Of a stretch of DNA of 64,000 nucleotides, positions 1 to 64,000 are shown one piece after another. The position numbers and the translations under genes were made by a program. The first letter of the stretch is position 1, and each line of letters starts with the position of its first letter. Origin of the DNA: an uncultured Pelagibacteraceae bacterium (GTDB lineage Bacteria; Pseudomonadota; Alphaproteobacteria; Pelagibacterales; Pelagibacteraceae); assembly GCA_902578775.1 (NCBI GenBank), contig CACHEF010000005.1:1-64000 (forward strand), given 5' to 3'. Below the pieces are notes generated by a model. The model was not told the DNA's origin and did no database searches. It saw nothing but the letters and a program-made list of their open reading frames with translations.

Positions 1-1
1 A

Positions 2-238
2 TGTTTGTCTTTAATCTCAAATATTTTAGGAAAACCTCAAAATGAAATTAAGTTTATGTCACATCCTTGTGGAAGTTATAATAAGAATACATTAGAAATT
101 TTAAAAGAGCTTGGTATTGAATTGGGTTTTAAACAAATAATGAAAATTGAGTCAGAAAAGGGCATGACAAAAATAAATAATTCTTTCTTAGAAATAGCAA
201 GACAAAACCATTCTGAAATATATAGAAGAATGAATTAA
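2..238 (+). CDS. Polysaccharide deacetylase-family protein, C-terminal fragment
   Basis: The reading frame is open at the left edge, so only the last 79 or so residues are visible and the true start lies outside the window. A stretch resembling the end of NodB-type polysaccharide deacetylases is seen (H-P-C-G-S-Y-N followed by a helix ending in L-G-I-E-L-G-F), matching the usual PYG-x-Y-N region near the end of the barrel. Such enzymes remove acetyl groups from N-acetyl sugars in surface glycans. The stop codon overlaps the ATG of the downstream formyltransferase by one base, so the two are probably co-transcribed in a cell-surface sugar pathway. The catalytic Asp and His motifs are not in view. 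Confidence 0.55.
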   Translation, partial: CLSLISNILGKPQNEIKFMSHPCGSYNKNTLEILKELGIELGFKQIMKIESEKGMTKINNSFLEIARQNHSEIYRRMN

Positions 239-1020
239 TGAGAATTACGTTATTTACTTCTAATAGAAATAGGCACAATTATTTAATTAATCTTTTATCA
301 GAGGTATCCAAAGAACTTTTTGTGATTCAAGAATGTGGAACTATTCTTTCAGTTCCTGGTCATTATTATGCATCTCCAATTATGAGTGAATATTTTGAAA
401 AAGTTACAACTGCACAAAATTATTTATTTGGTAATCAATATGTGAATAATAAAAAAAAGAATATTAAAATCTTTCCAATGCTTTTGGGAGATTTAAATAA
501 ATGTTCAATTAATCAATTGTCAGATTTTTTGAATAGTGATCTTTATATCGTTTTTGGCAGTAGTTACATCAAGGGAGATTTAGTTGATTTTTTAATTAAA
601 CATAAAGCAATAAATATACATGCAGGTGTTTCTCCTTTCTATAGAGGAACTGCTTGTAATTTTTGGGCTTTGTACGATGGCAATTATCATTTGGTGGGTT
701 CAACAATACATTTATTGTCCAAAGGATTGGATAGTGGTCCAATGTTATATCATGCAATGTCTAATCTAAAAACTAATCCTTTTGATTACACAATGTCCAC
801 TGTTAAATCAGCATTCCATTCAATTGCAGAGAGAATAAAGGATGAGTCTATTTTTAAAATAAAACCTGTTATTCAAGATAAAAGTAAGGAGATAAGATAT
901 TCAAAAAAAAATGATTTCAATGAAGAGATAGTAAAAAATTATTTTAAAAAAGAAATTAACCTTAACCAAATCAAATTTGAACATTCCTTATTGAAAGACC
1001 CTTTTTTTTTGGACTATTAA
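238..1020 (+). CDS. Formyltransferase family protein (probable sugar N-formyltransferase)
   Basis: The 260-residue protein carries the formyltransferase signature: N126-I-H128 followed by G-V-S-P-F-Y-R-G, and an Asp at about 165 in L-D-S-G-P. This is the Asn-His-Asp set that transfers a formyl group from 10-formyltetrahydrofolate. It lacks the C-terminal tRNA-binding domain typical of methionyl-tRNA formyltransferase (about 310 aa). With an adjoining polysaccharide deacetylase, a role in N-formylating an amino sugar of a surface polysaccharide is inferred. It starts within the stop codon of the gene before it and is the last gene of that cluster, followed by a terminator hairpin. The substrate cannot be read from sequence. 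Confidence 0.7.
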   Translation: MRITLFTSNRNRHNYLINLLSEVSKELFVIQECGTILSVPGHYYASPIMSEYFEKVTTAQNYLFGNQYVNNKKKNIKIFPMLLGDLNKCSINQLSDFLNSDLYIVFGSSYIKGDLVDFLIKHKAINIHAGVSPFYRGTACNFWALYDGNYHLVGSTIHLLSKGLDSGPMLYHAMSNLKTNPFDYTMSTVKSAFHSIAERIKDESIFKIKPVIQDKSKEIRYSKKNDFNEEIVKNYFKKEINLNQIKFEHSLLKDPFFLDY

Positions 1021-1054
1021 TTCTTAATATACAAATTCTCGAAACAGACATAAA

Positions 1055-1082
1055 AAAAAGGGCAGTAAAAACTGCCCTTTTT
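1055..1082. terminator. Bidirectional intrinsic terminator
   Basis: GGGCAGT (1060-1066) and ACTGCCC (1071-1077) form a 7-bp GC-rich stem with an AAAA loop. The stem is flanked by an A tract on the left and a T tract on the right, so each strand reads as hairpin plus U run. It sits between convergent genes (the formyltransferase ending at 1020 and groEL ending at 1107) and can stop transcription from both sides. Confidence 0.85.
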
Positions 1083-1106
1083 GAATTTTTAATGATTAGA
1101 AAAGGG

Positions 1107-2789
<1,683 letters not shown>

Positions 2790-2799
2790 TTATTTTAAA

Positions 2800-3090
2800 T
2801 TATTTGCTTGAAATACCCATAATGTCTGACTCTTTCATTATGCTATATTCTTTACCATCAATTTTGACTTCAGTTCCTGACCATTTGCCAAATAAAACTT
2901 TATCGCCAACCTTAACATCCATTGGAATTATTTTTCCATCCTCAGTCTTTGCACCACCACCAATTGCAACAACTTTACCTTCTTGAGGTTTTTCTTGAGC
3001 TGTATCTGGTATGATTATTCCACCAGCGGTTTTTTCGCTGCTATCTAAAACTTCTATTAGAACTCTATCGTGTAACGGTCTAAATTTCAT
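2800..3090 (-). CDS. groES: 10 kDa co-chaperonin GroES
   Basis: The 96-residue lid of the GroEL chamber. The opening [10 protein letters not shown], the mobile-loop region [12 protein letters not shown] and the later [10 protein letters not shown] are all typical. The ATG is preceded by AAGGAG (complement of 3096-3101), which fixes the start. First gene of groESL. A heat-shock-type promoter lies 27-54 bp upstream. No CIRCE inverted repeat is seen in the leader, so HrcA control is not indicated. Confidence 0.98.
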
Positions 3091-3116
3091 AAATTCTCCT
3101 TATTAATATGATCTTC

Positions 3117-3144
3117 ATATAGAGACTGGCTTTACTATTTCAAG
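3117..3144 (-). promoter_or_regulatory. Putative RpoH (sigma-32) heat-shock promoter of groESL
   Basis: Read on the minus strand, CTTGAAA (complement of 3138-3144) is followed after about 15 bases by CTATAT (complement of 3117-3122). This resembles the alphaproteobacterial RpoH pattern of a CTTG -35 element and a C-rich/TAT -10 element. It lies about 27-54 bp upstream of the groES start, so the transcript would have a short leader holding the ribosome site. Its position before a classic heat-shock operon supports the call; the -10 element is only a partial match. Confidence 0.55.
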
Positions 3145-3213
3145 ATATAGTCAAAAATTAGTTGGTTAAAAAATAAGGGAATTTGAAGGTTTTATGGTTT
3201 ATAGATTAATTTC

Positions 3214-4032
3214 ATGACTAAAAATTTAGATAATGAAGGTCTAAGTTCTATAGCTGACAATTATCAGCTATTTTATGTTGACTTATGGGGGGTAGTCCAT
3301 AATGGGGTTGCTCTACACATTGAAGCGATAAAAGCTCTCAAAGAAATCAATAAAAAAAGAAAGGAGTATATTTTACTCACAAATGCGCCCAGACCTAACA
3401 ATGCAGTTAAATCTTTTTTAGAAAAACTAGGTATGGAGAAAGAAATCAGAGACCATGTTTTTACTTCTGGTGAGGCAGCTCTCATTTATTTAAAGAAAAA
3501 TTTGATTAATAAAAATTTTTTTCATGTCGGTCCACCAAGAGATTTTGATTTATTTAAAGAATTTAAAAAAATGAAATTAGATAATATAGAAAAAAGCGAA
3601 TATATTTTATGCACTGGATTATTTGATGATCATAATGAAGACTTAAATTTTTATAAAGATCTGTTTGAAAAAAATATAGAAAAAAAGATGATTTGTACAA
3701 ATCCTGATCTAATTGTGGACAGAGGAAACACCAGAGAATTTTGTGCTGGATCTGTTGCAATGGTTTTTGAAAAAATGGGTGGAGAAGTTGTTTACTTTGG
3801 AAAACCTTATCCTGAAGTTTATAATCAATCTATCGATAACAAAAATAAGAAAATTCTCTCCATAGGTGATAATTTAAATACTGACATAAAAGGAGCTAAC
3901 CTTTTAAATTATGACTCTTTGATAATTTCAAATGGAATTCATAAAAATGAGATTAAAGAAAAAGGAATTGAAAAAGTTGCAAAATCTTATGAAGCAATTT
4001 GTAATTATATTCAATCAGAATTAAAATGGTAA
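3214..4032 (+). CDS. HAD-superfamily class IIA hydrolase (TIGR01459-like)
   Basis: The 272-residue protein has the HAD nucleophile motif D23-L-W-G-V-V-H-N-G, a Thr/Asn motif L-T-N-A-P-R, and the late acidic motif G-D-N-L-N-T-D near residue 218. The DLWGVxHNG version, rather than DxDG, marks the alphaproteobacterial class IIA group related to NagD and 4-nitrophenyl phosphatases. It probably dephosphorylates a small metabolite; the substrate is unknown. Its stop overlaps the ribF start (ATGGTAA, 7 bp), and this family is commonly found beside ribF, so a link to flavin nucleotide metabolism is possible but unproven. Confidence 0.8.
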   Translation: MTKNLDNEGLSSIADNYQLFYVDLWGVVHNGVALHIEAIKALKEINKKRKEYILLTNAPRPNNAVKSFLEKLGMEKEIRDHVFTSGEAALIYLKKNLINKNFFHVGPPRDFDLFKEFKKMKLDNIEKSEYILCTGLFDDHNEDLNFYKDLFEKNIEKKMICTNPDLIVDRGNTREFCAGSVAMVFEKMGGEVVYFGKPYPEVYNQSIDNKNKKILSIGDNLNTDIKGANLLNYDSLIISNGIHKNEIKEKGIEKVAKSYEAICNYIQSELKW

Positions 4033-4952
4033 AATCAAAAAAAATATATAAAAATTTTAATATCAATCCAAGATACAAAAACTCAATAATATTGATTGGC
4101 AACTTTGATGGAGTTCACAAAGGACATCAAAAATTATTCTCATTGGCTAAGAAATATAAAAAAAAATATTCCTCAAAAATTGGTGTGTTGACTTTTGAGC
4201 CAATGCCAAAAATGTTTTTTAATAAGAATTTAGATAATTTTAGGATCTCTAATTTACAGCAAAAAATTGATAATCTCAAAAATCTTAATGTAGATTTTTT
4301 GATAATAAAAAAGTTCGATCGAAAATTCTCAAAAATAAAATCTATAACTTTCATTAAAGAAATATTAGGTAAAAAGTTAAAACCAAAATTTATTTTTGTA
4401 AGCAATAATTTTAGATTTGGGAATAAGAGAGAAGGTAACGTTGGACAGTTGATTAAATTTGAAAGTATTTCTGGTTACAAGGTAATTAAACCACAACCAC
4501 TGTTAACTAATAAGAAAATAGCATCTTCGTCGTTGGTTAGAAAACTTTTACAAAAAGGAAAATTAGAAAAAGCCAATAAAATTCTTAATAGAAATTGGTC
4601 AATTGTTGGAAAGGTTCAAAAAGGAAGACAGCTAGGAAAAAAAATTGGTTTTCCAACGGCAAACATTGATATCAAAGATTATATTTTAGCCTGCCCAGGT
4701 GTATATGCAGTAAAAGCAAAAAGATATGGTAAAAAGAATTACATAAAAGGGATTGCAAATTTAGGCTATCGACCAACATTTAATGGAAAAAAAATATTAT
4801 TAGAAGTCCATTTATTTAATTTTTCTGGAAATCTTTATAATAAGTATTTAACAGTAGAATTTAAAAAATTTATTAGAAAAGAAAAAAAATTTAAAAATGT
4901 CGACCAACTTAGAAAACAAATTAAAACTGACTTATTAATAGCAAAAAAATAA
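4026..4952 (+). CDS. ribF: Bifunctional riboflavin kinase / FAD synthetase
   Basis: Converts riboflavin to FMN and FMN to FAD in the cytoplasm. The N-terminal nucleotidyltransferase domain shows G25-N-F-D-G-V-H-K-G-H34 and a later S-S-L-V-R-K-L-L. The C-terminal kinase domain shows R-Q-L-G-K-K-I-G-F-P-T-A-N near residues 200-213 and G-V-Y-A-V. The 308-residue length is usual. Starts inside the upstream HAD gene and ends one base before ileS, giving the common order ribF-ileS-lspA. Confidence 0.95.
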   Translation: MVKSKKIYKNFNINPRYKNSIILIGNFDGVHKGHQKLFSLAKKYKKKYSSKIGVLTFEPMPKMFFNKNLDNFRISNLQQKIDNLKNLNVDFLIIKKFDRKFSKIKSITFIKEILGKKLKPKFIFVSNNFRFGNKREGNVGQLIKFESISGYKVIKPQPLLTNKKIASSSLVRKLLQKGKLEKANKILNRNWSIVGKVQKGRQLGKKIGFPTANIDIKDYILACPGVYAVKAKRYGKKNYIKGIANLGYRPTFNGKKILLEVHLFNFSGNLYNKYLTVEFKKFIRKEKKFKNVDQLRKQIKTDLLIAKK

Positions 4953-4953
4953 A

Positions 4954-7671
4954 ATGAGCAAATCTCAAATAAATCTTCCTAAAACTGCTTTTTCAATGAA
5001 AGCAAATTTGCCGACCCGAGAACCAGAAATTTTAAAGCTTTGGCAAAACATAAATCTTTATGCTGAGCTAAGAAAATCGAGAAAGGGAGAAGAAAAATTT
5101 GTTCTTCATGATGGCCCTCCCTATGCGAATGGCAATATACACATGGGAACAGCTTTAAATAAAATTTTAAAGGATATAATTGTGAGATTTCATCAGATGG
5201 ATGGTAAAGATTCTGTTTATGTTCCGGGATGGGACTGTCATGGATTGCCAATAGAATGGAAAATTGAGGAGCAATATAAAAAAAATAAAAAAAACAAAAA
5301 TGAAGTTCCGATCGTTGAGTTTAGAAAAGAGTGTAGGGCCTTTGCTGAAAAATGGATAGATATTCACAAAGATCAATTCAAAAGGTTAGGAGTTGTAGGA
5401 GATTGGGATAATTATTACTCTACAATGAGTTTTGATGCTGAAGCTCAAATAGTAAGAGAACTAGGTAAATTTTTAAAAGAAGGAAGTTTGTATAGAGGCT
5501 TTAAACCTGTTTTATGGTCTACTGTTGAAAAAACAGCTTTAGCAGATGCAGAAGTTGAGTATCAAGATCATAGGTCAGATACTATCTATGCATCCTTCCC
5601 GGTTAAATCTTCAAATATTAGAGAATTAAATGATAGTGAAATAGTAATTTGGACAACTACTCCATGGACTATCCCGGCTAACAAAGCTTTGGCTTACAAT
5701 GAAAGCCTAGATTATTTATTAATTGAAGTAAATGACGATGGGGACTTTAAAGATAAAAAAATTGTTATTGCAGATGCATTAATAGATACAGTTGTAAAAG
5801 ATACCAAAATTCAAAGTTTCAAAAAATTAAAAAATTTCAAAGGTAGAGATTTAAAAGGCACAATATGCAATCATCCTTTTTTTAAACTTGGTTATGAATA
5901 TGACATACCTATGTTGGAAGCACGTTTTGTTACTACAGAACAAGGTACAGGAATTGTTCATTGTGCGCCAAGTCATGGTCCTGATGATTTTAATTTATGT
6001 ATGAATAATGGAATTAAAGCAATTGAAACAGTTGACAGTGATGGAAGATATACAAAAAATGTAGCACTTTTTGAAGGGATACATATTTTTAAATCTAATT
6101 CTATTGTGATTGAAAAATTAAGAGACCAAAAAAAATTATTATCAAGTGGTGAACTTGTTCATTCTTATCCTCATTCATGGAGGTCCAAAGCACCACTAGT
6201 TCATAGAGCAACTCCTCAATGGTTTATTTCTATGGATAGTCATAAACTTAGAAATAAAGCTTTAAAAGCAATTGATCAAACAACTTTCTATCCTAGTAAA
6301 GGAAAAGAGAGATTAAAATCGATGATTGAAACAAGGCCCGACTGGTGTGTATCAAGACAAAGAGTATGGGGAGTTCCATTACCTATTTTTCTTAAAAAGA
6401 AGACAGGTGAAATTTTGGTTGATGATGAGGTGTTTGATAATATTGCAAAGATTTATGAAAAAGAGGGATCTGATTGCTGGTTTTCGGATGATCCACAAAA
6501 ATTTCTTGGAGAAAAATATAAGGCTGAGGATTTTGAAAAGTTAAGTGATATTGTAGAGGTATGGTTTGATAGTGGATCCACGCACTCATTTGTATTAGAA
6601 AAAAGAAAAGATTTAAAGTGGCCTGCATCTATGTATCTTGAAGGCTCTGATCAACACAGGGGCTGGTTTCATTCATCTCTTTTAGAGTCTTGTGGAACAA
6701 GAGATCGTGCACCTTTTGAGTCTATTCTTTCTCATGGTTTTGTAGTTGATGGCAAAGGCTTGAAAATGTCTAAATCTTTAGGAAATGTAATTGCACCTGA
6801 AGATATCCTAAAAAAATATGGAGCTGACATTCTTAGAATTTGGGTTGCCTCCTCAAATTATGCTGAAGATCTTCGAATAGACTATTCAATATTAGATCAG
6901 CATGCTGAATCTTATAGAAAAATAAGAAATACATTTAGATATTTACTTGGAAATCTTAATGATAATTTTGAACTAATAGATTTAGAAAAAATTAAAATTG
7001 AGAATTTACCCGAATTAGAGCAATTTTTGCTTCATAAAATTTACAATCTAAATTCTAAATTTAACAGGTATTTTAAAGATTATGATTTTCATAATTTATA
7101 TAAAGAATTATTGAATTTTTGTACTGTAGATTTATCTGCTTTTTATTTTGATATAAGAAAAGATACCTTGTACTGTGATCCAGTAAATTCTGAAAAAAGA
7201 AAATCTACTCTTATATTGTTAAATGTTATTCTTAACTCTTTATTAAGATGGTTTGCACCAATATTATCTTTCACAACTGAGGAGATTTATCAACTTATTT
7301 CAAAAAACAAAAAAAGTATTCATCTTGAAAAATTTTTAAATTTTCCTAAAAAATTTAATAATTCAAAACTTAATTCTAAATGGGAACAATTAATCAAAAT
7401 AAGAGATATTTGTAATCTCAGTATTGAGCAAAAACGAGCTAGTAAAGATATTGGATCTAGTTTAGAAGCAGCATTAATCGTCAAGTTAAATAATGAGAAC
7501 CAGAAATTTTTGAAAAATATTGATCTTTCAGAGCTTTGTATAACTTCTTCAGTTAAAATTGAGAATGGTGATACTAATGAAGTAATTGTAGAGACAAAGA
7601 AAGCAACAGGTGAAAAATGTCCGGTATGCTGGAAAATAAGTGAAAAACCATGCTTAAGACATGCAAATTAA
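4954..7671 (+). CDS. ileS: Isoleucyl-tRNA synthetase
   Basis: Class I synthetase that charges tRNA-Ile. The 905 residues include the HIGH-type motif H63-M-G-T66 after Y-A-N-G-N-I, the editing-domain T-T-P-W-T-I-P, W-C-V-S-R-Q-R-V-W-G-V-P, and K-M-S-K-S at about residue 604. The C-terminal zinc site is compressed: C-P-V-C-W ... C-L-R-H-A-N, with a His where the fourth Cys is expected and the protein ending right there. The end overlaps lspA by 11 bp, which may explain the trimmed tail. Confidence 0.97.
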   Translation: MSKSQINLPKTAFSMKANLPTREPEILKLWQNINLYAELRKSRKGEEKFVLHDGPPYANGNIHMGTALNKILKDIIVRFHQMDGKDSVYVPGWDCHGLPIEWKIEEQYKKNKKNKNEVPIVEFRKECRAFAEKWIDIHKDQFKRLGVVGDWDNYYSTMSFDAEAQIVRELGKFLKEGSLYRGFKPVLWSTVEKTALADAEVEYQDHRSDTIYASFPVKSSNIRELNDSEIVIWTTTPWTIPANKALAYNESLDYLLIEVNDDGDFKDKKIVIADALIDTVVKDTKIQSFKKLKNFKGRDLKGTICNHPFFKLGYEYDIPMLEARFVTTEQGTGIVHCAPSHGPDDFNLCMNNGIKAIETVDSDGRYTKNVALFEGIHIFKSNSIVIEKLRDQKKLLSSGELVHSYPHSWRSKAPLVHRATPQWFISMDSHKLRNKALKAIDQTTFYPSKGKERLKSMIETRPDWCVSRQRVWGVPLPIFLKKKTGEILVDDEVFDNIAKIYEKEGSDCWFSDDPQKFLGEKYKAEDFEKLSDIVEVWFDSGSTHSFVLEKRKDLKWPASMYLEGSDQHRGWFHSSLLESCGTRDRAPFESILSHGFVVDGKGLKMSKSLGNVIAPEDILKKYGADILRIWVASSNYAEDLRIDYSILDQHAESYRKIRNTFRYLLGNLNDNFELIDLEKIKIENLPELEQFLLHKIYNLNSKFNRYFKDYDFHNLYKELLNFCTVDLSAFYFDIRKDTLYCDPVNSEKRKSTLILLNVILNSLLRWFAPILSFTTEEIYQLISKNKKSIHLEKFLNFPKKFNNSKLNSKWEQLIKIRDICNLSIEQKRASKDIGSSLEAALIVKLNNENQKFLKNIDLSELCITSSVKIENGDTNEVIVETKKATGEKCPVCWKISEKPCLRHAN

Positions 7672-8146
7672 AGAACTATATAAAAAGACATTATTTAATA
7701 TATTTATAATACTATTTATTTTTCTTTTAGATCGTTTCAGCAAATATTTTGTTTTAGAATTTTTTAATAAAACAAACGAGAAGGATATAATAATAACATC
7801 ATTTTTAAGCTTAAATCTTTTATGGAACGAGGGAATTGCTTTTGGCCTTTTTCAGTCTAAGGAAACTATATTTTACAATTTCATTACAATATTGATAGTT
7901 CTTGTATTATGTTTTGTTGCCTGGTTAGCATCAAAAAGTAATCGTTTGGAAAAAATCTGTTATTTAATTATAATTGGAGGGGGTTTAGGCAATACATTTG
8001 ATAGATTATACTATGGATCAGTAATGGATTTTATTGATTTAAACTACAAAAATTTTCATTGGTTTATATTTAATGTTGCTGATATATTCATTACCATTGG
8101 TGTTTTAATATTGATTTTTTTAGAATTTACAAAAAAAAATGATTAG
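7661..8146 (+). CDS. lspA: Lipoprotein signal peptidase (signal peptidase II)
   Basis: Inner-membrane aspartyl protease that cleaves the signal peptide of diacylglyceryl-prolipoproteins. The 161 residues contain four hydrophobic segments, the motif G-N-T-F-D114-R-L-Y-Y-G-S-V-M-D123-F-I-D, and F-N-V-A-D141, which supply the conserved Asp residues. Overlaps ileS upstream and the lipoprotein gene downstream by 8 bp. The next gene encodes a lipoprotein, an apt substrate. lgt, the preceding step in the pathway, is at 59868. Confidence 0.95.
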   Translation: MQIKELYKKTLFNIFIILFIFLLDRFSKYFVLEFFNKTNEKDIIITSFLSLNLLWNEGIAFGLFQSKETIFYNFITILIVLVLCFVAWLASKSNRLEKICYLIIIGGGLGNTFDRLYYGSVMDFIDLNYKNFHWFIFNVADIFITIGVLILIFLEFTKKND

Positions 8147-8450
8147 AATTATATTTATAGGCCTTATTTTATTTCTTTCAGCATGTAGTAGCGTAAAAGA
8201 TACGTTGACTAATAAAAAAAAACCTTCATCAGACGAATTTTTAGTTGAAAAAAAAAGTCCTTTAGTAGTGCCTCCTGATTACGGAAAACTTCCAAAGCCA
8301 ATTACTGATCAAAAAGACAAAACCCAAAGTGATGAGAAAAATAAAGATGAAATAAAAAAACTGTTAACAAATAAAGAAAATATTCCTGAAGAAAATAATC
8401 AATCTGAATCAACGTCTTTAGAAGAGACAATTTTAAAAAAAATTAAATAA
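8139..8450 (+). CDS. BamF-like (DUF3035) outer-membrane lipoprotein
   Basis: A 103-residue protein with a lipoprotein signal sequence (hydrophobic core, then L-S-A-C16). The mature part begins Lys-rich and contains P-L-V-V-P-P-D-Y-G-K-L-P-K-P, the conserved core of the alphaproteobacterial DUF3035/BamF family, a proposed accessory part of the beta-barrel assembly machine. The rest is Lys/Asp/Glu-rich and probably disordered. Location immediately after lspA is the usual context for this family. Function in barrel assembly is inferred from the family. Confidence 0.7.
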   Translation: MIRIIFIGLILFLSACSSVKDTLTNKKKPSSDEFLVEKKSPLVVPPDYGKLPKPITDQKDKTQSDEKNKDEIKKLLTNKENIPEENNQSESTSLEETILKKIK

Positions 8451-8455
8451 ACTTA

Positions 8456-9607
8456 ATGTTAAGTAAAAATATTTCTTACAAAAACTTTAAGTTAAATAAG
8501 GTTAGTCAAAAAAAAATTTTGAAAATCTTCAAAAAATTAATAAAGTCTCCTAATCAAGTTTTATTATCATTGAGTTCAAATTATAAAGACTCTTATGACA
8601 AGAAAACTATATCCAAACTAAGTAAATATAATAATTTACGATTAATAGGTATGGGAGGCTCTATTTTGGGCGCTAAAGCAATCTATAATTTTTTAACACC
8701 AAAACATAAAAAATTTCAATTTATAGACAATTTTTCAAATCATTCTTTAGACGTAAGTAAAAAAAAAAAACTGAATTTAATTATTTCAAAATCAGGTAAT
8801 ACTTTAGAAACAATATCAAATGTTAATGTACTGATTAATAAAAAAGAAAGAAATATTTTTATCACTGAGAAAAAAAAAAGTTATTTAACAAATTTAGCAA
8901 ATGAATTAAAAGCCGAAATTATCGATCATAATAATTATATAGGTGGAAGATATTCAGTTTTATCAGAAGTTGGAATGTTACCTGCTCAATTGATGGGTTT
9001 TAAACCAGAGAAATTTAGAAGATTGAATTATTTAATCAAAAATAAGAGATTTAACAATTCTTTAATTCAAAATGTCTCAAATATTTTATCCTTAGTGAAA
9101 AATAAAACAAACTCTATAATTCTAAACTATGATCAAAAATCAAATGAATTTTTTAAATGGTATCAGCAGTTAGTTGCAGAAAGCCTTGGAAAAAAAGGTA
9201 AAGGAATTCTTCCAATTATATCAACAATGCCCCAAGATAATCATAGTTTAATGCAATATTATTTAGACGGTGCGAGAAACAATTTTTTTACACTTTATTT
9301 TTCTAAAGAAAAAAAATCTATAAAAATTAAAAATAGAAAAATTTTAAAAACTCATAGTTACCTTAAAGGAAAAAATTTAAATAATATTTTATTTTCACAA
9401 TTTTCAGCTACTGAGACAGTATTTAAAAAAAAGAAGATCCCATTTAGAAGTTTCATAATTTCTAATAGAAATGAGGAAACTCTAGGAGAATTATTTACTT
9501 TTTTCATTTTAGAAACAATTCTGTTAGGTATGGCTTTAAATGTTAACCCCTATGACCAACCAGCTGTAGAATTAATTAAAAAAGAGACAAAAAAGATATT
9601 AACCTAA
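8456..9607 (+). CDS. pgi: Glucose-6-phosphate isomerase (short form)
   Basis: Interconverts glucose-6-phosphate and fructose-6-phosphate. Two SIS-type sugar isomerase regions are visible: G-M-G-G-S-I-L-G-A-K near residue 65, I-S-K-S-G-N-T-L-E-T near 110, then P-Q-D-N-H-S-L-M-Q near 260 and the PGI signature-like N-P-Y-D-Q-P-A-V-E-L-I-K-K at the C terminus. At 383 residues it is much shorter than the roughly 550 of the E. coli enzyme, so loops or N-terminal segments have been lost. Its 3' end overlaps the convergent rsmD by 9 bp. Confidence 0.88.
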   Translation: MLSKNISYKNFKLNKVSQKKILKIFKKLIKSPNQVLLSLSSNYKDSYDKKTISKLSKYNNLRLIGMGGSILGAKAIYNFLTPKHKKFQFIDNFSNHSLDVSKKKKLNLIISKSGNTLETISNVNVLINKKERNIFITEKKKSYLTNLANELKAEIIDHNNYIGGRYSVLSEVGMLPAQLMGFKPEKFRRLNYLIKNKRFNNSLIQNVSNILSLVKNKTNSIILNYDQKSNEFFKWYQQLVAESLGKKGKGILPIISTMPQDNHSLMQYYLDGARNNFFTLYFSKEKKSIKIKNRKILKTHSYLKGKNLNNILFSQFSATETVFKKKKIPFRSFIISNRNEETLGELFTFFILETILLGMALNVNPYDQPAVELIKKETKKILT

Positions 9608-10165
9608 ATTAGATAAAAATATTATTTTTGAAATTCCATACATTTTTTTCTCAACTATCTGAAAACTTGGGGGAAAATTATCAGGTTCATCTTTATGTCT
9701 GTGTAAAATGATTATTCCATTTTGACTAAGTATTTTTTCTTCCTTTATTACATCAAAAATATTTTCTAAATTTTTATCTTTATAAGGTGGGTCTAAAAAA
9801 ATTATGTCAAATTTATTATCTAATTCTAAAAAAATATTTTCATTGTAGATATCTTTTTCAATAATTTCATAATTTTTGATTGAATCTAAATTAAGTAAAT
9901 TTTTTTTTAATATAGGCAATACTCCTTGATAATTTTCGATAAAAATTACTTTTTTAACTCCTCTTGATAAACACTCAATCCCAAATGAGCCTACCCCTGA
10001 AAATAAATCTAATATATGTGAATTTGAAAAATCTATTTTAAATTTATTTGAGTGTTTAATGATATTAAAAATTGACTCTTTTGTAAGATCTTTAAGAGGT
10101 CTCGTTTTATTGTCTTTTGGCTCTAATATTTTTTTTCCTTTAAAAAACCCTGATATAATTCTCAT
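9599..10165 (-). CDS. rsmD: 16S rRNA (guanine-966-N2)-methyltransferase
   Basis: SAM-dependent methylation of G966 in 16S rRNA. The 188 residues open with M-R-I-I-S-G-F-F-K-G-K-K, show the SAM motif D-L-F-S-G-V-G-S-F-G-I-E, and have F-L-D-P-P-Y-K-D as the catalytic N6/N2-methylase motif. Length and order match the RsmD family. The start overlaps the purD stop by 4 bp, so purD and rsmD are probably co-transcribed. Confidence 0.93.
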   Translation of the reverse strand: MRIISGFFKGKKILEPKDNKTRPLKDLTKESIFNIIKHSNKFKIDFSNSHILDLFSGVGSFGIECLSRGVKKVIFIENYQGVLPILKKNLLNLDSIKNYEIIEKDIYNENIFLELDNKFDIIFLDPPYKDKNLENIFDVIKEEKILSQNGIIILHRHKDEPDNFPPSFQIVEKKMYGISKIIFLSNLG

Positions 10166-11424
10166 TCTTGAATTACCTTGTAACCAATATCTTTTCTATA
10201 AAATCCATTCTCCCAATTAATTTCATTAAGAATTTTTAACGTATCATCTCTAGCTGATTTAAAATCATTGGATCTACTTACAATATTTAAAACTCTACCA
10301 CCGTTTGATAAAATTTTTTTTTCTATAATTTTTGTGCCAGCATGAAATATAAAATGATTTTTTTTTAAATTTAGTTTTTCTAGACTCAATGGAATGTTAT
10401 TTTTATATTTATCTGGATATCCTTTAGAACATAATACAATACATATCGATTTATCGTCAAACCACTCAATATTTAGTTCATGAAGTTTTTTTTCTATACA
10501 TTTTTTTATTATGATTGAAAAATCAGTTTTTAATTTAGGTAACAATGTTTGGCATTCTGGATCTCCCATTCTTACATTATATTCGATAAGAAATGGCTCC
10601 TCATTAACAACCATAAGCCCTGCATATAAAAAACCTTTATATTCGCAATTAAGTTCTTTTAAACCTTTCAAGGTAGGTTCAATAATTTTTTTAATTATTT
10701 TGATATTTAATTTATCTGTTTCCAATCTTGATGGTGAATATGCACCCATTCCACCTGTATTTTTCCCTTTGTCTCCCTCAAGAACTCTTTTATGATCTTG
10801 AGCTGTTCCAAACATTTTATAGCTTTTACCGTCAGAAATAATAAAAAAACTCATTTCCTCACCCTTTAAGAATTCTTCGATGAGCACGTTTTCAGCTTTA
10901 CCAAATTTACCATCAAATATTTCATTTACTGCTATCGATGCTTCAGTAAAATTTTCTGAAATATAAACCCCTTTACCTGCAGCTAAACCATCGGCTTTGA
11001 TTACAATAGGAAAATTACAATTTTTAAGAAATGATAAAGCAGTTTTAGAATTTAAAAAAATTCCAAATTTAGCAGTTGGTATTTGATATTTTTTACAAAG
11101 TTTTTTTGTGAAAATTTTTGATCCTTCAAGTTTTGAAGCTATTTTGTTTGGTCCAAATACTTTAATATCAAATTTTTCTAGATAATCGACAATGCCATCT
11201 ACCAAAGGTTTTTCTGGACCAACTAAAATAAAGTCTATTTTATTTTGTTTTATGAAATTCTTTAATTTTTCAAAATCATTTATATCAATATCAACATTTG
11301 TTGCTATTGACTCAGTACCAGCATTACCTGGAAAACAAAAAATTTCTTTTATTTTATCGGATTTTTTTAAAGAGAAACATAACGCATGTTCTCTTCCACC
11401 ACTTCCTATTACTCCAACTTTCAT
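10162..11424 (-). CDS. purD: Phosphoribosylamine-glycine ligase
   Basis: ATP-grasp enzyme for the second step of purine synthesis (phosphoribosylamine + glycine + ATP). Seen are G-S-G-G-R-E-H-A-L at the N terminus, K-A-D-G-L-A-A-G-K-G-V near residue 145, and D-P-E-C-Q-T near 290. The 420-residue length is standard. Its ATG lies only 3 bp from the ATG of the divergent DUF2093 gene, so its promoter must overlap the neighbour's coding region. Confidence 0.97.
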   Translation of the reverse strand: MKVGVIGSGGREHALCFSLKKSDKIKEIFCFPGNAGTESIATNVDIDINDFEKLKNFIKQNKIDFILVGPEKPLVDGIVDYLEKFDIKVFGPNKIASKLEGSKIFTKKLCKKYQIPTAKFGIFLNSKTALSFLKNCNFPIVIKADGLAAGKGVYISENFTEASIAVNEIFDGKFGKAENVLIEEFLKGEEMSFFIISDGKSYKMFGTAQDHKRVLEGDKGKNTGGMGAYSPSRLETDKLNIKIIKKIIEPTLKGLKELNCEYKGFLYAGLMVVNEEPFLIEYNVRMGDPECQTLLPKLKTDFSIIIKKCIEKKLHELNIEWFDDKSICIVLCSKGYPDKYKNNIPLSLEKLNLKKNHFIFHAGTKIIEKKILSNGGRVLNIVSRSNDFKSARDDTLKILNEINWENGFYRKDIGYKVIQE

Positions 11425-11427
11425 ATA

Positions 11428-11634
11428 ATGATATATAAACCAAAAATGTTTAAAAAATTAGCGAAAATAAAATATTTACCGAATAATTTTGAAGTTATTC
11501 AAGAGGGAGACCATGTGATTTGTGCTATTTCAGGAAAGAAAATCCCTCTTGAGAAATTAACTTATTGGAATGTTGAGAATCAAGAGGCATATTTTTCTTA
11601 CATAGAAGCAAACATTAAAAGAAAAAATGATTAA
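11428..11634 (+). CDS. DUF2093 domain protein
   Basis: About 68 residues from the ATG at 11428. This ATG is preferred over the upstream non-ATG start because it avoids overlapping purD; the ATG at 11446 is also possible. The core (A-K-I-K-Y-L-P-N-N-F-E-V, then G-D-H-V-I-C-A-I-S-G-K-K-I-P-L, then Y-W-N-V-E-N-Q-E-A-Y) matches the short alphaproteobacterial DUF2093 family. Function is not known. The single Cys in V-I-C-A and the dense conserved core suggest a small folded protein. It ends one base before the convergent lpxL gene. Confidence 0.75.
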   Translation: MIYKPKMFKKLAKIKYLPNNFEVIQEGDHVICAISGKKIPLEKLTYWNVENQEAYFSYIEANIKRKND

Positions 11635-11635
11635 A

Positions 11636-12496
11636 TTATTTCCATCTATTATGGGACCAGATCCATTGGTACGGATTTCTATAAATCATTTTTTCTAATA
11701 ATTGATTTAGTTCTAAGGTAATGTTTTCAATAGTTTTATCATTTTCAAACTTGATTGGATCCATAATTTCTAACATAAACTTATCATCATCATTTCGTTC
11801 AATATAAATAGGTACAATTTTACAATTAAATTTTTTAACAAATTGAGCTGGTATAGTTGTTGTTAGAGCTTCTTTATTAAATAATGAAGATTTTATACCC
11901 TGCGAAACTCTTTGATCAATCATTAAAGCAATAGAAGTTCCAGACTTAAAATATTTTACAATTTCTTTGACGCCTGAAACTCCTTTTTTTACTTGCTTCA
12001 GACAAATATATTTTTTTCTTATTTTTTCCATAAGAGGATTTAAAAAAATATTATTAAGCGGTCTATAAATCGCCGCAAGATCAATCCCTGATTTTTCGAT
12101 ATGCATCGCCATCAACTCAAAATTATCAAAGTGACCAGAAACAAATATTACAGGGTCGTTTGAAGTTTTTATTTTTTCTAAAATTTCTTGACCTTTTATT
12201 TCTAAAAATTTTTTTGACTCATTTTGTCTAAATTTTTTTAAATAAACATATTCAGCCAGTATTTTGCCATAGCTTTTCCACATGTTATTTGCAATATTTT
12301 TTTTAAAATTTTGATCCTTACTTAAAAATGCTTTTGAGATATTTTTTTCAATTATTTTTTTCGATCTAAAAAGAGGGCCACACATTAAAAAAAAATTACT
12401 CGCTAAAATTCTTGATAATTTTAATCCTAAAATTCTAAAAATGATTAATAAAAAACTTATAAACAAAAATTGAAAAAAATATTTTAATAGTTTCAT
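11636..12496 (-). CDS. lpxL: Lipid A biosynthesis acyltransferase (LpxL/HtrB type)
   Basis: Inner-membrane-anchored acyltransferase adding a secondary acyl chain to Kdo2-lipid IVA. The 286 residues begin with a hydrophobic anchor (about residues 8-25) and contain the catalytic H122-F-D-N-F-E127 (HX4D/E). A second family motif is M-I-D-Q-R near residue 190. Last gene of the msbA-waaA-lpxK-lpxL block, one base downstream of lpxK. Which acyl chain and position it serves cannot be told. Confidence 0.88.
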   Translation of the reverse strand: MKLLKYFFQFLFISFLLIIFRILGLKLSRILASNFFLMCGPLFRSKKIIEKNISKAFLSKDQNFKKNIANNMWKSYGKILAEYVYLKKFRQNESKKFLEIKGQEILEKIKTSNDPVIFVSGHFDNFELMAMHIEKSGIDLAAIYRPLNNIFLNPLMEKIRKKYICLKQVKKGVSGVKEIVKYFKSGTSIALMIDQRVSQGIKSSLFNKEALTTTIPAQFVKKFNCKIVPIYIERNDDDKFMLEIMDPIKFENDKTIENITLELNQLLEKMIYRNPYQWIWSHNRWK

Positions 12497-12497
12497 T

Positions 12498-13430
12498 TTA
12501 TTTTTTTAAAAGATTTATTAATTGACTTTCATTTTGAATAAGGACATCAATAGATAAAAAGTTAAATTTCACTTTAAATTTTTTCAAAATTTTTATGTAA
12601 TCTTTTTCTGTAGTTAAGATTTTTAAATTTTCATTTTTTGCATTTTCAAAGATTTGATTAAGATCATTTTGATTATATTCATAATGATCAGGAAATATCA
12701 TCTCTTTTTTAACATTAAACTTATTTTCTAATAAAATATCTTTAAAATCGGATGGATTTCCTATCCCAGAAAAAATTAAATACCTTGAGTTCAAATCAAG
12801 CTTTTCAATGTTTGATATTTGATAAAAAGTTCTAAAAATTTTTATATTTGAATTAACATTTTGAATTTGATCTTTTATATCTTCAAAATTATTTGAATAA
12901 CCATTTAAAAATACCGCATCAAATCTTTTTAAACTGGAGATATTTTCTCTCATCGGCCCAGCTGGAATCAGTTTACCATTGCCAATCCAATTTTTTATTT
13001 TAAAGCATACAAATTTATAATTAAAATCCATTGCCATTTCCTGTAATCCATCATCAAAAATGATAAAATCATAATTTTTATTTAAACCTTGTTTAATTAA
13101 TTTTTTTCTTGATTTTGTGATGATTAAAGATGTTTTCTCATGCAACAATAATTGTTCATCTTTTTGATTAGAGTAATCTTTTTTAACTGTCGCAACTTTA
13201 TAATTAAGTTTATTTAAAATTTCGTATAATTTTATAGTTAGCGGTGTCTTTCCAGTACCGCCCAAGTAAATATTTCCAACACATATTGTTTTTATTGCTA
13301 ATGATTTTTCTTTTTTGAAAAATTGAGAAAAAAAATTCCTTATCATAACTGGTATTGAAAATGGGATCAAAAGATAAGAAATAAAAGTAGGTTTGGGTAA
13401 ATCCCAAAAATTAGGTTTTTTAAATATCAT
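12498..13430 (-). CDS. lpxK: Tetraacyldisaccharide 4'-kinase
   Basis: Phosphorylates the 4' position of the lipid A disaccharide at the inner membrane. The 310-residue protein has an N-terminal hydrophobic segment (residues 17-30) and a P-loop V-G-N-I-Y-L-G-G-T-G-K61-T62-P-L typical of LpxK. Later F-D-D-G-L-Q-E and T-T-E-K-D-Y also match. The start overlaps the waaA stop by 4 bp, consistent with one transcript for lipid A assembly. Confidence 0.95.
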   Translation of the reverse strand: MIFKKPNFWDLPKPTFISYLLIPFSIPVMIRNFFSQFFKKEKSLAIKTICVGNIYLGGTGKTPLTIKLYEILNKLNYKVATVKKDYSNQKDEQLLLHEKTSLIITKSRKKLIKQGLNKNYDFIIFDDGLQEMAMDFNYKFVCFKIKNWIGNGKLIPAGPMRENISSLKRFDAVFLNGYSNNFEDIKDQIQNVNSNIKIFRTFYQISNIEKLDLNSRYLIFSGIGNPSDFKDILLENKFNVKKEMIFPDHYEYNQNDLNQIFENAKNENLKILTTEKDYIKILKKFKVKFNFLSIDVLIQNESQLINLLKK

Positions 13431-14674
13431 ACTTTCTTTAAAATAGAATTTATTTCATAAATATTTTTTCTTAAAATTTTTTCACCTATTAATTTTACTT
13501 TATTTTTAATATTTTTTTTTGTTTTTTTTGAACTAAACAATTTATCTAAAACATTCACAGCTTGATTAATACTATATATCTTTTTTGATATTTTTTGATT
13601 TGCAAGAAATTTATATACTTCATGAAAATTAAAAACATTTGGTCCATGTAAAATATTACAATTATATCTGACCGCTTCTAGAGGATTTTGTCCACCATGA
13701 TTTATCAAAGATCCTCCAAGAAATATATTTCTTATAAGAGTAAAGAATGATTTTGTTTTTCCAAAAGAATTTACTAAATATATATCGGTATTTTGATGAA
13801 TTTTTGTTTTAGGCTCGTGTGAATGGATTTTAAGATTTAGTTTAGAAATTTGATCTTTAATTTGTTTCTCTCTATCTATATGTCTTGGAATAATTACAGT
13901 TAAAAGATTCATGTATTTTTTCTTTAATTTAAGATGAACTTGACAAGCAAATTCTTCTTCTGTTTGATGAGTACTTGAAGCGCACCAAACAATTTTTTTA
14001 GAAAAAAACTTTCTTGTTTGGTAATCAATTGAGATTTTCTCACTTTCTGATTGAGAATATTTTAAGTTGCCAAAGTACTTAATTTTTTTTGCTCCTAACT
14101 TTTTTAAAAAAATAACTGTTTCTCTATTAGATGATAAGCAAAGATCAAATTTATCAAAAACAAATTTTGAAAATTTTTTAAATTTATTCCATCTTTTGAA
14201 TGATTTTTTTGTAAGTCTTGCATTTAAAAGTAACATTGGAATTTTTTCTTTATTTAAATTAAATATCATATTGGGCCAAATTTCAGAATCAATAAACAAA
14301 GCTAATGATGGTTTCCAATGGTCAATAAATTTTTTAACAATAAAATTATTATCTATAGGAAAATATTGATGGGTGATTTTTTTTAGCTTAGTTTTTGAAA
14401 TTATTTTTGATGAACTTAAAGTATTTGATGTGATTAATATGTGATCAATTTTTTTTGAATTTTCAAATTTTTCTAGTATTGGAACAATACTTTGAAATTC
14501 ACCAACACTAGCTCCATGAAACCATATCAATTTACCTTTGGGCCTTTTTTTAAAAAAACCAAATTTTTCCTTAAGTCTTTTTGAATCTTCTTTCTTTTTA
14601 AAAAGTCTTATTAAAATAATTAATGGAGATAATATTAACAATGAGTTTATTAATGTTCTATAAAGAAAAAACAT
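13427..14674 (-). CDS. waaA: 3-deoxy-D-manno-octulosonic acid (Kdo) transferase
   Basis: Transfers Kdo from CMP-Kdo to lipid IVA. The 415 residues include an N-terminal membrane anchor, the acceptor-site motif W-F-H-G-A-S-V-G-E59-F, and the C-terminal nucleotide-sugar site G-G-S-L-I-N-H-G-G-Q-N-P-L-E. GT-B fold of family GT30 is expected. Overlaps msbA by one base and lpxK by 4 bp. Confidence 0.95.
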   Translation of the reverse strand: MFFLYRTLINSLLILSPLIILIRLFKKKEDSKRLKEKFGFFKKRPKGKLIWFHGASVGEFQSIVPILEKFENSKKIDHILITSNTLSSSKIISKTKLKKITHQYFPIDNNFIVKKFIDHWKPSLALFIDSEIWPNMIFNLNKEKIPMLLLNARLTKKSFKRWNKFKKFSKFVFDKFDLCLSSNRETVIFLKKLGAKKIKYFGNLKYSQSESEKISIDYQTRKFFSKKIVWCASSTHQTEEEFACQVHLKLKKKYMNLLTVIIPRHIDREKQIKDQISKLNLKIHSHEPKTKIHQNTDIYLVNSFGKTKSFFTLIRNIFLGGSLINHGGQNPLEAVRYNCNILHGPNVFNFHEVYKFLANQKISKKIYSINQAVNVLDKLFSSKKTKKNIKNKVKLIGEKILRKNIYEINSILKKV

Positions 14675-16413
14675 TAAGATTTTTTTAACTGCTTTTCATA
14701 AAAATTTCTATAAGTTTGGGAAGTTTTTAATAATTCATCATGTTTTCCATGATCAATCACACATCCTTTGTCTATTACATAGATCGCATCAGAATTAAGT
14801 ATAGTTGATAGCCTATGAGCAATTACTATCGTTGTTCGACCTTTGGTAAGAAAATGAATTGCTTTTTGAATTTTACTCTCAGTTTCTGCGTCAAGAGATG
14901 ATGTAGCTTCATCCAATAATATTATTGAGCTTTTTTTTAGAATTGCTCTTGCTATTGACAATCTTTGTTTCTCACCTCCTGAAAGCCTAATTCCATTTTC
15001 TCCAATAATAGTGTCATATTTATCTGGTAATTTTTCAATAAATTCACTTGCAAAAGAATAATCAGCAGCCTCTTTTACATCAGACATTGAAGCGTTAACA
15101 TTTGCGTAAGCAATATTATTATAGATAGTATCATCAAATAAAGTCGTGTCCTGACTTACCAAAGATATATTTTTTCTCAAAGAATAAATAGAGGACTCGT
15201 AAATCGACTGTTTATCAATCTTGATATCACCTGAATTAGAGTCATAAAATCTTGGAATGAGGTTAAGAATAGTTGATTTTCCAGCCCCACTATGTCCAAC
15301 TAAAGCAGTCATTTTTCTACCAGGAATATTTAAATTAATATTGTTTAATATCTTTAAACCATCATCTGAATAGTTGAAACTAACTTTATTAAAATTAATT
15401 TCACCATTCTCTAAAATTAATTCTTTACAATTTTCTTTATCTTGAATTTCTGGAACATTATCAATTATTGGTAGTACTCTTCTTGCAGCGGATACACCCA
15501 TCTGTATAGCAATATTTAGGGTAGCTAAAGACCTTATTGGTTGATAGGCCAACATCATTGCTGCTAAAAAAGAGAAAAAATTACCTATCTCAAGTTCATT
15601 TTTAGCAATTAAATTCGCTGACAAATAAATAAGGATTGCAATTAAAATACCTGTAAATACTTCCATTATTGGAGAAGTTCTTACAAAGACAATATTCATT
15701 TTTTTATTGTTTTCTTTTAATTTCTCAATGATCGTATTTGCTCGATCTTGCTCATATTCCTCCCTCTGAAAAATTTTAGCTAATTTATGATTTTTTAAAA
15801 TTTCCATTATGTAAGAATTAAGTATCCCAGCACGTTGCATTTGCTGAGTTGTAACTTTTCCCATTCTTTTACCAAGAGTTTTTGCAGCATAAGATGCAAT
15901 AGGTATCATTATCATAGCAAATAAGGATAATTTCCAATTTTGGTAAAACATTACACATAATAATCCGATTAGAGTAAAGCTGTCTTTAAAGATATTCAAA
16001 ATTACAGTGCTGACGAGAGTTGTTAAATTTCCTACATCATTTGATAAATTACTTATAAATTTCCCAGAATGTTTATTCTCAATAACTTTAGTATCAGAAT
16101 TTAATATTGATGAAAAAAGGTCAAGTTGTATATCTCTAGTGACATCCATAGAAACACCTATCATTATAACTTTCGCGATATACAAAGAGATACCTTTAAT
16201 AGCGAATGCTAAAAAAATTAAACCAGGCACAACTAACATTAAATGTTTTTTTTGTTCAATAAACAGTTGTTTGATTGCAGGATCTAATAAATAAGCAACA
16301 GCCGAAGTACTTCCAGCTAATATAAGTGAAAAAAAAAGTGAAAATATAATATTTCTTAAATATTTTTTTGTATAGTCATTGTATAATCTTTTTAGTATTT
16401 GAACGTCAGTCAT
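14674..16413 (-). CDS. msbA: Lipid A export ABC transporter MsbA-like (fused permease/ATPase)
   Basis: Flips core lipid A across the inner membrane using ATP. The 579 residues hold six predicted membrane helices in the first 320 and an ATPase domain: Walker A G-H-S-G-A-G-K-S-T near 372, signature L-S-G-G-E-K-Q near 476, Walker B I-L-L-D-E-A-T-S near 498 and H-loop A-H-R. Half-transporter length and the flanking waaA-lpxK-lpxL support MsbA over other exporters. Confidence 0.92.
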   Translation of the reverse strand: MTDVQILKRLYNDYTKKYLRNIIFSLFFSLILAGSTSAVAYLLDPAIKQLFIEQKKHLMLVVPGLIFLAFAIKGISLYIAKVIMIGVSMDVTRDIQLDLFSSILNSDTKVIENKHSGKFISNLSNDVGNLTTLVSTVILNIFKDSFTLIGLLCVMFYQNWKLSLFAMIMIPIASYAAKTLGKRMGKVTTQQMQRAGILNSYIMEILKNHKLAKIFQREEYEQDRANTIIEKLKENNKKMNIVFVRTSPIMEVFTGILIAILIYLSANLIAKNELEIGNFFSFLAAMMLAYQPIRSLATLNIAIQMGVSAARRVLPIIDNVPEIQDKENCKELILENGEINFNKVSFNYSDDGLKILNNINLNIPGRKMTALVGHSGAGKSTILNLIPRFYDSNSGDIKIDKQSIYESSIYSLRKNISLVSQDTTLFDDTIYNNIAYANVNASMSDVKEAADYSFASEFIEKLPDKYDTIIGENGIRLSGGEKQRLSIARAILKKSSIILLDEATSSLDAETESKIQKAIHFLTKGRTTIVIAHRLSTILNSDAIYVIDKGCVIDHGKHDELLKTSQTYRNFYEKQLKKS

Positions 16414-17277
16414 TTATATTTTACCACCTATAAGACTAATCATAATTAAAAAACCAACTAGATTATTAGTTTTGAATATTGATAAACATTTTGGGCCATT
16501 TTCAATATCTATTTTTTTGAGTTGAAAATGAAACATTTGTATACTTATTATTATCAATACAAAATAAAAGATGCTGCTAAGCTCTAAAAAAAAACCAACT
16601 ATAAAAAGACTAAATAAAAATATTGAGTAACATAATGATAAAAACATAAGTGGTTTATTTTTAAATTTAATTGAAGTTGATTTTAATCCTATAATTTCAT
16701 CATCTTTAATATCTTGGAACCCGTATATGGTGTCATAACCCAGTGTCCAAAATATGGCCCCAAAATAGAGAATTATTGCAGTAATATCAATTTGTTCTTT
16801 GATTGATGTCCATCCTAATATTATCCCATAATTAAAAGTAATACCTAAAAAAAGTTGAGGCCAATAAGTAAATCTTTTCATTAAAGGGTATGTAAATGCC
16901 AAAGGCATAGATAGTAATGCTAGAATAATTGTTAGCTTATTGAATTGTAGTAAAACAATTAAAGCGATCAAACAAAGAATTAAGGAGTAAATCAAACCTC
17001 TTATGACTGATATTTTTTCCTGAGCTATTGGTCTATTTTTTGTTCTTTCAACTTTTATATCAAAATTTTTATCTGAAATGTCATTGATAATACATCCTGC
17101 AGATCTCATTAAAACTGAACCTAAGAAAAATAAGACTAAATAAAGTATGTAAGTGATTTTTTCACTAGTAAAATCATAAGCGATCGTTAAGCCCCAAGCA
17201 CATGGCCAGAATAGCAACATATAGCCAATTGGTCTCTTTAATCTTACTAGTTCAATGAAAAGATTAATTTGGTTCAT
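16414..17277 (-). CDS. ubiA: 4-hydroxybenzoate polyprenyltransferase
   Basis: Membrane prenyltransferase that attaches the polyprenyl tail to 4-hydroxybenzoate in ubiquinone synthesis. The ATG at 17277 (protein M-N-Q-I-N-L-F, 287 residues) is chosen; a non-ATG start at 17304 would add nine residues. The two prenyl-diphosphate-binding motifs are present: N-D-I-S-D-K-N-F-D and, later, G-F-Q-D-I-K-D-D. Eight or so hydrophobic helices. Gap to msbA is zero bases, so the two may share a transcript. Confidence 0.93.
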   Translation of the reverse strand: MNQINLFIELVRLKRPIGYMLLFWPCAWGLTIAYDFTSEKITYILYLVLFFLGSVLMRSAGCIINDISDKNFDIKVERTKNRPIAQEKISVIRGLIYSLILCLIALIVLLQFNKLTIILALLSMPLAFTYPLMKRFTYWPQLFLGITFNYGIILGWTSIKEQIDITAIILYFGAIFWTLGYDTIYGFQDIKDDEIIGLKSTSIKFKNKPLMFLSLCYSIFLFSLFIVGFFLELSSIFYFVLIIISIQMFHFQLKKIDIENGPKCLSIFKTNNLVGFLIMISLIGGKI

Positions 17278-17327
17278 AAATTTACTTGTAAATAACAAAG
17301 ACAAGATTGATAATCAAATTGATTCGC

Positions 17328-17732
17328 ATGAATATAGATTACACAGTTACCGCATTAATGTTTCCAGCAATACCTTTATTAATGGCCGTGTACAGTAATC
17401 GTTTTCACTCATTAAGTATTTTAATTAGGCAATTACATGATGAGCATGTTTATGAGAAACACATTCCACCAGAGTGGAAAAAACAATTTATAAATTTAAG
17501 TGGTCGTATAACTTTACTTAGATGGACAATTCTATTTGCTGCTTTTGGATTTCTTTTTAATATGCTAACAGTTTTTGCTCTTTATCTTGATAGACTATTT
17601 TTAGCTCGAGTGATATTTGGTTCATGTTGTTTATCAATGATAATCTCAATTATATTTTTTATAAGAGAAATTCATATTTCAACTAATGCATTGAAACTTC
17701 ATATGTCAGATATGGATTTTAAAGTAGATTAA
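17328..17732 (+). CDS. DUF2721 family small membrane protein
   Basis: About 134 residues from the ATG at 17328. Three hydrophobic segments are visible: near the N terminus (A-L-M-F-P-A-I-P-L-L), in the middle (W-T-I-L-F-A-A-F-G-F-L-F) and near the end (I-I-S-I-I-F-F-I). Between them lies a charged part with S-N-R-F-H-S-L-S-I-L-I-R, which resembles the N-R-x-x-R-I-R region of DUF2721 proteins. Function is unknown. The 3' end shares TTAA with the convergent quinone oxidoreductase, so both stop codons overlap. Confidence 0.65.
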   Translation: MNIDYTVTALMFPAIPLLMAVYSNRFHSLSILIRQLHDEHVYEKHIPPEWKKQFINLSGRITLLRWTILFAAFGFLFNMLTVFALYLDRLFLARVIFGSCCLSMIISIIFFIREIHISTNALKLHMSDMDFKVD

Positions 17733-18700
17733 GGAATTATTACTGCAGGACCAGTTAACTTTCTACCTTCTAAGTCCTCATGTGCTTTTTTAACTTCGCT
17801 TAAAGAATATTTTTTTGAAATTTCAATTCTAAATTTCTTTGCTAAAATGGCATCAAAAACTTTATTTGCTGAGTCGACTAGCTCTTCTCTTTTTATTGTA
17901 TAATGAGCAATCGATGGTCTCGTAAAAAATAATCCTTTTGCGTTAATGTCTTTTTTGACATCAATCGTATCTACGTAACCTGATGCATTTCCAAAAGCCA
18001 CCATCATTCCTCTTATTTTTAAAACCTCTATAGATCCTTTAAAAGTTTTAATTCCAACACCATCATAAACAACATCAATTCCATTTTTACCTACAATTTT
18101 TTCAACCTCTTCAATAAAATTTTTTTCGGAATAATTAATAACATGATGGCAACCATTTTTTTTTGCAATTTCTACTTTGGCCTTTGAGCCAACTGTTCCT
18201 ATTACTTCAGCACCTAAAGCACTTGCCCATGAACATAAAATCTGACCAAGTCCTCCTGCTGCAGCGTGATATAAAACTTTATCTCCTTTTTTTAATGGGT
18301 ACGCTCTGTGTAATAAGTATTCCGCGGTAATTCCTTTCAGTGTAATGCAAGATGCTATTTCATCTGAAACACCATCTGGAACTGATACTAACTTTTCTTC
18401 GGGCAGAATTTGTTTTTCTGAATAAGCTCCTATAGGCATTGATGCATGTGTAACTCTATCACCAACTTTAAATAAACTTACCTCAGAACCAATTTCTTCA
18501 ATTACTCCACAAGCCTCTAAACCAATACCACTGGGAAGTGGAATTGGGTAAAGACCTGTTCTGTGGTAAACATCTATAAAGTTTAAACCAATTGATTTAT
18601 TTTTAATTAGAACTTCTTTTGGCCCTGGTTTTGAAATTTCAATATCTTTACTAATAAGAACCTCAGGTCCACCGAATTTATCTATTTGGATTGATTTCAT
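17729..18700 (-). CDS. Quinone oxidoreductase (zinc-free MDR family)
   Basis: The 323-residue NADPH-dependent reductase resembles Qor. It has the GroES-like N-terminal fold, V-L-Y-H-A-A-A-G-G-L-G-Q as nucleotide-binding motif near residue 145, and lacks the Cys ligands of zinc alcohol dehydrogenases. Probably reduces quinones or enals. It is 3 bp downstream of the pirin gene. Pirins include quercetinase-like and redox-linked proteins, so a shared role in handling reactive aromatics is conceivable but not shown. Confidence 0.85.
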   Translation of the reverse strand: MKSIQIDKFGGPEVLISKDIEISKPGPKEVLIKNKSIGLNFIDVYHRTGLYPIPLPSGIGLEACGVIEEIGSEVSLFKVGDRVTHASMPIGAYSEKQILPEEKLVSVPDGVSDEIASCITLKGITAEYLLHRAYPLKKGDKVLYHAAAGGLGQILCSWASALGAEVIGTVGSKAKVEIAKKNGCHHVINYSEKNFIEEVEKIVGKNGIDVVYDGVGIKTFKGSIEVLKIRGMMVAFGNASGYVDTIDVKKDINAKGLFFTRPSIAHYTIKREELVDSANKVFDAILAKKFRIEISKKYSLSEVKKAHEDLEGRKLTGPAVIIP

Positions 18701-18703
18701 TAT

Positions 18704-19540
18704 TTATTTTACAAATGTATCATTATGATAATCTTGAACAGCTTGCAAGATCTCAGCCTTGGTATTCATTACAAATGGCCCACCTCTAGCAATTTCTTCA
18801 TTAATAGGTTTTCCTGAAATCACTAAAAATTTGGCATCTGATTTACCTTTCACTTTTAAATCTTCACCTTTTGAAAGTAATATTAGTGTACTATTTTTCA
18901 CATTATCATGTTTTTTTTTACCAATTTCAATTTCTCCATTTATTAAATAAATAAATGAATTGTGAGTAGATGGTAATTTTAAATTAAATTCTTTATCTTT
19001 ATTTAATTCAACATCAAAATAAAATGGTTCAACATTATGTCCTTTGACAGGACCCTCAGCTTTTTCAAATTTACCAGCGATAACTTTTACTTGTTTTTCA
19101 TCATCTTTGTGAACTGCCATTTTGTCAGCATCGATATAAATGTATTCTGGTTTACTCATTTTTAATTTAGCTGGCATATTTATCCATAATTGAAAACCGT
19201 GTAGCTTACCTTCTTTCATCGCAGGCATTTCTGAATGAATAATACCACTTCCTGTTTTCATCCATTGAACATCACCAGCAGTCATTCTACCTTCGCCACC
19301 AGTGCTATCTTTATGTTCAAAATCTCCAGCAAGCATATAAGTAACTGTTTCAATTCCTCTATGAGGGTGGGGTGGAAAGCCAGCGATATAGTCCTCACTA
19401 TTTTCAGAACCAAATTCATCTAACATTAAAAAGGGATCAAAATAATTAGGCTCAACACCAATACTTCTTTTTAATTTTACCCCAGCACCATCTGAAGCTG
19501 GTGTAGGATTAATAATTTTATCTATTTCTATCGATTTCAT
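18704..19540 (-). CDS. Pirin family protein
   Basis: Bicupin of 278 residues. The N-terminal cupin shows F-D-P-F-L-M-L-D-E-F, G-F-P-P-H-P-H-R-G-I-E-T-V and S-G-I-I-H-S-E-M-P, giving the His/His/His/Glu iron site. The C-terminal cupin is degenerate. Pirins act as iron-dependent redox sensors or dioxygenases; the role here is undefined. It lies just upstream of the quinone oxidoreductase and diverges from the DUF924 gene across 83 bp that must hold both promoters. Confidence 0.9.
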   Translation of the reverse strand: MKSIEIDKIINPTPASDGAGVKLKRSIGVEPNYFDPFLMLDEFGSENSEDYIAGFPPHPHRGIETVTYMLAGDFEHKDSTGGEGRMTAGDVQWMKTGSGIIHSEMPAMKEGKLHGFQLWINMPAKLKMSKPEYIYIDADKMAVHKDDEKQVKVIAGKFEKAEGPVKGHNVEPFYFDVELNKDKEFNLKLPSTHNSFIYLINGEIEIGKKKHDNVKNSTLILLSKGEDLKVKGKSDAKFLVISGKPINEEIARGGPFVMNTKAEILQAVQDYHNDTFVK

Positions 19541-19623
19541 TCACAGAACATAATAGTTAAAATCTATAATTCAATGTAACTTTTTGGTTTAAAAATTTAT
19601 TAAAAAGTTTAATAAGCGAGTTT

Positions 19624-20184
19624 ATGGATCCTCGAGCACAAGTAATTCTTGATTTTTGGTTCAAAGATACTCCTTCTGAAAAACGATTTAAAAAAGATGA
19701 AAAGTTTGATCAATTAATTCGAGAAAAATTTTTAAATGACTATGAAAAAGCAAGTTTGAATGAATATGATGATTGGCAAGACACTGCTTTAGGAAGTCTT
19801 GCATTAGTTATTTTATTTGATCAATTTTCAAGAAATATGTTTAGGGATAACAAAAGAGCTTTTGAACAAGACTCAAAGACAAGATTAATTGTTCATTATG
19901 CAATAAAATCTGATTTCTTGAAAGAGATGGATCAAAGTCAAAGATTTTTTATGTTAATGCCTTTAATTCACAGTGAAGAAATATTTGACCACGAAATGGC
20001 CTATCATTTCATGGAATTATACCTTCAAGAACACCCTGGTTTAGTTGATATAAAAAAGTTCTGGAAAAACCACACAAAAGCTATCAAAAGATTTAATAGA
20101 TATCCTCATAGAAATAAAATTCTAGGAAGAGAGTCTACCAAGGAAGAGATTGAGTTTTTGAACGGACCAAATTCTTCTTGGTAA
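19624..20184 (+). CDS. DUF924 family protein
   Basis: The 186 residues match the DUF924 family: opening V-I-L-D-F-W-F, then G-S-L-A-L-V-I-L-F-D-Q-F-S-R-N-M-F-R and a late H-T-K-A-I-K-R-F-N-R-Y-P-H-R-N. The family is helical, TPR-like, and widespread in proteobacteria without an assigned function. Ends 3 bp before the convergent small CxxC gene. Confidence 0.85.
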   Translation: MDPRAQVILDFWFKDTPSEKRFKKDEKFDQLIREKFLNDYEKASLNEYDDWQDTALGSLALVILFDQFSRNMFRDNKRAFEQDSKTRLIVHYAIKSDFLKEMDQSQRFFMLMPLIHSEEIFDHEMAYHFMELYLQEHPGLVDIKKFWKNHTKAIKRFNRYPHRNKILGRESTKEEIEFLNGPNSSW

Positions 20185-20187
20185 TTT

Positions 20188-20376
20188 CTATCCACATCTA
20201 TTACATCGAATAGTCGCAAACATATCATCCCAGTCAGTCTCTTTTTCTTCTACGTAATCAAGCAAACATCTTAAGGCTTTTGATTGATCTGGAAGATCAT
20301 ATTTATCTACTATCTGTTCTAACATTTTTTCTGAGTCAGAATAAATTTCGAAAGACACATCTTTTTTTTCACTCAT
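20188..20376 (-). CDS. Small conserved-looking CxxC protein, function unknown
   Basis: Not recognised. The 62-residue acidic protein has an N-terminal M-S-E-K-K-D-V-S-F-E-I-Y, a helical stretch (K-M-L-E-Q-I-V-D-K-Y-D-L-P-D-Q-S-K-A-L-R-C) that looks a little like a ribbon-helix-helix segment, and a C-terminal C58-N-R-C61-G. With Cys37 it could bind metal or undergo thiol chemistry. A purine-rich ribosome site (AGGAGA) precedes the ATG. The gap to the downstream convergent gene is 3 bp, and upstream an 81-bp gap separates it from the haloacid dehalogenase gene. Confidence 0.6.
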   Translation of the reverse strand: MSEKKDVSFEIYSDSEKMLEQIVDKYDLPDQSKALRCLLDYVEEKETDWDDMFATIRCNRCG

Positions 20377-20457
20377 ATTTTCTCCTATTAATTATGTCTC
20401 CGCACTTAATACTTTGTATATCAAAAAACATATTTGAATATGTGCTAATTGTCCGAC

Positions 20458-21120
20458 TTAAATTATGTTTAATAGTTCTGATAAATTTTTAATTTCAAAA
20501 TTAGGTTTATAATCTAAGTTATCAAAAATATTCTTATTTCTATTTACCCAAATAGCATTGAAACCATAATTTCCACCACCTGAAACATCCCAAGTATTTG
20601 CACTTAAAAAAGCTATTTCATTTTTTTCTATACGGTATTTATTAATTGGCATGTCGTAAACTTTAGAATCTGGTTTATAAATTCCCACTTGTTCAATTGA
20701 AAAAAGATCATCAAAAACATTATCCAAATTATTGCTTTTGACTAACTCGTTTAATAGGTCAGGAGTTCCGTTAGACAAGATTGCTAATTTAAAATTTTTT
20801 TCTTTGAGATTCTTTAAAACTTCAGGCACTTCTTTAAAAGGAGAGAGAACTTTATATAAATTTAATAATTCATCCTTCATCGAAGGATCTATGTTAAAAG
20901 CTTTCATTGATTTATCTAAACTGTCTTCTGTAATTTTCCAAAAATCTTTATGTCTTTTCATTAAACTTCTAAGCCAGGTGTATTCTAGTTGGGTAGTTCT
21001 CCAAAAGTTTGCAAAACCTTCCCATTTATCTCCAATTTGATCTTTACATTTTTCTGCAGCAGAATTTACGTCAAACAATGTGCCATAAGCATCAAAAATT
21101 ATTGCTTTAATATTTTTCAT
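20458..21120 (-). CDS. Haloacid dehalogenase type II-like HAD hydrolase
   Basis: The 220-residue protein has the HAD nucleophile F-D10-A-Y-G-T-L-F-D, the L-S-N-G-T-P motif II, a Lys in Y-K-P-D-S-K, and S-A-N-T-W-D-V-S-G-G, which is the pattern of L-2-haloacid dehalogenases (F-x-S-x-N-x-W-D-x-x-G). It may hydrolyse 2-haloacids; phosphatase activity on another substrate is an alternative. It diverges from rsmE with 17 bp between start codons. Confidence 0.85.
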   Translation of the reverse strand: MKNIKAIIFDAYGTLFDVNSAAEKCKDQIGDKWEGFANFWRTTQLEYTWLRSLMKRHKDFWKITEDSLDKSMKAFNIDPSMKDELLNLYKVLSPFKEVPEVLKNLKEKNFKLAILSNGTPDLLNELVKSNNLDNVFDDLFSIEQVGIYKPDSKVYDMPINKYRIEKNEIAFLSANTWDVSGGGNYGFNAIWVNRNKNIFDNLDYKPNFEIKNLSELLNII

Positions 21121-21137
21121 AAATTAACTTAACACAA

Positions 21138-21839
21138 ATGAGTAATATAAGATTATTTTTTTCAGCAGCATTATCTTCAGAGATGATTGAAAAATTAGAT
21201 AAGTCTCAATCGCATTATTTAACTAAAGTAATGAGAGTTAAAGAAAATGAAGTTTTTTCTTTATTTAATAAAAATGGAGAGTGGGAGGCAAAAATATTAG
21301 GAATATCAAAAAATATTGTTGAGTTTAAAATACTTAAGCAACTTAGACAAAAAGAAAATACCAAAGAATTGTGGTTGGCATTTTCTCCTATTAAATCGAA
21401 TTATCAAAACTTTATGATCCAAAAAGCAACAGAACTTGGTGTAACTAAATTTTTACCAATTATTTTTGACCGTACAGTGGTTAGAAAAATTAATAAAGAG
21501 CGCTTAGAAAAAATTCTAATTGAGGCGAGTGAACAATCAAACCGTATCAATGTGCCAACAATTGAGGATGCCCAATATTTAGATGGCTTTTTAAAAAAAA
21601 ATTTGATGGATTTAATTTTTACAGATTTAAATACCAATAATAATAAAATTGATAAATCAAAACTCACAGACAAGCCAGTTTGTATTATTGTAGGCCCAGA
21701 GGGTGATTTTTCAGAAGCTGAAAGAGAGGAGATTCTTGCTTTTAAAGGTGTTCAGTCTATTAAAATAAATGAGAATATTTTAAGATCAGAAACAGCAGTT
21801 ATTTCTGCTATTTCAATCATAAATTATGTGATTAATTGA
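21138..21839 (+). CDS. rsmE: 16S rRNA (uracil-1498-N3)-methyltransferase
   Basis: SPOUT-class methyltransferase that modifies U1498 of 16S rRNA. The 233 residues include an N-terminal PUA-like part (H-Y-L-T-K-V-M-R-V), K-A-T-E-L-G-V-T-K-F-L-P, E-Q-S-N-R and the knot motif V-G-P-E-G-D-F-S-E-A-E plus L-R-S-E-T-A. Length is normal. Followed by a 60-bp gap and the cytochrome oxidase operon. Confidence 0.95.
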   Translation: MSNIRLFFSAALSSEMIEKLDKSQSHYLTKVMRVKENEVFSLFNKNGEWEAKILGISKNIVEFKILKQLRQKENTKELWLAFSPIKSNYQNFMIQKATELGVTKFLPIIFDRTVVRKINKERLEKILIEASEQSNRINVPTIEDAQYLDGFLKKNLMDLIFTDLNTNNNKIDKSKLTDKPVCIIVGPEGDFSEAEREEILAFKGVQSIKINENILRSETAVISAISIINYVIN

Positions 21840-21899
21840 TAAATTGTCGCGAAAAGTAAAGTGTAATTTTAACAAAAGAGCTTTATATAGCTATTAAAA

Positions 21900-24349
<2,450 letters not shown>

Positions 24350-24369
24350 TAAGAGTGTAAAAAAAACTA

Positions 24370-25281
24370 ATGAGTAATTCGAGGATAAAGAAAAGAAGTT
24401 TAAGTCAGGAGGATTTATTTAATTTTTCTGAACTGTTTAAGCTAATGAAGCCTAGGGTAATGTCATTAGTAATTTTTACTTGTGCAGTTGGGTTATTAAC
24501 TTCACCAAATCTTGTATCAACAAAAGAAGCTATCATAGGAATTTTATTAGTTTCTATTGGAGCAGGTGCGGCTGGTGCACTTAATATGTGGTATGAGTCT
24601 GATCTTGATGCTTTAATGACAAGAACTTGTTTAAGACCTATACCAACTGGAAAGGTTAATAGAAATCAAGCTCTTATTTTAGGTGTTACATTATCTATTA
24701 TCTCTGTAGTAGCTTTAGATTATTTTACTAATAGAATTTCAGCAGCCATTTTGCTTTTAACGATCCTATTTTACGTTTTTGTTTATACAATTTGGTTAAA
24801 AAGAAGAACCCCACAAAATATTGTTATTGGTGGAGCCGCAGGTGCTTTTCCTCCTGTAATTGGTTGGACTATTGCCACTGGGTCCTTATCTGTAGAACCA
24901 TTAACATTTTTTTTAATAATATTTTTTTGGACACCTTCGCATTTTTGGGCTTTGAGCTTGTACAAATCAGATGATTATAAAAAAGCAAATATACCAATGT
25001 TACCTCTGACTAATGGAGTTCAGAGCACTAAGAATAATATATTTGTTTATTCGTTATTAATGTTGCCAGTAATTATTTTTCCTTTTTGGATAAATTTTGT
25101 AGGTTTTGTTTTTTTAATTCCAGCATTGTTATTAACTCTTTATTATAATTTTTTATGTTATGAACTTTATAAATTTAAGAAAAATAAGTTCGACCCAAAA
25201 AAAGCTAAATCAATATTTGGATATTCAATTTTATATTTATTTTTAGTTTTTGTGCTTTTTCTAATAGATAAAATTATATGA
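24370..25281 (+). CDS. ctaB: Protoheme IX farnesyltransferase (heme O synthase)
   Basis: Membrane UbiA-superfamily enzyme that adds a farnesyl chain to heme B, the first step to heme A for the oxidase. The 303 residues show K-P-R-V near the start and N-M-W-Y-E-S-D-L-D-A-L-M-T-R-T as the NxxxDxxxD motif, plus R-P-I-P-T-G. Its stop overlaps the 41-aa gene (ATGA). Confidence 0.97.
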   Translation: MSNSRIKKRSLSQEDLFNFSELFKLMKPRVMSLVIFTCAVGLLTSPNLVSTKEAIIGILLVSIGAGAAGALNMWYESDLDALMTRTCLRPIPTGKVNRNQALILGVTLSIISVVALDYFTNRISAAILLLTILFYVFVYTIWLKRRTPQNIVIGGAAGAFPPVIGWTIATGSLSVEPLTFFLIIFFWTPSHFWALSLYKSDDYKKANIPMLPLTNGVQSTKNNIFVYSLLMLPVIIFPFWINFVGFVFLIPALLLTLYYNFLCYELYKFKKNKFDPKKAKSIFGYSILYLFLVFVLFLIDKII

Positions 25282-25403
25282 TTACACCTGATAAAAAAAC
25301 AAAGAAAAAAAATATCCTAACTGCTTTAGCAATAATTGCCTTTATGATTTTCCTTTTCTTTTTTACGCTTTACAACACAGGAGTATTTGAAAGATCAATA
25401 TGA
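25278..25403 (+). CDS. CoxF-like 41-residue membrane protein
   Basis: A short reading frame between ctaB and ctaG, coupled to both by ATGA overlaps (25278-25281 and 25400-25403). It encodes a Lys-rich N-terminal tail (residues 5-11), one hydrophobic helix (about 14-31) and a short tail with Y-N-T-G-V-F-E-R. Many alphaproteobacteria have a tiny single-helix protein (CoxF) at this exact position, so a role in oxidase assembly is likely by context. The tight overlaps argue that it is translated. Confidence 0.75.
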   Translation: MITPDKKTKKKNILTALAIIAFMIFLFFFTLYNTGVFERSI

Positions 25404-25933
25404 TGCAAAAAAAGAAACTTACCCCTTTAATATTATCAGGAATTTTTATTTTAATGTTAGGTTTGTCATATGCAGCTGTGCCTCTGTATGATTTGTTTTG
25501 CAGAGTAACCGGTTTTGGTGGAACTACTCAAATTTCTAATGACGCTCCAAAGTTAGTATTAAACAAAGTTGTGAGCGTTAGATTTGATACTAATGTAAAT
25601 AATTTACCATGGGAATTTAAAGCTAAAAAAAATGTTATTGATGTGAAAGTTGGTCAGGTCAATAAAATTGAGTTTGAAGTTGAGAATTATAGTAATGAAC
25701 CCACAGCTGGTGTTGCTAGTTTTAATGTTTCACCTTCAAGTTTTGGAAAATATTATAGTAAATTGGGCTGTTTCTGCTTTGAAAAACAAGAATTAAAAGC
25801 AGGAGAAAAAGCGACATTTGTGATGACTTTTTACTTGGACCCCGAAATGGTCAATGATCCATCAGTAAAAAACTTAGAAGATGTAACTATGTCTTATACT
25901 TTTTTCTCGACAGATTATTATAAACAATCATAA
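25400..25933 (+). CDS. ctaG: Cytochrome c oxidase assembly protein CtaG/Cox11
   Basis: Membrane-anchored copper chaperone that delivers CuB to subunit I. The 177 residues have one N-terminal helix, Y-A-A-V-P-L-Y-D-L-F-C-R after it, and the copper motif L-G-C-F-C-F-E near residue 133. ATG at 25400 or the adjacent ATG at 25403 can serve as start. Confidence 0.96.
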   Translation: MMQKKKLTPLILSGIFILMLGLSYAAVPLYDLFCRVTGFGGTTQISNDAPKLVLNKVVSVRFDTNVNNLPWEFKAKKNVIDVKVGQVNKIEFEVENYSNEPTAGVASFNVSPSSFGKYYSKLGCFCFEKQELKAGEKATFVMTFYLDPEMVNDPSVKNLEDVTMSYTFFSTDYYKQS

Positions 25934-25941
25934 TTCAAAAA

Positions 25942-26730
25942 ATGTCAGCTGAAAAAAAACATGATTATCACTTAGTGGACCCAAGTCCTTGGCCTATTTA
26001 TGTATCATTTTCATGTTTAGTTCTGGCTTTGGGATCAGTTTATTATCTACATACAGATGTTTCTTGGGGCATGTATTTAGGGTTAGCGCTATTAATTTAT
26101 GGAGCGTATATGTGGTTTAGAGACGTTGTAATTGAAGCTGAACATCAAGGACATCATACGCCCGTAGTGCAGATACATCACCGATATGGAATGACACTGT
26201 TTATTGCATCTGAGGTAATGTTTTTTGTAGCATGGTTTTGGGCCTATTTTGATGTGAGTCTATTTCCAAATGAATTTGTTGGATATGTTTGGCCGCCCAA
26301 AGATATTCAAACATTTGATCCTTGGGATATTCCATTGATAAATACTTTAATATTACTTCTATCTGGAACTACTGTAACTTGGTCACATCATGCGCTAATA
26401 GAAGGCGATAGAAAAAGTTTTATTCAAGGCTTATGGCTAACTGTAATTTTAGGTTTTTGTTTTACTCTATTACAAATTTATGAATATCAACACGCTTCAT
26501 TCTCTTTCTCAGACCATATTTATGGATCAGTATTTTATATGGCAACAGGATTTCATGGCTTCCACGTACTTGTTGGAACTATATTTCTAGCTGTTTGCTT
26601 ATTTAGAGGTAAAAGAGGACATTTTACTAAAGACCATCATTTTGGTTTTGAGGCTGCAGCATGGTATTGGCACTTTGTTGATGTTGTTTGGCTTTTTTTA
26701 TTTGCAGCAATTTATATTTGGGGAAGTTAA
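25942..26730 (+). CDS. coxC: Cytochrome c oxidase subunit III
   Basis: Core membrane subunit of the aa3 oxidase, 262 residues with seven predicted helices. Typical stretches are H-D-Y-H-L-V-D-P-S-P-W-P, E-V-M-F-F-V-A-W-F-W-A-Y-F, G-F-H-G-F-H-V-L-V-G and A-A-A-W-Y-W-H-F-V-D-V-V-W-L. It does not pump protons itself but stabilises turnover. surf1 follows with almost no gap. Confidence 0.97.
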   Translation: MSAEKKHDYHLVDPSPWPIYVSFSCLVLALGSVYYLHTDVSWGMYLGLALLIYGAYMWFRDVVIEAEHQGHHTPVVQIHHRYGMTLFIASEVMFFVAWFWAYFDVSLFPNEFVGYVWPPKDIQTFDPWDIPLINTLILLLSGTTVTWSHHALIEGDRKSFIQGLWLTVILGFCFTLLQIYEYQHASFSFSDHIYGSVFYMATGFHGFHVLVGTIFLAVCLFRGKRGHFTKDHHFGFEAAAWYWHFVDVVWLFLFAAIYIWGS

Positions 26731-26740
26731 TTTTTGGCCT

Positions 26741-27394
26741 TTGAGACATAAATTTTTATTTTCTGTATTTATAATTTTTTTTATTTTTATTTTCTTTTCA
26801 CTTGGTTTGTGGCAAATAATTAGATTAAATTGGAAGAATAATTTAATTTTAGAAATTGAAAACTCTTTAAAAAATCCACCAGTAGAACTAACTCAATCTA
26901 ATAAAGAAAATTATTTAAAAATCGAGACATCTGGAAAAATAGACTTTGATAAACAAATTTATTTATACAATTTAAATGATAATGGAACACCTGGTTTTGA
27001 AGTCATTAATCCAATTTTAATTGATGATGAAAATTTTTTAATAAATAGAGGCTGGATTCCTTTTGAAAAAAAAAATATAAAAGAGATAAACAATTTTGAC
27101 GAAAACAAGATTATTGGAACTTTAAAATTACAAGGAAGAAAAAATATTTTTAAACCTGATAATGATTTAGAGAAAAACTATTGGTTCAGTTTAAATAGAG
27201 AGGATATTTTAAAGTTTACTGGTAAAGAGTTTTCAGAATATATAATATATCTAAATGGAAATTATCAGTTTCCTAAACCAAAAAAAATTACTGCTAATAT
27301 TTCTAACAATCATAAAAAATACGCTATAACATGGTTTTCATTAGCGATTTCAATTCTTTTGCTATATCTATATTTTAGAAAAAAGAATTATTAA
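26741..27394 (+). CDS. surf1: SURF1 family oxidase assembly protein
   Basis: Assists heme A insertion into cytochrome c oxidase. Two terminal membrane helices are seen (about residues 4-24 and 195-212 from the proposed start), with L-G-L-W-Q, then G-F-E-V-I-N-P and N-R-G-W-I-P-F, typical of SURF1. The start is uncertain: no ATG or GTG fits after coxC, so the TTG at 26741 (protein about 217 residues) is proposed. The frame stays open into coxC to 26642, but that would add sequence unlike the family. Confidence 0.85.
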   Translation: MRHKFLFSVFIIFFIFIFFSLGLWQIIRLNWKNNLILEIENSLKNPPVELTQSNKENYLKIETSGKIDFDKQIYLYNLNDNGTPGFEVINPILIDDENFLINRGWIPFEKKNIKEINNFDENKIIGTLKLQGRKNIFKPDNDLEKNYWFSLNREDILKFTGKEFSEYIIYLNGNYQFPKPKKITANISNNHKKYAITWFSLAISILLLYLYFRKKNY

Positions 27395-28768
27395 ATGAAT
27401 TATATTAGTACAAGAAATAATCAGAAAAACTTTACTTTTAAAGATGTTTTCCTCAAAGGTTTGGCAGATGATGGAGGGCTTTTTGTACCCAAATCAATTG
27501 AACCATTTAAAGAAGAGGAACTAGATAATCTAAAAAACCTTAGTTACAATAATTTAGCGGCTGAAATAATTTATCCATTCATAGGGGATTTCATGACTAA
27601 AGGTGACTTAGCCTCTATGATTTCAAAATCATATTCAAATTTTAGATCTAACGATGTAGTTAAAATCTCAGATCTAGGAGATTTAAAAATATTAGAACTA
27701 TTTCACGGACCCACACTTGCTTTTAAAGATATCGCAATGCAACTAATAGGTAATTTTTATCAATATTATTTAGGCAGTGATCAAAAAAAAATTAATGTAA
27801 TAGTAGCAACTTCAGGTGATACTGGTGCAGCTGCTATAGACGCTTTAAAAGGAAAAAATAATTTGAATGTTTTTGTATTACACCCAAATAATAAAATTTC
27901 ACCAGTGCAAAGAAGACTAATGACAATACATGAAGAGAGAAATGTATTTAATATCGCGATAGATGGTAATTTTGACGATTGCCAAAATTTGGTAAAAGCA
28001 ATGTTTAATGATGAAAAATTTTCTAAAGAAATTAATATGTCAGGCGTAAATTCAATTAATTGGGCAAGAATTATTGCTCAAGCAGTATACTACTTTTATG
28101 CTTCTTTCAAAGTTGGGGATGGTCAACCTTTATCTTTTTCTGTTCCAACAGGAAACTTTGGTGATATTTACGCTGGCTACTTAGCAAAAAAACTAGGTCT
28201 TCCAATTGATAAACTAATCGTGGCTACAAATAAAAATGACATACTGCATAGAGCTATATCTGGTGGTGATTATAGTCAAAAGAAAGTGGAGGAAACAAAT
28301 ACACCAAGTATGGACATACAAATAGCAAGTAATTTCGAAAGGCTTTTATACGATGTTAAAAATTGTAACTCAGAAGCTACAAAGGATGTAATGGCTGAAA
28401 TAAAAGATAACACTTATAAAATTGATAAAAACGATCTAAACAAAATAAAAAAGAATTTTATATCTGAAATGCTTGATGAAAACGAAACTATTGAAATGAT
28501 AAAAACTATCAATAATGAACATCAGATAGTAGTTGATCCGCATACCGCAGTAGGTGTTGGTGCTGTTAGAAAATTAGGATTGGAAAAAAATTGTGTTGTG
28601 TTATCAACTGCACACCCGTGTAAATTTCCGAAAGCAATAGAAGATGCAATTTCAAAAACTGAAAATTTACCAGAAAATCTTAAATATGTTAATGACAGAA
28701 AAGAAAAATTTGAACTTCTGTCAAATGATATTGAAAAAGTTAAAAAATATGTGACGAATTCGATATGA
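27395..28768 (+). CDS. thrC: Threonine synthase
   Basis: PLP enzyme converting O-phosphohomoserine to threonine. The 457 residues start M-N-Y-I-S-T-R, with H-G-P-T-L-A-F-K111-D-I-A holding the PLP lysine, A-T-S-G-D-T-G-A-A-A, and P-T-G-N-F-G-D-I near residue 250. Starts directly after surf1 and ends inside the ATGA shared with the peroxiredoxin. thrB lies on the other strand at 29707. Confidence 0.97.
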   Translation: MNYISTRNNQKNFTFKDVFLKGLADDGGLFVPKSIEPFKEEELDNLKNLSYNNLAAEIIYPFIGDFMTKGDLASMISKSYSNFRSNDVVKISDLGDLKILELFHGPTLAFKDIAMQLIGNFYQYYLGSDQKKINVIVATSGDTGAAAIDALKGKNNLNVFVLHPNNKISPVQRRLMTIHEERNVFNIAIDGNFDDCQNLVKAMFNDEKFSKEINMSGVNSINWARIIAQAVYYFYASFKVGDGQPLSFSVPTGNFGDIYAGYLAKKLGLPIDKLIVATNKNDILHRAISGGDYSQKKVEETNTPSMDIQIASNFERLLYDVKNCNSEATKDVMAEIKDNTYKIDKNDLNKIKKNFISEMLDENETIEMIKTINNEHQIVVDPHTAVGVGAVRKLGLEKNCVVLSTAHPCKFPKAIEDAISKTENLPENLKYVNDRKEKFELLSNDIEKVKKYVTNSI

Positions 28769-29253
28769 AACTTAAAATAAAAGATCAATTACCAGACACT
28801 GAGATTTTTCAACTTGTTGATGGAGAACCTCAAAAAAGCAAATTAAGAGAAGCTATTGGTAATGGTAAAGTTGTTTTGTTTGGTTTACCAGGGGCATTTA
28901 CATCAACTTGCTCCAAACTTCATTTACCAGGTTTTGTAGCAAATGCAGAAAAAATTAAAGCAAAAGGAATAGAAAATATATTTTGTTTATCAGTAAATGA
29001 TCCTTATGTGATGAATGGTTGGGGAGAGATAAATAATACTGGAGATAAAATTAAAATGATTTCTGATCCATATTTGTTATTTACTAAAGCAATCGGAGCA
29101 GAAGTTGATCGTAATGCAAAAGGAATGGGAATTAGATCAAATCGTTATCTAATGGTCATTGAAAATTTCATAGTTGTTAATATTCATGTAGAAAAAGAAA
29201 CTAAAGAATGTGGTTTAACGTCAGCAGAGAACTTATTAAATAATCTAATCTAG
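28765..29253 (+). CDS. Peroxiredoxin (Prx5/AhpE-like, redoxin family)
   Basis: Thiol peroxidase of 162 residues. P42-G-A-F-T46-S-T-C49 is the PxxxTxxC peroxidatic site, and a later G-A-E-V-D-R and S-N-R-Y match the Prx5 group. A Cys near residue 149 (K-E-C-G-L-T) could resolve the sulfenic acid. It probably reduces peroxides with glutathione or thioredoxin. Overlaps thrC by 4 bp. A GC-rich hairpin follows at once. Confidence 0.9.
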   Translation: MKLKIKDQLPDTEIFQLVDGEPQKSKLREAIGNGKVVLFGLPGAFTSTCSKLHLPGFVANAEKIKAKGIENIFCLSVNDPYVMNGWGEINNTGDKIKMISDPYLLFTKAIGAEVDRNAKGMGIRSNRYLMVIENFIVVNIHVEKETKECGLTSAENLLNNLI

Positions 29254-29280
29254 GCAGGGCAGTTCTGTTGCCAGGTGCCC
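29254..29280. other. GC-rich structured element between convergent genes
   Basis: In a very AT-rich setting this 27-base stretch is about two-thirds G+C. GGGCA (29257-29261) can pair with TGCCC (29276-29280). Alternatively GGCA (29258-29261) can pair with TGCC (29269-29272) around a 7-nt loop. It fills the gap between the peroxiredoxin stop and the rnhA stop. No T run follows on either strand, so it is not a standard terminator. It may still stop or protect the 3' ends of both transcripts. Confidence 0.5.
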
Positions 29281-29284
29281 TTAA

Positions 29285-29707
29285 CTATAAGTTAGCAGCA
29301 TCTTTAGCTAGTAAATCTACCTTATTGTTTAATTCATCAGTTGAGTGTGCTTTTACCCAATTCCAACTTATTTCAAATTCATTATTAAGTAGATCTAACT
29401 CTGTCCAAAGTTCTTTATTGCTCACTTCTTTTCTGTTTGCAGTTTTCCATCCATTTTTTTTCCAATTATGTATCCACTCAGTTATTCCAGACTTTACATA
29501 TTTAGAGTCTGTGAAAATTTGAACTTTACTTCCTTTTGGAATTTTTTTAAGAGCCTCTATAGGTGCTAATAATTCCATCTGATTATTTGTAGTGTCTTTT
29601 TTATTTCCTGTTATTTCGGTTTTTTTTCCTTCATTTAATATAATTGCAGCCCAACCACCTTTACCTGGATTTCCTATACATGAACCGTCAGTGTATATTT
29701 TTATCAT
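29285..29707 (-). CDS. rnhA: Ribonuclease HI
   Basis: Degrades the RNA strand of RNA-DNA hybrids. The 140 residues show Y-T-D7-G-S-C-I-G-N-P-G, N-N-Q-M-E-L with the catalytic Glu, F-T-D-S-K-Y-V and W-V-K-A-H-S; length is typical of type 1 RNase HI. Last gene of a long minus-strand series, overlapping the thrB stop region by one base. Confidence 0.96.
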   Translation of the reverse strand: MIKIYTDGSCIGNPGKGGWAAIILNEGKKTEITGNKKDTTNNQMELLAPIEALKKIPKGSKVQIFTDSKYVKSGITEWIHNWKKNGWKTANRKEVSNKELWTELDLLNNEFEISWNWVKAHSTDELNNKVDLLAKDAANL

Positions 29708-30672
29708 TAATTTAGATAATCTTTATAAGTTTTTAAATTATTATGTATCACTAATTTTTGATAATATTCTCTTGGATCTTTAATCTTTATCAAAGCAGTT
29801 TTTGGAGTATTTGTATAGTCGTAAAGTCTAGTAAGAAAATATCTCATTGCAGCTCCACGACATAAAATATTTAGTGAATTTTTTTCTCTTAGCGAGATAT
29901 GTTTTATACTTTCATATCCTCTAATTAAATTTTTTACCTTTTTTTTGTTTATACTAAATTTTGTTTTATTTTTATCAAAACATAGTGCATTTACACATAT
30001 AGCAATCTCGTACATATAGTAATCATTAGCTGCAAAATAAAAATCAATAACACCAGAAAGTTTGTTATTTTTAAAAAAAATATTATCTATAAATAAATCT
30101 CCATGAATTATCCCTTTTGGTAATTTTTTGGGCCATTTTTTTTTAATATCTTTAAAGTTAATTTTTAAAAATTTTTCTAAATTAGTAAATTTTTTTGATT
30201 TAAATTTTATACTATTAAATAAAGGATTAAGATTTTTAATACCCATAGAGTTTTTTCTAAAAAGTTTAATTTTATTCGTAGATAAATGCATTTGTGCAAT
30301 CATTTTTCCTATCTCATAACAATTTTTTTGATTAAGAGATTTTTTATCCTTTCCATCAAGAAAAGAAACAATACAACCAGTTTTATTTTTGATGTTTATT
30401 TGGTAATTTCCATTTTTGTTTTTGATAGGTTTTGGACAATTAATTTTATAAGTATTTAATTGATCCATTAGTTTCATAAAAAATGGTATTTCTTTTTTAG
30501 AAACTCTTTTCTCAAAAATTGTAAGTATGAATTTATTTTTCTTTGATTTTAATAAATAATTTGTATTTTCAATTCCTTGTTTAATACCTTTGAAACTGAT
30601 TATTTTGTCAATTTCAAACTTATTATTAATATATAAAATATCCTTATTATATATCTTTGTATAAACAGCCAT
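29707..30672 (-). CDS. thrB: Homoserine kinase (APH-fold, alphaproteobacterial type)
   Basis: Phosphorylates homoserine for threonine synthesis. The 321-residue protein has the aminoglycoside/choline kinase fold: G-I-E-N-T-N-Y-L-L near residue 33, the catalytic I-H-G-D-L-F-I-D-N-I-F and the metal-binding V-I-D-F-Y-F-A. This form, unrelated to the GHMP-type ThrB, is standard in alphaproteobacteria. It lies 1 bp from ispH, the usual neighbour. Supplies the substrate for thrC at 27395. Confidence 0.93.
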   Translation of the reverse strand: MAVYTKIYNKDILYINNKFEIDKIISFKGIKQGIENTNYLLKSKKNKFILTIFEKRVSKKEIPFFMKLMDQLNTYKINCPKPIKNKNGNYQINIKNKTGCIVSFLDGKDKKSLNQKNCYEIGKMIAQMHLSTNKIKLFRKNSMGIKNLNPLFNSIKFKSKKFTNLEKFLKINFKDIKKKWPKKLPKGIIHGDLFIDNIFFKNNKLSGVIDFYFAANDYYMYEIAICVNALCFDKNKTKFSINKKKVKNLIRGYESIKHISLREKNSLNILCRGAAMRYFLTRLYDYTNTPKTALIKIKDPREYYQKLVIHNNLKTYKDYLN

Positions 30673-30673
30673 T

Positions 30674-31624
30674 TTAATTTAATTTTTTTGGAACTTTGAA
30701 AACCACATCTTCTTTTATGATTTCTACCTCATCTATACTAACTTTAAATCTATTTTTTAATTCCTTTATAAAATTATCAACTAGAATTTCTGGTGCCGAT
30801 GCTCCTGAAGAAATACCAATTGTATTTGAATTTTCGATTAAATCGAATGGAATTTCACTTTGTGAATGGATTAATAGAGAATTTGAACATCCAGATTTTT
30901 TTGCAACTTCAACCAATCTAACAGAATTTGAGGAATTCCTACTGCCAATTACAAAAAATAGATCACATTTTTTTGCTATATTCTTAACAGCCATCTGTCT
31001 ATTAGTTGTTGCATAACAAATATCCTCTTTTGCAGGTTCTTTAATATCAGGAAATTTTTCTTTTAATATTTTAATTATGTCTCTTGTATCATCAACTGAT
31101 AAAGTAGTTTGAGTAACAAAAGAAATTCTTTTATTTCTAGTGCTATATTTTTTTGCTTCATCCTCATTTTGAATGAGATCAATAGATCCCTTGGGTAATT
31201 GACCCATTGTGCCAACAACTTCAGGGTGGTTTTGATGTCCAATTAAAATTAAATGATAACCAGCTTTGTAAAGATTTTCAGCTTCTCTATGTACTTTTGA
31301 TACTAGAGGGCATGTAGCATCAACATAAGTCATATTATAATTCTTTGCATCTTCTGGTATTTTTTTTGGCACACCATGTGCTGAAAAGATGACTGGTCTT
31401 GATTTATCTTCTATCTCCTCAAGCTCTTCTACAAAGATAGCGCCTTTGCTTTTTAAATCATCCACTACAAATTTGTTATGAACTATTTCATGACGAACAT
31501 AAACTGGGGCTCCATATTTTTGAATTGATTTTTCAACAATTTCTATAGCTCTTTCTACACCAGCACAAAAACCTCTAGGGGCAGATAATAATATTTTTAA
31601 TTCCTTATTTTTCATTTTTTTCAA
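30674..31624 (-). CDS. ispH: 4-hydroxy-3-methylbut-2-enyl diphosphate reductase
   Basis: Fe-S enzyme making IPP and DMAPP, the last step of the MEP pathway. The 316 residues carry the three cluster cysteines in A-P-R-G-F-C20-A-G-V, V-D-A-T-C-P-L-V and D-I-C-Y-A-T-T-N-R-Q. Starts inside the blh gene (20-bp overlap), so it follows the retinal genes on what may be one transcript. Confidence 0.97.
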   Translation of the reverse strand: MKKMKNKELKILLSAPRGFCAGVERAIEIVEKSIQKYGAPVYVRHEIVHNKFVVDDLKSKGAIFVEELEEIEDKSRPVIFSAHGVPKKIPEDAKNYNMTYVDATCPLVSKVHREAENLYKAGYHLILIGHQNHPEVVGTMGQLPKGSIDLIQNEDEAKKYSTRNKRISFVTQTTLSVDDTRDIIKILKEKFPDIKEPAKEDICYATTNRQMAVKNIAKKCDLFFVIGSRNSSNSVRLVEVAKKSGCSNSLLIHSQSEIPFDLIENSNTIGISSGASAPEILVDNFIKELKNRFKVSIDEVEIIKEDVVFKVPKKLN

Positions 31625-32540
31625 TTAAATATTCGAGCAATATATGTGGAAAGGTTAAAGACGCCAAACCTATAAATATAATTTTAAGAACTGAACTGTC
31701 AAAATTGTAAGTATTATTTAATAAAAATAGTCCTAAAAAACAAAAAGTAGCAGTAACAATTGTTAGTGGCAAAGCTTTTTTTGTAAAAATTTTTAAGCCA
31801 TTGGTAAGGTCATTATTATCTAATTCATACACTAGAGAAATACTGTGTCTAATAGAATGTAAAAAACAGAAATATACTGTAAATGCTACTAAGGGAGAAA
31901 AATAAAAATTTATAATCAAAATAGAGAAATAATCTAAAAAAATTGTGAAATTTTTAAGCTCAAAATTTTTAATAAATAATATAATACTTGATAAAGTTGA
32001 TAGCATAATACCATAAAACAAAATTTTATTTGACTCTATAAAATTTAAGAACTCGTAGAAAGACTCATTATCTATTAGTAATAATTTAAATATGGATATT
32101 GTCTCATCAAAATGAAAGTACATTGGAGCAAAAATTATTAATGTGCCTTTTAGGAAAAAAAATAATTGATTAAGATATGAATTTTCAACAATTAAAAATT
32201 GAGTATCCTCTTTACCAAAATGATGTGATGCTATTATCAAAAAAATTATTAGAGAAATTGTAGGCATGATTATCCAAAAAAATATAACACTCAGAGAGAT
32301 TAAAATGTATGACAAATAAAAAATTACAAAGTTATTAATCCCATAAATTTGAAAAAGTTTTCTTCCTTTGAGATTATCGAGTGAACCATGCGAAACACCA
32401 ATACTCAAAATTAAAAATAAACAAATTAATGGAGAAATTGTAAAATAGGAAATTTTAAATGCAATTACAGAAAAAATATTACAAAATAAAAAAAAGATAA
32501 AAGAATGATTGAAATTTATTTTTTTAATCTGACTATTCAT
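31605..32540 (-). CDS. blh: Brp/Blh-type beta-carotene 15,15'-dioxygenase
   Basis: Cleaves beta-carotene into two retinals, the chromophore of proteorhodopsin. The 311-residue integral membrane protein has about eight helices and the family His pattern: G-V-S-H-G-S-L-D-N, A-S-H-H-F-G-K-E-D and C-F-L-H-S-I-R-H. Downstream of crtY by 12 bp. No rhodopsin gene is in the window, but this enzyme makes one likely elsewhere in the genome. Confidence 0.93.
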   Translation of the reverse strand: MNSQIKKINFNHSFIFFLFCNIFSVIAFKISYFTISPLICLFLILSIGVSHGSLDNLKGRKLFQIYGINNFVIFYLSYILISLSVIFFWIIMPTISLIIFLIIASHHFGKEDTQFLIVENSYLNQLFFFLKGTLIIFAPMYFHFDETISIFKLLLIDNESFYEFLNFIESNKILFYGIMLSTLSSIILFIKNFELKNFTIFLDYFSILIINFYFSPLVAFTVYFCFLHSIRHSISLVYELDNNDLTNGLKIFTKKALPLTIVTATFCFLGLFLLNNTYNFDSSVLKIIFIGLASLTFPHILLEYLIEKNEK

Positions 32541-32552
32541 TTCTCTAAGTAA

Positions 32553-33620
32553 CTAATAAAATAAAGCTTTAATAAAAGTTATTTTTGGCATTTTTAGAAT
32601 TATAGACAAATCTTCCAAAAAATTACTTTTATTAGATAAAAATTTTATAACAGCCTTTGGCGAGCACTTAAACATTTTAAAGAAAATTTCAGGCATCATC
32701 TCAGGGTTTTTATCTAGAACCCTTAAAAAGATATCATCTAAGTATTGATATTTTTTGTTTATCTCAAATTTTTTAGCATTTGAAATATTTTCAATATTTT
32801 TACATATGTATTTACTGTGTTCCTGAATATTAAGAAAAGTATAACCTGTACTTAATCTAGTCATACCTCCAGCAGTTCCAATATTTATTTTGTTTTTTTC
32901 TTTTTCATATGTTGGGTAGAATAAAGGTATTGCACCTTCCTCTTTATAAATGATTTTGTAATTTTTTAATTTTAAATAATTTTCGATATAATCTTTTATT
33001 TGACTATCATAATCTTTTTGAAAACCGTCATTCATCCTTGATAGCCAAGTAGTTTCAATTAAAGCTGTTTTTTTTGAGTAAGGAAGTGTATAAAAAAAAT
33101 GAACACTTTCTCTTTGATCACAATCAAAATCCATAAGATTAAAGATCCCATCATCAAAAAAATTATTTTGAGTCTCAATTTCCACACCACAAAAATGTTG
33201 CCAAAGGTTACGATCATCTTTTTTAATCGTTGGAACACTATTAAAAACAAATGAATTTTTTGAATTAATTTCACTTATATCTTTAAAGAAATAAATATTT
33301 TTGTTTTCCTTTATTTTATTATTAATTTTTTCATAGAATAAGCCGCTATCAATACTTTGGTATGGATAACTGATACATTCTAAATGATTAGTTTTTTTTG
33401 GAATATTAATTGTAAAATTTTTCCAACTTTTCTTAACACAATCATCAAAATTATGAGCCGCCACCTTCCAAAAAGACCAGGTTTTATCCTTTTTATATTC
33501 TATTCTTGGTTCTATAATGGCTAAAGTTTTATCCTTTAATTTTTCATTTATTTCAAGTTCATATGCGAGCGATAAGCCCGCACAACCAGCTCCAATTATA
33601 ATATAATCAAATTCTTTCAT
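32553..33620 (-). CDS. crtY: Lycopene beta-cyclase
   Basis: FAD-dependent cyclase that turns lycopene into beta-carotene. The 355 residues begin with Y-I-I-I-G-A-G-C-A-G-L-S-L-A, have the N-terminal half motif W-S-F-W, and G-T-A-G-G-M-T-R-L-S-T-G-Y in the C-terminal third. Length is typical of CrtY. Overlaps crtB by 14 bp. Confidence 0.93.
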   Translation of the reverse strand: MKEFDYIIIGAGCAGLSLAYELEINEKLKDKTLAIIEPRIEYKKDKTWSFWKVAAHNFDDCVKKSWKNFTINIPKKTNHLECISYPYQSIDSGLFYEKINNKIKENKNIYFFKDISEINSKNSFVFNSVPTIKKDDRNLWQHFCGVEIETQNNFFDDGIFNLMDFDCDQRESVHFFYTLPYSKKTALIETTWLSRMNDGFQKDYDSQIKDYIENYLKLKNYKIIYKEEGAIPLFYPTYEKEKNKINIGTAGGMTRLSTGYTFLNIQEHSKYICKNIENISNAKKFEINKKYQYLDDIFLRVLDKNPEMMPEIFFKMFKCSPKAVIKFLSNKSNFLEDLSIILKMPKITFIKALFY

Positions 33621-34458
33621 CTAAATTTATTTCTTCACTTATTAAACTATGATCATGTTGTATTTGATCATCTTTTTTATAACTGAATGATAGTTTAATT
33701 AAGTCAAATATTGATAGAAAAGTCTCTAAGATTTTTTCTGCATTTGAGACATATATCTTTCCTGAATTTTGATAATTTTGCAAATTTTTTTTGCTCAAAA
33801 TTTTATATCCTATTTTTCTATAAATTCTTCTAGCAACCAAAATAGAAAAACGAAAACTTATTGGTATCTCTTTAATTGAGTAAAATGAACTTTTATAAAA
33901 AGTATCAGCAAGATTAATAGTAGATGAAATTTCTTCAAAATTTTCATTTATATAGAAACGATTGTTTTTTGAGTCTTCAATTACATCTCTTGATATGTTA
34001 GTAAGCTGCATTGCAATTCCGAGGTCGATAGCTGACTTTAGTGAACTTTTTTTATTTACTTTTAAAATTTTTGCCATCATTAACCCTACGGTTCCAGCCA
34101 CTCTGTAAGAGTAAATCAACAATTCTTTTCTTGAATTTAATTTAACTTTGTCTTTAATATCTGATTTAATTCCAAATAATAAATCTTGAACAATTTTCAA
34201 AGATATTTTGAACTCTTTAATAAGATCCCACATATTTTTGATAATAGGATCATTGAATTTTTTTTGATTAAAATCATTTTCAAACTGATTAATTTTTTTT
34301 TTTTTACTTTCTATTTCACCATCATCATCTGCAATATTGTCTGCAACTCTGCAAAAATCATACAAAGCTGAACATTTTTTTAATGTTTCTTTAGGTAAAA
34401 AAAAACCCGCCCAATAAAATGATTTAGCGTAAACAGATAAGTAACTTTTATCGGACAT
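33607..34458 (-). CDS. crtB: Phytoene synthase
   Basis: Condenses two geranylgeranyl diphosphates into phytoene. The 283 residues hold the first Asp-rich site (R-V-A-D-N-I-A-D-D) near residue 37 and the second, Q-L-T-N-I-S-R-D-V-I-E-D, near residue 150, followed by N-R-F-Y-I. One-base overlap with crtI. Confidence 0.95.
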   Translation of the reverse strand: MSDKSYLSVYAKSFYWAGFFLPKETLKKCSALYDFCRVADNIADDDGEIESKKKKINQFENDFNQKKFNDPIIKNMWDLIKEFKISLKIVQDLLFGIKSDIKDKVKLNSRKELLIYSYRVAGTVGLMMAKILKVNKKSSLKSAIDLGIAMQLTNISRDVIEDSKNNRFYINENFEEISSTINLADTFYKSSFYSIKEIPISFRFSILVARRIYRKIGYKILSKKNLQNYQNSGKIYVSNAEKILETFLSIFDLIKLSFSYKKDDQIQHDHSLISEEINLDERI

Positions 34459-35918
34459 TATAAAATTTTATCTAATACTTTTGCAGAAGAAAGTACTCCT
34501 GGTACACCAGCGCCCGGATGAGTACCGGCTCCTACGAAGTAAAGTCCATCATATATCTCTGATTTGTTGTGAAATCTAAAATAAGCAGATTGGGAAAATT
34601 TAGGCTGAATTGAAAAACCTGAACCATATTTAGTATTTAAATCTTTTTCAAAGTAATCTGGTGTTAGATAAAAATCTTCAACTATATTTTCTCTAAGGTT
34701 TGGCATTAAATCTTTTTCCATTTTATCAATTACTAAATTTTTCATTTTTTCTCCTTCATCCGACCAATTAATTTTTGACTGGTTATTTGGCACTGGAACT
34801 AAAACATAAAAACAATCTTGATTTGCAGGAGCCATAGACTTGTCAGTAGCAGATGGTCTGTGAAGGTAATAACTTATATCGTTATTCAATTTTTTATTTT
34901 CAAATATATCATCAAGATGTTCTTTGTACTTATTGCCAAATTTTATTGTATGATGTTCTATATCACTATAAGTTTTTTTTGTTCCAAAATAGTAAACGAA
35001 TAATCCCATAGAATATTCCATTCTATTTTTTTTCCATTTAAACATGATTGAATTATTTTTATTTCCATTTAACATTTTTTCATAAACAGCAGGAGGATCT
35101 GCATTACATATAATATTGTTAGCTTCTATTATAGATTGATCATTTAATTGAACACCAGTTACCTTATTTGTATTGGAAATAATCTTTGTTACTTCATGAC
35201 CTTTTATTATTTCTATACCCACTTCATTCATAAGTTTCTCAAAACCTTTTATAATATTACCGGTTCCACCCATCGAATAATGTATTCCCCATTTTTTTTC
35301 TAAATATAAAATTAGTCCATAAATAGAAGTTGTTGTAAAAGGATTACCTCCAACTAAAAGTGGATGCATACTAAGCATTCTTCTTAATTTTTCATTTTTT
35401 ATGTAAGATGAAACTAATGAGTAAACTGATTTATAACTTTTTAGTTTTAATAATGCTGGTAATTGCTGCATCATCATAAAAGGTTTATCAAATGGTACAT
35501 CTGCAAGTTCCGTAAAGCCTTTGTCAAAAATTTTCTTAGTAAAATTTACTAATTTTTCATAACCTTTAACATCGTCTTTATTTATTTTTTCAATTTGTTT
35601 TTTCATCTCATTCTCATCACCCGAATAATTAAATTTTGAGTTGTCTTCAAAAACAAACTGATACCAAATTTTCAGTGGAGAAAGTTCAATATAATCTTTT
35701 GGATCTTTATTAAATAATTTAAATAATTCATTTATTAGATAGGGCGCTGTAATTACCGTTGGACCTCCATCATAAGTAAAACCGTTTTTTTTAAATACTC
35801 TTGCTCTACCTCCAAGATCTTGATGCTTTTCAATTATAACAACCTTATGGCCTTTGGCCTTGAGTCGAAGAGCAGCAGCAATGCCACCAAAACCTGAACC
35901 TATTACAACAGAATTCAT
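34458..35918 (-). CDS. crtI: Phytoene desaturase
   Basis: FAD enzyme that introduces double bonds into phytoene, giving lycopene. The 486 residues start V-V-I-G-S-G-F-G-G-I-A-A-A and have the D-G-G-P-T-V-I motif. They end with the C-terminal bacterial-desaturase signature Y-F-V-G-A-G-T-H-P-G-A-G-V-P-G-V. First of the retinal genes, 39 bp after the atpF stop, with no GC-rich terminator between them. Confidence 0.96.
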   Translation of the reverse strand: MNSVVIGSGFGGIAAALRLKAKGHKVVIIEKHQDLGGRARVFKKNGFTYDGGPTVITAPYLINELFKLFNKDPKDYIELSPLKIWYQFVFEDNSKFNYSGDENEMKKQIEKINKDDVKGYEKLVNFTKKIFDKGFTELADVPFDKPFMMMQQLPALLKLKSYKSVYSLVSSYIKNEKLRRMLSMHPLLVGGNPFTTTSIYGLILYLEKKWGIHYSMGGTGNIIKGFEKLMNEVGIEIIKGHEVTKIISNTNKVTGVQLNDQSIIEANNIICNADPPAVYEKMLNGNKNNSIMFKWKKNRMEYSMGLFVYYFGTKKTYSDIEHHTIKFGNKYKEHLDDIFENKKLNNDISYYLHRPSATDKSMAPANQDCFYVLVPVPNNQSKINWSDEGEKMKNLVIDKMEKDLMPNLRENIVEDFYLTPDYFEKDLNTKYGSGFSIQPKFSQSAYFRFHNKSEIYDGLYFVGAGTHPGAGVPGVLSSAKVLDKIL

Positions 35919-35957
35919 TTTTATAATTTATAGCTTTTTTAAAAAATTGTAAGGTTA

Positions 35958-36455
35958 TTATGAGTTAATTTTTTTTAACTCTTCCTTAGTTTCGTCCAGA
36001 TTTTTTTGAAACAGTGTATCTAGCTTTGATTTATCAACAGATGTGGTAATAATTTTTTTAACGGAGTCTACAGCAATTTTAATTGACGCATCTTTAATTT
36101 CTTTAATAGCATTTTCTTTCATTTGATTAATTTTATTTTCAGCCAAATTTTTCTTTAAATCAGATGATTTATGAAATTTATCATTTAATTCAATAATCAT
36201 CTTATCGCTATCTTTCCTTGCTTGATCAAGAATTTCATTTTTTGCATTATTAGCTGTATCAAGTTTTTTTTGAGCGTTATCTAATAGAGTTTTTGCTTCT
36301 GTCCTTAATTTTTCGCTTTCATCAATTTCGTTTTTTATGTCTGATATTAGTTTATTTAGGATTTCATTTATTTTTTGTGGCACCTTTAGATATATTAAGC
36401 CCCCAAAGAAAAGTACAAAAGAGACCGCCACCCAAAATGTTGAATCAATTACCAT
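35958..36455 (-). CDS. atpF: ATP synthase F0 subunit b
   Basis: Peripheral-stalk subunit linking F0 to F1. The ATG at 36455 (protein M-V-I-D-S-T-F-W, 165 residues) is chosen because GGAG lies 9 bases upstream; the frame is open to 36488. One N-terminal helix (V-A-V-S-F-V-L-F-F-G-G-L) is followed by a long coiled coil rich in Lys, Glu and Ala. Starts within the end of the b' gene (11-bp overlap). Confidence 0.93.
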   Translation of the reverse strand: MVIDSTFWVAVSFVLFFGGLIYLKVPQKINEILNKLISDIKNEIDESEKLRTEAKTLLDNAQKKLDTANNAKNEILDQARKDSDKMIIELNDKFHKSSDLKKNLAENKINQMKENAIKEIKDASIKIAVDSVKKIITTSVDKSKLDTLFQKNLDETKEELKKINS

Positions 36456-37035
36456 AATATTTGTCTCCATTTCTTTTTGACAGATCATCTACTATTGCAG
36501 AAATACTACTATTGTTTACTTCTGCACCAATAAGCTTTTGTGTTAATTCTGATGCTGTTTCAATTGCTATTTTATTAATTTTAATTGGAGCATCTTTTCT
36601 TAGTTTATTAATTTCATTCTCAGCTTTAACAATTTCCTCATCAATTTGTTTGTCCAAAACATCTCTTTTAGCATTTATATCTTTCAATACTTTTTCTCTT
36701 GCTTGATTAAAAATATTTTTGGCCTCAATTTTACTTTTAGTAATAATTTCCTCGTACTCTTTTAATTTCGCATCACTTTCTTTCCTTTGCTTGTCTGCAG
36801 CCTCAATATTATCTGAAATTTGTGATTTTCTAGACTCTAAATTTGAGCTAATTTTCGGTAATATTAATTTTGATAAAACAACATATAAAATACCAAAAGT
36901 TATCGTTAACCAGAAAATCTGAGAAACCCAAAACTCAGGATCTAATTGAGGCATACCTCCACTTTCAGCTCCAAAAACTTTCTTGTGTGTGAGAAAGCTA
37001 AAAAATACTGAATGATAAATAATTTTTTTAATCAT
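36445..37035 (-). CDS. atpF': ATP synthase F0 subunit b'
   Basis: Second peripheral-stalk subunit, found in alphaproteobacteria, cyanobacteria and chloroplasts. The 196 residues have the typical G-G-M-P-Q-L-D-P-E-F-W-V-S-Q-I-F-W-L start, a single helix (T-F-G-I-L-Y-V-V-L-S) and a coiled coil. The N-terminal 25 residues before G-G-M could be a signal-like extension, and the true start could be later. Lies 6 bp from atpE. Confidence 0.93.
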   Translation of the reverse strand: MIKKIIYHSVFFSFLTHKKVFGAESGGMPQLDPEFWVSQIFWLTITFGILYVVLSKLILPKISSNLESRKSQISDNIEAADKQRKESDAKLKEYEEIITKSKIEAKNIFNQAREKVLKDINAKRDVLDKQIDEEIVKAENEINKLRKDAPIKINKIAIETASELTQKLIGAEVNNSSISAIVDDLSKRNGDKYYGN

Positions 37036-37041
37036 TCAAAT

Positions 37042-37269
37042 CTAAAACGCAAAGAGAATAATTAGTGCAACAACTAATCCAAAAAGACCAGTCGCCTCTG
37101 CAAGTGCAAATCCTAATAATAAGTTAGGAAACTGTTTTTGTGCTGCAGATGGATTTCTCATTGCACCCGATAAATAATTTCCAAAAATTATTCCAATTCC
37201 CACACCGGCACCTGCCAGAGCAATTGCTGCTAGTCCTGCACCGATCATTTTTGCTGCTTCTAATTCCAT
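37042..37269 (-). CDS. atpE: ATP synthase F0 subunit c
   Basis: Proteolipid ring subunit that carries ions through F0. The 75 residues form two hydrophobic helices with a polar loop (A-M-R-N-P-S-A-A) and the ion-binding carboxylate in A-L-A-E-A-T-G-L-F. No Na+-type ligand set is evident, so proton coupling is inferred. Preceded by AGGAGGA (complement of 37271-37277), a strong ribosome site that fits the high copy of this subunit. Confidence 0.97.
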   Translation of the reverse strand: MELEAAKMIGAGLAAIALAGAGVGIGIIFGNYLSGAMRNPSAAQKQFPNLLLGFALAEATGLFGLVVALIILFAF

Positions 37270-37287
37270 TATATCCTCCTATATTAA

Positions 37288-38022
37288 TTAATGGTGTAAG
37301 TTTAATGCATCATTTAAATAGATGCAGGTTAAGATTGCAAAAACATATGCTTGAAGAAAAGCAACTAATATCTCCAAACCAGTTAAAGCAACCGAAAAAC
37401 TCAGTGGAAGCCATCCACCTACTATTCCAAGACTTATTACAAAGCCTCCGAAAACTTTCATCATAGTATGACCAGCCATCATGTTTGCAAATAGTCTTAC
37501 TGATAAGCTTACTGGTCTGCTTAAGTAAGAAATTATTTCAATAACCACAATTAATGGAAGTAGAACTGCAGGCACACCACTTGGAACAAATAACCTCAGG
37601 TAACCAAATCCATGTTTAATAAAACCAATAATTGTAACTCCTATAAAAATAAATGCCGCTAAAATAAAAGTCACTATAATGTGGCTAGTTACTGTAAAAG
37701 AGTAAGGTATCATACCAAACATATTGCAAAATAAAACAAACATAAACAAAGAAAAAATAAATGCAAAATATGGTTTTGCTTTTGAACCTGCTGTATCACT
37801 TATCATTTTAGTTATAAATGTATAACTAAGTTCAGCCAGTAGCTGAAGTTTGTTTGGTAAAAGAGAGTTTTTTTTTGATCCTAAATTAAAAATTATTAAT
37901 ATTGCTAACGAGCTAACAACCATAAATAAACTCGCATTAGTAAAAGAGATATCAAATGCTCCTATCTTTATTTCTGGACCAATTCGATAAACCTCGAATT
38001 GTGTCATTGGATTTGCTGCCAT
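37288..38022 (-). CDS. atpB: ATP synthase F0 subunit a
   Basis: Forms the ion half-channels next to the c ring. The 244 residues have five or six helices, the essential Arg in L-S-V-R-L-F-A-N-M-M-A-G-H near residue 175, and the N-terminal N-P-M-T-Q-F-E-V. Lies 8 bp from atpI and 18 bp from atpE. Confidence 0.96.
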   Translation of the reverse strand: MAANPMTQFEVYRIGPEIKIGAFDISFTNASLFMVVSSLAILIIFNLGSKKNSLLPNKLQLLAELSYTFITKMISDTAGSKAKPYFAFIFSLFMFVLFCNMFGMIPYSFTVTSHIIVTFILAAFIFIGVTIIGFIKHGFGYLRLFVPSGVPAVLLPLIVVIEIISYLSRPVSLSVRLFANMMAGHTMMKVFGGFVISLGIVGGWLPLSFSVALTGLEILVAFLQAYVFAILTCIYLNDALNLHH

Positions 38023-38030
38023 ATAAAAAA

Positions 38031-38306
38031 CTATTTTTGCATATTCTTAGCTGACTTGATCACGTTTATTATTCCAGCAATCACTCCAACAAAAAAAAAT
38101 ATTATTATTAACCAAGGTTTAGTACCAAAGGTCTTGTCCAAAATAAACCCAATAATTGTCCCTACTGCAACTGCAGATACTAATTCTGTACTGAGCTTAA
38201 AAGCGGCACCAATAGAGGAGGAATTTTGGTTATTGTCTCTTAGATTTTTCTTTGAAAGCTTATCTTTTGCAATCTGTAAGCGAGTTTTGAACTGATCTTT
38301 TGACAT
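38031..38306 (-). CDS. atpI: ATP synthase assembly protein AtpI
   Basis: A 91-residue membrane protein with two helices (A-V-A-V-G-T-I-I-G-F-I-L and P-W-L-I-I-I-F-F-F-V-G-V) after a charged N terminus. AtpI proteins aid c-ring assembly or Mg2+ supply. First gene of the F0 operon; it starts 6 bp after the smc stop, so F0 transcription may begin within or before smc. Confidence 0.87.
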   Translation of the reverse strand: MSKDQFKTRLQIAKDKLSKKNLRDNNQNSSSIGAAFKLSTELVSAVAVGTIIGFILDKTFGTKPWLIIIFFFVGVIAGIINVIKSAKNMQK

Positions 38307-38312
38307 TGAATT

Positions 38313-40709
38313 TTAAGCAACCATACTCTCTGCTTTTTGAAGGTCAACAGCAACTAGTTGGCTTATTCCTTTTTCTGGCATAGTGACTCCGTAAAGCCTG
38401 TCCATTTTGGACATAGTTAAAGCATGATGAGTTACAATTATAAATTTTGTATTTGTAATTCTTGTAAGCTCTTCTAATAGGCTACAAAATCTTGTAACAT
38501 TTGCATCATCTAGAGGCGCATCTACCTCATCCAAAACACAAATAGGTGAAGGGTTGGTTAAAAAGACAGCAAAAATTAATGATAGTGCGGTCAAAGCTTG
38601 CTCACCTCCAGACAAAAGTGTAATAGATTGCAATCTTTTTCCTGGCGGACTTACCAACATTTCTAACCCTGCTTCTAGAGGATCATCAGAGTCAACTAGT
38701 TCTAATTTTGCATTACCACCATTAAATAATTTTGTATAAACTTCATTAAATTTTCTATTAACTTTTTCAAAAGCTTCAATTAATCTTTCCCTACCTTTTT
38801 GATTCAATTCATTTATACTATCTTTGAGTTTTATTATGGCAGTGACTAGATCTGTTCTATCTTGTTCCATTTTTTGAATTTCAGCTTCATATTTATTAGT
38901 TTCTTCATCAGCCTTTAAATTTACCGATCCAAGTTTTTCTCTTGCTTGTTTTCTTTTGTCCAATTGATCTTCTTGATCTACATGATTTGGTAATTCTTCT
39001 AAGCCGTTCAAGTTAGAGTTTTCTAAAATATTATTTTCGTTTAGATTTAATTCAGAATAAATTCTATCTAATAGGTCTGATTTTCTTTTATTGAGACCCT
39101 CAATAGTAGCACCCGAACTTGCTTTTCTTTCCCTTATTTGGATAGACTGTTCTTGAATTTCGTTTAAATTACTTCTTAAATTTTCGATTTTATCATCTGT
39201 TTTACTTATAATTGTTTCATTATCATTTTTTTCTTTTTCTGAGATCCTTAAGTTTTCGGAGATTTGACCTTTTTTTTCAGCTTGAGTACGTGGTTGATTT
39301 TCTAATTGTTCTAATTGTTGATTAAGTTTGTTTTTTCTTTCCGTTAATTCATTAACCATCTTTTCAGAATTTACTAGAAGATTTTTCCAACTTTCAATTT
39401 CTTTATCTATAATTTTAATTCTTTCACTTCTTTTAACAGACTCTTTTTTGATATTTTCATTTCTGCTGTAACTTCCGGCATATTCTTCAATTAATATTGA
39501 ACAATTATCCAGGGTAGAAACTGCTTCATGATTTTTTTGTTGAATAATAAGTTCTTTGACTTTTTCGATTTCAATTTTTAATTTTTCTTTAGTGGAGTTT
39601 AGATCATTGTCAGATTGTTTTTCTGACTCATAATATTTTGAATCAATTTCTATAAGTTCATTTTTTTCTTCTTTGAGTCTTTTTTCATTTGAATTTGCGT
39701 CAATTATGATTCCACGTTCTCTAGATATATCTTCTTCTAAAGTTTTTAGAGATTTTTTTATGGTCTCTATTTCATCTTGTATCCTGGTATTTTCTTTATC
39801 TAAACTTTGAAGTTCTAAATTTAACCTTTGAATTCTAGATAAATTTTCAATATTTTTTTCTCTTAAGGGATTTACTTTTTCAATTTCTGATTTAATTTGT
39901 TTTTCAAATTCATTTATTTTTTCATTAAAGTCCGTTACTTCACTTTCTGCTTCTGTATTAATTTCATTCTCAATTCTAATTTCTTTGTCTATCTCAATTA
40001 ATTTTAAATAATATAAACCAGCTTCAATTTTTTTAATTTCTTCAGAAATAAGCTTGTATTTAGATGCCTCCTCTGCTTGTTTTTGTAGATTAGCTAACTG
40101 TCTTTCTTGCTGCCTTCTAAGTTCATCTGCTCTTTTAAGATTATTTTCAGCTGCCCCTAATCGTAATTCAGCTTCATGTCTTCTTACATGCAATCCAGAA
40201 ATACCTGCGGCTTCCTCTAAAATAGCTCTTCGATCGGTTGGCTTAGCAGTTACTAATGCACCAATACGTCCTTGACTTATCATAGAGGGTGAGTGTGCAC
40301 CAGTCGACAAATCTGCAAAAAACATTTGAGCATCTCTGGCTCTTACCTCTTTATCATTTATATAAAATTTTGAACCTTTATCTTTTTCTATTTTTCTTCG
40401 TACATTGACTTCCTCTAATTCTCGAAATTGTACAGGGCCCTCATTATTTGGATTACTAACTGATATAGACACTTCTGCAATATTTTTTGAAGCTTTATTC
40501 GATGTTCCTGAAAATATTACATCTTCCATCCCCGAACCTCTCATGCTTTTTGCTGATGTCTCACCCATTGCCCATTTAAGAGATTCAACAATGTTTGATT
40601 TACCACAACCGTTTGGACCAACAATTCCTGTTAGACCATTTTCTATTAAAAAATCTGTCTTCTCAGCAAAAGATTTAAATCCATTAAGTTGGATTTTTTT
40701 AAACTCCAT
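38313..40709 (-). CDS. smc: SMC chromosome-segregation ATPase, shortened and without a visible hinge
   Basis: SMC ATPases compact and separate chromosomes. The N-terminal lobe has Walker A G31-P-N-G-C-G-K37-S; the C-terminal lobe has L-L-S-G-G-E-Q-A-L-T-A-L and Walker B I-C-V-L-D-E-V-D-A-P-L-D-D. The heads are complete and close to the family. The middle is coiled coil, and at 798 residues the protein is about 350 shorter than normal SMC. No globular Gly-rich hinge is seen; a short non-coil patch near residues 375-410 may replace it. The frame is unbroken, so this is not a frameshift. Upstream neighbours dsbA-like and DUF721 are the usual alphaproteobacterial context. Confidence 0.88.
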   Translation of the reverse strand: MEFKKIQLNGFKSFAEKTDFLIENGLTGIVGPNGCGKSNIVESLKWAMGETSAKSMRGSGMEDVIFSGTSNKASKNIAEVSISVSNPNNEGPVQFRELEEVNVRRKIEKDKGSKFYINDKEVRARDAQMFFADLSTGAHSPSMISQGRIGALVTAKPTDRRAILEEAAGISGLHVRRHEAELRLGAAENNLKRADELRRQQERQLANLQKQAEEASKYKLISEEIKKIEAGLYYLKLIEIDKEIRIENEINTEAESEVTDFNEKINEFEKQIKSEIEKVNPLREKNIENLSRIQRLNLELQSLDKENTRIQDEIETIKKSLKTLEEDISRERGIIIDANSNEKRLKEEKNELIEIDSKYYESEKQSDNDLNSTKEKLKIEIEKVKELIIQQKNHEAVSTLDNCSILIEEYAGSYSRNENIKKESVKRSERIKIIDKEIESWKNLLVNSEKMVNELTERKNKLNQQLEQLENQPRTQAEKKGQISENLRISEKEKNDNETIISKTDDKIENLRSNLNEIQEQSIQIRERKASSGATIEGLNKRKSDLLDRIYSELNLNENNILENSNLNGLEELPNHVDQEDQLDKRKQAREKLGSVNLKADEETNKYEAEIQKMEQDRTDLVTAIIKLKDSINELNQKGRERLIEAFEKVNRKFNEVYTKLFNGGNAKLELVDSDDPLEAGLEMLVSPPGKRLQSITLLSGGEQALTALSLIFAVFLTNPSPICVLDEVDAPLDDANVTRFCSLLEELTRITNTKFIIVTHHALTMSKMDRLYGVTMPEKGISQLVAVDLQKAESMVA

Positions 40710-40717
40710 GAGTTAAC

Positions 40718-41305
40718 TTATATCAGCTTTTCTAATATTTTTTTTAAATTTTTATAATTTAAAGTTTTTTCAAACTTTTTTTCATTAATTATTACCGTAG
40801 GAGTAGCATTTACTTTAAATTTTTTAACACCTTCGATTCGATCATTTAATATAAAATCTTCAATATTTTTGTCAGTCGTGCATATATCAAAGTCCACTTT
40901 GATTTTTTCTGATTCCAAAAATTTTTTTAAATTTTCATTAATTTCTTCAACAGTATTACCCTTGATCCACCTTGATTGATTTAAGTACAAATTGTTAAGA
41001 ATTTCTGAACTACCGTCATTTTTGCACTGGGATATTTTAGATGCATTAAAAGCTGCCACATCTAAAGGAAAATGTCTAAATTCTATATTGGCAATACCTT
41101 TATCAATGTAGTCTCTTTTTAATTCTGGAAGAACATTAATATGAAAATTTGCACAATGACTACAAGTTAGAGACTCATAAACAATAATTGATATTTTTGC
41201 ATTTTTATCTCCAATCATTATTCTTTTGACTTCTTTATCACTCTCAGCATTTATAGAAGAGACTTGAGTCAAGAGCATTAAAAATAGTAAAATTATTTTT
41301 TTCAT
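40718..41305 (-). CDS. DsbA-like periplasmic thiol-disulfide oxidoreductase
   Basis: The 195 residues start with a signal peptide (about residues 1-20, ending S-I-N-A) and show a thioredoxin fold with the active site T-C-S-H-C-A-N-F near residue 48 and a cis-Pro in N-A-T-P-T-V-I near residue 166. Such proteins form or isomerise disulfides of exported proteins. Overlaps the DUF721 gene by 4 bp and lies 8 bp before smc. Confidence 0.9.
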   Translation of the reverse strand: MKKIILLFLMLLTQVSSINAESDKEVKRIMIGDKNAKISIIVYESLTCSHCANFHINVLPELKRDYIDKGIANIEFRHFPLDVAAFNASKISQCKNDGSSEILNNLYLNQSRWIKGNTVEEINENLKKFLESEKIKVDFDICTTDKNIEDFILNDRIEGVKKFKVNATPTVIINEKKFEKTLNYKNLKKILEKLI

Positions 41306-41784
41306 TTTTGTTTATAAACTTTAGTTAGTTCGAAAAGAGAGTTTCTTAATTTATCATTTTTTACATCTTTAATTTGATTTTCATATTTCTTAATTGTCAC
41401 ATTTTTATTTTTCATATCTTTAGAGAAAGGAATATTTCGATCATTATCAAAACTAATGAATTTTATTTTTTTTATTACCATATAACCAAAGAAGGTGTTC
41501 ATTTTACTCATAATATTTTTTTTAGAATATTCCATATCAATTTCATGACCTCTTTTTACCATTACTAATAAAGTGCTTACTCCAAATCTGTTAGAATTTT
41601 TAAAGGATTTTGGATAACAAATCTTAAATAGGTCTTCTCCTACTAAATATTTCCAATTATTTAAAGTCTCAGAGTAAATATGGCCTTTTTTATTAATAAT
41701 TCTTTTAACATTTTTTGGTAAAGTGTCTCTAAATGATCTTAGGCCTTGAACGTTTCTCAGCTTAGAATTATTTTTAGAACTCAT
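41302..41784 (-). CDS. DUF721 (DciA-like) protein
   Basis: About 160 residues from the ATG at 41784. The N-terminal part (W-K-Y-L-V-G-E-D-L, then S-T-L-L-V-M-V-K-R-G-H-E-I-D-M-E-Y) matches the DUF721 family, which includes DciA, a bacterial helicase-loading factor. In alphaproteobacteria it sits beside mutY, dsbA and smc, as here. Whether this member loads DnaB is unknown. The start codon abuts that of mutY (CATATG). Confidence 0.75.
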   Translation of the reverse strand: MSSKNNSKLRNVQGLRSFRDTLPKNVKRIINKKGHIYSETLNNWKYLVGEDLFKICYPKSFKNSNRFGVSTLLVMVKRGHEIDMEYSKKNIMSKMNTFFGYMVIKKIKFISFDNDRNIPFSKDMKNKNVTIKKYENQIKDVKNDKLRNSLFELTKVYKQK

Positions 41785-42765
41785 ATGAAAAATCAAATAA
41801 TAGCAAATAAAATTCTTAATTGGTATGATTTAAATAAAAGATCTTTGCCGTGGCGAAATAAAATGTCTTCGCCAAAAAGGCAGTATTACATACTAGTAAG
41901 TGAATTTATGTTACAGCAAACGCAAGTTTCAACTGTAATACCTTATTTTAATAAATTCATAAAAAATATTCCAAATCTCAAAACTCTTGCAAAGTTTCAA
42001 AATAAAAAACTTTTAAAAATTTGGGAGGGTTTAGGTTATTACTCAAGGGTAAGAAATTTAAAAAAAACTGCACAATTAATTATCAAAAATTATAATGGAA
42101 AAATACCTGACAACTTTGAAGACTTGATGTCATTGCCAGGAATTGGAAATTATACCGCGAGTGCAATTTTGGCTATAGCTTTTAATAAGCCTTATATTCC
42201 GATGGACGGGAATATAGAAAGAGTTTTAAAAAGATATCTTTACTTAAAAAAAGATAAAGAAATTCAAAAAGACAATCTTATAAAAAAGAAATCTACATTT
42301 GGAATATCATCAAGATCTAGTGATTATGCTCAAGCATTAATGGAATTAGGTGCGTTAATTTGTAAACCAATTAATCCTCTTTGCACTCAATGCCCTATTT
42401 CAAAGAAGTGTAAATCATTACAAAAGAATGATTTTGATTTAATAAAAAATAGTAAAAAAAAAATAGATAAGTACTTTCTTTTGAAAGTCTATAAAAAAAA
42501 TCAAAAATATTTATTGATTAAAAATACTAAATTTAATTTTTTAAAAAATTTAACAATTTTTCCTATGGAGGAGTTAACAAAACCAAAAAATTTTAATCAG
42601 AACTTAAATTTAAAAATATCAAATATGAATATGAACATAAAAATTCAATATTTAAAAAAAAGTGGTAAATTTCAGTCACCTTTCTGGATAAACCAAAACA
42701 AATTGAGCAATTATATGCTCCCATCATTCACAAAAAAAGTTGTAAAATATTTGGAGAGAAATTAG
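41785..42765 (+). CDS. mutY: A/G-specific adenine glycosylase
   Basis: Removes adenine paired with 8-oxoguanine. From the ATG at 41785 it has 326 residues: S-E40-F-M-L-Q-Q-T-Q-V with the catalytic Glu, the helix-hairpin-helix L-P-G-I-G-N-Y-T-A, M-D-G-N-I-E-R-V with the catalytic Asp, and the 4Fe-4S ligands C-x6-C-x2-C-x5-C. A TTG at 41746 would extend it into the divergent gene and is less likely. The C-terminal MutT-like domain is short. Confidence 0.95.
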   Translation: MKNQIIANKILNWYDLNKRSLPWRNKMSSPKRQYYILVSEFMLQQTQVSTVIPYFNKFIKNIPNLKTLAKFQNKKLLKIWEGLGYYSRVRNLKKTAQLIIKNYNGKIPDNFEDLMSLPGIGNYTASAILAIAFNKPYIPMDGNIERVLKRYLYLKKDKEIQKDNLIKKKSTFGISSRSSDYAQALMELGALICKPINPLCTQCPISKKCKSLQKNDFDLIKNSKKKIDKYFLLKVYKKNQKYLLIKNTKFNFLKNLTIFPMEELTKPKNFNQNLNLKISNMNMNIKIQYLKKSGKFQSPFWINQNKLSNYMLPSFTKKVVKYLERN

Positions 42766-43901
42766 TGAAAAAAGTAGCCATCATAGGGGCTGGAATTTCT
42801 GGATTATTCATTGCAAACTTATTCAAAAGAAATCCTAATTATCAAATCACAATCTATGAAAAAAATATATCGATTGCACTAGAGGAAGGTTATGGTGTTC
42901 AACTATCAGTAAATAGCATCAAATTTTTAAATGAAATAGGATTTGAAAAATTACAAAATAAAGAAAAATTTTCTCCTAAAAAAATAGATTTTTATTCCAA
43001 TAAGACTTTAAATAAAATTTGTGAATTGGATATTGCGGAATTTAATTCAGAAAACTGTGAGTACACTACTTTAAAAAGATCATCATTAATTAATTTCTTA
43101 AAAACAGATTTGGAGGGTTTGATAAAAACTGACCACAATATTTCCAAAATAGACTATCAAGACAAACAGATTAAACTGTATTTTGAAAATGATGAAATAA
43201 AAGAATGTGATTATTTAATTATTTCTGATGGGGTTTTTTCTAAATGTAAAAGTCTAATTTCAAAAAATGAAGCTAAACCTATATATAATAATACATTAGC
43301 AATTAGAGGAATCTTGAATAAATCCCCTGAAAATATTAATAGTAAAAATATCTCCTTATTTTTAGGTTCAGATTTTCACCATGTTATTTATCCAGTAAGT
43401 TCAAGTGGAGATTTAAATTTTATAGCCATAATGAAATACAAACTCTCAACAGAAGATCAAAAAAATTATTCATTATTCAGTGATGATACGTTTATCAAAA
43501 AAGTATTACAAAAAATTCCTATAGAAAATAAAGATTTTTTAAAAGATTTAAAAATATTTCCAGTATTTGTAAGCGACAATTTCTATAAGTTACAAAGTAA
43601 TAATGTTCATTTAATAGGTGATGCTTTTTTTGCATTTCCTCCTTCATTTGCTCAAGGGGCATCACAGTCAATTGAAGGTGCTTATGAGCTTTTTAAAAGT
43701 ATTGATAATAATACAGAAAGTAATTTTTTTAAGAATAGAGTAAAAAAAACAAAAATGGTTAATACTAGATCAAAATTTAATCAGTTTGCTTTTCACTTAT
43801 CTAATCCATTAATGACATTTGTTAGAAATATTTTTTTAAAAAGATTGGTCAAAAATAAAAAATTTTTAGAGTCTTACTTGGGAAAAATCTACAAGAATTA
43901 G
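42765..43901 (+). CDS. FAD-dependent monooxygenase (UbiH/PHBH superfamily)
   Basis: The 378 residues start with a GTG that overlaps the mutY stop. Seen are the FAD motif I-I-G-A-G-I-S-G-L, a central D-Y-L-I-I-S-D-G (DG motif) and the C-terminal L-I-G-D-A-F-F-A-F-P-P-S-F-A-Q-G-A (GD motif). This is the class A flavin hydroxylase pattern. Ubiquinone ring hydroxylation is one possibility, oxidation of another aromatic is another; sequence does not decide. The stop overlaps that of ccrM (TTAG). Confidence 0.8.
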   Translation: MKKVAIIGAGISGLFIANLFKRNPNYQITIYEKNISIALEEGYGVQLSVNSIKFLNEIGFEKLQNKEKFSPKKIDFYSNKTLNKICELDIAEFNSENCEYTTLKRSSLINFLKTDLEGLIKTDHNISKIDYQDKQIKLYFENDEIKECDYLIISDGVFSKCKSLISKNEAKPIYNNTLAIRGILNKSPENINSKNISLFLGSDFHHVIYPVSSSGDLNFIAIMKYKLSTEDQKNYSLFSDDTFIKKVLQKIPIENKDFLKDLKIFPVFVSDNFYKLQSNNVHLIGDAFFAFPPSFAQGASQSIEGAYELFKSIDNNTESNFFKNRVKKTKMVNTRSKFNQFAFHLSNPLMTFVRNIFLKRLVKNKKFLESYLGKIYKN

Positions 43902-44968
43902 CTATTATTAACCAATCGTTGTCTTAAATGATCAATTGGAACTACCGAACCATTTAAATTATAATGCCAATAAGTCCATCCATTGCAACTTTCAGCACCT
44001 AAAATTGTTGCTGCTACTTTGTGAATTGAGCCCTCTGTTTGCGCATGTTTGATACTTCCATCAGCCATTATTTTTGCACTAATTTTCTTTTTATTGTCAA
44101 AAATAGTAGTTCCTGGCTTTATTATTCCTAATTCAACCAATGAACCAAAAGGTATTCTTGGTTTAGACCTATTATTTTTTAAAGTATCTAAGTAATCGTC
44201 CTCAATCGGTCTTGTATTTTTTAATCTTTGCTCTGCAGCTTTAAAATAAGCTTTTTCCTTCTCTATACCGTAATAATTTCTACCTAATTTCTTAGCAACT
44301 GTTGCTGTTGTTCCGGAGCCTAAAAAAGGATCCAAAACCAAATCATTTTTATTTGAAGTGGCTAATAAAATTCTATGAAGTAAAGCCTCTGGTTTTTGGG
44401 TTGAATGAACCTTTTTGCCATTATTTTTTAGTCTTTCAGATCCATTACAAATTGGTAGATCCCAATTAGATCTCATTTGAAGGTCATCATTTAAGCATTT
44501 TAAAGATTGATAATTAAAAGTGTATTTTGATTTTTCTGACTTAGAGGCCCAAATTAAAGTTTCATGAGCATTAGTAAATCGAGTTCCTCTAAAGTTTGGC
44601 ATTGGATTTTTTTTATTCCAAATAACATCATTTAAAATCCAAAAACCCAAGTTTTGAATTGCAGAGCCAACTCTAAAAATATTGTGGTAACTACCAATTA
44701 CCCAAATTGCTCCATCTTTTTTTAAAATTCTTTTACATTCACTTAACCAAGAATATGTGAAATCATCATATTTTTTAAAACTTTCAAATTGATCCCACTT
44801 ATCATTTACTGCGTTTACTTTAGATCTATCAGGTCTAGTTAGCTCACTCTTTAGTTGTAAGTTATAAGGTGGGTCAGCAAAAATTAGATTAAAAGTTTCA
44901 TCAGGAATTTTTTTTAGCTCCTTTAAACTATTTCCATTAATTAATTTATTTTTTAAATCTAAATTCAT
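43898..44968 (-). CDS. ccrM: Cell-cycle DNA methyltransferase CcrM (GANTC-specific)
   Basis: Adenine-N6 methyltransferase of the beta class. The catalytic F-A-D-P-P-Y-N-L motif near residue 31 comes first, and the SAM-binding D-P-F-L-G-S-G-T-T motif near residue 208 follows. The C-terminal extension (S-L-V-E-L-G-I-I-K-P-G-T, then W-T-Y-W-H-Y-N-L) is characteristic of CcrM enzymes, which methylate GANTC and time the alphaproteobacterial cell cycle. The 356-residue length fits. Two GANTC sites lie in its own leader (44986-45001), suggesting feedback by methylation. Confidence 0.95.
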   Translation of the reverse strand: MNLDLKNKLINGNSLKELKKIPDETFNLIFADPPYNLQLKSELTRPDRSKVNAVNDKWDQFESFKKYDDFTYSWLSECKRILKKDGAIWVIGSYHNIFRVGSAIQNLGFWILNDVIWNKKNPMPNFRGTRFTNAHETLIWASKSEKSKYTFNYQSLKCLNDDLQMRSNWDLPICNGSERLKNNGKKVHSTQKPEALLHRILLATSNKNDLVLDPFLGSGTTATVAKKLGRNYYGIEKEKAYFKAAEQRLKNTRPIEDDYLDTLKNNRSKPRIPFGSLVELGIIKPGTTIFDNKKKISAKIMADGSIKHAQTEGSIHKVAATILGAESCNGWTYWHYNLNGSVVPIDHLRQRLVNNS

Positions 44969-44985
44969 TTTTTAAAAATAAATTA

Positions 44986-45001
44986 GACTCCAAAAAGATT
45001 C
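44986..45001. promoter_or_regulatory. Paired GANTC methylation sites upstream of ccrM
   Basis: GACTC (44986-44990) and GATTC (44997-45001) lie 18-33 bp upstream of the ccrM ATG, with starts 11 bp apart, about one helical turn. Both are targets of the enzyme encoded just downstream. In Caulobacter, GANTC sites near the ccrM promoter are reported to affect its transcription, so autoregulation here is an inference from that case. Confidence 0.5.
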
Positions 45002-45016
45002 TTAGGTCAACCTAGG
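45001..45016. repeat. Imperfect palindrome upstream of ccrM
   Basis: CTTAGGTCAACCTAGG has perfect 5-bp arms TAGGT/ACCTA around CA, and the outer bases also mostly pair. It adjoins the second GANTC site and is unusually GC-rich for this genome. A dimeric regulator could bind it; no known consensus is claimed. Confidence 0.4.
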
Positions 45017-45087
45017 ATTGAATTTTTTGAATTAGAATAGTGTGTGAATTTTTATAGATAACAATATCTAGTGTTTCTACGTGAAAC

Positions 45088-45648
45088 TTATTTCATTTTA
45101 TTAATTGGTGAAAAATTTTTTCTATGTTGGTTCGTGATGCCTAAATTTTTAATTGCTTTCAAATGTTTCTTAGTTCCATAACCACAATTCTGATCCAAAT
45201 CATAACCTTTATATTTTTTGGATAAATTTGCCATCATTTTATCACGTGAAACTTTGGCAATTATTGATGCTGCAGAAATCGAAGGTATTTTTTTGTCACC
45301 TTTTATTATTGGTTTAAGGTTATAATTTTCTAATTCTGGTATTTTATTTCCATCAATTAATACGAGCGTAGGTTTTTTTTTTAGTTTTTTTATTGCTCTT
45401 CTCATAGCTAGTAAGCTTGCATTCAGAACATTAATTTTTTCAATTTCTTTTACAGAAGCTATTCCAATTGACCAAATAGAATTTTTTTTAATGTATTTTG
45501 ATAAAATTTCTCTTTTTGATTTTTTTAAAATTTTTGAGTCCTTCAATATTTTTTTATTTACAGACTTATTTAAGATTACTGCAGCTGCATAAACTGGCCC
45601 AATCAGACTACCTCGACCCACTTCATCAACCCCAGCAATTATTTTCAT
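45088..45648 (-). CDS. rnhB: Ribonuclease HII
   Basis: Cleaves RNA in RNA-DNA hybrids, including single ribonucleotides in DNA. The 186 residues have G-V-D7-E8-V-G-R-G-S-L-I-G-P-V, L-I-D-G-N-K and A-K-V-S-R-D-K, all standard. Overlaps the uracil-DNA glycosylase stop by 4 bp. In many alphaproteobacteria rnhB precedes ccrM, as here. Confidence 0.95.
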   Translation of the reverse strand: MKIIAGVDEVGRGSLIGPVYAAAVILNKSVNKKILKDSKILKKSKREILSKYIKKNSIWSIGIASVKEIEKINVLNASLLAMRRAIKKLKKKPTLVLIDGNKIPELENYNLKPIIKGDKKIPSISAASIIAKVSRDKMMANLSKKYKGYDLDQNCGYGTKKHLKAIKNLGITNQHRKNFSPINKMK

Positions 45649-46340
45649 TTAATTTTAAGATTTAAATCTTGTATTTTTTGTCTTATTTTTTTTAAATCTT
45701 GCCAAGAAAATTTTTTATTTTCTGGAAATCTAATTAAATAAGAGGGACTAAAAGTAATCATTAAAGGATAAGTTTTATTTTTTAATATAATCTCTTTCCA
45801 TTTACCTCTTTCATTGGAAATTCTTTCACCTATAGAAGTAACAGATTCCATTGCGGTGCTTCCAAAAAGAATAATGATTTTTGGATCAATTATTGAAATA
45901 TGTTCTTTTAAAAATACAGAGTATCTTTTTATTTCTTGAGCAGTTGGTTTTCTATCTTCTGGCGGTCTAAAGTTGACTGCATAACTAGAATACAATTGTT
46001 CTTTAGATAAAGTAATCGCATTGAGCATTTTTTCTAATAATGTCCCAGACTCCCCTTGAAAGGTTTTTCCATTTTTTTCTTCCTCTAATCCTGGAGCTTC
46101 ACCAATAATCATTATTGGACTGTTTATGTTGCCTTCTCCCAAGATTAAATTTTGAGAGTTCTTTTTTAGATTACAATTTTGAATTGAATTAATAAGTTTT
46201 TTTAGTTCGTTAATTTGACCTATTTTACTTATTTTATCATTTTCCTTTTCAATACTTTGAATTTTAAATCTATTTAAAGGTTTTTTACTAAAAATGAAAA
46301 TTGGTTCTATTGAATTCAAGAATTCTTCCTTATAAGACAT
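45645..46340 (-). CDS. Uracil-DNA glycosylase, family 4-like, without Fe-S cysteines
   Basis: Excises uracil from DNA. The 231 residues show I-G-E-A-P-G-L-E-E-E-K-N-G-K-T-F-Q-G near residue 80 and N-F-R-P-P near 124, as in families 4/5. Only one Cys exists in the whole protein (N-C-N-L-K near 57), so the four-Cys 4Fe-4S site of classical family 4 enzymes cannot form. The usual T-x-H-P-x-Y motif reads T-F-S-P-S-Y, with Ser in place of His. Activity is likely but may be altered. Confidence 0.8.
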   Translation of the reverse strand: MSYKEEFLNSIEPIFIFSKKPLNRFKIQSIEKENDKISKIGQINELKKLINSIQNCNLKKNSQNLILGEGNINSPIMIIGEAPGLEEEKNGKTFQGESGTLLEKMLNAITLSKEQLYSSYAVNFRPPEDRKPTAQEIKRYSVFLKEHISIIDPKIIILFGSTAMESVTSIGERISNERGKWKEIILKNKTYPLMITFSPSYLIRFPENKKFSWQDLKKIRQKIQDLNLKIK

Positions 46341-46380
46341 ATTTTAATTTAAAACTTTCTAGTCATATTAATTAATACTT

Positions 46381-48066
46381 ATGTATAAAAAAAAACTAAT
46401 AATAATTATTATTTCATTATTACTTTATCAGAGCTCATCATCATCTAAAAGCACTAGTTTAGATGAATTTAGTTCAAAAAATTTATCTAAATATTTTTCA
46501 GGAATTATAGCTTTTGAAAATGATAATAATTCTCTTGCATTAGATTATTTTAATTCCTCTAAAATTTTGATGAATAGACATGAACCATATCTAGAAAAGT
46601 TAATAATTTCCTTAGTTTTAGAGCAAAAAGTTACACAAGCTATCAATTTTATCAAAATTAATAAACAAGAAGAAAATAAAAAATTTTTTGAAGCATATAT
46701 TTTGATGGTTTTAGATAGTTTTAAAAAAAATAATTTTTATAAAGCAGATGAAATTTTAAGTAAAATTCCAAAAAAATTTCTCGAAAATGGATTCAATTCG
46801 GTAATTGTTAATTCACTTGAGGAATATATTGATGTTTTTAAATATAAAAAGATTAAAAAGGAAAAAAAAAATTTAGGCAATCTATCTTTTATATCCGAAA
46901 CTTTTCAGAGATGTTATTTAGATGATAAAAATACCGATACTTTTTTTTTGACATTAATTAATAATAGTCAAGCAGACTACTCAAGATATATTTTTTTCTA
47001 TTTAACCTACTTAGTAAAAAAAAACAGAATACAAGATGCAAGAGAAATTACTGATAAATTGAATTATATAAATACTCCACTTTTGTTATCTCAGGGAAAG
47101 AGCTGGGTAGAAAGAAATCAAAACAAAGAATTTAGTAAACTTTTCTCATGTAATAATCATAATGATGTTGTAGGAGAATTGTTATTTTTAATTTCAAATT
47201 TATACTCTTCACAGAATGAATTTGAAAAATCAAATTTTTATTTAAGCTTAACAAACTATCTGAATCCTAAGTTTGTTTTTAACCTGTCATTAGTAGCAGA
47301 AAATTTTTATCGTAATGGAGATTATAAAAAATCTAAAAGTGTATTGAAAAACTTTGAAAAAAATCATGATTTTTATTATTGGTACAGATTAAGAAAAGAA
47401 GCACAAATAATTTCAAAAACCAGAAGTCAGGAAGAATCCTTAAATTATATTACCTCTAAATTTGAGAAGATTAATAATCCAAATGATAAATTTATATTTG
47501 ATATTGCGAATTTTAATAAAAAATCAAAACAATATGAGCAAGCAATAGAATATTATTCATCAATTATTGATAAAATGGAAAACGACAGTGAAATTACTGC
47601 AGACTTGTTATATCGAAGGGGTGGAAGTTATGAAAGATTAAAAGACTTCGAAAATGCTGATAAAGACTTGAAAAAATCTTTAGAAATAATTCCTAACGAT
47701 GCTTATGTTTTGAATTATTTGGCCTACTCTTGGCTTGAAAGAGATTATAAAATTAATGAAGCAATTGAAATGTTGGAAAAAGCTTATGAGCAAGAAAATA
47801 ATGATCCTTATATAATAGACTCTATCGGATGGGCTTATTTTTTAATTAACGATTATGTTAAAGCAGAAAAATTTTTAAATAGAGCGATACAACTAATGCC
47901 AGATGATCCTATTGTTAATGACCACTATGGTGATATCTTGTGGAAATTAGATAGAAAAATACAAGCAAGGTATTTTTGGAAAATGGTTCTGAAAATGGAT
48001 GACGTAGAAGAGGAATTGGTTAATCAAATTAAAACGAAATTAATCATTGGATTGAAAAGCTCATAA
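46381..48066 (+). CDS. Exported tetratricopeptide-repeat protein
   Basis: The 561 residues begin with a signal peptide-like segment (L-I-I-I-I-I-S-L-L-L-Y after three lysines, then a Ser-rich stretch), so it is probably periplasmic or membrane-attached. TPR repeats are clearest in the last 200 residues, with A-D-L-L-Y-R-R-G, N-A-D-K-D-L-K-K-S, A-Y-V-L-N-Y-L-A-Y-S-W and P-Y-I-I-D-S-I-G-W-A-Y. TPR proteins act as scaffolds; the partner is unknown. In alphaproteobacteria such a gene often precedes ispE, as here (one-base overlap). Confidence 0.8.
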   Translation: MYKKKLIIIIISLLLYQSSSSSKSTSLDEFSSKNLSKYFSGIIAFENDNNSLALDYFNSSKILMNRHEPYLEKLIISLVLEQKVTQAINFIKINKQEENKKFFEAYILMVLDSFKKNNFYKADEILSKIPKKFLENGFNSVIVNSLEEYIDVFKYKKIKKEKKNLGNLSFISETFQRCYLDDKNTDTFFLTLINNSQADYSRYIFFYLTYLVKKNRIQDAREITDKLNYINTPLLLSQGKSWVERNQNKEFSKLFSCNNHNDVVGELLFLISNLYSSQNEFEKSNFYLSLTNYLNPKFVFNLSLVAENFYRNGDYKKSKSVLKNFEKNHDFYYWYRLRKEAQIISKTRSQEESLNYITSKFEKINNPNDKFIFDIANFNKKSKQYEQAIEYYSSIIDKMENDSEITADLLYRRGGSYERLKDFENADKDLKKSLEIIPNDAYVLNYLAYSWLERDYKINEAIEMLEKAYEQENNDPYIIDSIGWAYFLINDYVKAEKFLNRAIQLMPDDPIVNDHYGDILWKLDRKIQARYFWKMVLKMDDVEEELVNQIKTKLIIGLKSS

Positions 48067-48914
48067 TGAGTTATTCAAAGATTAGATCATATGCAAAGAT
48101 TAATTTAGCTTTAAATGTAGTTGGTAAATCAAAATTTTTACACAAAATTGAGAGTATAGTTGGTTTCATAAATTTATATGATGAAATTTGGATAAGAAAA
48201 ATTGATAATAAAAATCATCAAATTAAATTTATAGGTCAATTTTCCAGCAATATTAAGTCAAATAATACAATCTCTTTATTACTTAAAAATATAGATAAAA
48301 AAAAATTATTAAAAGATAAATTTCAAATAATTGTAAAAAAAAATATCCCTGTAGAGTCTGGTTTGGGAGGAGGGTCGATGAATGCCTCAAGTATAATTAA
48401 TTTTCTTTTTAAAAAAAAATTAATAGTAGTAAAAAAAAAGGAAATATTGAAAATATCTAAAGCTGTTGGATCTGATGTTGTGTTAGGGCTTTATTCAAAT
48501 TCAAAAAGTCTACTATTAAAATCCAATGGTATAATTGAAAATTTACCTTCAAAAATAAAATTTTATGTATTAATCGTAAAACCTCATTTTGGATGTTCAA
48601 CAAAAAAAATTTATTCAAAAATTCAAAAATTCTCTAAGCCCCAATTTTATTCATCTACAAAAAATATACTTAGAAAAGAGTTTCTAAAAAAATTAAATAA
48701 TGATTTAGAAGAAATAGCAATCAATGACTATCCTAAAATGAGGATCTTAAAGAGTTTTTTAGAAAATCTACCTGATATTGAATTTGTGAGAATGACAGGA
48801 TCTGGTTCAGCTATAATTGCCTACTTTACTTCAGTCAGAAAGTGTAAGGATGCTGAAAAAAAAGTAAAAAAACAATTCAGAAATTACTGGTGTAAAACAT
48901 CAAAAACTATATGA
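48066..48914 (+). CDS. ispE: 4-diphosphocytidyl-2-C-methyl-D-erythritol kinase
   Basis: GHMP kinase of the MEP isoprenoid pathway. The 282 residues show Y-A-K-I-N-L-A-L near the N terminus, P-V-E-S-G-L-G-G-G-S-M-N-A-S as the ATP-binding motif near residue 100, and M-T-G-S-G-S-A near the end. Supplies precursors for the retinal, ubiquinone and lipid pathways; ispH is at 30674. Confidence 0.95.
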   Translation: MSYSKIRSYAKINLALNVVGKSKFLHKIESIVGFINLYDEIWIRKIDNKNHQIKFIGQFSSNIKSNNTISLLLKNIDKKKLLKDKFQIIVKKNIPVESGLGGGSMNASSIINFLFKKKLIVVKKKEILKISKAVGSDVVLGLYSNSKSLLLKSNGIIENLPSKIKFYVLIVKPHFGCSTKKIYSKIQKFSKPQFYSSTKNILRKEFLKKLNNDLEEIAINDYPKMRILKSFLENLPDIEFVRMTGSGSAIIAYFTSVRKCKDAEKKVKKQFRNYWCKTSKTI

Positions 48915-48947
48915 ATTTATTTTTTTTGTGTTATACGATGATGTTAT

Positions 48948-49021
48948 TGGGGCGTAGCCAAGTGGTAAGGCACGGGTTTTTGGTACCTGCATCCTAGGTT
49001 CGAATCCTAGCGCCCCAGCCA
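48948..49021 (+). tRNA. tRNA-Gln (anticodon UUG)
   Basis: A full cloverleaf of 74 bases: acceptor TGGGGCG/CGCCCCA, D arm GCC/GGC, anticodon stem CGGGT/ACCTG with loop TTTTGGT (TTG at 48980-48982), T arm CTAGG/CCTAG with TTCGAAT, discriminator G and an encoded CCA end at 49019-49021. The first-position T and the UUG anticodon identify glutamine. It lies 33 bp after ispE and ends 3 bp before the cca start. Confidence 0.97.
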
Positions 49022-49024
49022 ATT

Positions 49025-50299
49025 ATGATAAATTTTTTAAATAAATTTATAAGCAGAACACAAAATTTAAATCATGTTTCCAAAAAAATAATTGATTTAT
49101 CAAAAATTACTTCCATTAAAAAAGTCTTTGACTCAATAAACAATTATTCAACAGATGCTGAAATAAGATATGTGGGCGGTTGTATAAGAAAAATAATTAA
49201 AGAGGAAATAGTAGATGATATTGATCTTGCAACTAATTTAAATCCTCAGCAAGTTTGTGATGCTTTAAAAAATAATAACATTAATTTTTACAATACAGGA
49301 ATAGAACATGGAACGATAACTGCAGTCATAGATGATTACAGTTTTGAAATAACAAGCTTGAGAGAAGATGTTGAGACAGATGGAAGACATGCACAGGTAA
49401 AATTTTCTACAAATTGGAAAAAAGATGCTTCTAGAAGAGATTTTACAATTAATGCTATTTATGCAGACGTAGACGGAAATTTATTTGACCCTTTTGATGG
49501 AAAAGATGACTTAGAAAAAGGTATTATAAGATTTATTGGTAATCCTGAACAAAGAATCAAAGAAGACTATTTAAGAATACTACGTTATTTTAGATTTTTT
49601 TTTAGTTATTCAAAAAAAAAACATGAAATTGAAATATTTAAACTTATTAAAAAAAATATATTAGGTGTTTCTAATCTGTCTAAAGAAAGATTAATAGATG
49701 AATTAAAAAAATATTTTAAATCTAATATTTTAACAAAATTGTCAAAAGACAAATATGCTTTGGAAATATTTGAAATTATTTTTCCTCAATTTAAGAGAAT
49801 TAAATTATTCTCAAATCCTAATGAATTTGCAATAACAAAAATTAAAGAAGGAGATTTCATATTTTTACTTTCAATTTTAATAGTCGACGGGACTGATAAT
49901 GTTGATTATTTTATATATAAGTTTAATATTTCTAAAAAAGACCAAAAAAGACTTAAAATAATTGACAATTTTTATAAAAATAAAATTTCTCTAAAATCCT
50001 TTAATGAAAAAAATTTAAATAAAATTTTTTATTACAAAGGTAGGCAGTCCTTAATTGATATTTTGAGTTATAAGATTTTCACTTCAAAAAAAATTGATAA
50101 AAAAATCTTAAAATTTATTGAAGAATTTAAAAAAAAAGACCCACCTTCAATGCCATTTGGAGCAAAATTTTTGATGGAAAAATATCAAATACCTGAAGGA
50201 AAAAATTTAGGAAATAAACTTAAGAACATTGAAGAAGAGTGGGTAAATAATAATTTTAAATTATCTAAGAAACAGATAGAAAAAATAGTAAATCGCTAA
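49025..50299 (+). CDS. cca: CCA tRNA nucleotidyltransferase / poly(A) polymerase family
   Basis: Adds or repairs the CCA end of tRNAs. The 424 residues have the class II nucleotidyltransferase motif Y-V-G-G-C-I-R, the metal Asp pair [15 protein letters not shown] and [12 protein letters not shown]. About 45 residues precede the catalytic domain. The start codon sits 3 bases after the tRNA-Gln CCA, so processing of that tRNA could leave a leaderless mRNA. A poly(A) polymerase function cannot be excluded. Confidence 0.93.
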
Positions 50300-50772
50300 A
50301 TATATTTTACATCAATAATTTCAAAATTTTTCGTTCCAGCAGGAGTTTTAATTTCAACTAAGTCTTTTTTATTTTTTCCAATTAGCCCTTTCCCAATTGG
50401 TGATTGAAAGTAAATAAGTTTTTGTTTTAAATCAGCTTCATCTTTGCCTACAATCTTGTAATCGATTTTTTCACCTGTATCTAAATTTTCAAGAAAAATA
50501 GTAGAACCAAAAATAACCTTACCTTCATTATTTAGTTTAGTAACATCAATCACATTAGCTCTTGCAATAATATCATTTATTTCAGTAATTCTTCCTTCGT
50601 TATGAGATTGTTCCTCTTTTGCAGCATGATATTCAGCATTTTCTTTTAAGTCTCCGTGTGATCTTGCTTCTGCTATTGCTGCAACTATTTCAGGTCTTTT
50701 TTTTTCTTTCAAATAAACTAGTTCTTTTTTTAGTTTTTCAAGTCCAATCAATGTTATTGGTTCTTTGTCCAT
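50296..50772 (-). CDS. greA: Transcription elongation factor GreA
   Basis: Rescues backtracked RNA polymerase by stimulating RNA cleavage. From the ATG at 50772 (M-D-K-E-P-I-T) it has 158 residues, the family norm; the frame is open 18 bases further. An N-terminal coiled coil with [16 protein letters not shown] and a C-terminal FKBP-like domain with [10 protein letters not shown] are clear. The ATG lies one base downstream of the hemF stop. Confidence 0.96.
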
Positions 50773-50773
50773 A

Positions 50774-51601
50774 TTATTTCCATTTTGCAAGTGGAGGAAG
50801 AGACATTAAAATTCCCTCTACATTACCTCCAGTTTGTAATCCAAATTTTGTACCTCTATCATATAATAAATTAAATTCAGCGTATCTACCTCTTTTAATA
50901 TATTGCAATTCTTTATCATAGGAAGTCCATTTTTTTTTGAGTTTTTTTCTAATAATTTTGTTAAAGAGCGATTGAAAAGTAACACCCACATCTCTTACAA
51001 ATTCAAAATCTTTTTCAAAATTATCATTTTTGTAATCAAAGAAAATTCCACCTATACCCCTTGGTTCTTTTCTATGAGGTAAATAAAAATATTCATCACA
51101 CCATTTTTTATATTTTTTGTAATAAGTTTTGTTGTGTCGATTACACATCTTTTTTAAACTTTGATGAAATTCTTTTTTTTCTATTAGGTCTTTTCTTGAT
51201 GGTGTTACATCCATACCTCCACCAAACCATTGCTGAGTAGTTGATATAAATCTGGTATTAAAATGCATTGCAGGAATTAATGGATTTTTCATATGCATTA
51301 CAACTGATATTCCAGATGCCCAAAATCTTGGATCTTTGTTTGCACCAAGTATATTTTTTTGAAATTTTTTTGGAAATTTTCCATAAACTTTTGAAAAATT
51401 TACCCCAATTTTATCAAACACCTTTCCATCTTTTAATATTCTATATTCGCCACCACCTTCATCTTTGTTCTGATTTCTTTTCCAGGCGGTTGATTTAAAC
51501 TTTGTTTTATTATTTTCTAATTCAACAATGTCATTACAAAATGCATCTTGAAGAAGTTTAAACCAATTACTTGTTAAGTCTTTTTTAATATCTAAGTCCA
51601 T
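50774..51601 (-). CDS. hemF: Oxygen-dependent coproporphyrinogen III oxidase
   Basis: Aerobic oxidative decarboxylation in heme synthesis. About 275 residues from the ATG at 51601 (the frame is open to 51619). Typical parts are [27 protein letters not shown] and a late [18 protein letters not shown]. The 5' end overlaps trmL. Heme supply fits the nearby bc1 and oxidase genes. Confidence 0.95.
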
Positions 51602-52065
51602 TTTGTTTGTTTTAAACATTCTGCTAAAATAATTGCAACAGATGATGCTAGATTTAATGATCGCTTGTTAATTTTCATAGGTATTTTTAATCTATTCTTG
51701 ATAATTTTATGTACTTTTTCTGGTACCCCAGCACTTTCACGACCAAATAAAATAGTGTCACTTTTCTCAAATTTGAATTGAGTGTAAGACTTCGAGGCTT
51801 TTGTAGTCATCAATACAATTCTCTCATTACGTTTTTTATTGAAAAATATATCTGAGCTTTTATAAAAATTAATGTCTTTTTCATCCATATAATCCATCAC
51901 AACCCTTCTGAATCTTTTGTCAGAGAGTAAAAATCCACATGGTTCTATAATTTCAAGTTTTGCACCCAGACAAGCGCAAGTTCTAATTATTGCAGCTGTA
52001 TTTTGAGGTATATCTGGTTCAAATAAAGCGATTTTTGGCCTTTGATTTATTGAATTCTGTGTCAT
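51592..52065 (-). CDS. trmL: tRNA (cytidine/uridine-34-2'-O)-methyltransferase
   Basis: SPOUT methyltransferase that modifies the wobble base of tRNA-Leu. The 157 residues show P-D-I-P-Q-N-T-A-A-I-I-R-T, F-G-R-E-S-A-G-V-P near residue 107 and R-S-L-N-L-A-S-S-V-A, the knot motifs. Diverges from petA across 90 bp. Confidence 0.94.
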   Translation of the reverse strand: MTQNSINQRPKIALFEPDIPQNTAAIIRTCACLGAKLEIIEPCGFLLSDKRFRRVVMDYMDEKDINFYKSSDIFFNKKRNERIVLMTTKASKSYTQFKFEKSDTILFGRESAGVPEKVHKIIKNRLKIPMKINKRSLNLASSVAIILAECLKQTKWT

Positions 52066-52073
52066 TCTTTCAG

Positions 52074-52087
52074 TAGTAAATTTACTA
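52074..52087. repeat. Perfect 14-bp palindrome between trmL and petA
   Basis: TAGTAAATTTACTA reads identically on both strands and lies in the 90-bp divergent spacer. A dimeric repressor or activator of petABC or trmL could bind it. AT richness makes short palindromes common, so support is modest. Confidence 0.35.
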
Positions 52088-52095
52088 TTTTATAT

Positions 52096-52111
52096 TATAT
52101 GAAATCATATA
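52096..52111. repeat. 16-bp inverted repeat upstream of petA
   Basis: TATATGA, AA, TCATATA form 7-bp arms around a 2-base centre, 45-60 bp upstream of the petA ATG and 8 bp after the first palindrome. Either an operator half of the divergent promoter or part of a -10 region. Confidence 0.3.
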
Positions 52112-52155
52112 TTAAGTAGAAAAATCCTATAAGGAGTATATTTAACATAATTATA

Positions 52156-52665
52156 ATGTCAGAAAAAAAAACTAAGAGAAGAGATTTCTTATTTACAGCA
52201 ACTTATGCTGTTGGTGCAGTAGGTTTAGGTGCAACTGTCTGGCCAATGATAGATCAAATGAACCCAGATGCCTCTGTGAAGGCTTTAGCTAGTACAGAAG
52301 TTGATATCAGCTCAGTCAATCCTGGGAATACAATAACTGTTCTATGGAGAGGTAAACCAGTTTTTATCAGAAGAAGAACATTAGAGGAAATAGCAGAAGC
52401 AAAATCTGTTAAACTTGAAAACTTAAAACATCCTGAAAAAGATGAAGATAGAGCTAAAAATCCTGAATGGTTAGTGATGTTAGGAGTTTGTACTCATTTA
52501 GGATGTGTTCCTTTGGACCAAAAAGGAGATTACAATGGTTGGTTTTGTCCATGTCATGGCTCCCATTATGATATTTCTGGCAGGATTAGGAAGGGTCCAG
52601 CACCAACAAATATGGAAATTCCTAAATATGAATTTGTTGATGCTAACACAATTAAGATTGGATAA
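52156..52665 (+). CDS. petA: Ubiquinol-cytochrome c reductase Rieske iron-sulfur subunit
   Basis: Carries the 2Fe-2S centre of the bc1 complex on the periplasmic face. The N terminus has a Tat-type K-R-R-D-F-L before one anchor helix. The cluster ligands are in C-T-H-L-G-C and C-P-C-H-G-S-H-Y. The 169 residues are normal. A strong AAGGAG (52131-52136) lies 19 bases before the ATG, an unusually long spacing, with no better in-frame start closer to it. Confidence 0.96.
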
Positions 52666-52670
52666 TTTTT

Positions 52671-53936
52671 ATGAGCGAACACGAATACACGCCTAAATCA
52701 AAAGTTGGAAAATGGTTTAATGATAGATTGCCACTTCTCACTTTAGCAAATCATTTAACTGATTATCCTACCCCAAAAAACCTAAATTATTGGTGGACGT
52801 TTGGTGGAATTCTTACTTTTTGTCTAATCACTCAAATTGTAACAGGATTAGTTTTAGCAATGCATTACATAGCCCATGCTGATCTAGCATTTGGAAGCGT
52901 TGAACATATTATGAGAGATGTAAATTATGGATGGTTAATAAGATATATACATGCGAATGGTGCCTCAATGTTTTTTTTAGCAGTTTATATTCATATCTTT
53001 AGGTCTTTATTTTATGGCTCATATAAATCACCTAGAGAAATTATCTGGATTATTGGAATTATAATTTATCTTTTAATGATGGCAGCAGCTTTCTTGGGTT
53101 ATGTGCTTCCATGGGGACAAATGAGTTTTTGGGGAGCAACAGTTATTACAAATTTATTTAGCGCTATTCCTTTAGTGGGAGAAGGAATAGTAACATGGTT
53201 ATGGGGAGGATATTCAGTAGATAATCCAACTCTTACTAGATTTTTTACATTACACTACCTAATTCCATTCTTAATTTTAGGTTTAGTTGTTTTACACATT
53301 TGGGCACTTCATGTACCAGGAAATAATAATCCAATAGGAATTGATATTCAAAAACCCTCAAAAGATACTGTACCATTTCATCCATACATTGTCATTAAAG
53401 ACGGTTTTGCTTTACTAATGTTTATGATTGTTTTTGCTTTTTTTGTTTTTTATACACCAAATATTCTGGGTCATGCTGACAATTATATAGAAGCGAACCC
53501 GTTAGTAACACCAGCACACATAGTACCAGAATGGTATCTCTTACCTTTTTATGCAATATTGAGATCAGTTCCAGATAAACTTTTAGGAGTTATAGCAATG
53601 TTGTCTGCAATTTTAATATTAGCAGCTCTACCATGGTTAGACACATCTAAAATTAGATCAGCAGTATTTAGACCTTTGTATAAACAGTTCTATTGGATCT
53701 TAGTAGCCGATGTTTTGATATTGGGATATGTTGGAGCTATGCCTGCTGAAGGACTTTATTTATTAATTGCAAGAGTAGCTACCGCATATTATTTCTTGCA
53801 TTTTTTAGTTATACTGCCTGTTTTAGGATTTAAAGAAAGAACAATACCTGTGCCTTTAAGTATAACTGAACCTATTTTGGCTGGATCAACAAATTTAGCT
53901 ACTGCAAAGAATAAAGATAGCATCATAAATCAGTGA
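52671..53936 (+). CDS. petB: Cytochrome b of the bc1 complex
   Basis: Membrane subunit with both hemes b and the Qo/Qi quinone sites. The 421 residues have eight helices, [16 protein letters not shown], the Qo motif [10 protein letters not shown], and [13 protein letters not shown]. Starts 5 bp after petA. Confidence 0.97.
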
Positions 53937-54712
53937 AAAATTTAATTAGAATATCATTATTGATTGTATTCATCGTTGGTTCACAATTAAATTCTAACGC
54001 AGCCGAAAAAGCAGAATATTTGAAAACTGACTGGAGTTTTAAAGGTCCTTTTGGAAAGTTTGATCGAGCCGCTCTTCAAAGAGGATACCAAGTTTATACT
54101 GAAGTATGTTCTTCTTGTCACTCAATGAAATATTTGAGTTATAGAAATTTAGTTCAGAGCGGTGGACCTGAATTTTCAGAAGCACAAGCAAAAGCTATTG
54201 CTGCATCATTTGAGGTCAAAGATGGACCAAATGCAGACGGTGAAATGTTTATGAGACCAGGAAGGTTGTCAGATAAATTTGTAATGCCTTATGAAAATGA
54301 AAAAGCAGCTCAAGCTGCAAATGGAGGAGCTTACCCACCAGATATGACTGTTTTAGTTAAAGCAAGAGGAGGTGGAGTTGACTATATCTATTCACTTCTT
54401 CAAGGATATGAAGATCCTCCAGCTGGAATAACTTTAGATGATGGGGTTTATTACAATAAGTATATGTATGGAAATAAAATTAAAATGTCCAATCAGCTTT
54501 CTGACGGCTTGGTAGAATATTCTGATGGAACTAATGCAACTGTTGAACAAATGGCAAAAGATGTCACAACTTTTTTAATGTGGACTGCAGAACCTCATTT
54601 AGAAACTCGTCATAGAATGGGTTTCAAGGCAATAGTTTATTTAATTATACTAACAGTTTTGGTTTATTTCAGTATGAAAAAAATTTGGTCACGTATTGAA
54701 ACGGAAGTTTAA
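53933..54712 (+). CDS. petC: Cytochrome c1
   Basis: Heme c subunit that passes electrons to soluble cytochrome c. The 259 residues have a signal peptide (cleaved after S-N-A-A), the heme site [15 protein letters not shown], and a C-terminal membrane anchor ([13 protein letters not shown]). Overlaps petB by 4 bp, and its 3' end overlaps the convergent ychF by 24 bp. Confidence 0.96.
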
Positions 54713-55762
54713 AACATCCCCATCTTTTACAATATAATCTTTTCCTTCTAACCTCATTTTACCATTAGCTTTAGAATTAACCCAGCCATCATTAGAAATA
54801 AAATCATTGTAAGATACAGTTTCTGCTCTTATGAAGCCTTTCTCAAAATCTGTGTGAATTTCACCTGCAGCTTTTGGAGCTGTGCAATTTTTTTCAATAG
54901 TCCATGCTCTAGTTTCTTCAGGACCTGATGTAAAATAGGTATCTAGCTCTAATATTTTGTAACCTTTATGAATTAACATATTTAGTCCCGTTTCTTTAAG
55001 ACCTATCATTTTCATATAATTTTTTCGCTCTGGTTCTTCAAGCTCATTAATTTGATTTTCTATATCTGCAGATATTATCAAAGTATTTTTATCACCATAT
55101 TTGTTAATAAAATTTTTTGTATATTCGTTTCCATTTTGAACACTTTGTTCATCGACGTTACAAACAAAAATATTTGGTTTAATAGATAATAATCCGCTTT
55201 TATTAAGTTTCTTTTTATCATATTTATCATTCATTATTGATAAATCTTTATCATTATTAATACAATCTTGAGCTAATTCTAAAATTTTTAATTGTTCTTC
55301 ATCAACATTTTTTTTATTACTTTTCTCTAGTCTTTTTTGAATTGAATCTAAATCAGCTAACATCATTTCTGTTTCAATAATCTCTAAATCTCTAATTGGA
55401 TCTACAGTTGGATTAACATTTTGAATATCGTCAGAATCAAAGCATCTTATCATATGAATTATTGCGTCCACTTCTCTGATGTGAGATAAAAATTTATTTC
55501 CTAGTCCTTCTCCTTTAGAAGCACCTTTTACTAATCCAGCAATATCTACAAATGATATTGTTGTATTAATTATCTTTTTTGACTTGGATACCTTCGCAAG
55601 AGTGTTTAGTCTTTGATCTGGCACTGGCACAATTCCTATATTTGGATCAATTGTGCAAAATGGAAAATTAGCCGCTTGAGCTTTGCTAGAATCTGTGAGT
55701 GCATTGAAGAGAGTTGACTTACCAACATTTGGTAAACCCACTATTCCACATTTCAAACTCAT
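54689..55762 (-). CDS. ychF: Ribosome-binding ATPase YchF (Obg family)
   Basis: P-loop NTPase linked to ribosomes and oxidative stress. The 357 residues have G9-L-P-N-V-G-K-S-T17, the D-I-A-G-L-V-K-G-A-S-K-G-E-G-L-G-N switch region and a C-terminal TGS domain (F-T-S-G-P-E-E-T-R-A-W-T). In YchF the NxxE motif replaces NKxD: N-V-D-E is seen. Overlaps pth by 4 bp. Confidence 0.97.
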   Translation of the reverse strand: MSLKCGIVGLPNVGKSTLFNALTDSSKAQAANFPFCTIDPNIGIVPVPDQRLNTLAKVSKSKKIINTTISFVDIAGLVKGASKGEGLGNKFLSHIREVDAIIHMIRCFDSDDIQNVNPTVDPIRDLEIIETEMMLADLDSIQKRLEKSNKKNVDEEQLKILELAQDCINNDKDLSIMNDKYDKKKLNKSGLLSIKPNIFVCNVDEQSVQNGNEYTKNFINKYGDKNTLIISADIENQINELEEPERKNYMKMIGLKETGLNMLIHKGYKILELDTYFTSGPEETRAWTIEKNCTAPKAAGEIHTDFEKGFIRAETVSYNDFISNDGWVNSKANGKMRLEGKDYIVKDGDVLNFRFNT

Positions 55763-56322
55763 AATTTGTTATTTACTGTACTTGAAAATGAGTCTAATTT
55801 TTTTTTAATTAGATCTCCAATTGAATCAGTTATATTTTTTGAAATCTTTTCAATACCAAGAAGTTCATCCTCGTCAAAGTTTTGCAAAACATAATCACTA
55901 ATTTCTATTGGAGTTTTCGGTTTACCAATACCAACTCTAACCCTGGAATAATCTTTACCAATAAATTTGTCAATAGAGGCAATTCCATTATGACCTGCAC
56001 TAGAGCCACCGAATTTTGCTTTAATTTTTCCAAATTCAATATCGAGATCATCATGGAATACAACCACATCTTCAGCATCAAATTTAAAATATTCCAACAA
56101 TTCTCTAATACAAATTCCGGAATTATTCATAAATGTTAAAGGTTTAATTGCATAAATCTTTTCACCCTCAATGTTACCTGTTGTGAGCAATCCCTTAAAT
56201 TTAGGTTTTTGTTTTGATAAACTAAATTTTTTGTTTATTGCATCAATAATTTTAAAACCAACATTATGTCGATTGTTTTCACTGTCTGGTGTTGGATTTC
56301 CAAGACCTACAAATAGAAGCAT
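55759..56322 (-). CDS. pth: Peptidyl-tRNA hydrolase
   Basis: Releases peptides from dropped-off peptidyl-tRNA. The 187 residues show V-G-L-G-N-P at the N terminus, N-R-H19-N-V-G-F with the catalytic His, F-M-N-N-S-G and H-D-D-L-D-I, plus G-G-S-S-A-G-H-N-G. Normal neighbour of rplY and ychF. Confidence 0.96.
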   Translation of the reverse strand: MLLFVGLGNPTPDSENNRHNVGFKIIDAINKKFSLSKQKPKFKGLLTTGNIEGEKIYAIKPLTFMNNSGICIRELLEYFKFDAEDVVVFHDDLDIEFGKIKAKFGGSSAGHNGIASIDKFIGKDYSRVRVGIGKPKTPIEISDYVLQNFDEDELLGIEKISKNITDSIGDLIKKKLDSFSSTVNNKL

Positions 56323-56359
56323 AAATTTTTTATTGGAAATTAGATTTCAATTTAATTGA

Positions 56360-57094
56360 TTATTTTTTTTGTTCAGCAGTTTTTTTATCAACAGGCTTTT
56401 TGTCATCACCTTCTTTTTTATCAGCTTCTTTTTTATCACCCTCAGCTGCTGGTTTTTCTCCATCTGCTGCTGCATCTTGAGCACTTTCTTCACCTTCTTC
56501 TGTCTCAGCTTCAGCTGGTTTCTCTGGTTCTTTCATTACAGTTGGTGCTGCTAATGTTGCGATAACAAAGTCTCGTCCTTGAATTGTTGGAACAACTTCG
56601 CTGTCCAATTTTACTGACGAAATTTTAAAACTTTCACCAATATCTACACCATCAAGATCAATTGTTAATTTTTCAGGTATTTTTTCGCTTGGACATTTAA
56701 GTTCAACTTTTCTTCTTACAATATTAAGTACTCCGCCTCTTTTTAGTCCTGGTGACTTCTCATGGTTGATAAACTCTACTGGCACCTCTATTCTTATTTT
56801 AACTCCAGCAACAACTCTTAAAAAATCAACATGAATTGGTTCATCAGTTATTACATCATATACAACCTCTCTCGGAAGAACATTTTGGTTTTTACCATTA
56901 ACAGATAATGTAATTATGTTTGATAAAAAATTTTCTTTTTCTATTGTTGATTTTAATAATTTCTTTGAAATGGAAATTTTCTCATTTTCCTCATTTCCTC
57001 CATAAATTATTCCTGGAACACTTCCACTATTTCTAATAGCACTTAGTTGACCTTTAGTTTTATTATCTCTTGTAATTGCTTCTAGTGAAATCAT
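56360..57094 (-). CDS. rplY: 50S ribosomal protein L25 (CTC family) with an acidic/Lys-rich tail
   Basis: Binds 5S rRNA. From the ATG at 57094 (M-I-S-L-E-A) it has 244 residues. The L25 domain (S-G-S-V-P-G-I-I-Y-G) and the TL5-type C-terminal domain are intact. The last 55 residues are a disordered run of Glu, Ala, Lys and Asp (A-E-T-E-E-G-E-E, then K-K-E-A-D-K-K-E). Such tails are common in alphaproteobacterial L25 but their role is unclear. Confidence 0.93.
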   Translation of the reverse strand: MISLEAITRDNKTKGQLSAIRNSGSVPGIIYGGNEENEKISISKKLLKSTIEKENFLSNIITLSVNGKNQNVLPREVVYDVITDEPIHVDFLRVVAGVKIRIEVPVEFINHEKSPGLKRGGVLNIVRRKVELKCPSEKIPEKLTIDLDGVDIGESFKISSVKLDSEVVPTIQGRDFVIATLAAPTVMKEPEKPAEAETEEGEESAQDAAADGEKPAAEGDKKEADKKEGDDKKPVDKKTAEQKK

Positions 57095-57138
57095 AAAAAC
57101 AAAGGTTTTTACCCCATGTTGATAAATAATCAAGGTAA

Positions 57139-58071
57139 TTATTTGAATAAATCCGAAACTGAAGTTGAGTTAGATATTCTTTTTATAGCCTCCCCCATAA
57201 GGCCTGATATTGGTAAAACTTCGATGTTCTTTGCACTTTTAACTTTTTCACCATTATCAATTGTATCTGTAATCACTAAATTTTTTATAACTGAATTCTT
57301 AATTCTTTTGACTGCATCACCGCTAAGAACACCATGAGTGATATAAACATAAACTTCTTTTGCACCCCTATTTTTAAGTGCTTTTGCTGCATTGATTATG
57401 GTTCCACCAGAATCAATTATATCATCAACAATTATACATGTTTTGTCTTTTACATTACCAATAATATTCATAACTTGAGACTGACCAGGTTTAGGTCTTC
57501 TTTTATCAACTATTGCTAAACCTACATTTAAAATCTTTCCTAAAGCCCGTGCTCTTTCGGTACCTCCAACATCAGGAGCAATACAAATAACATTTTTACT
57601 TTTTATTTTTTTCTTTATATGTCTTGCAAATATAGGAGTTGCAAATAGGTTATCTACTGGAATATCAAAAAATCCTTGAATTTGTCCTGCGTGTAAATCA
57701 ACTGTTACTACTCTATCCGCTCCAGCTTTTGTAATTAAATTTGAAACTAGTTTTGCTGAAATTGATGTTCTTGGCACAACTTTTCTATCTTGTCTTGCAT
57801 AACCGAAATAAGGAATTACGGCTGTAATATTTTTTGCTGATGATCTTTTCAAAGCATCAATGCAAAGTAATAATTCCATTAAATTATCATTAGCGGGCGA
57901 CGAAACAGACTGAATAATAAAAATACTATTTCCTCTTATATTTTCATTTATTTCTATATAAATCTCTCCATCGGAAAATTTTCTAATACTTGAATTTACA
58001 AGTTTAGATTTTAGAAATTTAGCGATCTTTTTGCTTAGAGGTTTATTACTGTTTCCTGATAAAAGTTTCAT
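57139..58071 (-). CDS. prs: Ribose-phosphate pyrophosphokinase
   Basis: Makes PRPP for nucleotide, His and Trp synthesis. The 310 residues include V-D-L-H-A-G-Q-I-Q-G-F-F-D-I-P-V-D-N-L and the PRPP loop D-D-I-I-D-S-G-G-T-I. Upstream of rplY by 44 bp. Provides substrate for the purine pathway that includes purD. Confidence 0.97.
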   Translation of the reverse strand: MKLLSGNSNKPLSKKIAKFLKSKLVNSSIRKFSDGEIYIEINENIRGNSIFIIQSVSSPANDNLMELLLCIDALKRSSAKNITAVIPYFGYARQDRKVVPRTSISAKLVSNLITKAGADRVVTVDLHAGQIQGFFDIPVDNLFATPIFARHIKKKIKSKNVICIAPDVGGTERARALGKILNVGLAIVDKRRPKPGQSQVMNIIGNVKDKTCIIVDDIIDSGGTIINAAKALKNRGAKEVYVYITHGVLSGDAVKRIKNSVIKNLVITDTIDNGEKVKSAKNIEVLPISGLMGEAIKRISNSTSVSDLFK

Positions 58072-58079
58072 TGAAAAGT

Positions 58080-58841
58080 TTAATTAATCATAATTATTGA
58101 AATATTTCTACCGTAATCATCATGTTTTAATTTTAAAGAACGTCTGGCGCTAAAAAAATTATTTTTTTTATCGTAAGTATCAATATTTACCATATCAATT
58201 TTATTTATTTTATTAAATTTCAGTTGAGATTTAATAAAATTGGGTAAATCAAAATAAATTAATCCGTTTTGATTTTTGAAAAAAATTTTGTTTTTTTTAT
58301 GTTTTTTAATAAATTTATTCTTAAAATCGATCTTAATTTTATAGTTTTTTTGAGTAATTGAAGGCCCTATAGCAACAGAGATATCTTTTCTGCTACAACC
58401 CTTCTTTAACATAAATTTTATGACTTTGTTTACAATACCTTTTAAAGCACCTTTCCAGCCAGCATGAATTGCAGCAATTATTTTTCTTTTTTTATCAAAA
58501 ATCAAAAGAGGAACACAGTCTGCGGTTAAAACTGCAATTGGAAAATTAGTTTTTTCTGTAATGATTGCATCAGCTTTGATACTTCTATTTTTGATTTTTG
58601 AATTTTTAGATAAAAATATAAACTTATTACTATGAACTTGATTAACCAAGAATATTTCTTTAGATTTTCTACATATTTTTCTCTTTACAATTTCAAGATT
58701 TTTTTTGACGTAATTTTTTTTATCTTTTGAGCCAATTCCACAATTTAAACTTTTATAAATCCCTTTTGATACACCTCCATATTTATTGAAGAAAGCATGG
58801 CTAATATCAGAAAATTTTGATAATTTTTTTGAAGTAATCAA
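58080..58841 (-). CDS. pgeF: Multicopper polyphenol oxidase/PgeF-type peptidoglycan editing factor
   Basis: The 253 residues match the YfiH (PgeF) family: V-N-Q-V-H-S, T-A-D-C-V-P-L-L and H-A-G-W-K-G supply the conserved His-Cys-His site. Members hydrolyse purine nucleosides or remove misplaced Ser from peptidoglycan precursors. It ends 8 bp before prs. Which activity applies here is not clear. Confidence 0.85.
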   Translation of the reverse strand: MITSKKLSKFSDISHAFFNKYGGVSKGIYKSLNCGIGSKDKKNYVKKNLEIVKRKICRKSKEIFLVNQVHSNKFIFLSKNSKIKNRSIKADAIITEKTNFPIAVLTADCVPLLIFDKKRKIIAAIHAGWKGALKGIVNKVIKFMLKKGCSRKDISVAIGPSITQKNYKIKIDFKNKFIKKHKKNKIFFKNQNGLIYFDLPNFIKSQLKFNKINKIDMVNIDTYDKKNNFFSARRSLKLKHDDYGRNISIIMIN

Positions 58842-58843
58842 TT

Positions 58844-59890
58844 TTAAAATCCTACTTTAAAATTATTATTAGAATTTTTGATTAACATAACTTTAAATAA
58901 ATCTCCCATTTCTTTTTTGTCAACTAATCGTTTAAGTCTATAAAATATATCTGATTTTTCAGAAAAAGTTTTATTTTTACTAATTATTTCAGCCCTCTGA
59001 TAAATACCTAGATTGGTTAAAAATTTTTTTTGTGTTGTAAAATTTGTGCTCACTTTGTCAAAATTTTTGGCAATTTTTTCTATAAAATTAAAATTCAAAT
59101 TGTAAGTAATGTCAGACTTACAAATATTTTCTAAAACTTTTGAGTATTTTTGCTTATAAATTCCCTGGAGTGTATTTTGCATTTTATCTTCAAAATATCC
59201 ATAATCTATAATTAATAGCCCACCATTATTTTTTATTATATTATAACAGATATCTTTAAGATATTTAATTCCTAAAGGAGAATACTCTATAAAATTTTGT
59301 TTATCTGAAATTTTAAAATTAATTTTATTTTCTAAATTTTTTATATTTATTTTCTTATTAAGAAATTCAGCTTTTTTATCATTTGAAAAAAGTACAAATT
59401 TTTCAAACCAATTATTTTTATTTTTAACAAATTGCTTAATAGGAATCGCATCAAAAAACTCATTCGCTACAAAAATACAAGGATATTTATCTAATTTCTT
59501 AAAGTTTATAACCCACTTTATATTTTTACATTTTAAATTTTTTTTTTGTTCTTTAATTAATTTTGGACTCTTTTCATAAATAAAAATATTGCAACTATTT
59601 TGAAATGAAGGAAATTTTTTAAAACTTTCAATCATTACTTTCATCATTTCTCCATTACCAGCACCTAATTCAATAAAATTGAATTTTTTTGGCGATCCTA
59701 TACTTTTCCAAAAACTTATTGTCCAGATAGCAATCATCTCTGAAAAAAGTCTCGAGATATTTGGAGCTGTTGTAAAATCGCCAGATATTCCAAATGGATT
59801 TTTTTTCATGTAATAACCTTTTTTTTTATCGTAAAGGCAATAATCTATAAATTTATCTAATGGTATTTTATGATTTTTTTTTATTATCAT
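58844..59890 (-). CDS. SAM-dependent methyltransferase, MidA/NDUFAF7 family
   Basis: The 348 residues begin with a hydrophilic domain containing G-D-F-T-T-A-P-N-I-S and then F-I-E-L-G-A-G-N-G-E-M-M, the SAM motif of the DUF185 family. The mitochondrial homologue NDUFAF7 methylates an Arg of complex I subunit NDUFS2. A similar role in complex I assembly is plausible here. Start overlaps lgt by 23 bp, the typical alphaproteobacterial pairing lgt-midA-pgeF. Confidence 0.85.
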   Translation of the reverse strand: MIIKKNHKIPLDKFIDYCLYDKKKGYYMKKNPFGISGDFTTAPNISRLFSEMIAIWTISFWKSIGSPKKFNFIELGAGNGEMMKVMIESFKKFPSFQNSCNIFIYEKSPKLIKEQKKNLKCKNIKWVINFKKLDKYPCIFVANEFFDAIPIKQFVKNKNNWFEKFVLFSNDKKAEFLNKKINIKNLENKINFKISDKQNFIEYSPLGIKYLKDICYNIIKNNGGLLIIDYGYFEDKMQNTLQGIYKQKYSKVLENICKSDITYNLNFNFIEKIAKNFDKVSTNFTTQKKFLTNLGIYQRAEIISKNKTFSEKSDIFYRLKRLVDKKEMGDLFKVMLIKNSNNNFKVGF

Positions 59891-60647
59891 CTTTAAAATA
59901 ATATATAAAGCAACCAGTTATAAAAAATAAAAAACTTAATAATTGACCCATTGTCAAATTTAGAATTAAATATCCCAATTGTTCGTCTGGTGAACGAAAA
60001 TATTCAATTATAAATCTAAAAATAGAATAAAAAATTAAAAATAAAGCAGACAATTTTCCTGGTATTTTTAGATAATCTTTAGACCAAAAATATATCATTA
60101 TTAAAAATAATATTATTCCCTCTAAAGCAGCTTCATATAATTGTGAAGGATGTCGATATAGATTATCAATTTGAATAAATTTTACTGCCCAAGGCACTGA
60201 AGTTTCAAGTCCGTATAATTCTGAATTAATAAAATTTGCAATTCTTCCAAAAAAAATTCCAATTGGTGAAATTATAGCAATTACATCCAGATATTTAAGT
60301 GGGTCCTCATTATCTTTTTTTGAAAATAAAACACTTGCAATAATTATTCCAATAACTCCTCCATGAAAGGACATTCCGCCTTGCCAAATTTTAAATATGT
60401 CAAAAAAATTATCTAGATAATAATTTAGATTATAAAATAATACGTAGCCTAGTCTTCCGCCTAATATTAAGCCAATAATTAAAAAAGTGACATAGTCGTC
60501 GAATTTTTTTTTAAGGTTATCATAGATAAAGATTTTTTTTGCAATATACCAGCCCACAAGTATACCCATTATATATGCTAACGAATACCAATGTATTTCA
60601 AATGAAAAAATTTCTATTGCTACTGGGTCAAAATTATTAATGAACAT
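59868..60647 (-). CDS. lgt: Prolipoprotein diacylglyceryl transferase
   Basis: First step of bacterial lipoprotein maturation: transfers diacylglycerol to the prolipoprotein Cys. The 259-residue membrane protein has about seven helices and the signature G-R-I-A-N-F-I-N-S-E-L-Y-G near residue 137. The partner lspA is at 7661. Diverges from ubiK across 50 bp. Confidence 0.96.
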   Translation of the reverse strand: MFINNFDPVAIEIFSFEIHWYSLAYIMGILVGWYIAKKIFIYDNLKKKFDDYVTFLIIGLILGGRLGYVLFYNLNYYLDNFFDIFKIWQGGMSFHGGVIGIIIASVLFSKKDNEDPLKYLDVIAIISPIGIFFGRIANFINSELYGLETSVPWAVKFIQIDNLYRHPSQLYEAALEGIILFLIMIYFWSKDYLKIPGKLSALFLIFYSIFRFIIEYFRSPDEQLGYLILNLTMGQLLSFLFFITGCFIYYFKDDNKKKS

Positions 60648-60697
60648 TATAATTTATAAATATAAGATTAGAGTATATTAAGATAATATATAAATAT

Positions 60698-60949
60698 ATG
60701 AAAAACTCTAAATTTGTTTTTGACAAAATAACTAAACTATTTGAACAAGGTCTGGTTTCTTCAAGAGATCTTGCAAATGAACTAATTACTATTTTGAAAT
60801 CAAAAAGAGATGAAATTGTTTTTAAATTAAGACTTACAAGTAAAGATGAATTTGAAGTATTATCTAAAAGAGTTGAAATTATAGAAAAAAAGCTTGAAAA
60901 ATTATATCCACAAAAGAAAAAAAAAATTAAACGGGTAAAAAGATCTTAA
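60698..60949 (+). CDS. ubiK: UbiK-like (BMFP) accessory factor
   Basis: An 83-residue protein with an amphipathic N-terminal helix, a coiled coil (E-V-L-S-K-R-V-E-I-I-E-K-K-L-E-K-L) and a very basic tail. It matches the BMFP/UbiK family, which supports ubiquinone synthesis in aerobic proteobacteria. The 3' end overlaps the convergent kinase gene by 23 bp. Confidence 0.8.
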   Translation: MKNSKFVFDKITKLFEQGLVSSRDLANELITILKSKRDEIVFKLRLTSKDEFEVLSKRVEIIEKKLEKLYPQKKKKIKRVKRS

Positions 60950-62255
60950 CCGCAAGTCCATTTAAATTAGATTTTTCCAACTTGATGTTTCCACCATGTG
61001 ATCGAATTATGTCAGAAGCTATTGAAAGACCTAAACCAACGCTGGATTTTTTTTCAGCTCTACTTTTATCAATTTTATAGAATGGCTTAAAAACATTATT
61101 GTATTCTTCTTGTGGAATACCAGGGCCATCGTCTTCAATTTTAATGAATATATTTGAATTTTTCTTTGAGAGATCTATGTGAATTTTTTTGCCATATTTT
61201 AATGCATTATCGATTAAATTATTTATGCATCTTTCAATTAGATTTTTTCTTCCATTTAAATAAACTTTTTCAGTAATCCTTCTTGATATATTTTGATTAT
61301 TATATTTTTCGATAATTTGATTTATTAAATCACTTAAGTTAAACATTTCATCTTTTCCAAGATAAGAAGAGCTTGCAAACTGGAGATATTCATTTAACAT
61401 TTTTTCCATTTCATTAATATCCTCAACTAATTTAATTGAAATATCCTTATCTTTGATAAAAGCAGTTTGTAGTTTCATTCTTGTTAATGGAGTTCTTAGG
61501 TCGTGACTAATTCCAGATAGCATTTCTGATCTTTGATTTAAATGTCTTAATATTCTTTTTCTCATTCGATCAAATTCGTAGCCGGCTTGTCTAATTTCAG
61601 ATGCCCCGGAGGGTTTAAATTCTTCTATTTCTTCTCCTTTACCAAATTTTTCAGCAGCTTTTGCAAGTGCCGTTATAGGCCGAGTTTGATTTTTTAAAAA
61701 TATAAGAGATATGATTATCATTATAAATGCTGGCACAGTTATCCATAAACCAAAAATTCTAGCTGATGAACTTGTTAATCTATCTTTTGGTATCAAAAAT
61801 TTAAAATAACCATTTTGGTATTTAATTCTTAAGTCAATTAGCTCTTTATAATTTGTAGTGTCAAACCAATATCCGCCATTTCCAAATTTTGATTTTAACT
61901 CTCTTCTTAAAGTTCTATCTATAGGACTGAACCATCTTTCATCAAAACTATAGTCAAATTGATCATCCTGAATAAATTGAATATTTAGATCTTGATAAAT
62001 TGAAAAAATATTTGTGATTTCATTTTTATCATAATCATCATTATTATAAACTTCAATAAAGGTTTGTACTTCATTAACCAATGCTCGCGTCATACCTTTA
62101 TTTGTTTTGATCCAAAGACTATCAAAAAAAACAATTGTAATAATAAGTTGAATTACAATTACAGGAGTGGCAACAATCAATAATGCTCTGTAAAACAATC
62201 TTTTAGGTAGCAAATCTTTAATAAATTTATTCAATCCATAAAACATAGCCAGCAC
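60927..62255 (-). CDS. Membrane sensor histidine kinase (EnvZ-like)
   Basis: The protein has an N-terminal helix (A-L-L-I-V-A-T-P-V-I-V), a periplasmic domain of about 120 residues, a second helix near 175-190, a HAMP region, the H-box G-I-S-H-D-L-R-T-P-L and the ATPase N/G boxes L-I-D-N-A-L-K-Y and D-D-G-P-G-I. Start is GTG at 62255 or ATG at 62246; both overlap the response-regulator gene. The N-terminal architecture resembles EnvZ of alphaproteobacteria. The signal is unknown. Confidence 0.9.
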   Translation of the reverse strand: MLAMFYGLNKFIKDLLPKRLFYRALLIVATPVIVIQLIITIVFFDSLWIKTNKGMTRALVNEVQTFIEVYNNDDYDKNEITNIFSIYQDLNIQFIQDDQFDYSFDERWFSPIDRTLRRELKSKFGNGGYWFDTTNYKELIDLRIKYQNGYFKFLIPKDRLTSSSARIFGLWITVPAFIMIIISLIFLKNQTRPITALAKAAEKFGKGEEIEEFKPSGASEIRQAGYEFDRMRKRILRHLNQRSEMLSGISHDLRTPLTRMKLQTAFIKDKDISIKLVEDINEMEKMLNEYLQFASSSYLGKDEMFNLSDLINQIIEKYNNQNISRRITEKVYLNGRKNLIERCINNLIDNALKYGKKIHIDLSKKNSNIFIKIEDDGPGIPQEEYNNVFKPFYKIDKSRAEKKSSVGLGLSIASDIIRSHGGNIKLEKSNLNGLAVKIFLPV

Positions 62256-62904
62256 CCCTTATTGTTTGAAGAAATTTAGGATTTTTAGGATCTAATTCTA
62301 TTTTTTTTCTTAATCTTGTAATGATAACATCAATTGATCTTTCTTTATCTAAATCTATTAATTTACCTATTTCCACTCTTTCAAAAGTTTTTCCTGGATT
62401 ATTAATCATTTTCTCTAAAATGATTTTTTCTGTGTTATTAATTTTGTATTCTTTTTCATTTTTTAAAATTATTTTTTTATTTAAATCAATTTTAATGTTT
62501 TCAAATTGAATAACTCGTTTTTGGTCAATTTTTTTTGTTTTATTAACTATATTTTTAATTCTTAAGAGTAATTCTTTTGGTTCAAAAGGTTTTGGTAAAT
62601 AATCATCAGCACCAATTTCTAAACCTTCCACTCTTTCGTCTGGCTGACCTTTTGCTGTTAATAAAATTACTGGTGTTTCTAAATCTTTTTTATTTTCTTT
62701 TATAAATTCTAAGCCACTTTTACCAGGCATCATTATATCTAAAATTATTAGATCAAATTTAATGATTTTAATTTTTTCAAAAGCGTTCTCTGCACTATCA
62801 GCTGTTGTTATTAAATAATTATTTTCACTTAAATATTTTTTTACTAATGATCTAATTCCTTCATCATCGTCAACTACTAGTATGTGTGCTAAAAAATCAT
62901 TCAT
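62227..62904 (-). CDS. OmpR-family response regulator
   Basis: The 225-residue protein has a receiver domain (V-V-D-D-D-E near residue 12, phospho-acceptor Asp in L-I-I-L-D-I-M-M-P near 57, Lys in L-P-K-P-F near 108) and a winged-helix DNA-binding domain ending G-A-G-Y-V-L-W. It lies between MarR and the kinase, with overlaps of 8 and 29 bp. In Rhodobacter a MarR/regulator pair (petP-petR) sits near petABC; the resemblance in order is noted but identity is not proven. Confidence 0.92.
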   Translation of the reverse strand: MNDFLAHILVVDDDEGIRSLVKKYLSENNYLITTADSAENAFEKIKIIKFDLIILDIMMPGKSGLEFIKENKKDLETPVILLTAKGQPDERVEGLEIGADDYLPKPFEPKELLLRIKNIVNKTKKIDQKRVIQFENIKIDLNKKIILKNEKEYKINNTEKIILEKMINNPGKTFERVEIGKLIDLDKERSIDVIITRLRKKIELDPKNPKFLQTIRGAGYVLWIE

Positions 62905-63334
62905 TTATTATTTTATTTAATACAGTATCAAAGTTTAATACCTCTTCAGATTTAGATGTTAACAAGGCGTTGTAAATTCTTTTTTTTTGAACTTGAAATA
63001 TTTCATTTGAAATACTTTTTCCCTTATTGTTCAAAAATATATGCTTAATTCTTGTATCTTGTTCATCTTTCTTAAATTCTATTATTTCTAATTTAATTAA
63101 ATCTTTAAGAACTCTATTTAGACTTTGTTTTGTTACTTTTAGTCTTTTAAGTAAATCAGAAATTGAAATACCTTCATACATAGATAATAGATGGATAACT
63201 TTATTATGAGCCAATCCAATAGAGTATTTATCAAGAATTTTTTTTGAGTCTGAAAAGATTTCTCTATATCCTATGAATAATTTTTCAATTAAATCTTTAA
63301 GCTGATCATCTTTTAAATATAAAAGTTCTTTCAT
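62897..63334 (-). CDS. MarR-family transcriptional regulator
   Basis: The 145-residue protein has a winged-helix region with I-S-D-L-L-K-R-L-K-V-T-K-Q-S-L-N-R-V-L-K-D-L and a wing D-E-Q-D-T-R-I-K. Dimerisation helices flank it. First gene of the marR-regulator-kinase operon, divergent from ilvE with 67 bp between starts. PetP-like by context; ligand unknown. Confidence 0.88.
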   Translation of the reverse strand: MKELLYLKDDQLKDLIEKLFIGYREIFSDSKKILDKYSIGLAHNKVIHLLSMYEGISISDLLKRLKVTKQSLNRVLKDLIKLEIIEFKKDEQDTRIKHIFLNNKGKSISNEIFQVQKKRIYNALLTSKSEEVLNFDTVLNKIINE

Positions 63335-63349
63335 GGTTGGTAAGTTATA

Positions 63350-63378
63350 TTGACATATTACAGATACAAAGATAATTT
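63350..63378 (+). promoter_or_regulatory. Putative sigma-70 promoter of ilvE
   Basis: TTGACA (63350-63355) is a perfect -35 element. TAATTT (63373-63378) lies 17 bases on, and GATAAT (63371-63376) lies at a shorter spacing of 15. The ilvE ATG follows about 24 bases later. It sits in the divergent spacer with marR. Confidence 0.5.
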
Positions 63379-63401
63379 TCAGTAATAATTTTATTTCACA
63401 A

Positions 63402-64000
63402 ATGATACCATACGATAAAAGATCTGGAAAAATTTGGTATAATGGCGATCTTGTTGATTGGGCAGATGCTAAAATTCATGTTCTTAATCATGGATTACAT
63501 TATGCAAGTTGTGTTTTTGAAGGCGAAAGAGTTTATGATGGATCAATATTTAAATTAGAGGAGCATACAGATAGACTTTTTTATTCAGCAAAAAGAATGG
63601 GAATGAAAGTTCCATATTCCGAAACCGAAATTAATGATGCTTGTAATAAGATTATAAACTTTCAAAAAGTAGAGAATGGATATGTAAGGCCAACAATATG
63701 GAGAGGAAGTGAAATGATGGCAATTTCAGCTCAAAAAACAAAAATCCATGTTGCAATAGCAACGTGGGAATGGGGTTCATATTTTGATCCAAAATTAAAA
63801 ATTGAGGGAATAAAATTGAACATTTCAAATTGGAGAAGGCCAGCACCAGATACAATTCCTTGGGATACAAAAGCATCAGGTCTTTATATGATTTGTACAT
63901 TGTCTAAGCATGAGGCTGAGAAGCAAGGATTTACAGATTCTTTAATGTTAGATCATGAGGGAAATATTGCAGAGGCAACAGGTGCAAATATTTTTTTCAA
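63402..64000 (+). CDS. ilvE: Branched-chain amino acid aminotransferase, N-terminal part
   Basis: Transfers the amino group between glutamate and Leu, Ile or Val (PLP, fold type IV). Only the first 199 residues are in the window; the frame runs off the right edge. Seen are G-K-I-W-Y-N-G, H-V-L-N-H-G-L-H-Y-A-S-C-V-F-E-G, the PLP lysine region W-D-T-K-A-S-G-L-Y and E-A-T-G-A-N-I-F-F. Start is ATG at 63402. Confidence 0.94.
   Translation, partial: MIPYDKRSGKIWYNGDLVDWADAKIHVLNHGLHYASCVFEGERVYDGSIFKLEEHTDRLFYSAKRMGMKVPYSETEINDACNKIINFQKVENGYVRPTIWRGSEMMAISAQKTKIHVAIATWEWGSYFDPKLKIEGIKLNISNWRRPAPDTIPWDTKASGLYMICTLSKHEAEKQGFTDSLMLDHEGNIAEATGANIFF

Follow-up and report, generated by a model that had tools for sequence, protein, structure and literature searches.

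The core promoter of ccrM in an uncultured Pelagibacteraceae bacterium apparently contains two built-in targets of the enzyme that the gene encodes, and methylation of this core promoter probably feeds back on ccrM itself, a reading to which a probability of about 0.6 is given. The recurrence of the same arrangement in distant relatives suggests that CcrM marks help to set the production of CcrM. The sites, their spacing and often the start codon are fixed across distant families; hence, the self-regulation of CcrM becomes a concrete, testable geometry, which specifies four adenines and a transcription start predicted to coincide with the ATG or lie close to it, with the cases without GcrA and the cases without the sites as natural controls. 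SAR11 bacteria are among the most abundant in the ocean, and the finding bears on the timing of ccrM without CtrA in this group.

The ccrM core promoter and its two GANTC sites

In the window (the whole 64,000-nucleotide stretch of DNA that was analysed), ccrM is separated by 119 bp from the gene upstream, and the intervening DNA contains the following features:

43898–44968, minus strand: ccrM, GANTC adenine methyltransferase, with its ATG at 44968
44973–44977, minus strand: predicted transcription start zone, placed from the −35/−10 geometry and the ATG offset
44982–44987, minus strand: −10 hexamer TCTAAT, 17 bp from the −35 hexamer, with the usual second-position A absent
44986–44990, minus strand: CcrM site 2, reading GAGTC on the ccrM strand and covering the upstream edge of the −10 hexamer, at −22 to −18 from the ATG
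44997–45001, minus strand: CcrM site 1, reading GAATC on the ccrM strand and placed within the −35/−10 spacer, at −33 to −29 from the ATG
45005–45010, minus strand: −35 hexamer TTGACC, of which TTGAC is conserved upstream in SAR11
45016–45022, minus strand: TTCAATC element, present in 91 of 92 distinct genus promoters and forming TCAA-N7-TTGA with the −35 hexamer
45088–45648, minus strand: rnhB (ribonuclease HII), the gene upstream of ccrM

The top NCBIfam match of the ccrM product is CcrM, with full-length similarity over residues 6–351 (E 5e-173) and a score of 574.9 bits, which lies below the equivalog cut-off of 830 of this model; judging from its name, this model may have been calibrated on Caulobacter and related bacteria. 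GANTC methylation has been published for other Pelagibacter, namely NP1 and marine and sea-ice MAGs (PMC9516812, PMC12570018), and in the NP1 culture 99.86% of the GANTC sites were fully methylated (PMC9516812).

An earlier note on this DNA had described GACTC and GATTC, with starts 11 bp apart, at 18–33 bp before the ccrM ATG. Both are present, GACTC at 44986–44990 and GATTC at 44997–45001, and their distances from the ATG are confirmed as listed above. GANTC is found 85 times in the window against a dinucleotide-shuffle mean of 177, approximately half of the expectation, and at this density 0.79 pairs 5–11 bp apart are expected per 64 kb. At least two GANTC sites within the 119-bp rnhB–ccrM gap have a probability of 0.011 at window density and of 0.025 with the gap letters shuffled, while the 1.13-Mb assembly holds three 11-bp-spaced pairs versus two for the backwards-read control pattern. 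Taken alone, the pair is therefore only mildly unusual and constitutes weak evidence, so that the case rests on conservation and position. A chance pair in AT-rich intergenic DNA would be compatible with the gap probabilities of about 0.01–0.025 and the roughly 0.8 close pairs expected per 64 kb, but it is contradicted by the conservation in SAR11 and across families described below; on these comparative data a chance origin was rejected and can be regarded as extremely improbable.

A second 11-bp GANTC pair, GAATCAAAAGTGAATC, is located at L290:1501-1516 (G000:C1:27283-27298); on one side are umuDC-like genes (Pfam Peptidase_S24 and IMS), on the other a GFA-family gene in divergent orientation. 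The GAATCAAAAGTGAATC 16-mer also occurs in eight other genomes of the genus, the gene context being that of this genome alone, and a LexA-like GAAC-N7-GAAC lies near the pair; LexA and GANTC sites have been described as prone to overlap (PMC7987155). A further GANTC at 49002–49006, 23 bp before the next gene, is promoter-like but is situated within a tRNA-Gln gene (48948–49021).

For comparison, 151 SAR11 upstream regions were assembled from the window, 80 related loci, which are the best 80 of 585 matches and hence biased to close relatives, and 70 regions from the genomes of an order set, in which 73 of 78 genomes gave a match and 71 were used (G018, partial, and G172, broken, were left out). 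Since the two collections may hold some genomes twice, distinct 75-bp promoter sequences were counted, 113 in total, including 92 in the genus. In one alignment the GANTC columns are fully conserved by construction, both-site promoters having been chosen for it; the counts quoted here are unconditional.

All 151 regions contain TTGAC no more than about 150 bp upstream of the gene, and, when the promoters are aligned on TTGAC, TCTAAT follows at the 17-bp spacing in 91 of the 92 distinct genus promoters. Counted from the first base of TTGAC, site 1 begins at offset 9, or 8 in a second clade, and site 2 at offset 20. The 17-bp spacing is unchanged where site 1 has shifted by one base, which places the sites within the core promoter. 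A simple consensus scan, which demands the second-position A in the −10 hexamer, missed the ccrM promoter and put its single promoter match elsewhere; thus, the promoter call rests on conservation, and the GANTC sites lie inside a −35/−10 core that is itself deduced from conservation. No known regulator was matched to the TTCAATC element at 45016–45022.

In 88 of the 92 distinct genus promoters, the ATG follows the start of TTGAC at a distance of 41–42 bases; hence, the predicted ccrM leader is only about 5–7 nt long in the window and the genus. The earlier note had assigned the sites to the promoter/leader zone. The promoter part of this assignment holds, and the leader part falls, both sites being situated upstream of the predicted start point; an effect of the sites through the leader or the RNA was rejected because so short a leader is predicted. 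An intrinsic terminator was likewise rejected: one terminator-like match exists at 45000–45017 on the plus strand, with none in the shuffles, but the flanking genes are on the other strand and part of the stem varies between clades.

Conservation in SAR11 and across alphaproteobacterial families

Conservation in relatives, which the earlier note had named as its own test, is extensive. Within the genus, counted in the set that draws on the best 80 of 585 matches, both sites are kept in 114 of 121 regions and in 85 of the 92 distinct promoters, GANTC fills the site 1 slot in 87 and GAGTC the site 2 slot in 90, and the exceptions comprise five promoters without site 1 and two without site 2. In family f2, the CcrM of which is 57–63% identical to that of the window, both sites are found in 17 of 19 regions and 8 of 10 distinct promoters. 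The spacing, also part of that check, is constant within clades without being rigid: it is 11 bp in one genus clade, 12 bp in another, and mostly 9–11 bp in other families. Another GANTC lies 24 bases before TTGAC in 47 of the 92 distinct genus promoters and is absent in the window.

The variable letter of the motif behaves differently in the two clades. Where a distinct promoter keeps both sites, site 1 has A as its N in 67 of 67 cases in the 11-bp clade, versus C in 11, G in 4, A in 2 and T in 1 of the 18 in the 12-bp clade; site 2 is GAGTC whenever present in the genus, and GAATC in the f2 promoters examined. Because N is fixed at site 1 in the 11-bp clade and at site 2 in the genus, part of the conservation may reflect promoter sequence or recent ancestry and not methylation. 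Extended to the whole arrangement, this would mean a conserved promoter sequence that merely contains GANTC, selected for sigma-factor contacts (e.g., GAGTCTAAT), with methylation irrelevant. The near-invariance of GAGTC at site 2 (90/92) and of TCTAAT (91/92) and the constant N of site 1 in the 11-bp clade agree with such a selection; however, between families the N and the flanking letters vary while GANTC is kept, site 1 differs in position by a single base between clades, a further GANTC upstream is frequent (25 of 50 families; 47 of 92 in the genus, not in the window), and genus g4 keeps a TCTATT hexamer at the same spacing after the loss of GANTC. Selection on sigma-factor contacts alone is accordingly considered improbable as an account of the pair.

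The layout decays in other genera of the same family. In g119 (4/4), g120 (1/1) and g117 (2/2), only the first slot is filled, g118 contains one second-slot site in two genomes, and g4 has neither site in 2 of 2 genomes while keeping GcrA, with TCTATT at the 17-bp spacing in both. The site-less SAR11 genomes of g4 and g118 form a natural contrast for the role of the sites.

Two observations accompany these losses. In g119 (L173, L174, L176 and L177), the two GANTC sites have a spacing of 16 bp, with offsets of 9 and 25 from TTGAC, and the usual second slot is empty. In L181 and L101 (g4) and L179 (g118), both promoter sites are lost and the predicted leader is longer, while ccrM and GcrA are kept.

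The double-site layout reaches beyond SAR11. In a class set with one genome per family, 97 of 114 genomes gave a match, 81 were used (the window genome and 15 weak matches were left out), and 79 remained after L223 and L232, without a tblastn anchor, were dropped; the region compared was the 250 bp preceding the first ccrM residue in the match, and no phylogenetic weighting was applied to the 79-family counts. G103, a SAR11 genome among the 79, lacks the layout. TTGAC-N1..5-GANTC is found in 44 of 79 families (200 shuffle rounds: mean 0.31, maximum 3), and the same pattern with a second GANTC 4–7 bases further on in 29 of 79, versus 0 in 200 shuffle rounds. In 213,546 bases flanking 29 class loci, a total taken over both strands, the one-site pattern occurs twice and the full pattern not at all. 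GANTC is most frequent 19 bases after the start of TTGAC (+19, 30 counts), followed by +8/+9 (27) and, on the other side of TTGAC, −15 (14); of the 50 families in which one or both slots are filled, 25 have a GANTC 13–17 bases ahead of TTGAC. TTGAC with GANTC in both slots (offsets 6–11 and 17–21) exists in 28 of 79 families, compared with a mean of 1.29 (maximum 6) for random TTGAC placement and of 1.62 (maximum 7) for local jitter; the full pair is absent in the other 51.

The start codon is often fixed as well. The most upstream in-frame ATG lies 35–38 bases from TTGAC in 23 of 49 promoters (one of the 50 is without an ATG); of the remaining ATGs, none are at 39–51 and 26 are at 52 or more. 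An offset of 35–38 coincides with the expected transcript start, so the ccrM mRNA is probably leaderless in many families (class loci L101–L129 and L203–L254).

GcrA, CtrA and the proposed feedback

GcrA is encoded in this genome at G000:C4:13070-13504, and both its DNA-binding and its sigma-interacting domains align to GcrA chains in the PDB. It is also found in 71 of 77 further SAR11 genomes; the six without a match are read as probable assembly gaps, in the case of G017 because genomes with near-identical ccrM promoters (G158, G162, G164 and G168) have GcrA. In the class set, 65 of 79 genomes are over the GcrA cut-off, and none was detected in the other 14, in which a second model also gave no significant match (best E 0.0036); these 14 genomes are 90–100% complete. 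Both sites are present in 7 of the 14 families without detectable GcrA versus 21 of the 65 with it (Fisher P 0.23).

For CtrA, none of 14 SAR11 genomes tested came near the cut-off (best 148 bits), while 1 of 14 control genomes was over it. The result for SAR11 agrees with PMC2877005 and PMC7987155, the latter listing ctrA as missing in Ca. Pelagibacter ubique. Two of the seven genomes with both sites and without GcrA, G116 and G117, score 156 and 147 bits against a CtrA cut-off of 350. Since half of the GcrA-less families keep both sites, and G116 and G117 keep them far below the CtrA cut-off, neither GcrA nor CtrA appears to be a precondition for the layout.

A CtrA site at the promoter was considered and rejected: although the TCAA-N7-TTGA dyad is reminiscent of the CtrA box TTAA-N7-TTAA, none of the tested SAR11 genomes yielded CtrA. 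The TTAA-N7-TTAA box is absent from the 119-bp gap, in which TCAA-N7-TTGA occurs instead, and CtrA-like boxes (TTAA-N6..7-TTAA) are found upstream of ccrM in 6 of 79 families (shuffle mean 1.8, maximum 6). In this respect the promoter departs from the Caulobacter type, in which CtrA and a CtrA box occur together.

GcrA was an early lead for the layout as a whole, weakened once its presence was compared with the layout. As an activator, GcrA would bind the methylated sites, contact sigma70 domain 2 and turn ccrM on, in a positive feedback or feed-forward. The two-domain GcrA of this genome and its presence in 71 of 77 further SAR11 genomes are consistent with such a role, as are the stimulation of open-complex formation by GcrA at methylated promoters (PMC7403470), the protection of fully methylated ctrA P1 from −35 to −10 by GcrA (PMC3667746), the prediction, made across alphaproteobacterial orders, that ccrM is one of the core targets of GcrA (PMC7987155), and the −10 hexamer without its usual A, as a cofactor-dependent promoter might have. 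However, the layout is no rarer without GcrA (7/14) than with it (21/65), and g4 lost the sites yet keeps GcrA. The published GcrA motif is YGAKTCK (PMC7987155), and no such preference was found in Brevundimonas; the window matches it only partly, the leading Y being missing at both sites on either strand. Activation of ccrM by GcrA is therefore regarded as possible, though rather unlikely.

The preferred reading is a feedback through methylation of the core promoter. CcrM would methylate both sites, placing methyl groups on the two strands at about −25/−23 and −14/−12, all expected to lie in the DNA that sigma70 and RNA polymerase contact and melt; methylation should hence alter initiation, either directly, via GcrA, or both, and CcrM would control its own supply. 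The sign of the feedback is probably repressive: full methylation would most likely repress ccrM and replication would relieve the repression, forming a homeostat. GcrA, where present, probably modulates this by binding the methylated sites, as the layout also exists without it. The reading is supported by the pair being intact in 85 of 92 (genus) and 8 of 10 (f2) distinct promoters, by the filling of both slots in 28 of 79 families against a mean of 1.29, by the GANTC letters staying while the N differs, by the methylated state of GANTC in natural Pelagibacter (PMC9516812), by the weaker activity of the Agrobacterium gcrA promoter when methylated (PMC11514494), and by the 7 of 14 GcrA-less families that keep both sites. 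The 51 of 79 families without the full pair and the losses in g4 and g117–g120 count against it.

A stronger form, in which the methyl groups act directly on sigma70–RNA polymerase as a methylation sensor without a reader, is more tentative. Such a homeostat would be older than, and independent of, the CtrA/GcrA circuits and would still run alone in the CtrA-less SAR11; this proposal is put forward with considerable doubt.

As for timing, ccrM lies in the probable origin-proximal part of two complete SAR11 genomes (coarse GC skew, 20 samples of 12 kb each), so that a promoter switched on when hemimethylated would predict early expression. GANTC methylation in Pelagibacter follows an origin-to-terminus gradient, which suggests late CcrM activity (PMC9516812). 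The origin-proximal position of ccrM speaks, weakly, against a simple fork-passage timer for late expression.

Comparison with known systems

In Caulobacter, the GANTC sites of ccrM are situated downstream of the −10 hexamer, whereas in SAR11 one site occupies the spacer and the other covers part of the −10 hexamer. The Caulobacter crescentus ccrM promoter resembles that of SAR11 in having two GANTC sites in the promoter region, and its transcription is reported to be methylation-dependent (PMC10073500, PMC2217572), ccrM being reported as active from hemimethylated DNA only (PMC2217572). However, this precedent, to which the earlier note had appealed for a feedback of methylation on ccrM transcription, differs because CtrA activates ccrM there (PMC10073500, PMC2217572), and none of the 14 SAR11 genomes tested showed a CtrA.

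Among Caulobacter cell-cycle start sites, 96 have GANTC within 50 bp, with one cluster between −35 and −10 (PMC4287350). GcrA binds methylated GANTC and helps sigma70 to open methylated promoters (PMC3667746, PMC7403470). The GcrA/CcrM promoters of Caulobacter, such as ctrA P1 and mipZ, are like SAR11 ccrM in that GANTC lies in the core and a GcrA gene is present; unlike them, the ccrM layout has two fixed slots and also exists in families without detectable GcrA.

In the Agrobacterium gcrA promoter, which is rich in GANTC, methylation by CcrM lowers activity, also in E. coli, which is without such regulators (PMC11514494). This parallels the case proposed for ccrM, although the gene is another one, gcrA, and the sites number six in 250 bp.

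Two earlier surveys touch the same question. PMC2877005 counted GANTC in 500-bp promoter regions of alphaproteobacterial cell-cycle genes and concluded that control by methylation could not be derived; its survey gives counts without positions, in contrast to the fixed slots described here. PMC7987155 (2021) predicted ccrM as a GcrA target across orders, for the same gene and likewise from GANTC, accepting an extended GANTC anywhere from −200 to +100 with location not considered, and its section on ccrM gives no spacing, core-promoter placement or leader length, unlike the present analysis. In the open-licence titles, abstracts and passages covered, no description was found of two GANTC sites in a fixed geometry, of the short leader or of families that have the layout without GcrA. 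What is known is ccrM as a predicted GcrA target (PMC7987155); what the present analysis adds is the geometry of the two sites, the short predicted leader and the occurrence of the layout in families without detectable GcrA.
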